DNA of 28,078 bases, taken from positions 1 to 28,078 of the IMG/VR virus record IMGVR_UViG_3300000116_000153. One strand, written 5' to 3'. Below are positions 1-28,078 of the stretch, piece by piece. This stretch comes from a virus. The notes under the pieces were generated by a model, which was given only the letters and a program-made list of their open reading frames with translations, made no database searches and was not told the DNA's origin. Made by a program: the position numbers and the translations under genes. Each line of letters opens with the position of its first letter. Positions within the stretch are counted from its first letter, which is position 1.

Positions 1-104
1 TTTTGTCTAAATTTTATTATACCAATTAACTCTGTATTAATAGAATGTTTTTGGTCTTGTATATGATAATCTACTTTATCTTCTTTTTTAGCTAATTCAG
101 CCAT
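1..104 (-). CDS. Hypothetical protein, N-terminal part only (cut by window edge)
   Basis: An open frame starts with ATG at 104 and runs off the left edge, giving 34 residues that begin MAELAKKEDKVDY. A clear AGGAGA ribosome binding site lies just upstream, overlapping the stop of the holin-like gene. The visible part is charged and hydrophilic, with no signal peptide or membrane segment. It is the next gene of the same minus-strand series, directly after the holin candidate, so a lysis or late role is possible. Too little is visible to assign a family. Confidence 0.6.
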   Translation of the reverse strand, partial: MAELAKKEDKVDYHIQDQKHSINTELIGIIKFRQ

Positions 105-114
105 TTATTTTCTC

Positions 115-540
115 CTACTTTGCTACTTGTTTAACTTTTTCGATTGAACGACCAGCAAAGTATGCTGCGTAAACCGTCATTAATAATGTTTGATACACAG
201 GAACATATGCTGCTCCTATTGTAAATGCCTGTTCACCTATTTTTAAGTTTCCATCAAATATACTTAAAACGGTAAATATAGCAGTTAGAAACACCAATGT
301 CAATGGTCTGATATTTTTACTCAACCAACTTCCGTGTTTCATATCAGCTTCCCAACGAGCAGATACTTGAGCTTGTGCTGCTTGTTCTGCCTGAGCTAAT
401 ATTTGTGTAATTCTTTCTTTTGCTGCTGCCTTCTCTTCACCTGATGTGTGTAGATTATCAATAATCCCACCTACATCTTTTAGTGTATCACCACCTAATA
501 GTGAACCTGCTCCTTTTGCTAATGTACTAAGTAACCCCAT
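115..540 (-). CDS. Holin-like protein, GTA 3TM holin type
   Basis: This 141-aa protein probably forms lesions in the inner membrane that release lysis enzymes. Residues 1-20 are Gly/Leu-rich and 35-65 form an Ala/Gln-rich helix. A Trp-containing stretch (W63...D66...S71-W72-L73) leads into an Asn-Ile-Arg-Pro-Leu motif (76-80). Hydrophobic segments follow at about 80-95, 103-113 and 115-130. The D...SWL.KNIRPL pattern followed by membrane helices is typical of the 'holin of 3TMs, for gene-transfer release' family, as is the length. ATG at 540 is preceded by AAAGGAGA. No endolysin is visible in the window. The assignment comes from pattern recognition, not a search. Confidence 0.72.
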   Translation of the reverse strand: MGLLSTLAKGAGSLLGGDTLKDVGGIIDNLHTSGEEKAAAKERITQILAQAEQAAQAQVSARWEADMKHGSWLSKNIRPLTLVFLTAIFTVLSIFDGNLKIGEQAFTIGAAYVPVYQTLLMTVYAAYFAGRSIEKVKQVAK

Positions 541-578
541 TATTTTTCTCCTTTAAAACTATTAATAAATATCAACTT

Positions 579-962
579 TTAAAAAACATCACCTGCAAGA
601 ATGTTATTGATTTCCTTTTCAATACTCTCATCTGTAACATCCAAATTACCTCGCATATCAGCCTTCCATACCTTTTTCTTCGAACCATTGTGATATAAAA
701 CGATAGATGGAAAACTCCTCAATCTCAATTTTCTTACAATGCCCGAGGCCTCTTCCGATTTAACTTCGATAACCTTTGTGTTTTTTAGTCCTTTAACCTT
801 ACCTAAAACTCCATCATCATATGCAGAGTTTTTAGCACTCCATTCTGCAGTAAATTTAACCACCACAAAACCTTTACTCACTTCTTTTTTAAAATTACCA
901 TCATTAATCTGACCTAATAAAAAACTCGTTGATAGTAAAAAGTATAATATATAATTCTTCAT
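579..962 (-). CDS. Exported thioredoxin-fold protein lacking the catalytic cysteines
   Basis: The protein has 127 aa. Residues 1-17 form a signal peptide ending Leu-Leu-Gly with Gln18 next, so the product is probably periplasmic. The body resembles thioredoxin: a strand (FVVVKFTAEW, 32-41), the active-site position, a second strand (VIEVKSEE), and a cis-proline segment (RSFPSIVLYHNG, 82-93). Where thioredoxin has Trp-Cys-x-x-Cys, this protein reads Trp-Ser-Ala-Lys-Asn (41-45), and it contains no cysteine at all. It therefore cannot perform thiol-disulfide exchange and is more likely a binding or scaffold version of the fold. It starts 2 nt after the preceding gene's stop. The fold assignment is fairly secure; the role is unknown. 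Confidence 0.7.
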   Translation of the reverse strand: MKNYILYFLLSTSFLLGQINDGNFKKEVSKGFVVVKFTAEWSAKNSAYDDGVLGKVKGLKNTKVIEVKSEEASGIVRKLRLRSFPSIVLYHNGSKKKVWKADMRGNLDVTDESIEKEINNILAGDVF

Positions 963-964
963 AA

Positions 965-1522
965 CTATTTGTTCCTTTTCTTTGCAATTTGAATTCGAAG
1001 TTCAACATTTTCTTCTTCTAACTTCTCCATTCTGTTAAATAGTTCATCAACATCGTCCATTAATCTACTAATTTCACCTTCATATCTAAGAAACGATATC
1101 GGCCAGTTTTTCTCTTCAATACCAACAGTTGGATACTCACTTTCATAGAGAGTTTCTAATGTTGGTAACTCTTTGGCTTCTTCTATTTCTTGTAATAGCA
1201 TATAGTAACCACCCACACCAGTAGATATCAAACTTATTAAACCAACAATAGTTCCGATAGACATACTAAATTTTGTCCCCATTACTTTATTCTCACTAAT
1301 CTCTACTTCATTTTCCACTTCAACTTCTGATGGTGATTCTCCGTGTGATGTTCCCATCATCAACTCAGATATATCATCATACTCACAGAATCCTTTATCT
1401 ACGAGTATCTCACCAAGTGTTCTTTTATCACCTTTAATCTGAAGCTGTAAAGCCTGATTTAGTTGTCTTTTTGTGATAATATCATTATCACATAATAATT
1501 GACCTATTTTAACTTGTTCCAA
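965..1522 (-). CDS. Membrane protein with MshEN-like (GspE/PilB N-terminal) domain and coiled coil
   Basis: The protein has 185 aa and starts at a TTG codon at 1522, fixed by AGGAGA six bases upstream. Residues 5-28 (K-I-G-x2-L-L...I-I-T...Q-L-x2-A-L-x2-Q) and 35-50 (T-L-G-E-I-L-V-D-K-G) match the tandem motifs of MshEN domains, which occur at the N-terminus of type II secretion/type IV pilus ATPases and in some cases bind c-di-GMP. No ATPase follows. Instead there is an acidic linker (60-80), one membrane helix (about 87-110) and a terminal coiled coil (145-182). The topology suggests a cytoplasmic MshEN domain with the coiled coil in the periplasm. The membrane segment resembles that of the protein at 5768-6169. 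Ligand binding is unproven. Confidence 0.6.
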   Translation of the reverse strand: MEQVKIGQLLCDNDIITKRQLNQALQLQIKGDKRTLGEILVDKGFCEYDDISELMMGTSHGESPSEVEVENEVEISENKVMGTKFSMSIGTIVGLISLISTGVGGYYMLLQEIEEAKELPTLETLYESEYPTVGIEEKNWPISFLRYEGEISRLMDDVDELFNRMEKLEEENVELRIQIAKKRNK

Positions 1523-1532
1523 ATTACTTCTC

Positions 1533-2810
1533 CTACAAACCTAAAAACTGATAATTAAGTCCTACTTTTAATTCGTATGCCGGTCTTTCCCAATAATTTA
1601 AATACTTACCTTCTGAATAAAAACCTAAATTCTCTTTAAGTTTAAATCCAATTATTGCACCTAAATCATAATCCAACCATTGACCAATACCAGCATCTTC
1701 AAATACAAAATCTTGTGGTTCTAAACCATCTTCATCATGAGATTGCCATCTTACAGCATTATGATAAGAGTATTTATCCAAACCATAATGATAAGGATAC
1801 AAACTACCCCACACGTGAATCCAAAAGTTTTCACTATATCTGTAATAATCAACACCGAGTGATAATGATATTTCTCGTTGGTTTCCTAATGCCCTTGTTT
1901 TATCCTCAAACCAATTTTCTAATAGTCTCGGAAAATGATATTGGTAAAACTCTCTATCACTCATTGCCATCAACTTACCATCTTCATTAAACCATCTATA
2001 ATCTTGATTTACATATCCAATAAGTTGTCCGTTACCTACATCATATAGTGCTAATCCATCGTCAAGACCATCTCCAATACCATCACCATTGGTATCTACT
2101 GCATATCCTCTGTCATCTATACCAAAGGCATCTGATGCGAACTCCCACCACGATCCTAAATACCAAGATGAATCAACTACTGTTGGTGCAAACCCATATG
2201 CAGGATGTGTTCTACCTCCGACACCAATAGAAAAGTTTAGACTTGCTTCATCACTTGTAAACTCTTTTCTAAATCTAATATCACCTTGACCATATTGAAT
2301 ATCTTCTAATTCAAAGTTTGCATATTTTACTTTTGCAATAAACAAATCACCGAGATATCTTAAAAAGTATTCTTGTGATTTAAATTTCTCATCCCATCTT
2401 TGGTTTTCAGAATATTTAATTAAATACTCCCAACCCCTTACTTTACCAATTGTTGCTGCTTCATTAAAATTTGTTTCAGTTCCCTTATACCAATCACCAC
2501 CAACTCCTGCATTTTTAACACCTCGTTTTGGTTCGTATTGAAATCTACCGACCTTTCGTATTCCAAAAGACAAATCAAAATCAGGTTTTAATTCCATATC
2601 CTCTCTTACAATACTTACCTCACCATTTAAGTAGTTTTCTATTCCGGTAACAGGATCTATAACTGCTAATCTATACCTATCCTCTTCAAATTTTGGTGAC
2701 GTGAGATTAAACCCACCATAAACAGTAGAATACTTGAAGAAGTCTACTACAAAATTTTGACTATGTGTAAAGGATGTTATCAATATCCCAATAATTACTT
2801 TTTTTAACAT
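1533..2810 (-). CDS. Predicted outer-membrane beta-barrel protein with a calcium-loop insert
   Basis: The protein has 425 aa, starts at ATG 2810 after GGAGAATTAA, and has a signal peptide (1-17) with Gln18 next. The mature part is rich in alternating aromatic/polar strands (for example residues 143-170, 190-200, 315-335 and 385-425) and ends in strand-like Leu-Asn-Tyr-Gln-Phe-Leu-Gly-Leu, consistent with an outer-membrane barrel. Residues 239-250 (D-T-N-G-D-G-I-G-D-G-L-D) form a classic Asp-rich calcium loop, probably in a large extracellular excursion (about 205-280). No specific family was recognised. It sits among other exported proteins. A porin, receptor mimic or receptor-masking protein are all possible. 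Confidence 0.6.
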   Translation of the reverse strand: MLKKVIIGILITSFTHSQNFVVDFFKYSTVYGGFNLTSPKFEEDRYRLAVIDPVTGIENYLNGEVSIVREDMELKPDFDLSFGIRKVGRFQYEPKRGVKNAGVGGDWYKGTETNFNEAATIGKVRGWEYLIKYSENQRWDEKFKSQEYFLRYLGDLFIAKVKYANFELEDIQYGQGDIRFRKEFTSDEASLNFSIGVGGRTHPAYGFAPTVVDSSWYLGSWWEFASDAFGIDDRGYAVDTNGDGIGDGLDDGLALYDVGNGQLIGYVNQDYRWFNEDGKLMAMSDREFYQYHFPRLLENWFEDKTRALGNQREISLSLGVDYYRYSENFWIHVWGSLYPYHYGLDKYSYHNAVRWQSHDEDGLEPQDFVFEDAGIGQWLDYDLGAIIGFKLKENLGFYSEGKYLNYWERPAYELKVGLNYQFLGL

Positions 2811-2828
2811 TTAATTCTCCGTTAAAAC

Positions 2829-3563
2829 TTATTTCCAATTTGCCAAATTTATTAAATTATAACTGAGTCCGAATCCCCAAACTGGACTTGTTAATCCTGT
2901 AACTTTATCATAAGTTATACCAAAAATAGGTCCTAATGATATTTGATTTCTTGGCATTTTTAATTTTACAAGTGCACTTTCACTACCTTTTATTCGTAAT
3001 CCACCTACTTCCATATCATTTATTATTGCCTGAAATGAATTTTTACTTAATCTTTTTATAGTAGGTTCTGCAAGTGCAATTGAACCATCATATTCCAATA
3101 TTGTTTTATACTCTTTTAGTTTATGACCTTCAACTCTGAATCCACTCCTACCAAATACTCTAACATAAGCGTCTTGTGTTCCAAACTCTTGTTCAAATGG
3201 TATAGTTCCTTGTAAATAGGCTGACGATAAAGAAGTTTGAAAACTATCAATTTGAGTTTTTATCATTAGCAACTCTTTTCGTAATACTTTTTTTAGGGAG
3301 TCTTTTTCTGCGATTCTGTCTTTGTTTTCCTTGTTTAAATTATTTATTTCTAAATCTTTTTTACTATTCAACTTATACAAGGAATCCACCTCACCATATA
3401 AGGTATCTATTTTAGTTTTATTGATTGTTATAAGTTCATCTTGTCGTGTCGAATCACCCTTTAGAAAATTCATTTCTTTTTTTGCATAGTAATATCGAGT
3501 TGTAACCAATCCCACAACGAAGATAATATTTATTATAACACCAATAACTGTATCTTTATTCAT
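2829..3563 (-). CDS. Membrane-anchored coiled-coil protein with C-terminal beta domain; spanin-like candidate
   Basis: The protein has 244 aa. Its ATG overlaps the upstream stop in a TAATG junction. Residues 5-27 form an uncleaved N-terminal membrane anchor, 30-110 a long heptad-rich coiled coil (I, L and K/E rich), and 115-205 a beta-rich domain. The C-terminus (about 208-240) has paired strands of the type I-S-L-G-P-I-F-G...W-G-F-G-L-S-Y-N-L. An inner-membrane anchor, a periplasm-spanning coiled coil and a C-terminal beta/outer-membrane-like end recall proteins of Bacteroidota phages proposed as Rz-like spanins. A holin-like gene lies about 2.3 kb downstream, which fits. A structural tether in the same envelope cluster is the alternative. 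Confidence 0.45.
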   Translation of the reverse strand: MNKDTVIGVIINIIFVVGLVTTRYYYAKKEMNFLKGDSTRQDELITINKTKIDTLYGEVDSLYKLNSKKDLEINNLNKENKDRIAEKDSLKKVLRKELLMIKTQIDSFQTSLSSAYLQGTIPFEQEFGTQDAYVRVFGRSGFRVEGHKLKEYKTILEYDGSIALAEPTIKRLSKNSFQAIINDMEVGGLRIKGSESALVKLKMPRNQISLGPIFGITYDKVTGLTSPVWGFGLSYNLINLANWK

Positions 3564-4102
3564 TACTTAACCTTTTTAATTGCATCTCCGATTGCCTTTC
3601 TCAACGCTCCTCCTTGTGCTGAGTTTGTAAAATCATCTGTATCTTCTTGTATCTGTAATCCAGTTGATTGAACAATAGTTGATATTTCACCTATACCCCT
3701 AAAAGACTTTTCTCTACCATTTTTATTATTTTTAACATTTAAAAGAACACTCATTTCTGTACTCGTATTTCTTCTATTAAATAGTCCTATAATACTAAAT
3801 GCCTCGTTTGGTTTTCCCAAATAAACTATCTCAAGACTTGCCACAAAGTCAGCATTATTATCAACTAAGACATATCGAGTTTCTTGAAATAATTCTTCTA
3901 ATATAGATTTTACACTAATGGTAACTTGGTTAGCATCAGCTTCTAAACCGATTCCATCACCTATTTCTACAAAACGAGATATTTGTATCGTTGGTGGTTT
4001 TAAATCCTTACCAATAATTATCGGTTGTGGTAAATCTTGTCCACTTATTATTTTGAACATGAAGAATCCCAATAATATCTTTAATCCGATTCTTGTTTTC
4101 AT
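3563..4102 (-). CDS. Exported CsgG/TolB-N-fold-like protein
   Basis: The protein has 179 aa and starts at ATG 4102 after AGGAGAAAATA. The signal peptide (about 1-21) ends Ile-Ser-Gly with Gln22 next. The mature part follows the order seen in CsgG-like and TolB-N-like folds: a strand ending in Arg-Phe, a helix (SVKSILEELFQET), a strand (RYVLVD), 'ADFVASLEIVYLG', then a long Glu-Met-Ser-Val-Leu-Leu-Asn-Val-Lys strand with a Gly turn, and a C-terminal helix (ALRKAIGDAIKKV). No lipobox is present, so it should be soluble in the periplasm or surface-associated. It lies between a barrel gene and the spanin-like gene. The fold assignment is moderate and the function unknown. Confidence 0.45.
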   Translation of the reverse strand: MKTRIGLKILLGFFMFKIISGQDLPQPIIIGKDLKPPTIQISRFVEIGDGIGLEADANQVTISVKSILEELFQETRYVLVDNNADFVASLEIVYLGKPNEAFSIIGLFNRRNTSTEMSVLLNVKNNKNGREKSFRGIGEISTIVQSTGLQIQEDTDDFTNSAQGGALRKAIGDAIKKVK

Positions 4103-4111
4103 TATTTTCTC

Positions 4112-5104
4112 CTAAAAGTATGAACCAATCATCACACTATAAGTTTTATTTCTAATTCCATAATCATTTACAACAGTATTATATCCCATTGATAAACCAA
4201 TATTGAACGTAAATGCCTTACCGAATTTCCAATCAAATGAAACCGTAGGAAACATAATGAAAGGACTTCGTAAGAATAAATATCTATTATCTTCAGGAAG
4301 TCCTTCATAATATCGTAATAATACATATGCTACATAGTTAGAAAAAGTGATTTCATAGTTCATAAATTCTATTGGGAATCTAATCCCATACACGGAAGTT
4401 AAGTTTGCAAAATCAAAACCACCAACATTACCATACGTTCCTGTCAATACAAACGCTTCTGATGGTGTTTTTGTTAGTGCCTTAGAATACGAACTCGATA
4501 CTAACCAATCCCAACCCTCAAATGTTTGATATATTAACCAAGTTCCATTATATAACTTGTTTTGACTTTTGTTCAATAGTTTAAATGATTGACCAAATGT
4601 AAGGGACGCCTTTTTAAAATCATCTGTAAAATTAAAATTACCATCATATTGACTATTACCATCAAAGCTCTCATTAGTATAGACACTATTATATGATGTA
4701 ACCCACTGTATAGTATCACTCCGAGTGGTAGTTCTGATTGCATAGTTTACTTGCGTTGGTTCAACTGAAATGTCATCTGATTTACCAAATTGTTCGGATA
4801 TGTTACTTGCCAATAATGAACCCAATAACTCTTCTGCAACTCGAACAGCACAAGGAAATAAATCTTCGAAATCTTGATAGACTCCTTGTGCCCATTTTTC
4901 TAATTCTCCATCAAAAACCTGTTCGAATGTAAAAAACTTTGTTCTGTTATAGAAAGTAACTCTGAACCCATCTTCACCATCTTGTGATACCTTGTATGAA
5001 TTAGCCACACTTAGTTGACTACACGGATCTACATATGAATAAAAATATGATTGTGCATAAACTCCACTACAAAATAAAAATATTTTTATTATAGTTTTTA
5101 ACAT
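4112..5104 (-). CDS. Predicted outer-membrane protein, C-terminal beta-barrel
   Basis: The protein has 330 aa with signal peptide 1-17 (...Gly-Val-Tyr-Ala) and Gln18 next. The first half (18-130) is a mixed domain with two Cys residues (28 and 84) that could pair in the periplasm. The second half (about 150-330) has repeated amphipathic strands (for example ASLTFGQSFKLL, TFNIGLSMGYN) and ends Ser-Val-Met-Ile-Gly-Ser-Tyr-Phe. A terminal aromatic residue of this kind is the usual barrel-assembly signal. The gene follows the CsgG-like lipoprotein by 7 nt, with only a weak ribosome binding site, so coupled translation is likely. No named family was recognised. Confidence 0.55.
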   Translation of the reverse strand: MLKTIIKIFLFCSGVYAQSYFYSYVDPCSQLSVANSYKVSQDGEDGFRVTFYNRTKFFTFEQVFDGELEKWAQGVYQDFEDLFPCAVRVAEELLGSLLASNISEQFGKSDDISVEPTQVNYAIRTTTRSDTIQWVTSYNSVYTNESFDGNSQYDGNFNFTDDFKKASLTFGQSFKLLNKSQNKLYNGTWLIYQTFEGWDWLVSSSYSKALTKTPSEAFVLTGTYGNVGGFDFANLTSVYGIRFPIEFMNYEITFSNYVAYVLLRYYEGLPEDNRYLFLRSPFIMFPTVSFDWKFGKAFTFNIGLSMGYNTVVNDYGIRNKTYSVMIGSYF

Positions 5105-5112
5105 TCATTTCT

Positions 5113-5754
5113 TTACCAACCTCGTCTGTCAATTGCCTTGATAACATTGACTACTGCTGTTTCCATAGCCTTATTACCAGCAGAACTCAACGAACTCTGA
5201 TTCCATTCCATATTTGGATTGGCTAAGAATCCTTGACCGATGGTTTTAGCCCTTCCTTGTCCACTTCCTACTACATATTGAGTGTTTTCTAAGTTTACTA
5301 ATTTTACTTGTAAACCTATTATAGTTTCATTTACCATCTGAACCTTACCACCTTTAACATCCTCACTTGCATTTACTGCAAAATCATAAATGGTAACATA
5401 TCCCCAATATTTAGCCTTATCAATCTTTGCGTTATTTGCCTTTAAATCATTCAACATCATTAATTGATTATCTCTGTCAGCTTCTATCATATTAAACCTA
5501 CCAACATAAGATACAACATTTTCAAGTTCTTGTTTTAAACCAAATGCAACCCTTTTTTCACCAAGTTCAGGATATCGTTCTTCGAGTTCTTTATTAAATT
5601 TTAACTCAACGAGCTTTAACCCATCTACTTTGGTAATCACTACTTCGTCTAACGACTTCTGTTTCTCATACTCACCTACATATTGTTCGGTGGAAACTGA
5701 AGCGGCACATCCCATAAAAACCATTAATGTTAGTATTGAGAATATCTTATTCAC
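5113..5754 (-). CDS. Lipoprotein with CsgG-like domain
   Basis: The protein has 213 aa and starts at a GTG codon at 5754, preceded by AGGAGAAGGTA. A short lipoprotein signal ends Val-Phe-Met-Gly-Cys, with Cys16 as the lipidation site. The mature region has the CsgG-type order: a helix (VAFGLKQELENVVSYV), 'GRFNMIEADRDN', a strand after an Ala-Lys-Tyr-Trp-Gly-Tyr-Val segment, then 'IIGLQVKLVNLENTQYVVGS' and a C-terminal Ala-rich helix ending near Ala-Ile-Asp-Arg. CsgG itself forms the curli secretion pore, but this fold is shared by many outer-membrane lipoproteins (LPP20/LpoB-like). No CsgE, CsgF or curli subunit is visible, so a curli role is not supported. It may be the outer-leaflet or periplasmic partner of the neighbouring barrel. 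Confidence 0.5.
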   Translation of the reverse strand: MNKIFSILTLMVFMGCAASVSTEQYVGEYEKQKSLDEVVITKVDGLKLVELKFNKELEERYPELGEKRVAFGLKQELENVVSYVGRFNMIEADRDNQLMMLNDLKANNAKIDKAKYWGYVTIYDFAVNASEDVKGGKVQMVNETIIGLQVKLVNLENTQYVVGSGQGRAKTIGQGFLANPNMEWNQSSLSSAGNKAMETAVVNVIKAIDRRGW

Positions 5755-5767
5755 TACCTTCTCCTTT

Positions 5768-6169
5768 TTATTTAAAGTCCGCTAACGGATCCTTTAATAG
5801 TTTCTCCAATCGTTTAATCTCATTCTGTAATTTATCAATCTTATTTTCTAAGTTGATAATATCACCATCGTAAGATTTAACTTTTGGGTTCTTTAATTTA
5901 TCAACCTTATCACGTAAGTATTTTAGTTCTTCGTCATACTTTAAAAATATCACATCATAAGAATTGAATTTTTCGGTTACGAGTTCAATATCACTTGCAT
6001 CAGCAAAACCAGTAACTACTTCTTCCAACCCATCAATACGACCAGTAAAACTATACCAACCAGCAATGACGGTAGAAAGAAAAGTAACAATAGCAATAAT
6101 ATTATTAATTGATACCTTAAACCCCTTCCCTTTAACTTCTTCAATAGCTTGTTCTATATCTTTTGCCAT
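5768..6169 (-). CDS. Small inner-membrane coiled-coil protein
   Basis: The protein has 133 aa. The start is placed at ATG 6169 (MAKDIEQ) because AGGAGAATAAA sits immediately before it; an in-frame ATG at 6190 lacks such a site. Residues 1-18 are charged and cytoplasmic, about 20-42 are a membrane helix (IIAIVTFLSTVIAGWYSF), and 48-128 are a charged coiled coil likely to lie in the periplasm. The membrane helix and the segment after it resemble those of the MshEN-domain protein (965-1522), which suggests a shared anchor module. It could be spanin-like or a structural tether. No enzymatic motif was seen. Confidence 0.55.
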   Translation of the reverse strand: MAKDIEQAIEEVKGKGFKVSINNIIAIVTFLSTVIAGWYSFTGRIDGLEEVVTGFADASDIELVTEKFNSYDVIFLKYDEELKYLRDKVDKLKNPKVKSYDGDIINLENKIDKLQNEIKRLEKLLKDPLADFK

Positions 6170-6183
6170 TTTATTCTCCTTAA

Positions 6184-6246
6184 TTAACAATCACAGCAAT
6201 TGCAATTATTACATTCTTCACATTTACAGTTTTTACATTTACACAT
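6184..6246 (-). CDS. 20-residue cysteine-rich peptide, metallothionein-like
   Basis: A very short frame reads MCKCKNCKCEECNNCNCCDC and then TAA. Nine of 20 residues are Cys (positions 2, 4, 7, 9, 12, 15, 17, 18, 20), arranged as repeated Cys-x-Cys and Cys-x2-Cys with Lys, Asn, Asp and Glu between, a pattern typical of metal-thiolate peptides. Two features support translation. A GGAGA site lies seven bases upstream, and the ATG overlaps the stop of the PorV-like gene as TAATG, the junction used at five other gene pairs in this window. The next gene begins 14 nt after its stop, behind its own AGGAGA. There is no signal peptide, so it would be cytoplasmic. Function is inferred from composition only. 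Confidence 0.6.
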   Translation of the reverse strand: MCKCKNCKCEECNNCNCCDC

Positions 6247-7130
6247 TATTTCATCTCCATTGTTATTGTTAGTTTAAAAGTTCTACTCAAGGGTAACGTT
6301 TCCATATCATACATATATGGAACATAACTACTTGAAAATATATATTTATCATATAATATATCAAATCCAATAGTTGGATATATTAATCTATGTTCACTAT
6401 CCATATAGTATCCCACCTTTTGAAAAAATACATTTTTGTAATTAAATGTTCCACCGAAAGCTATTGTATTGTATTTTTTAAACACATTTGCCTGACCGAA
6501 CAGATTAAATTCTCTATATGGATATGTTAATGCAACTTCAAGTGACATTGGTATTTCTGCTCTATCTATTTCTACCTTCATAGGTGCCCCAAAGTTTTTT
6601 ATTGCTACATCTAAATCGAGTTCTTTATAAACATTATTAAAGTAAGTTCCAACACCAAATACAAGTCCATGTGCACTTTCAATATGTAAATTGTGTCTAA
6701 TGTATTTCATCTCGAATCCAATCCAAGCATTTTCTAATTTTTTACTTACCGAATCTTTTGTATAATATAAATTACCTGGTGTCCAATTTACTTCTATTAT
6801 CGTAGATGTCGGTTCAAATATTAACTCCGTTACTCCTGTTTCATCTGTTTGTCTTTGGTTACCATATTTAAATGACATTATATTCAATCCAAATGAACGA
6901 TTGTCAATAGTCAAATAATTATATCCCATATCATCAGTAATGTTTCTTAACCACTTTACCTTTGTCAAACTAAATCCATCACTACCCAAAAGGTTACGGG
7001 CCGGATTATTATTAGGTAGATTAACATTACCAATACCACTTGTAATGGCACTCGGAGTTATTGTCAATATATTATTCAATTGACCAAATAATGAACTAAT
7101 AAAAAATAATGATGTTAATACTCTTTTCAT
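6246..7130 (-). CDS. PorV/PorQ-like outer-membrane beta-barrel protein
   Basis: The protein has 294 aa from ATG 7130. That start is preferred over 7151 because AAAGGA precedes it, the signal peptide begins there, and it overlaps the preceding microprotein stop as ATGA. The signal peptide ends Ser-Leu-Phe-Gly, then Gln. The mature N-terminus (ITPSAITSGIGNV...NNPARNL) has the order of the UPF0164/PorV/PorQ barrels: a Ser-Gly-x-Gly turn, then Asn-Pro-Ala. About a dozen beta strands follow to the C-terminus. PorV and PorQ are T9SS outer-membrane partners, PorV being the shuttle that binds cargo sorting domains. The gene follows a T9SS cargo gene with only a microprotein between them, so a cargo/partner pair is likely but unproven. 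Confidence 0.55.
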   Translation of the reverse strand: MKRVLTSLFFISSLFGQLNNILTITPSAITSGIGNVNLPNNNPARNLLGSDGFSLTKVKWLRNITDDMGYNYLTIDNRSFGLNIMSFKYGNQRQTDETGVTELIFEPTSTIIEVNWTPGNLYYTKDSVSKKLENAWIGFEMKYIRHNLHIESAHGLVFGVGTYFNNVYKELDLDVAIKNFGAPMKVEIDRAEIPMSLEVALTYPYREFNLFGQANVFKKYNTIAFGGTFNYKNVFFQKVGYYMDSEHRLIYPTIGFDILYDKYIFSSSYVPYMYDMETLPLSRTFKLTITMEMK

Positions 7131-7225
7131 TTTTTCCTTTTTGATTGCCAAACTTGTAACATTGTTAATCCTCTCATTATCAAAGTTACTACTATTAACG
7201 ATACTATAAAAATAATAAAATCCAT
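7127..7225 (-). CDS. 32-residue single-pass membrane microprotein
   Basis: A short frame begins at ATG 7225, five bases after AGGAGA, and ends with a TGA overlapping the next gene's ATG (ATGA). The peptide starts MDFIIFIVSLIVVTLIMRG, a single hydrophobic helix over residues 2-17, and ends basic (QSKRKK), so the C-terminus should be cytoplasmic. The two coupled junctions and the good ribosome binding site support real translation. It sits between a T9SS cargo gene and a PorV-like barrel gene, so it may be a small accessory factor, or it may serve mainly to couple translation. Confidence 0.55.
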   Translation of the reverse strand: MDFIIFIVSLIVVTLIMRGLTMLQVWQSKRKK

Positions 7226-7235
7226 TTTACTCTCC

Positions 7236-9917
7236 TTATTTTATTACGGTAAATTTACTTGAACGGATTTTCTTTTCTGTCTGTAAAACAAATATATAAA
7301 CACCTGGTTCTAAACTTTTCCAACCTTGCTTAACCGACACTTCAGGTAAGAAATCTGCTGGTTGATTTGTAAATGCAAATGTATGTAAACCCTCGACAAC
7401 AATCTCGTCAAATATAGTCCCCATATACTGACCAACAGAATTTAATATATATACTTTTGCATTTTCTGTTTGGTCAAGATAAAACTGAAATGTCGTAAAA
7501 TCTCTAAATGGGTTAGGGTAGTTGTAAGTTATTTCATCATTGGTCGGTTCACCACCACCAAATGCCCAATACTTGTTCCACACCAAGACTTGACCATCCA
7601 TTCTTCTCATCAGTAAATCATCACCACTTTGATTACCAGCTGCATTTTTACCGACAAATCTTATCGGTGCCTCTGTCCATTCGGTAGGTGGAAATTCAGC
7701 TTCAAACAATAAAGATAATCCAACCATATCATTTTCAATCCAATATGTATCTGATGCGTTACCAGGTGAATAATCTAATGCTCCAAATGATACTCGTCTC
7801 CACCCTTTACTTGGTTCATGAACACGAGTGTAACTCATCCAAGGTCCAGGTAAAGTTCCTGTTTTCATATCTAAAAATTTTAATTCTTGTTCATTAAACT
7901 CAACTTGAAATTCAAATCCAGCTACTTTATTTCCTTCTTTTGGACTAATCATCAACGGAACTTCTATCTGATTACCTGATTGAACTCTGACGGTAGAATC
8001 AGATGGAAAAGATAATTCTACATCAAAATGATTCGTAGCAGTTTTTGCTGCCCAAGTATTAGGTGGGTCCCCCTCACCCCATCTATAAAAAGTTGAACCA
8101 TTTACATTAATATATCCATCTTGACTTTCAGGTGTAGGGACATCAAAATCAGTTCCAACTGAAAAATCAGTTTCTTTAACTTTAGTTCCTGAGACATTTA
8201 TATCACCTGTGAAGAAATATGATAAACTATCAAGTGTAGTATCAGGATTAACTTCACTCATCCACTCTGAACTAGCCTCACCAATAGAAATACCAATCGT
8301 GTCTAATCCTGTTTGGATATCATTCATTAAAGGATTTATAACTTCTACAAAACCAAAGTTTAATCCTGCATTTTCTTCATCTAAATCATCATCACGAAAC
8401 ACCGTGAATTCATATTTTTGATTTCCCCAATCTTCATACCAAACATATGGAAAGGGTTGATTGTTTTCTCTTAGTGTATCAATGGTTGACCAATTCTCAT
8501 ATGAATTACCATTTAGGTGAGTGTAGTTATCAAATATACCAGATACATATGCCCACAAAAAGTAGGTGTCATTTAATTGAAATAAATCATCACCATCAAC
8601 ATCACCAATAAGGTATCCAACAGGATTCAATGTATCTACACCAAGAACCGAATAAAACTTATTCGATTGAAAGTTAAATGATGCTATGGCGTCATTGATA
8701 TTAGTAATTCCATATCTGTCTAATTCTAATTGATTATGATTTCCAATATCATCAGCATCATCAGGTGGATAAAAAGATAAACGATAGTAATTGTTTCTCG
8801 GTAATTGAATATTAAAATATCCCCTATCGTCAACATAAGTAGAATCATAGTAACTTATACCAAGAAATCCTTCACCGGGAACAGGTTGAAGTGCACTCGT
8901 TCCTTGTTCGTTATACCAAACGGTAGATATATGGTCACCAACAACATCATCACTTAAATCTTCATCTGAATTACCACTAACATTATCTACGGTTTCTAAA
9001 TTATACCAATTTTCGTTGTTATCAGGATTAGTTTGGTCTAATTCAAACTTTATTTTCCAATATGGATATGTGTTATCATTGTTTATTCCGTTTCTACCAA
9101 TATATCTAAAGTATCCTTCTATATCCATTAACTTTGGGTGTAATGTGATATCTCCACGGGCACCACCATCGTAGGTCTCCTCCGTTCCATAGTTTCCATC
9201 TATGTAAACCTTAAAATCTAAAAGGTAACCATCAGAAACATAAGTATAATATCCAGCAACTCCATTATAAAAAGTAGGAATTCTAAAGGATTGTGGTTGA
9301 AAATTATCTACCACATCATTTATTTTTAAATGTATTTTTAGTAGTTCGGTTTGAACATTATTACCATTACCAAATGTAAAGCTGTTGCCATTATGAGAAA
9401 CCATCGTAATCCTTAACCAATCATAACGAGTGTTACCTTCTGATATTTCTTGATTGGCAGTTTGTAATGAATCCACATATCCAACATTCTCATACCAAAC
9501 TACTTCGTATGAATAATCAGCGTTTGCCGTTGAATCACCCTCAGTAAATCCACTTAAATATGAACCTTTCTGTATACGAGTTGAATCATGTCCCCAAGTA
9601 ATTAAATCATTATCAAATACTAAATCAATTCTGAATGTAGTTATGTCTGCATCCTTATCATCAAGTGTAACCGCAAGAGTCATTACTGAGTCTCTCCACG
9701 CATCAAAGTTATTATTGTAAAGGGCAACACCAGATGCTCCGTTAGCAGTGCTCATGCCCGTAGTATCATCGGCTAAATATCCTCTCAAGTTAAAGGTAGT
9801 CGCCTCTCTCCACCAAGTTTTTGGTGTATTATACTCTCTCGATTGCATAATTCTTATAATAGGTTGTTGAGCGTAACTCAAACCGACCATCATAAGTGCA
9901 ATGAAAAACCTATACAT
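7236..9917 (-). CDS. Large secreted protein with T9SS type A sorting domain and cohesin/dockerin-like modules
   Basis: The protein has 893 aa and starts at ATG 9917 after GAGGAGAACTT. Residues 1-16 are a signal peptide (...Leu-Ser-Tyr-Ala, then Gln17). Two cohesin-like beta sandwiches can be seen, at about 80-200 and 640-780 (VRVQSGNQIEVPLMIS...GFEFQVEF). Asp-rich dockerin-like loops lie at 438-460 (GDVDGDDLFQLND) and about 571-590 (GDINVSGTKV). The C-terminus (about 798-893) is a typical T9SS type A sorting domain: Tyr-Pro-Asn-Pro-Phe at 800-804, Val-Gly-Gln in the middle, Pro-Gly-Val-Tyr near 871, and a basic strand ending Phe-Thr-Val-Ile-Lys. It should be exported by the host's T9SS to the cell surface or outside. 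It lies directly downstream of virion genes and could be a host-surface modifier or adhesin. Confidence 0.8.
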   Translation of the reverse strand: MYRFFIALMMVGLSYAQQPIIRIMQSREYNTPKTWWREATTFNLRGYLADDTTGMSTANGASGVALYNNNFDAWRDSVMTLAVTLDDKDADITTFRIDLVFDNDLITWGHDSTRIQKGSYLSGFTEGDSTANADYSYEVVWYENVGYVDSLQTANQEISEGNTRYDWLRITMVSHNGNSFTFGNGNNVQTELLKIHLKINDVVDNFQPQSFRIPTFYNGVAGYYTYVSDGYLLDFKVYIDGNYGTEETYDGGARGDITLHPKLMDIEGYFRYIGRNGINNDNTYPYWKIKFELDQTNPDNNENWYNLETVDNVSGNSDEDLSDDVVGDHISTVWYNEQGTSALQPVPGEGFLGISYYDSTYVDDRGYFNIQLPRNNYYRLSFYPPDDADDIGNHNQLELDRYGITNINDAIASFNFQSNKFYSVLGVDTLNPVGYLIGDVDGDDLFQLNDTYFLWAYVSGIFDNYTHLNGNSYENWSTIDTLRENNQPFPYVWYEDWGNQKYEFTVFRDDDLDEENAGLNFGFVEVINPLMNDIQTGLDTIGISIGEASSEWMSEVNPDTTLDSLSYFFTGDINVSGTKVKETDFSVGTDFDVPTPESQDGYINVNGSTFYRWGEGDPPNTWAAKTATNHFDVELSFPSDSTVRVQSGNQIEVPLMISPKEGNKVAGFEFQVEFNEQELKFLDMKTGTLPGPWMSYTRVHEPSKGWRRVSFGALDYSPGNASDTYWIENDMVGLSLLFEAEFPPTEWTEAPIRFVGKNAAGNQSGDDLLMRRMDGQVLVWNKYWAFGGGEPTNDEITYNYPNPFRDFTTFQFYLDQTENAKVYILNSVGQYMGTIFDEIVVEGLHTFAFTNQPADFLPEVSVKQGWKSLEPGVYIFVLQTEKKIRSSKFTVIK

Positions 9918-10019
9918 AAGTTCTCCTCAGTTAATCTTATTGTAAACCTTTTAGATTAAAAAGATTGTAGACTTTATTGTTATATAATAAATATAATATA
10001 TATTGGGTAAAAGATGTGT
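9918..10019 (-). promoter_or_regulatory. AT-rich intergenic region, candidate promoter for the exported-protein block
   Basis: This 102-base gap separates the last virion gene from the T9SS cargo gene. It is very AT-rich. On the minus strand it contains ATATTTAT (9987-9994), about 70 bases before the ATG and followed by TATATAAC. The same octamer occurs in the gaps before 12882 and 26475. It ends in the GAGGAGA ribosome binding site of the cargo gene. No clear hairpin terminator was seen, so read-through from the structural operon is also possible. Confidence 0.35.
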
Positions 10020-11099
10020 TTATACATCAAATCTAACTACAAAACTCATAGCTAATTCTGGATCATTTTTTATTGGTTTGGATGTTCTACCTACAACCAA
10101 TAGTTCACCTGCATCATTATAAAGTCCTATGGTTGTTATGTATGGGGAAAACTCTGAATGAGACACAAATGGTTCATAAAATTGTGTTGCATTGTAAAAT
10201 GATGCAAATGAACCAGTTGAATTTTTACCACCACTTGGATTATCACCAGGTGGAAATAAATGAAAAGGCGTTGCACCTTCTCTTATTGTTGTGCTACCAC
10301 TTCGTTCAAAGGTTGCACTAACATTCATTGTTGAGTTGTGTTGACCGGCACGAGAAGTAACTATATACTCGTGTTGGTAAATTGTATGTGTTGAACGATA
10401 ATCTAAAGAGAATCCATCAGTTCCAGTTCCTAAAAATGCTCCAAGATATTTTGAGCCAGTGCTCGTCATAACTATCGTGCCAGTATTGTAGAATACATTA
10501 CCTATTACTGCACTTGAACTATTTGCTGGGGTTGCCTGAAATGATCCTGATTTATACGCCGCATAGCTTGATGAAAATGCATAATCATAAAGATTACCAT
10601 CACCATCATCTCGTATATCAAGACTAATAGATCCAGCATCATCTATAACCTTAACTGAATTTGGTTTTATTCCCTCACCGAAAAACTGTTGAGGAACGCT
10701 AATTAATGATGCGTCTCCGTGTAATTCTCTGAAATTTATATTTGGATTGGAAGGGCCATAGGATAAAAACGGCTCAACCTTATTACTTGAATGTTTCATT
10801 TTAGGTCTATTACTAAACCTTTCATAGTAGATATTATTTAATGTATAATATACAGGCTTATCATAAAATGTGCCTGTACTATACCAAGTAGATTTTGGTT
10901 TATCTAAACTTTTTGAATCTTCATTGAATTGACCTAAACTACGTGATGCTGCCGAACCTGTCATGAAGTTAAACAAACTTCCACTTTGAGCGTTTAGTGC
11001 GTAAATCCCACTTCCGCTATCAGTATTCGTAAAGGTGAATCGTTTGAATGTTTTAAACGGCTCAACAGAAACATCTTGTGGGTGGACATCTCTTAACAT
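10020..11099 (-). CDS. Virion structural protein, probable tail fibre/baseplate-associated; paralogue of 11118-12200
   Basis: The protein has 359 aa and starts at ATG 11099; the upstream AGGGGGATAGGGT is an atypical ribosome binding site. It has no signal peptide or membrane segment and is rich in Ser, Thr, Gly and aromatic residues, as is usual in phage fibre or decoration proteins. A central part (about 145-230) is beta-rich. The last ~40 residues (ITTIGLYNDAGELLVVGR...) closely match the C-terminus of the neighbouring 360-aa protein, including spacing and the final Phe-Asp. The two are probably divergent duplicates. It is the last virion gene before the exported block. The exact position in the particle cannot be told. 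Confidence 0.6.
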   Translation of the reverse strand: MLRDVHPQDVSVEPFKTFKRFTFTNTDSGSGIYALNAQSGSLFNFMTGSAASRSLGQFNEDSKSLDKPKSTWYSTGTFYDKPVYYTLNNIYYERFSNRPKMKHSSNKVEPFLSYGPSNPNINFRELHGDASLISVPQQFFGEGIKPNSVKVIDDAGSISLDIRDDGDGNLYDYAFSSSYAAYKSGSFQATPANSSSAVIGNVFYNTGTIVMTSTGSKYLGAFLGTGTDGFSLDYRSTHTIYQHEYIVTSRAGQHNSTMNVSATFERSGSTTIREGATPFHLFPPGDNPSGGKNSTGSFASFYNATQFYEPFVSHSEFSPYITTIGLYNDAGELLVVGRTSKPIKNDPELAMSFVVRFDV

Positions 11100-11117
11100 A
11101 CCCTATCCCCCTATTAT

Positions 11118-12200
11118 TTAGAAATCAAGTTTTACTTTGATTAATGCTTCCCTTGAAAATGATTTGAGAACAGGTTGACTTAACTTTGCTACTGCTAGAA
11201 GTTCATTACTATTGTTAAACATACCAACGGTTGTGATAAAGGTCTTTGGATCTTTAAAGAAAGTAGGTTGAACAAAATCTCCAGTTGATGCAGTAAAGAA
11301 AGTAGGATTGTTACTAAAGTTAAATTCTTTATTTCCTGCTCTACAGAAAAAATGTGTTGAAGAAAGTTTTTCTTCTCGTCTTGCTTGAAAGTAAGCACCA
11401 TTCACAATTTCATCAAAGAATTTTTCAGCATTAGTATTATGAACATTTGAACCCGTTTCAACTGTAAACATATCTGCTAGTTCAGCTGGATTTAATTTTT
11501 TCTCTATCACACTAGCGTTAAAGATAAACAAACCTAAATCAGGATAGAATAAACCAATACCACCGAGTGCTTCTGAAGCTGCTGCTGTATTTATATCAGC
11601 TGTTCCAGTTGATATCGAACCCGAAACAATATTAAATACTCTTCCACCTATTCCACTTTCAGGATTTGTAGTAGAATCACTATCATCAATCAGTTTTAAC
11701 TGACGATTAGTAGCTGAATGTTTTGCTCCTGCTTGTGCGGCTACAGATGCAGATAAGTGTAGTTCCCAATTACCTGGATCTATCTTTTCTCTCATCCTTG
11801 CTCTCTTTATAGAGACAGCGTAAAAGTGTTTTGAGGTTACCGAACCAGCGTATGTGAATCTATCTGTATTCGGTGGTAATACTAAATTAGTAATCTGTGC
11901 GTGAATTGCTGCAGAAGCTCTGTTTCCTGTCGCCGCTCCAACCGTTCCTTTTGAACCACTTCCATGTATATGTCCATAAGCTACACTAAACTGAACTTCA
12001 GCTTCTGTGTCGGTAGCTGGACTTGTTTTATATACATCATAGTAATAGTTACCCGTTGATGAACTTTGTGCGGATTGACTAAAGAATGTTGTCAAAGTTC
12101 CACTTCCACCACTCCAAACACCACTTGAAATAGTAGCCTTGATGTTCTTTACAACATCATTCTCTTGGTCAAATAATTTATATACTCCTGATAATGCCAT
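11118..12200 (-). CDS. Virion structural protein, paralogue of 10020-11099
   Basis: The protein has 360 aa and starts at ATG 12200 after AGGAGTTAAAA. It is Ser/Thr/Gly/Ala-rich with no export signal. A central segment (about 128-235) contains an Arg-rich strand region (SIKRARMREKIDPGNWELHL parallels a region of the neighbour) and a 'GLFYPDLGLFIFNAS' stretch. The C-terminal motif (ITTVGMFNNSNELLAVAK) matches the neighbour's end, near 60% similar by eye. Together they look like a duplicated tail-fibre or collar component, expressed with the 221-aa protein upstream. Similar long beta-rich proteins are common in marine T4-like phages. Confidence 0.6.
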   Translation of the reverse strand: MALSGVYKLFDQENDVVKNIKATISSGVWSGGSGTLTTFFSQSAQSSSTGNYYYDVYKTSPATDTEAEVQFSVAYGHIHGSGSKGTVGAATGNRASAAIHAQITNLVLPPNTDRFTYAGSVTSKHFYAVSIKRARMREKIDPGNWELHLSASVAAQAGAKHSATNRQLKLIDDSDSTTNPESGIGGRVFNIVSGSISTGTADINTAAASEALGGIGLFYPDLGLFIFNASVIEKKLNPAELADMFTVETGSNVHNTNAEKFFDEIVNGAYFQARREEKLSSTHFFCRAGNKEFNFSNNPTFFTASTGDFVQPTFFKDPKTFITTVGMFNNSNELLAVAKLSQPVLKSFSREALIKVKLDF

Positions 12201-12216
12201 TTTTAACTCCTATAGA

Positions 12217-12882
12217 TTAAGATGAACCAGCTCCTGGACTACCAAGAACGGTCTTGTTTACCGTAACCGTAATAGTTGTCGTTGCTCCAGTTTGATTACC
12301 AACAACCGTAAGTTGAGTGGTCTTTTGATTCGGTGTCGTAAAAGTCTGTGGTAACACTCTTGCTGTTAAACCAACTACATTTTGACTATTAGTTATATCA
12401 TCACCACTCAAGTTCACAGGAACTAATGGTGAAGTTTGTCCAGGTGCTGCTTGACCGACTTGTAATCTCGCTACATTTGTATCGTGAACGATAAATGTAT
12501 ATCCGAGTTCAGCGTCTGTCGAATTTAATGTTCCTGGACTAATTAAATCACCATTACCACCACCTTGTGTAAAGGTAAGTGATGGAACTGAAATGTCCAA
12601 AATAGGTAATCGTGATGTTTCCTTTGGTAATGAAACTAGCTTATACTTTAAAGCTTGTGTTTCATCAGGTACAGGTTCTAATAGAGGCATATTCTCAATG
12701 ACTGCCCCATAAAAATTTGTTCCATTAGGATGGGAAGTATCCCATAAACGATAATCGACTTCATCGTCTGCTAATGCGAACTTTGTTATTTGAAATTCAT
12801 TATTACCACGTGCCAGTAACTCTCTACCTCTTTTGGTTAGAATAGCATCAACTGTGATTGTGGTATTGTTAAGAAATCCCAT
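12217..12882 (-). CDS. Virion structural protein with C-terminal Ig-like region
   Basis: The protein has 221 aa and starts at ATG 12882 after AAGGAGAATAAATT. The N-terminus (GFLNNTTITVDAILTKRGRE) and the following FALADDEVDYRLWD segment look like the conserved start of a structural protein seen in marine T4-like phages. The C-terminal ~100 residues are Thr/Val/Gly-rich, with beta strands resembling a bacterial Ig-like (Big) module (TTQLTVVGNQTGATTTITVT). The last residues are Gly/Ser only. It is the first gene after a 93-base promoter-like gap and probably leads a transcript with the two paralogous proteins downstream. Confidence 0.6.
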   Translation of the reverse strand: MGFLNNTTITVDAILTKRGRELLARGNNEFQITKFALADDEVDYRLWDTSHPNGTNFYGAVIENMPLLEPVPDETQALKYKLVSLPKETSRLPILDISVPSLTFTQGGGNGDLISPGTLNSTDAELGYTFIVHDTNVARLQVGQAAPGQTSPLVPVNLSGDDITNSQNVVGLTARVLPQTFTTPNQKTTQLTVVGNQTGATTTITVTVNKTVLGSPGAGSS

Positions 12883-12975
12883 AATTTATTCTCCTTACAA
12901 TATGTGTAGATTTTTGGGTATAATAGATTAAAACTTTCTCATCTATAAATATACCTAAATAAAATTTTCCACGAT
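12883..12975 (-). promoter_or_regulatory. AT-rich intergenic region, candidate promoter for 12882-10020 genes
   Basis: This 93-base gap lies between the end of the 1338-aa protein and the next gene. On the minus strand it carries ATATTTAT at 12945-12952, 63 bases before the ATG, the octamer also found in two other large minus-strand gaps. TATTATAC follows about 20 bases closer to the start. No strong terminator hairpin was seen. The regulatory role is inferred only from the shared motif and the position. Confidence 0.35.
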
Positions 12976-15900
12976 TTATAATACTTTCAATTTAGAATCA
13001 CCACCATCTTTTGTAATAAGTGTAGTTGGATTAGTCAAAGTTACGGTGACTGGTTCTAATTTGTCTAAAGTTGTTCTCTTAGTTTGTTTTGAACCAAGAA
13101 ATGATAATCTAAATAACTGATTATCTAACATAATATTCTGTTTATCACTTCTCACCAATGATGATGAAAAGAAATTATCCTCAGAGGCACTTGCCTGTGT
13201 GGTATAGAAAAATCTTCTTTCAAAATTATGTTCAGATAGTCTTGAACCTGTTATATTTGGTTGTAATACCTCACTAAATATTTTTTCAGGTCCACCAATA
13301 GTAAATAGTGTCTCACCATACTTTTCTTCTCCACCACCCCATCCAGGAATAGATGATGAAACAATATATAATGATGGTGTTCTAAATATATCTGCATCAA
13401 TAGAACCCGTGTATACTAAATATGAACCACTAAGAACTACGGTTGATTGGTTGTGAACTCCATATTTATCTACTTGTCTCGAAACATTCAGAGAACCAGT
13501 ATATGTTAAATATGAACCACTAACTTTCATTGGAACGGTTAAATCTATTGACGAAGTATAAAATGGTTGTGAACCACTAATAGTTCTATACAGATTTGCA
13601 TCAACCGCACCTTCGAAATCTTGGTCAATTAAATTAGGTGGTGCACCTATGACTTCCTTTCGTCTTTCTAAAATATTAGGTTCTATTAAAATTCCAAGAT
13701 TAGCATTTGCTCTTGCTGGAATCATCCTTTTTAGTTGTTCAAATATAGATTGGTCATAAAATCTTATCAACCTAATATAATCCCAAAAGTTATTTGGAGA
13801 AGTGTATTTTTGCCAGTAAGTGGTTGATATATCCTCAAGTTGTCTATATCTTCTTTTATACTTATCACGAGGATCACCAACATATTGGTCGAAATCTAAA
13901 TTTGCTACAGAACGAATTATATCTTCATTGATAACATCAGTTGGTGAGAAAAATATACCTAATCTATTACTATCTAATGGTGCTAAATCATATGCACTTA
14001 ATTCAGCTCGTTGGTCAACTGCTAAACCACCGAATACAAGTTTATTATTTTCCACACGAACTTTATTTTCTACTCGTCTGTTAGGTCCTATTCCAGGAAC
14101 TCGTGCCTTTTCCTCATCGACTATTGACCTAAAGTGTGGTTTGTTACCACTTGTGTATCCTTGTGCACTTCCAGTTTGAAAATATGATTGGTCAGCACTT
14201 GTATCACGAATGTCACCATCACTACTTAAATCTTTATCATCATTAAATGAATATCTTAAAACTAAATCTTCCCAAGATGCAGAAGCATGATTACCATCAT
14301 ATGATTTTGGTGCTGCTATTCTATTTTGAAATGAACCACTATTAAGTGCACTATTCCAATACCTAAATTCCATAAGAGAACCACTAAATTGAGTTCCAAA
14401 TGTATTTGTTCCATTACCACCAATGTATAGTGTTTCGTTACCAACAAATGCTCCGTTAAAAGAAGATGTTGCATTTGAACCACTAACCCAATTTTGTCTT
14501 AGTATTCTTTTTACTCCTGAATCATATCTACCAACATGAAGTGAGTATACAATGTTTTGTGAGGTAGTGTCAGCTGTTAATTGTCCTATGGAACTACCAC
14601 TATAATGTCGTCCACTATCTTCGACACTTGCACTTAATCGTGTTAACATTACAGAATAAAATTCTCCATCATATATTGGTAGTTCTTCTGATGTTAATGT
14701 AAATAGTCCAGGATCATCAGGACCACTTCCTGATAATACAAATTCAACAAATCCGTAATTATCGGTGGAACTATTATCTTTTAATCTTACTGCCCAATCA
14801 TCACCTGCCTGAACAATTGTTTGTGTTGAACCACTTGCCGTAGCAGACCTAAATCTAAATTCAACCGTATCGGGCTTCCTTCCACTCTTACTATCGTTTA
14901 CCCAAGTGCTCAAAACATGAGTGTTCCCCTTAAACTCTAACGCCTTTGTAAAGTTACGAGTAATTGAAACTGCAGGTTTTGCATCTTGTTCAGGTTGAGG
15001 TCCTCCATACTCCCTAACCCTAAGAATACTTGATGGTATTCCATAACAATTTATCAACCCCTTAAATGACCTTAATGTTCCTTTGGTTTTTAAGAAAAAT
15101 GGCATGTTTGCCAATATTCTTTTCCATATTTCTCTTGATATATCTCGTTCAGGACTTGCAGAAAATGTAGATGAAGTTGAATCAGAGCCAGTTACTTGGG
15201 CTCCTGTTACATATCTTGGTAAACTTATTAAATCCTTACCATCATTTAAATAAAATCCTAATGAACGACCAACATGGTAAATTAAATCTTTTGATAATCC
15301 TTCGTTTAAACCATTTCGTCTATCGTGAATTGCTGGTATCTGATTTATGTATGACCAAATTCCATCAAAATGTTCTCCTGTCATATTAATAAATGTTAGG
15401 AACGCATCATTCTGTGATTCGTCCCTAATATGAGCAGGTATATTTGTTAATAATCTATCACGATTTTCCCTATCATAGTTTGATGCACTTACAATTTGTC
15501 TATCATACCAACTTGTTGCTATGGATTCACTTACACTATATAAAACATAAGGATTAAGATTAGTTCCAGTTCCACTTTTCTTAGGCCATGCGTTATCATG
15601 AAATATTCCAAGTGAACTTGATATGTAAGATGAACTTTCAAAATACATATATTTTTCAAATGGAGTAAATTCATTCTTAATTTTTCTCGCTTTCATATCG
15701 AGAGATGCCGTATAATTTGCTGTATGTGAGCCCGATATACCTAATAGTGAAAGACTTTGACTTTCAAACAACTCTATCTGTTGTAGTTTATATTTAAAGT
15801 TTCCTAATCTATCTTCTACTGAACTAAATTTTGAAAAGAATTTAAATTGTCTAAAGTCTAATCCGTTTAACTCTATACTTTCACCGAAACTACCACTAAT

Positions 15901-16992
15901 CACCTCATTTTCAATAACTTTTGCTATATCAGTATTTGATGTGGTTAAATCAGTATAAGTTTTATATTGTGTATCACGTGGTGAAAAATAGTTTTCGTTA
16001 TCACTTTCAAATTTAGGTTGTCTCAATACCACATCGGATAAAGTCTCATCAACAAAATCAATAAGTTGAACTCTTTCCTCATAAGGTTGTGCCATTTCTT
16101 TTACAACATATAGAAAATCACCCCTTTGTATATTATCAGGTAAAGGTTCATACAATTTATAAACGATTGAATGTGGATATTCTGTATAGGTTGATGTATC
16201 CTCTTTAAAGTTTGTGGTTAATACACGAGTATCATTATTAAATCTTAAATAAGTGTATAAATCTTTTGTTGCTATATCATACTCGACATACCAATCTTCA
16301 AATTTTACTTGGAGATTAGGTTGAACGGGTCCTATATTACCAACTTCTTCTGCTACTTGTGCCCAACTTTTTTCAGTTAAAATAATATCTTGATTTTGAA
16401 CTTCTCTAATACGAGATTCGTAATCTTGATAAATTGGAACTTCTCTTACCTGTCCGGTATTTAAGAATTGAGCATCAACATCACCAAAATTAATCCATTC
16501 TCCTGGTGGGTCCTTATAAACCCAAAGGTTACCATCTTCATCTACTACTTGCTGTCCTACATATTCAGGAGGATTTGGAAGTCCGTTTGAATCAAATCCA
16601 CTTGATGCACCATTTTCATCAAATGCTCCTCTACCAGCACTTCTGTCAATGGATGACGCACCTTCAATATCGAATCCAGAATCTTCAAAACCTGGAATAC
16701 TTGGAGTATCACCACCTTTTCTTCGTTTCTTAGCGTAAACAAGTGCACCTGCAACCAATCCAACAGCTAAAGCTCCTAATGCTAATTTACCGGCGTTATC
16801 TTTCAACCAATCTTTAAAATCATCAAGAAAATCAAATTTTCCAGCGTCTATCGGAACATTAGCAGAACCACCACCGCTACCAGCACCACCACCACTCCCA
16901 CCTTTTGGATCCGTACCACTTCCACATGCACCCATTCGTGGTATTATTGTTTGGTGATTACCACCCCAATATATCATTCGTTTATTCCTCAT
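12976..16992 (-). CDS. Very large baseplate/tail structural protein with LamG-like domain and N-terminal membrane-like helix
   Basis: The product has 1338 aa from ATG 16992 (TAATG junction), or 1333 aa from ATG 16977, which has AGGAAT upstream; the choice is open. The N-terminus has a Gly/Ser-rich stretch (22-44) and a membrane-like helix (69-87, ALGALAVGLVAGALVYA) ending in Lys/Arg. Residues about 507-667 resemble the tail-protein-I/baseplate segment of T4-like phages (LLTNIPAHIRDES...ANMPFFLKTKGT...GIPSSILRVREYGG). About 685-915 form a LamG/concanavalin-like domain (ALEFKGNTHVLSTW...FRYWNSALNSG...LRYSFN). About 1010-1110 are a Tyr/Arg-rich conserved block. Near the C-terminus a SGSYLxYTGS repeat occurs twice. 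It probably contributes to the baseplate wedge or to host contact. Confidence 0.65.
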   Translation of the reverse strand: MRNKRMIYWGGNHQTIIPRMGACGSGTDPKGGSGGGAGSGGGSANVPIDAGKFDFLDDFKDWLKDNAGKLALGALAVGLVAGALVYAKKRRKGGDTPSIPGFEDSGFDIEGASSIDRSAGRGAFDENGASSGFDSNGLPNPPEYVGQQVVDEDGNLWVYKDPPGEWINFGDVDAQFLNTGQVREVPIYQDYESRIREVQNQDIILTEKSWAQVAEEVGNIGPVQPNLQVKFEDWYVEYDIATKDLYTYLRFNNDTRVLTTNFKEDTSTYTEYPHSIVYKLYEPLPDNIQRGDFLYVVKEMAQPYEERVQLIDFVDETLSDVVLRQPKFESDNENYFSPRDTQYKTYTDLTTSNTDIAKVIENEVISGSFGESIELNGLDFRQFKFFSKFSSVEDRLGNFKYKLQQIELFESQSLSLLGISGSHTANYTASLDMKARKIKNEFTPFEKYMYFESSSYISSSLGIFHDNAWPKKSGTGTNLNPYVLYSVSESIATSWYDRQIVSASNYDRENRDRLLTNIPAHIRDESQNDAFLTFINMTGEHFDGIWSYINQIPAIHDRRNGLNEGLSKDLIYHVGRSLGFYLNDGKDLISLPRYVTGAQVTGSDSTSSTFSASPERDISREIWKRILANMPFFLKTKGTLRSFKGLINCYGIPSSILRVREYGGPQPEQDAKPAVSITRNFTKALEFKGNTHVLSTWVNDSKSGRKPDTVEFRFRSATASGSTQTIVQAGDDWAVRLKDNSSTDNYGFVEFVLSGSGPDDPGLFTLTSEELPIYDGEFYSVMLTRLSASVEDSGRHYSGSSIGQLTADTTSQNIVYSLHVGRYDSGVKRILRQNWVSGSNATSSFNGAFVGNETLYIGGNGTNTFGTQFSGSLMEFRYWNSALNSGSFQNRIAAPKSYDGNHASASWEDLVLRYSFNDDKDLSSDGDIRDTSADQSYFQTGSAQGYTSGNKPHFRSIVDEEKARVPGIGPNRRVENKVRVENNKLVFGGLAVDQRAELSAYDLAPLDSNRLGIFFSPTDVINEDIIRSVANLDFDQYVGDPRDKYKRRYRQLEDISTTYWQKYTSPNNFWDYIRLIRFYDQSIFEQLKRMIPARANANLGILIEPNILERRKEVIGAPPNLIDQDFEGAVDANLYRTISGSQPFYTSSIDLTVPMKVSGSYLTYTGSLNVSRQVDKYGVHNQSTVVLSGSYLVYTGSIDADIFRTPSLYIVSSSIPGWGGGEEKYGETLFTIGGPEKIFSEVLQPNITGSRLSEHNFERRFFYTTQASASEDNFFSSSLVRSDKQNIMLDNQLFRLSFLGSKQTKRTTLDKLEPVTVTLTNPTTLITKDGGDSKLKVL
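13402..13523 (-). repeat. Two near-identical 32-base units, 90 bases apart, inside the 1338-aa gene
   Basis: Units at 13402-13433 and 13492-13523 share 28 of 32 bases. Both encode the same strand motif, Ser-Gly-Ser-Tyr-Leu-x-Tyr-Thr-Gly-Ser, at a 30-residue spacing. It is a protein-level tandem duplication within the C-terminal beta region, not a mobile or regulatory repeat. Confidence 0.75.
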
Positions 16993-19196
16993 TACACGCC
17001 CGATTCAACTTTAGCGTATAGGGTTACATTCTCAGTTAATAAAAATTGTGGATTCTGTTCATCATATACAAGAAGTTCAAATTCAGGATCTGCATACCAT
17101 CCACCCCACTCATTAGCATTAGCCGTTGGTTCACCTCTAACCTGAACCATAGTGTTTGCGGTAAAGGTTAGCTGTGAAGATGCTCCAGCTTGAGTAGATA
17201 CAAAAGATGTGCTGGTTGGTGTTAAAAATCTTACCTTTGAAGCAGCTGTACCAAATTGTCCTCCTTCAATTGGACTATTTACGAGAGTTAAAACTCCACC
17301 ACTTCCTTGAGTTTCTTCATTATCAACCTCTTCATCATCAAACTCATCTCCTGATTCATCTTGAGTTTCAGTTTGAGATGCTAATAGTGCCTCTCTTGCT
17401 TCTCTATCTATTTGAATTTGGTCTCCATCATACCACCCTTCAAGATTTCTTTTTAATTCATCTTCTTCTGAATTAGCAAAGTTAGTCTGGTCTAAATTAG
17501 GTCCTATAGGCATTGTATTTAAAACACTTAACGGTAAAGCAATATCACCACTTAAATCATTTACTGTAATTAGTTCTCCATCATTGTTTTGTATTTGTTT
17601 TCTCAATCCTAATAAAATACGAAGAGGTGTATTTATTGCAGATGCTATTGCTCGAGTGTGACCATTTTGGACATACCAAATCGTTCCTACAGTTGCCTTT
17701 GAACCTCCAACTGAGTAAAATGGTGCAGGTCCTTCATTACCATTCCATTTGATAATCTTACCATCGAGTGCACTTGCCATTGGTAATTCATCATCTTGAA
17801 CTCCACCTTCAACATTGACATCTTCTTCACTCACGGTCTCGGTTGGTGAGTATCCATTCAACTGACTACCCCTTAATCCTGGCCCATCTAAATTTCCATC
17901 AACATTTCTATATAAATCAGACACTTCTAATGTAAAATTTGGTGTCAATATCGTAACAACAGGATTATATAAACCTGGTGAATCATAAGTATGATTTGCA
18001 AATGGCTGGTCTGTTGTTTCGGTATGACCACATCCAAAATCAAAATGATATCTTACTCCGGGTGTTGTTAGATTTGGTATTGGAGCGTATCCATCAAAAC
18101 CATGTCCATAGATAGTCTTTGTAGATAATTCTTCCTTTATTATATATCTAACTGACATGGGAAAACCAAGTTCTTGTAAATCTTGAGCCTCGATGTAAGA
18201 TTCAGGTATAGGTAATTCTATCGAATAATTACCATTCTCTTCTACATCAGCCCTTTCTTCATAACCAGTAATAAATGCATCTTTTACTATAAGTTTACCA
18301 TCCTGCATAATTTCTTGAAATCCATCATCGGTTTCTAATCTTGTATTAAATTCTATCTGTGAACTATCAGGACCAGTCCAACTCACTTGTCCACCACCAC
18401 CCTCATTAGGGAGTAGTCTACCTTCTGATTCTCCATTTGTTATCCAATGGGCTTCCCCAAATCCAGCCTTAGTTGTTCCACCTCTCGGTATCCAATATAA
18501 TGCAGCTGGACTATTAGGATTACCCTCGATAACACCCCATGCCTGTGCTAAATCAGGATAATTATCAACATACTCAGTCCAAGATTTTTTTGGATAATAT
18601 TTTATTATATTTTTTGATAGTTTTGAAAATTGTTTAAGGTAATTAATATTATTAATCTGCTGTGGAGCTACTCGTAATTCAGTTCTTGAAGATGATATCT
18701 CATCTATAAAAAATTTAAATTCTGTAACAACAAGTTCTTGTCCATTTGTTCCATCAGTAGGTTGTTCTGGTCCAACAAATGCATCACCATTTCCATCGAC
18801 ATAAAACTCGCCCATTGGAACGCCTGTTATTTCAGGATTTCCACTATGAATTGTTCCACCGACATTATCAACTGTTTTAGTCAATACTACTTCATCAGCT
18901 CCACCTAATGGTCTATAAAAATAATATCGAACAACATAATTACCACGAGAGTATCCACTATCTCTTAAATCAGCTCCAGGCTTTAATATAAAATTACCTT
19001 CAACTATTTCATAGGACTTTGATACGTCTTTATTCTTAAAATTATTATTAGTGTCGTAAACATGAAATTCTACATAATCTGTGGTAAGCTGTCCGAATGG
19101 TGGATATAATGCACCACTTTGACCTAAAACCTCTTTGGTTTCTTTTCTTAATAAATTATAATCTTTTTCTAATAGACTTGTGTTTATTCTTTTCAT
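16992..19196 (-). CDS. Large modular virion protein with PKD-like and InlB-repeat-like modules
   Basis: The protein has 734 aa. Its ATG at 19196 overlaps the upstream stop (ATGA). The N-terminal ~180 residues begin KRINTSLLEKDYNLLRKE and look like a baseplate/wedge attachment region. Residues about 205-262 contain a 'YVDNYPDLAQAW...FGEAHW...GESEGR' motif that recurs in large bacterial surface proteins and marine phage proteins. Residues about 380-425 resemble a PKD beta-sandwich (HFDFGCGHTE...HTYDSPGLYNPVVTI). An acidic Glu/Asp-rich linker lies near 620-650. The last ~70 residues resemble a Listeria-Bacteroides (InlB) repeat (GGWYADPEFELLVYDE). It is likely a tail or baseplate protein with carbohydrate- or surface-binding modules. 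Confidence 0.55.
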   Translation of the reverse strand: MKRINTSLLEKDYNLLRKETKEVLGQSGALYPPFGQLTTDYVEFHVYDTNNNFKNKDVSKSYEIVEGNFILKPGADLRDSGYSRGNYVVRYYFYRPLGGADEVVLTKTVDNVGGTIHSGNPEITGVPMGEFYVDGNGDAFVGPEQPTDGTNGQELVVTEFKFFIDEISSSRTELRVAPQQINNINYLKQFSKLSKNIIKYYPKKSWTEYVDNYPDLAQAWGVIEGNPNSPAALYWIPRGGTTKAGFGEAHWITNGESEGRLLPNEGGGGQVSWTGPDSSQIEFNTRLETDDGFQEIMQDGKLIVKDAFITGYEERADVEENGNYSIELPIPESYIEAQDLQELGFPMSVRYIIKEELSTKTIYGHGFDGYAPIPNLTTPGVRYHFDFGCGHTETTDQPFANHTYDSPGLYNPVVTILTPNFTLEVSDLYRNVDGNLDGPGLRGSQLNGYSPTETVSEEDVNVEGGVQDDELPMASALDGKIIKWNGNEGPAPFYSVGGSKATVGTIWYVQNGHTRAIASAINTPLRILLGLRKQIQNNDGELITVNDLSGDIALPLSVLNTMPIGPNLDQTNFANSEEDELKRNLEGWYDGDQIQIDREAREALLASQTETQDESGDEFDDEEVDNEETQGSGGVLTLVNSPIEGGQFGTAASKVRFLTPTSTSFVSTQAGASSQLTFTANTMVQVRGEPTANANEWGGWYADPEFELLVYDEQNPQFLLTENVTLYAKVESGV

Positions 19197-19525
19197 AACT
19201 CACTAAACTCTCTATCTAATACATTATTCCAAATTAAATCTGTTTTATAAAGTGTAGATTTATTATCTATTTTTATCTGTTGGTCAATGTCGTCTAAATT
19301 ACTTTCTTCATCAAAAGGATTTTCAAATGCTAAAAATACCCCAGCATCATTTCTTAATGGTTCAACATCTGGTTGTATTAATTCATTATCATTCTCATCA
19401 ATAATGGTAACACTACCTTGTAATTTTCTTGCTTGGTCTAATTTATTCAGATATAGAACTCTATCTTGTTCTTGTAATTTTTGATAGTATTCACTTTTCT
19501 GTAATTCTTCTTTTGTTAAAGGCAT
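19193..19525 (-). CDS. Small acidic hypothetical protein of the baseplate operon
   Basis: The protein has 110 aa. It starts in a TAATG overlap with the ferredoxin gene and ends in an ATGA overlap with the 734-aa gene. The N-terminal half ([20 protein letters not shown]) is a charged helix. The C-terminal half is acidic with aromatic residues and a Trp (LIWNNVLDREF). No signal, membrane segment or known motif is present. A small assembly or connector protein is plausible from its position, but no function can be assigned. Confidence 0.55.
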   Translation of the reverse strand: MPLTKEELQKSEYYQKLQEQDRVLYLNKLDQARKLQGSVTIIDENDNELIQPDVEPLRNDAGVFLAFENPFDEESNLDDIDQQIKIDNKSTLYKTDLIWNNVLDREFSEL

Positions 19526-19827
19526 TAGTCCATCTCCAAACCAAAAAATTCATAATTCTTTTTAATATAATGATTCCATTCTGCTGGAACTTCTTCTTCT
19601 TCAAATATTGCTTCTACCGGACATTCAGGTTCACATGCTCCACAATCAATACACTCTTCAGGATTTATGTAAAGTGAATCAGTTTCTTTTGGTATAAATC
19701 CATCAACTTTGGCTTCTTCACCACTACCTTCTCTATCATCCGGTCCGTGAATACAATCTACAGGACATACCTCTACACATGCTGTATCACAAGTTCCCAC
19801 ACAAGGTTCAGCTATAATATATGACAT
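19525..19827 (-). CDS. Dicluster ferredoxin, 7Fe/8Fe type (4Fe-4S)
   Basis: The protein has 100 aa. The start is at ATG 19827, one base after the upstream stop (TAAAATG); longer in-frame starts would lie within the previous gene. It is a small cytoplasmic electron carrier. Cluster cysteines are C9, C13, C17, C21-Pro, C25 and, in the second motif, C59, C62, C65, C69-Pro ([12 protein letters not shown]). The C9-x7-C17-x3-C21 spacing is that of 7Fe ferredoxins (3Fe-4S plus 4Fe-4S) of the Thermus/FdxA kind. The extra C13 could allow a second 4Fe-4S cluster. Residues 28-52 are an insertion relative to short members. It sits between two virion genes and is co-translated with the next one. The family is secure; why a tail operon carries it is unknown. 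Confidence 0.88.
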
Positions 19828-19828
19828 T

Positions 19829-20950
19829 TTAAGACACCACCTTGAACGAGGATAACTCATCAAAGTATTGAATTGTTTCATCAACAGTTCCACTACCACT
19901 CACCACTTTATACTCCACTCGATAAAATCTTTCAGCTAACAAACCATCCATCCAAAGGTTAAAATAATTTCCTGTTGTATCACAACTTACAACTGAACCA
20001 CTACCAAATGGGACGATAACATCTTGTGTATAAGCATCTCTTATTTGATAATATGTGCTACCACTTGGAAGATATTTAGCGGTTGTATATCCAGTTGAGT
20101 ATCCTGCTGTTGCAGAAAAGGTTTTTTCAGGATATCTTTCTCTACCAACAACTCTAAATTTTGTTTTTGATTTTTCTTTATATTGTTTCCTAAGACCTCG
20201 TTGATATATAACTATATCTTCTAAATCTGTATTTGAAAGTGGAGATAAAGAACCCGTGTTCCATTTGGAATCATCCCATACTGCTTCAAGTTTAGGTTGA
20301 TATATGGTGTGAGTTTCCCTACCAAAGAATGAAAAATTACCATAATGAGTTGTATTTCCCTCTTCCGCATTAGCATCTGAGTTTCCTATACTACCACTTC
20401 GTTTAACCATAAATCCTTCATTTGGAATTATACTATGATGCCATTTCCAAACTATATCTGTAACATCCATTCTAACATCAGATGGTTCGTTTGTAAAAGA
20501 TTGTGATGCCTCGTATCCACTTCCACTATACCAAGTTCCACCCGAAGATGTAACATTTGCCCATAAGGTTTTAGAAATATCATTGTCCTTATAAAACCAA
20601 CTACACCCATCACTAATCTGTGGATTGGAATCTTCTCTACCAGATCCATTTTCCCAAGATTGACTTACAGGATATGAGTATAATGTTTGACTTGTTGATA
20701 ATCCGGTTGAATTAGCATCAAATAGATTTAAATAAAATCTTGTACTTGAACCTGATGTTATAAGACCCGAAGTAATATAATTAGAAAGTGTTGTTAAATC
20801 AAACTTTATTAAAGCACGACTTACATTGATAGTAGAAGCGTTAGCGTTCTTATCCTTTCTAATCTCAAGAATCTCATCGAGTCCTGTATTTCTACTTCCA
20901 CTTCTCTCATATAGTGTAGTATCTTTTTCTGCAAATGTAAAATAATGCAT
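19829..20950 (-). CDS. Virion structural protein, DNRLRE-like beta-sandwich
   Basis: The protein has 373 aa and starts at ATG 20950 after AGGGAGATTTAA. The N-terminus ([20 protein letters not shown]) and the '[16 protein letters not shown]' segment match the pattern of DNRLRE/CBM-like beta sandwiches: a 'rare-damage' Thr-Leu-Tyr start, then R-x-L-x-x-F-D. Similar proteins are part of marine T4-like phage tail operons. A middle section (about 95-200) contains Trp/Ser-rich strands ([19 protein letters not shown]). The C-terminus (about 225-373) is a separate beta domain ending [18 protein letters not shown]. It follows the gp6-like gene by 10 nt and is likely attached to the baseplate. Confidence 0.6.
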
Positions 20951-20960
20951 TTAAATCTCC

Positions 20961-22970
20961 CTAAAATACATTTCCAATAGAGTCTCCTATAGACCTACCT
21001 TCTATGTCCGAGTTTGGATATTTTAATTCAAAACAACTTGGATCCAACGATGGATATATTACTCCGTCTTTTTCAGCATAATTAATATCATATATGTTTC
21101 CTGAATAACCAGTTGATGTATCGTATTTATTATAAATCAATACTGGCATATTTTTGGGATTATCTTGTTTCGGTGGAATAATCGCTCCTACTCCATCTAC
21201 CAACGAAATTTGATATGCCAACTCTTGTAATATTATTGGTTGGTTTATCTGCCATTTCTCTATATTAAAAAATTCTTTAACTCTTTCAACACATCTTAAT
21301 GTTACTTCTTCTTTGTTAAATCCTCTTCTTGATATGAAAGAAAATTTAACTCCAATATTAATAACCCATGCATTTTTGATATTAACTGCATCAGTTACTA
21401 TTCTATACTGACTTAAATAAGTTTTTAGGTTCTCTTTGACTGCAACATTTAATTGAGCTAATTTATTATTACCATCCAATCCTAAAATATACAAATTCAT
21501 TGCCATTGGATTTGGTAATTTCTGTATGGTATTTGCCATATCTTTTGCTTTGAGTTGGTCTATATTTCTCTCATCAATAAAAACTCCTGAACCGACTTTA
21601 GTTTCTATTTGCATATTAGGAACATTCAATTGTTCATCTTGAACAAGATATGCTTTAGCAACAGCTCCAAACTTGGCTGGCATTGCATATGTTCTTGTTA
21701 TATAATCTTCTTTAGTAACTGACCTTCCTTGAGCTTGAAAGTAAGCTAATGAATTTTCTTTTATCTCTTTAACAGTTTCTGCATTACGACCACCACTGGC
21801 TGGATAAGGATTAGTAACACCAACTGATTCTTTAGTAACCGATACTAAATTATTATCTAATGAGGTTTCATCCAAACTAAATGAGAAGTTAGTTACATTT
21901 GTTATAGAATTAGAAGATACATTGTCACCAACACCACCACCATATGAATACTTTATAGTTAATGTAGTGTTAGATGGTGCCTGTCCATATGCTTTTGTGT
22001 TTAAAAAATTCTCAGGATCAAAATATTTATCTAAATAGGTTGGACTACCAGGTAGACTCGAACCAACTGAACTTGGATTTGGAATTATTTCTTCATCTGC
22101 ACTATCGCTAATCCCACTACCAAACCTCAACTCAATTTTACCATCACTTCTAACAAAGGTTACAAATCTTCTCGGTGTTTTTAAAAGTTTTAAAATATAT
22201 GGTGCCTCGTCATTATATTGTGATAATGAAGGATCGTTTGCAGCTACATTCTCAACTGAATCAAAAATTGTATCTTGTGCTAAAAATGGAACTTCTTTCC
22301 AAGTATTACCCTCACTATCTACACATGAAATTATTTCTAAAATTTTATCTTGACCAAGTTTTATTCTAGCATACTTTGTAGCATTTCCAAACTCAAAATT
22401 CTCTGTTGTTATAGCTCCACTCTGAACCCCTACACTTTTCTTTAATAAGTAAAAGGTAGGTTGTTTGGTATCCGGATCAGTTTCAAATACAGAAATTTCA
22501 GTAGGATCAAACGAACTCGAATACCTAAAATTAACATCCTCTCGTAATCTAAATGTTACACCATTCGTAGATTGAACTTGTGTACTTTCTTTCAATACGA
22601 GTCCATAATTTAAATTTGGTTTTACATTTGTTCCTGTTCCTGATGCTGGAACTGTCTGAAACACATCTACATTTGTAAATGCAGGATATGACAATTTAGG
22701 TTTATAACCAAAAGTTTGTGCCATTTCATAAATAGATTTTGTATCTTCTGCATATGCTAATAACATTTCTTTAAATTGTGTATCTACATAATATGAGAGA
22801 ACATCTCCAACATATGAAGCCATTTCTATAAACATCATTCCTGGTGATGCTTCATTAAAATCGTTATATGTGTTTGGGTAATATTGTTTTGCAAACTCTA
22901 CTAAGTCTGCTCTAAATGAAGAAAAATCTTTATTTATATACCTTACTTCTTTTTGTAGTCTATCTGACAT
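20961..22970 (-). CDS. Baseplate wedge protein, gp6-like (baseplate J family)
   Basis: The protein has 669 aa and starts at ATG 22970 after AGGAGAGTTAA. The N-terminus has the family signature: 'RYINKDFSSFRADLVEFAKQYY' followed by 'ASPGMMFIEMASYVGDVLSYYVD' (about 42-65) and 'AQTFGYKP'. A central Gly-rich part (330-360) and the baseplate-J region (VKEIKENSLAYFQAQGRSVTKEDYITR, about 408-434) follow. The C-terminal ~200 residues form the wedge core. In T4, gp6 dimers form the inner baseplate ring and control the sheath switch. The neighbouring gp25-like gene supports this reading. Length is similar to T4 gp6 (660 aa). Confidence 0.85.
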   Translation of the reverse strand: MSDRLQKEVRYINKDFSSFRADLVEFAKQYYPNTYNDFNEASPGMMFIEMASYVGDVLSYYVDTQFKEMLLAYAEDTKSIYEMAQTFGYKPKLSYPAFTNVDVFQTVPASGTGTNVKPNLNYGLVLKESTQVQSTNGVTFRLREDVNFRYSSSFDPTEISVFETDPDTKQPTFYLLKKSVGVQSGAITTENFEFGNATKYARIKLGQDKILEIISCVDSEGNTWKEVPFLAQDTIFDSVENVAANDPSLSQYNDEAPYILKLLKTPRRFVTFVRSDGKIELRFGSGISDSADEEIIPNPSSVGSSLPGSPTYLDKYFDPENFLNTKAYGQAPSNTTLTIKYSYGGGVGDNVSSNSITNVTNFSFSLDETSLDNNLVSVTKESVGVTNPYPASGGRNAETVKEIKENSLAYFQAQGRSVTKEDYITRTYAMPAKFGAVAKAYLVQDEQLNVPNMQIETKVGSGVFIDERNIDQLKAKDMANTIQKLPNPMAMNLYILGLDGNNKLAQLNVAVKENLKTYLSQYRIVTDAVNIKNAWVINIGVKFSFISRRGFNKEEVTLRCVERVKEFFNIEKWQINQPIILQELAYQISLVDGVGAIIPPKQDNPKNMPVLIYNKYDTSTGYSGNIYDINYAEKDGVIYPSLDPSCFELKYPNSDIEGRSIGDSIGNVF

Positions 22971-22979
22971 TTAACTCTC

Positions 22980-23396
22980 CTATATCCCAAGTAAAAAATT
23001 TAACGATACTGTTTCATAAATGTTGGGTTGAAATGTAAGTGCAAATCTTATATCAATGTTCATTTGATTTGGATTAGATTCATCTTCTGAAACATCTATT
23101 TTCTCAATTGATACATGAGGCATCCAAAATGATATTGCAGTAGTTATGGTTTCCTCGATATTATCTAACAAACTATTTGACATTGGTTCAAATAATACTT
23201 TCAATAACCCACATCCAAATTCAGGATGTCCTACTCGTTCACCCGGATTGGTTAAAAGTAAGTTTCGTATATTACTACTTGTTTGAGTTAATGTTGTTTG
23301 GGTACCAGGAAAAAAACCACTATTGATATCATAGTTTAATGGTAGGGATAATCCTATCGTTACATCTGGATCTAAATCTTTTTCTAATACGGACAA
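22980..23396 (-). CDS. Baseplate wedge protein, gp25-like (GPW/gp25 family)
   Basis: The protein has 138 aa and starts at a TTG codon at 23396, fixed by AGGAGAAATTAG. The signature lies at residues 48-71: Leu-Thr-Asn-Pro-Gly-Glu-Arg, then His-Pro-Glu-Phe-Gly-Cys-Gly-Leu, then Leu-Phe-Glu-Pro. This Gly-Glu-Arg...Phe-Gly...Phe-Glu-Pro order is the hallmark of gp25, which shares a fold with the phage/T6SS baseplate protein TssE. It would sit beneath the sheath and start its assembly. Length is close to T4 gp25 (132 aa). It is placed next to the gp6-like gene, as in many contractile-tail phages. Confidence 0.85.
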   Translation of the reverse strand: MSVLEKDLDPDVTIGLSLPLNYDINSGFFPGTQTTLTQTSSNIRNLLLTNPGERVGHPEFGCGLLKVLFEPMSNSLLDNIEETITTAISFWMPHVSIEKIDVSEDESNPNQMNIDIRFALTFQPNIYETVSLNFLLGI

Positions 23397-23406
23397 CTAA
23401 TTTCTC

Positions 23407-23934
23407 CTATGGACGAAAACCTTGTTTCTTTTTTTCTATTGCTTTCATCACACCACTATAATCTCTTGTTAATGCGTTTACAACATCTTCACCAACTTGT
23501 TCTGTAGAAACTCCGGCATCTTTCATTGTTTGAACTGCTGCTATTTCTCGTTTCACCTCTTTACTTCCACCACCTGGTAGATTACCATATCCCATTGCCT
23601 CTGCCATCTTTGAAGTATCATAAGTTCCACCACCCATTGTAGGCCATTCTTCTGTTGGTTTACCATTTGCAGTTTCATTTAAAATTTTATTTAAAGATTC
23701 ATTCTCGGTATAACGAACTTCCTTTTTAGGCTTAGGTTTACTTGGTGGTGATACAAGTTCTTTTTGTGAAAGTGATTCTTTCAATGAAATAGAATTATTA
23801 TCTTTAGTTTCTACTAAGTTAGAACTTCGTGTTAAAGATTTAATTCCTTCCTTAATAAATATCTCATTGACTTGTTTCTTGACTTCTTTACGGACTACTA
23901 ACTCAATTATTTTTATGAGTTCTTGTTTTTTCAT
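23407..23934 (-). CDS. Conserved tail-operon protein of unknown function
   Basis: The protein has 175 aa and starts at ATG 23934 preceded by AGGAGTCTATA. The N-terminal 30 residues form a basic helix (KKQELIKIIELVVRKEVKKQ). A disordered Ser/Lys/Pro-rich linker (35-80) follows. A short conserved-looking segment 'NKILNETANGKPTEEWPTMG' lies at about 84-103, and the C-terminus is helical and basic, ending Lys-Gln-Gly-Phe-Arg-Pro. No signal or membrane segment was seen. Proteins of this layout accompany gp25-like genes in marine T4-like phages. A scaffold or chaperone role is possible but not shown. Confidence 0.5.
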   Translation of the reverse strand: MKKQELIKIIELVVRKEVKKQVNEIFIKEGIKSLTRSSNLVETKDNNSISLKESLSQKELVSPPSKPKPKKEVRYTENESLNKILNETANGKPTEEWPTMGGGTYDTSKMAEAMGYGNLPGGGSKEVKREIAAVQTMKDAGVSTEQVGEDVVNALTRDYSGVMKAIEKKKQGFRP

Positions 23935-23948
23935 TATAGACTCCTATT

Positions 23949-24521
23949 CTATATTATTGTACTACTAATTACTCCAGGTATTACAGCCGGTGGTTTGATA
24001 ACCGTTCCTGTAAAAATCGTAGCTATAAAAGATGCCATTATAATAGTAGCCATACTATCACAAACATCTTCTATACTACCACCACCCATACCAACCGCGG
24101 TAGATGGTGCAAAAATTGGTGGAACTGACATTACACTTGCTCCTATTGCTGAATGAGCTGGTGTTCCAAAGTTTATCATTAAAGCTGCTGCCGATATAAT
24201 ACCTGTTGTTATTTGTGTCATTGTCGGATCTTGTGCTTTAAAACTACCTACTATTGCTGCCTTTAAAGGAGCTTTAGCTGCGTCAACACCACTTACCTTT
24301 AACTTCAAACCTAACGATGTAGGATCTGGTACAGGAACTGCAGGTGGTGCAGGTGTCATTGCTGGACTACCAATTGGTATTATCTCAGCATCCTTCATAA
24401 AATCTACTATGGCCGTTGCCATTCCTTCGGCTGAATCTGATTGTGTTGCTTCTCCATCTTGTGCTAGTTTACTATAATTATCAACTAAAGCTGTTTTAAG
24501 TTTATTTTTGTCCAGACTCAT
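23949..24521 (-). CDS. Hydrophobic Ala/Gly/Pro-rich tail-operon protein
   Basis: The protein has 190 aa. Its ATG at 24521 overlaps the gp5-like stop (TAATG). The N-terminus (1-45) is a charged helix. A Pro-rich link (50-68, SPAMTPAPPAVPVPDP) and two hydrophobic Ala/Ile-rich stretches follow (about 105-120 and 155-175). It resembles, in layout, small tail-assembly proteins located beside hub genes in T4-like marine phages. The hydrophobic helices could be buried inside the baseplate or cross a membrane. No precise family was recognised. Confidence 0.5.
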   Translation of the reverse strand: MSLDKNKLKTALVDNYSKLAQDGEATQSDSAEGMATAIVDFMKDAEIIPIGSPAMTPAPPAVPVPDPTSLGLKLKVSGVDAAKAPLKAAIVGSFKAQDPTMTQITTGIISAAALMINFGTPAHSAIGASVMSVPPIFAPSTAVGMGGGSIEDVCDSMATIIMASFIATIFTGTVIKPPAVIPGVISSTII

Positions 24522-26083
24522 TATTTCTCTACTCGTGTTAATATATCACAAATCTGTGCTCTTATAGTTTCAACTTGTGTTGTCTTAAATGCATCTACTA
24601 ATGCCTGATTAGGTGGCCCACCACTTATAGGACCACTCGGTCCTGCTCCTGTTGGTATCCCAGCGAATGACATGACCGTATCAATTAATGCTTCTTGTGA
24701 TGCCAACATTAAATCTAATATCTCTGTTAATTTTTCTCCAAATACTAAATGTTGTTGTTTAACATCATCACGACCTTTAACATAAATAACTGCCTCATCA
24801 TTACTTCCACCAATTTTAAAGTAACTTCCGTTGTCGGTGTATAATCCTGCACAATCATCAAGATGAACATTAGCACCTTTACAACTCTCTAAGTGTGCCA
24901 TATCATCAAGTTTTAAAAAAGATGGACATTCACTTGAAAGGTATATTTCATCAGCTGCTTCACCATCTGCACCTGCACCTAAATCGAGTCTTGAATTACC
25001 TGGTGTAACTAAACTTATCCCACCTGGTATCATACCCATAGAAGTTGCTCCTCCTGAGTTCATCTGTAACCCATTATCTGCATCTACCGAGAATGATTTC
25101 TTCGTTGAGAATCCAATACCATCTGCAGAAAAACCAAGTATCTTTCCTTTTTTTGTGTTAAATGTTATTCTATCAGAATTAATAGTAATCTGTTTTCCAC
25201 CTTCTGTTGGTTGGTCATCAGATTGTAATGATGTCATATATGAGTGGTCACTAGCATTTGTATTTTTAATATCGAGTTTTACAGATTGGTCTGTCGTCAT
25301 CCATATAGAACTACCATCTGCATTTATATCTTCTTTTACTGGTTTATATCGAATAGATAAATCACTTAACTCGTTACCCTTTCCAAAATCAGAAGCATCA
25401 TTAAGTTGACCTGCCCTAAATAATATGTTAGGTGAATCTTGTTTGGAATCACCATCTTCATGTGCATCAGGAACTATGTTACTACCAAATCTTATGGAAT
25501 GTCCCCATCTACCTTGTAAAAGATAATCACCTTCATATGGTTGAAGTCTTTTTATTTTAGGATCGAATCCTTGTTCTGTTATTTCAAAATGTTCATAAAT
25601 ATAATCTTCTTCTCTGACCTCATCTGGTCTCGCACCACTCTTACCTGGTCGAACATTTGAATTTGTGCTTGTTAATAAATTAATAATTGTTGTATAGTAT
25701 GGAACATCCATATAGTCCATAACAACTATATATTCCCCCTTTACGGGTAGTTGATGTTCATATGGGTGTAATGGGGTGAAAATCCTAAGAGGACCAGTAA
25801 CAGGTTTATTCCGTTCAGATTCAACCTTTCTAGCCTTAACACATCCCATTAAAGGATAGATGGGATTACCATTATTGTCTTTCGGAAGTTTCTCTTCCGT
25901 ATCATAAACAAACATAACTTCGGCAGGTTCGAATTCATAAAACACACTATCGTTAGGTGAAGTCTGAACCTGATTAATTATCTGTTTAACTTTTGCTGCT
26001 GTTGGCACACCACCATCGTTGGATACTTGTTTTTTACTTTTACCCTTTGGTGTTAGTGCAGGATTACTCCCAAAATATGCCAT
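24521..26083 (-). CDS. Baseplate hub/spike protein, gp5-like (OB fold plus beta-helix), no lysozyme domain
   Basis: The protein has 520 aa with ATG at 26083 in a TAATG junction. Residues 50-135 form an OB-type barrel (GCVKARKV...KGEYIVVMDY...PYYTTIIN). Residues 186-202 (DYLLQGRWGHSIRFGSN) are the conserved strand pair linking to the spike. Residues about 245-400 show repeated short strands (ITINSDRITFNTKKGKILGF) expected of the triple-stranded beta-helix. The last ~90 residues are helical with a Gly/Pro-rich insertion (about 475-495). In T4, gp5 also carries a lysozyme domain between the OB fold and the helix. Here the region after the OB fold is too short for one and no catalytic motif is seen. 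Confidence 0.75.
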   Translation of the reverse strand: MAYFGSNPALTPKGKSKKQVSNDGGVPTAAKVKQIINQVQTSPNDSVFYEFEPAEVMFVYDTEEKLPKDNNGNPIYPLMGCVKARKVESERNKPVTGPLRIFTPLHPYEHQLPVKGEYIVVMDYMDVPYYTTIINLLTSTNSNVRPGKSGARPDEVREEDYIYEHFEITEQGFDPKIKRLQPYEGDYLLQGRWGHSIRFGSNIVPDAHEDGDSKQDSPNILFRAGQLNDASDFGKGNELSDLSIRYKPVKEDINADGSSIWMTTDQSVKLDIKNTNASDHSYMTSLQSDDQPTEGGKQITINSDRITFNTKKGKILGFSADGIGFSTKKSFSVDADNGLQMNSGGATSMGMIPGGISLVTPGNSRLDLGAGADGEAADEIYLSSECPSFLKLDDMAHLESCKGANVHLDDCAGLYTDNGSYFKIGGSNDEAVIYVKGRDDVKQQHLVFGEKLTEILDLMLASQEALIDTVMSFAGIPTGAGPSGPISGGPPNQALVDAFKTTQVETIRAQICDILTRVEK

Positions 26084-26475
26084 TAACCTTCCTTAACTGA
26101 TTCAATATCTGTTGTTATGTCGTCTGTCTTTTTTTGAATATCTACAACCACATCATCAATACTTTTTAATAATTGTTCTTTTTCTCTATCTGATAATCCA
26201 AACTCTGTTTCACTGCTAGCCTTACCCTCAGTAGCTATTATTCTTTGCACGATAGCTGCCAATTTGACAAGTTGCTCATCATTCTTGACATTTATTTCTA
26301 AATATTCTTTAATCATAGGAATTAACTGAACAGCCATATCCCCATCTTTAATGAATCCTGCAACTTCTCCAACTAATGTTTCAAGTTGGGTTTTATTGTG
26401 TTTGGAATTATCGTAAATATCTTTAAACAATGATGATAGTGATTTACCTTCAAACAGTTCGTAATCGTTTGCCAT
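26083..26475 (-). CDS. Small conserved tail-operon protein, helical
   Basis: The protein has 130 aa, starting at ATG 26475 after TATAGGAATTTATT. The N-terminus (DYELFEGKSLSSLFKDIYDN) looks like the conserved beginning of a small tail protein common in marine T4-like phages. The middle (30-95) is helical with an 'EYLEINVKNDEQLVKLAAI' segment. The C-terminal 30 residues form a charged coiled coil. It is the first gene of the baseplate operon and overlaps the gp5-like gene (TAATG). A chaperone or hub-assembly role fits the position but is not shown. Confidence 0.55.
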   Translation of the reverse strand: MANDYELFEGKSLSSLFKDIYDNSKHNKTQLETLVGEVAGFIKDGDMAVQLIPMIKEYLEINVKNDEQLVKLAAIVQRIIATEGKASSETEFGLSDREKEQLLKSIDDVVVDIQKKTDDITTDIESVKEG

Positions 26476-26588
26476 AATAAATTCCTATAAGTTTAGTTAC
26501 TATAATTCATAAATAAATATTAGAATTGTGAAAAGATAGTCAATATATATGCGAAAAGGTTTTTTAGGGATTAATATAGTTATTATTA
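26476..26588. promoter_or_regulatory. Divergent AT-rich promoter region between the baseplate operon and the plus-strand gene
   Basis: The two transcripts diverge here. On the minus strand ATATTTAT (26513-26520) lies 38 bases before the baseplate ATG, matching the octamer of two other gaps. On the plus strand CATAAATA (26508-26515) is 7 of 8 with the T4 late-promoter consensus TATAAATA, and AT-rich tracts (26541-26551, 26571-26589) could also serve as a -10. No convincing -35 was found. Which motif is used cannot be told from sequence alone. Confidence 0.35.
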
Positions 26589-26590
26589 TG

Positions 26591-26641
26591 TCGAGATTTA
26601 CTCGGCTACAGAACTGAGGAAGTTAAATATCCCTTTTCTGT
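26591..26641 (+). promoter_or_regulatory. Structured 5' leader of the plus-strand gene (two hairpins)
   Basis: A short stem TCGAG/CTCGG with loop ATTTA (26591-26605) is followed by ACAGAA (26608-26613) pairing with TTCTGT (26636-26641), with a few inner AGG/CCT pairs. The gene's GGGAGA ribosome binding site follows at about 26661-26666. CCCTTTTCTGT (26631-26641) is also an inverted copy of the ACAGAAAAGGG at the start of the downstream terminator, so the two ends of the transcript could pair. Stability is moderate at best. Confidence 0.35.
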
Positions 26642-26673
26642 TTAGTGATAAGAACAAACAACGGGAGATAACA

Positions 26674-26895
26674 ATGAAGGAAATCATAACACTCGTCAAG
26701 AGCTTCATTGATGACTTAGCTCATTTAATGATGTCTTTTGTTGCTGTAGGAGCTGTTTCTGAGGTAATCTTTGGAAGTGGAATCTTCGGTGTAAATGTTA
26801 TTGGTAACCTAACAGCAATTATTAATAATTTCGGCGAATCCGGTTTCGCTGGATTAGTCGCATTATTGGTGTTGGTGGGTTTATTCCGTAAATAG
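26674..26895 (+). CDS. Small hydrophobic two-helix protein, isolated plus-strand gene
   Basis: The protein has 73 aa and starts at ATG 26674 after GGGAGATAAC. An amphipathic N-terminus (KEIITLVKSFIDDLAHL) leads into a hydrophobic stretch (18-42, MMSFVAVGAVSEVIFGSGIFG) and a second helix (about 57-71, GFAGLVALLVLVGLF) ending Arg-Lys. It is the only plus-strand gene seen, with its own promoter region, leader and strong terminator, so it is probably expressed separately and perhaps at high level. Possible roles include an antiholin, a small membrane inhibitor or a virion-associated membrane peptide. No family was recognised with confidence. Confidence 0.6.
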   Translation: MKEIITLVKSFIDDLAHLMMSFVAVGAVSEVIFGSGIFGVNVIGNLTAIINNFGESGFAGLVALLVLVGLFRK

Positions 26896-26912
26896 CTATT
26901 ATCGGTGCACAG

Positions 26913-26943
26913 AAAAGGGGAAGTTTATCTTCCCCTTTTTTAT
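26913..26943. terminator. Bidirectional rho-independent terminator
   Basis: AAAAGGGGAAG (26913-26923) and CTTCCCCTTTT (26929-26939) form a perfect 11-bp stem around a TTTAT loop. On the plus strand it runs into TTTTTTATT; on the minus strand it ends in TTTTCTG. It lies 17 bases after the plus-strand stop and 3 bases from the end of the converging minus-strand gene, so it can stop both transcripts. Confidence 0.85.
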
Positions 26944-26946
26944 TGC

Positions 26947-27264
26947 TTAATTCAGTTGTAAATCTTGTAACCATTTTGGTACATTATTTTTCATATAATG
27001 TTGTATCACAAAGGCTTCTACTATATGGGTAAAGAACCAAAAGAATGTTAATAACGGAACATAGATTTGAAAGTCCATATTTAACTTAACTATTCCTAAC
27101 CAAGTGAGAAATATCATCCCTATGGTTTTGGTTATAAATCCCATACCTGAAAATCCTAATGACATCATATTTCCTCTTTGTATTACTACATATATTCCTA
27201 CACATAGATGTAAAAGATTTAAAAAGATTGGTGCCAAAACTCCTAATAAAAAGTATTCAATCAT
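26947..27264 (-). CDS. Small multi-pass membrane protein, unknown
   Basis: The protein has 105 aa. Its ATG at 27264 overlaps the TonB-like gene's stop (ATGA). Three to four hydrophobic segments occur at about 3-28, 36-55, 67-80 and 82-95, with a short hydrophilic tail (MKNNVPKWLQDLQLN). The layout is somewhat like small AtpI-type or DoxX-like membrane proteins, but no diagnostic motif is present. It is co-translated with the exported TonB-C-like protein, which suggests a joint role at the inner membrane. Confidence 0.55.
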   Translation of the reverse strand: MIEYFLLGVLAPIFLNLLHLCVGIYVVIQRGNMMSLGFSGMGFITKTIGMIFLTWLGIVKLNMDFQIYVPLLTFFWFFTHIVEAFVIQHYMKNNVPKWLQDLQLN

Positions 27265-27587
27265 TTGAACACTATTGGTAAGGTGTATTTTACTTTGATT
27301 GGTTCTCCATTCTGAGTTGCTGGATAGTAAGATACTTCTTTTAATTTATCCAATACTACTTCATTAAGGTCGATATTAAAAGTATCCTTGATAACTGGAT
27401 TCTCTACTTCTCCTCTCTCGTTGATATAAAAATCTACAATAATTTTACCTTCTGGTAACTGTTGACGAATATCTTCTCTGATGTCATAGTATGTCAAAAT
27501 GAATGGTTCTTTTTCTTTTGGTAATGTACCTGCTATATTTTGGGCAGAAACCAAGCCCATTAATAACAAACACAATAGTCGCTTCAT
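27261..27587 (-). CDS. Exported protein with TonB C-terminal-like domain
   Basis: The protein has 108 aa. ATG 27587 is preferred because AGGAGAAATACAC precedes it and a signal peptide follows (MKRLLCLLLMGLVSA, then Gln16). The longer frame from 27656 lacks a ribosome binding site and would bury the signal. Residues 42-108 match the TonB C-terminal pattern: 'GKIIVDFYINERGEV', then 'KEVSYYPATQNGEPIKVKYTLPIVF'. True TonB is anchored in the inner membrane and has a Pro-rich spacer. Here the signal looks cleavable and no spacer is present, so it would be a free periplasmic TonB-C module that might compete with or mimic host TonB at outer-membrane receptors. Confidence 0.65.
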   Translation of the reverse strand: MKRLLCLLLMGLVSAQNIAGTLPKEKEPFILTYYDIREDIRQQLPEGKIIVDFYINERGEVENPVIKDTFNIDLNEVVLDKLKEVSYYPATQNGEPIKVKYTLPIVFK

Positions 27588-27716
27588 GTGTATTTCTCCT
27601 AAGTTTAGTGATAAGATTATTTCCGGTTTGAAAAGTTCTTCAACTTTTCGTAACATAAGTATCTTATATATTTAGAAAAAACACACTTATTTACTTATTT
27701 TTTTGTGAGTTTTGTG
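27588..27716 (-). promoter_or_regulatory. Intergenic region with a perfect 8-bp hairpin before the TonB-like gene
   Basis: This 129-base gap contains GAAAAGTT (27630-27637) and AACTTTTC (27642-27649), a perfect stem with a four-base loop, GAAG on the transcribed strand. Another weak pairing, AACACA with TGTGTT followed by T residues, lies near the upstream stop (about 27675-27717) and could be an AT-rich terminator. A promoter may lie between them (TATATAAG near 27664-27671 on the minus strand). The hairpin would sit in the leader of the TonB-like mRNA. The role is not determined. Confidence 0.35.
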
Positions 27717-28078
27717 TTAGGATTTATTTATTTTAATTTGCAGTTGTGACAAGAGATTGTCAACATTTTTTAACTTTGGATGTTTAGGATTTATTTTTAT
27801 AAGCTGACCTCTTTTAATTTTTAACTTACCATAGGCCTTTTGTAAATCTATCATAGCAATACCTTTCATACTTCGTCTATAGTATAAATGATTTAGTGCT
27901 TCATCTTCTGCTTCTGCTCCACGAACACCAGCAACCGAAGTTACTTGTTCTACTTCACCATATATGGTTTCACCTATTTCTTCTATTTCTTGCCATATCG
28001 TATTATCCCACATAGCATCCATATCTAATTCAGCGTCTATATCCATACTTGCTATTTCTATTTGTTCAAGACTATCTT
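27717..28078 (-). CDS. Hypothetical protein, C-terminal part (5' end cut by window edge)
   Basis: The frame is open to the right edge. Codons before the internal ATG at 28046 read on without a stop (DSLEQIEIAS...), so the gene begins outside the window. About 120 residues are visible. They are acidic at first (MDIDAELDMDAMWDN), then a helix with aromatic residues, then a basic stretch (KAYGKLKIKRGQLIKINPKHPK), ending KINKS. No signal or known motif is seen. The 'NHLYYRRSMKGIAMIDLQKAYGKL' part looks like a small nucleic-acid- or protein-binding helix, but this is weak. Confidence 0.6.
   Translation of the reverse strand, partial: DSLEQIEIASMDIDAELDMDAMWDNTIWQEIEEIGETIYGEVEQVTSVAGVRGAEAEDEALNHLYYRRSMKGIAMIDLQKAYGKLKIKRGQLIKINPKHPKLKNVDNLLSQLQIKINKS

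Follow-up and report, generated by a model that had tools for sequence, protein, structure and literature searches.

A cysteine-rich micropeptide gene of phages with metallothionein-like composition

Between a gene for an outer-membrane barrel and a gene for a transmembrane (TM) coiled-coil protein, a record of a marine bacterial virus carries an open reading frame of 20 codons, nine of which specify cysteine. Is so short a frame a gene, and what could its product do for a phage? The window, by which we mean the whole stretch of DNA analyzed here, is a 28-kb virus record (IMGVR_UViG_3300000116_000153; 28,078 nucleotides).

The micropeptide gene and its neighborhood

The frame (positions 6184 to 6246, minus strand) encodes the 20-aa peptide MCKCKNCKCEECNNCNCCDC, in which nine cysteines occupy positions 2, 4, 7, 9, 12, 15, 17, 18, and 20 of the translation. 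This gives the spacing CxC-x2-CxC-x2-C-x2-CxCC-x-C. Apart from Cys and Met1, the peptide is composed of K, N, E, and D alone, and it lacks a signal peptide. A preliminary description of this DNA had reported a 20-residue frame with nine cysteines, a clean TAA stop codon, and no hydrophobic residues except Met1, and all of these are borne out by the sequence. It had also placed a GGAGA site seven bases upstream and a TAATG overlap at the start, with similar overlaps at five other gene pairs, and each of these could be located. The Shine-Dalgarno-like GGAGA lies at positions 6254 to 6258 (minus strand), in the last codons of the barrel gene and 7 nt before the ATG. The TAA of the barrel gene (6248 to 6246) ends in the same A that opens the ATG of the peptide, and stop and start codons also share a base at the window gene pairs at 26083, 24521, 19525, 16992, and 3563. 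A second Shine-Dalgarno-like site, AAGGAG (6176 to 6181, minus strand), is found between the stop codon of the peptide and the start of the next gene (ATG at 6169). This AAGGAG of the TM gene travels on the micropeptide cassette, whereas relatives without the peptide use a GGAG in the tail of the barrel gene.

The peptide is 45% Cys, and in the remaining proteins of the window the Cys share is 0.37% (33 of 8,958 residues). Among 60 first-order Markov copies of the window, no ORF of 11 to 41 aa reached 40% Cys, the highest Cys share at these lengths being 29%. The micropeptide gene is a real, separately initiated phage gene. Its product would be translated from a cluster of envelope protein genes through coupling to the preceding barrel gene.

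The barrel gene (6246 to 7130, minus strand) encodes a PorV/PorQ-like protein of 294 aa with a signal peptide (NCBIfam NF033709; E = 3e-18, below the curated cutoff), and the best fold matches of its AlphaFold model are the type IX secretion system (T9SS) translocon chains 8gl6_F and 6h3i_F. The next gene of the operon (5768 to 6169, minus strand) encodes a protein with one predicted TM segment and a coiled coil, which is 65 to 93% identical in relatives and matches no Pfam family at its cutoff. A lipoprotein-like gene (5113 to 5754, minus strand) is 74 to 87% identical in relatives and has no NCBIfam or Pfam match. Upstream in the same cluster, an 893-aa protein (7236 to 9917, minus strand) contains a T9SS type A sorting domain (TIGR04183, above the curated cutoff). 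Neither a metal transporter nor a metal-responsive regulator was seen near the micropeptide gene.

A separate observation is that the phage cluster pairs, on the minus strand, the PorV/PorQ-like barrel (6246 to 7130) with the T9SS sorting-domain protein (7236 to 9917). The virus has secretion cargo of its own and, likely, a shuttle barrel. On account of the T9SS-like barrel and the sorting domain, the host probably belongs to the Bacteroidota or their relatives and has a T9SS. The same region could hold another small gene: a possible 32-aa single-TM micropeptide, MDFIIFIVSLIVVTLIMRGLTMLQVWQSKRKK, is encoded at 7127 to 7225 (minus strand), with a good Shine-Dalgarno-like sequence, aaggagag, and a 4-nt overlap with the start of the barrel gene.

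Conservation, selection, and exchange among relatives

Relatives were gathered through the neighboring genes (barrel, TM coiled-coil, and lipoprotein genes) and never through the peptide, and removal of duplicates left 31 distinct junctions, counting the window. A Cys-rich micropeptide is present at exactly this site in 20 of the 31 distinct contigs, a count that involves no selection for Cys because the contigs were found through neighboring genes only. The versions at this site are 11 to 20 aa long and 29 to 55% Cys, examples being MCECKECKCGSTCECKCCEC, MKTNCKCDCGCECGCCN, MRDCECMCCGDGCICDSCC, and MNCDCCSCNCC. The ATG, which in the window begins with the final base of the barrel stop codon, lies 1 nt past the stop in the other carriers, and a GGAG is found in the last codons of the barrel gene in nearly all relatives. 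Among the relatives, both the Cys pattern and the GGAG before it are strongly conserved, their conservation having been proposed as a check, and no broken copy was seen, frameshifts or stops having been named as evidence that would speak against the gene.

The remaining 11 of the 31 junctions lack the micropeptide cleanly. In 10 of them, the TM gene opens 1 nt past the barrel stop codon and relies on the same GGAG; the other (L065) keeps a spacer of 17 nt that includes a second Shine-Dalgarno-like site and resembles a deletion scar. No junction among the 31 has a spacer longer than these 17 nt without a Cys-rich peptide in it. Loss of cysteines had likewise been named as adverse evidence, and on this point the findings touch the claim weakly, as one version (L085) has Tyr at the place of Cys4 and, as stated, 11 junctions are without the gene. 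For both reasons the gene is optional, and its absence from 11 of 31 relatives indicates that it is dispensable, which argues against an essential role.

Eight versions can be aligned over the nine Cys columns, and in these the pairwise comparisons give 35 synonymous (TGT/TGC) and 0 nonsynonymous differences at the Cys columns, whereas the other columns have a pN of 0.47 and a pS of 0.34. Although the pairwise counts depend on one another and the eight versions are the ones that could be aligned, the contrast is extreme. The synonymous-rate comparison suggested in the preliminary description thus came out in favor of the gene. Residues other than Cys vary freely yet remain polar: hydrophobic residues account for 10 of the 181 non-Cys residues of the 20 peptides, compared with 39% in window proteins (P ~6e-26). 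Judged from these codon and residue comparisons, selection acts on the Cys array and not on the remaining residues, which should make the versions interchangeable. Since only the Cys array and the polarity are kept, the thiols, more than any specific contact with a protein, should account for the function.

The distribution of the gene is consistent with such interchange. On the tree of the TM protein, its presence and absence need ~7 changes, at least 4 of which are forced by well-supported branches. Contigs L071 and L104 share 93% identity in the TM gene (first 200 nt) and 86% identity at the 3' end of the barrel gene, and their peptides are dissimilar (MCECTNCSCDKCECTCCDC versus MKKTKCQCCEGCTCDPCNC); L082 and L105 provide another nearly identical neighborhood with different Cys peptides. 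Identical peptides are found in L095 and L100, the barrel 3' ends of which are only 76% identical; this version (MKNYQDNCECGCCN) has four Cys only, which is few for a cluster. Cys peptides also occupy alternative sites. In L087 and L089, which have no peptide at this junction, MIYACDNPNCECENCQCENCQCENCNC or MKNVCDNPNCECENCTCENCNC is encoded directly after the second barrel-like gene, the homologue of the window gene for a secreted barrel-like protein of 330 aa (4112 to 5104, minus strand). In L187/L189, contigs related to the window across many structural genes, MCNCKDCKCEESCECKCCVC is encoded directly before the third barrel-like gene, the homologue of the window gene for a secreted barrel-like protein of 425 aa (1533 to 2810, minus strand). 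The micropeptide gene is an optional cassette that is swapped and re-inserted among related phages in many dissimilar versions, all of them rich in Cys.

At the junction that holds its Cys peptide, L119 also has an extra small ORF (3431 to 3550), MKCLKCKHTWKRTKWTEYVSFLSRCVKCSSIWILRY, with two CxxC pairs as in a zinc ribbon.

Cysteine peptides in other phage lineages and in cellular genomes

The Cys pattern M-C.C..C.C-x2-3-C-x1-2-C.CC.C-stop matched in 56 viral contigs, 17 times at this site and 39 times elsewhere; as these matches were preselected for Cys, only their context and number count as evidence. Records of up to 246 kb have a single such peptide each. Many of the 20-aa peptides of other lineages are followed directly by a Pyr_redox_2 gene, and a holin-like gene related to positions 115 to 540 of the window occurs in 13 of the contigs of this type. 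For one of these contigs (L160), the nearest cultured match, by its terminase, is Flavobacterium phage immuto, in which no such peptide was found within the 24 kb examined.

A looser Cys pattern recovered a shorter class, consisting of MCKCKDCKCNPCKCN and its variants. In 13 contigs, an IscU gene (TIGR01999, above its cutoff) is overlapped at its 3' end by the gene for the shorter peptide, which in 7 more lies 342 to 395 nt after IscU, the IscU-linked contigs including some near-duplicates. The terminase region of one contig with the shorter class (L017) is related to Pelagibacter phages. Cys-rich micropeptide genes thus recur beside Fe-S and redox genes, and with such neighbors in other lineages a role in metal or Fe-S handling is likelier than one specific to the envelope. 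That the sister class is coupled to IscU suggests that infection calls for a supply of Fe-S or metal.

The contigs in which an IscU-type Fe-S scaffold gene overlaps the gene for a 15- to 19-aa Cys peptide are L013 to L015, L019, L029, L034, and L035 and, in addition, L037, L045, L046, L050, L052, and L054.

Across ~85,000 cellular species, the pattern matched seven times. Six of the matches were poly-Cys or low-complexity frames and were discarded, and one (L211), a full-length match, is genuine. It encodes MCECDKCECTESCDCKCCDC (L211, 2512 to 2574, plus strand) amid ordinary bacterial genes of a 1.6-Mb Cytophagales metagenome-assembled genome, and in this order the peptide is present in 1 of 390 genomes. 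The L211 peptide may be a version belonging to the host or may be left over from a phage.

Taking these occurrences together, we see about even odds that several unrelated phage lineages took up, and exchange, metallothionein-like peptides of 11 to 27 aa, usually one per genome, as a general metal or Fe-S function in infection, and that such peptides escape gene callers and hardly occur in cellular genomes. Gene callers that apply length cutoffs overlook a conserved class of phage genes.

Possible functions of the micropeptide

We consider it probable, at roughly two chances in three (~0.68), that the phage gene encodes a cytosolic, thiol-rich micropeptide working like a minimal metallothionein. 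The metallothionein-like composition proposed in the preliminary description fits both in residues and in spacing. The window peptide shows the metallothionein traits of small size with a very high Cys content (45%) in CxC, CxxC, and CC arrangements and of few or no aromatic or hydrophobic residues (none besides Met1). Over the 20 peptides, the spacings total 77 CxC, 24 CxxC, and 23 CC, and relative to 2,000 within-peptide shuffles CxC is in excess and CC in deficit. Metallothioneins hold several d10 metal ions as thiolate clusters, and the nine cysteines, in CxC, CxxC, and CC, would surround a single small cluster of soft metal ions such as Zn(II) or Cu(I), the peptide folding in the cytosol around this small metal-thiolate cluster. 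During infection, the peptide would most likely serve to buffer, hold, or pass on metal; it may deliver metal to phage or host proteins or give protection from metal or oxidants.

The peptide had no match in PHROGs, Pfam, NCBIfam, or PDB sequences, the query being so short that significance is hardly reachable, and for the same reason a 20-aa query can hardly reach significance with Pfam Metallothio_Pro, which it did not match. In a tblastn search of cultured phages, the peptide and the barrel were unmatched, and low-complexity filtering may hide the peptide. No report of metallothionein-like micropeptides of phages was found in the literature searched, mostly outside subscription journals.

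The metallothioneins SmtA and BmtA (Pfam Metallothio_Pro) are ~55 aa long and have a zinc-finger-like part and His ligands. The phage peptides share with them the bacterial setting, the richness in Cys, and the CxC motifs but are far shorter. The 15-aa sister class, with CxCxxCxCxPCxC, presumably resembles the start of SmtA-type proteins. The copper metallothioneins of Neurospora crassa and Agaricus bisporus (metallothionein family 8), with 26 aa and 7 Cys, were once considered the shortest, and their Cys pattern is X2-CXC-X5-CXC-X3-CXC-X2-C-X3 (PMC4755600). Like these, the phage peptide is very short, single-domain, and rich in Cys, with CxC motifs; unlike these, it is encoded by a phage, has no more than 20 aa, and holds 9 Cys separated by K, E, N, and D, and homology is not claimed. 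Membership in fungal family 8 was considered and rejected, as the window peptide has a different Cys spacing. On the best reading, the phage gene would encode a minimal metallothionein-like peptide, which at 20 aa is shorter than the 26-aa fungal proteins. If it binds metal, it is among the smallest genetically encoded metallothionein-like molecules, phages carry metal-handling parts of their own, and metal control in infection is directly testable with a 20-aa synthetic peptide.

A narrower task, helping to assemble Fe-S or other metalloproteins, e.g., by handing metal to the phage ferredoxin instead of acting as a general buffer, seems doubtful to us. In other phage contigs, translation of short sister Cys peptides is coupled to IscU, which indirectly and to some degree favors the part in ferredoxin maturation suggested in the preliminary description, and the window does encode an FdxA-like ferredoxin with nine Cys (19525 to 19827, minus strand). 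However, no IscU was found in the window, and the peptide of the window lineage is encoded among envelope genes, ~13 kb from the ferredoxin gene and at a variable site.

Somewhat less probable is a thiol or redox peptide that would serve as a reducible thiol store or as a disulfide partner for redox or envelope proteins, with no metal cluster. The window has a cluster of secreted proteins and a gene for a thioredoxin-fold protein with a signal peptide (579 to 962, minus strand; Pfam, E = 6e-7), and in other phages a Pyr_redox_2 gene adjoins the peptide gene. The micropeptide, however, has no signal peptide, Cys is absent from the thioredoxin-fold protein and nearly absent from the other proteins of the cluster, and CxC spacing is typical of metal-thiolate clusters and not of CxxC redox sites.

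The frame could also act as a Cys-codon leader at which ribosomes stall when cysteine is short, altering expression of the next gene, but this is distinctly unlikely. A short ORF packed with Cys codons does lie just upstream of a gene in a phage otherwise almost without Cys, and in other phages a hairpin and a terminator-like stem follow the peptide gene. The mechanism is known from mycobacteria, where polycysteine short ORFs are described as Cys-responsive attenuators (Canestrari et al. 2020, as cited in PMC13236596). As far as that citation describes them, the phage ORF resembles them in being short, rich in Cys codons, and upstream of another gene and differs from them in avoiding CC, staying polar, lacking RNA structure, and lying inside a gene cluster. 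A leader would favor runs of Cys codons, whereas CC is rarer and CxC commoner than in the 2,000 shuffles, and the residues between the Cys are polar with few exceptions. No structure is evident in the leader RNA (z = 0.65), and no terminator-like site is found on this strand near the gene. Relatives without the ORF retain the same downstream gene, which encodes the TM coiled-coil protein without a family above cutoff and is no known Cys metabolism gene. In the other phages, a conserved GTATATT, maybe a promoter, follows the terminator-like stems, and this arrangement suggests the end of a transcription unit. With CxC favored, CC avoided, and no RNA structure, a Cys attenuator is unlikely, and an RNA leader finds no support in the RNA structure, terminator, or Cys spacing results.

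It is hardly credible that the frame is a meaningless spacer or chance ORF merely keeping translation of the barrel and TM genes coupled: the gene is optional, and in its absence the TM gene follows the barrel stop codon at a distance of 1 nt, but all such spacers except the 17-nt scar of L065 encode a Cys-rich peptide, the Cys columns hold zero nonsynonymous differences, the peptide recurs in unrelated contexts, and a chance ORF is rejected on the basis of the shuffled windows and the fixed-site conservation.

In addition to the metallothionein-like peptide itself, an RNA feature was noted at 24 phage loci: a small hairpin whose loop, AUUCAUAGC, is invariant and whose paired stem occurs in six different forms, ~11 to 20 nt after the stop codon of the peptide gene. 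Rfam gave no match for the four of the 24 loci that were submitted, and the hairpin is possibly a new RNA element. The loci are L153, L155, L158, L160, L164, L168, L169, L172 to L177, L182, L183, L188, L191, L192, L195, L196, L201, L204, L206, and L207, and at most of them the hairpin is accompanied by a T-rich terminator-like stretch and then the GTATATT motif.
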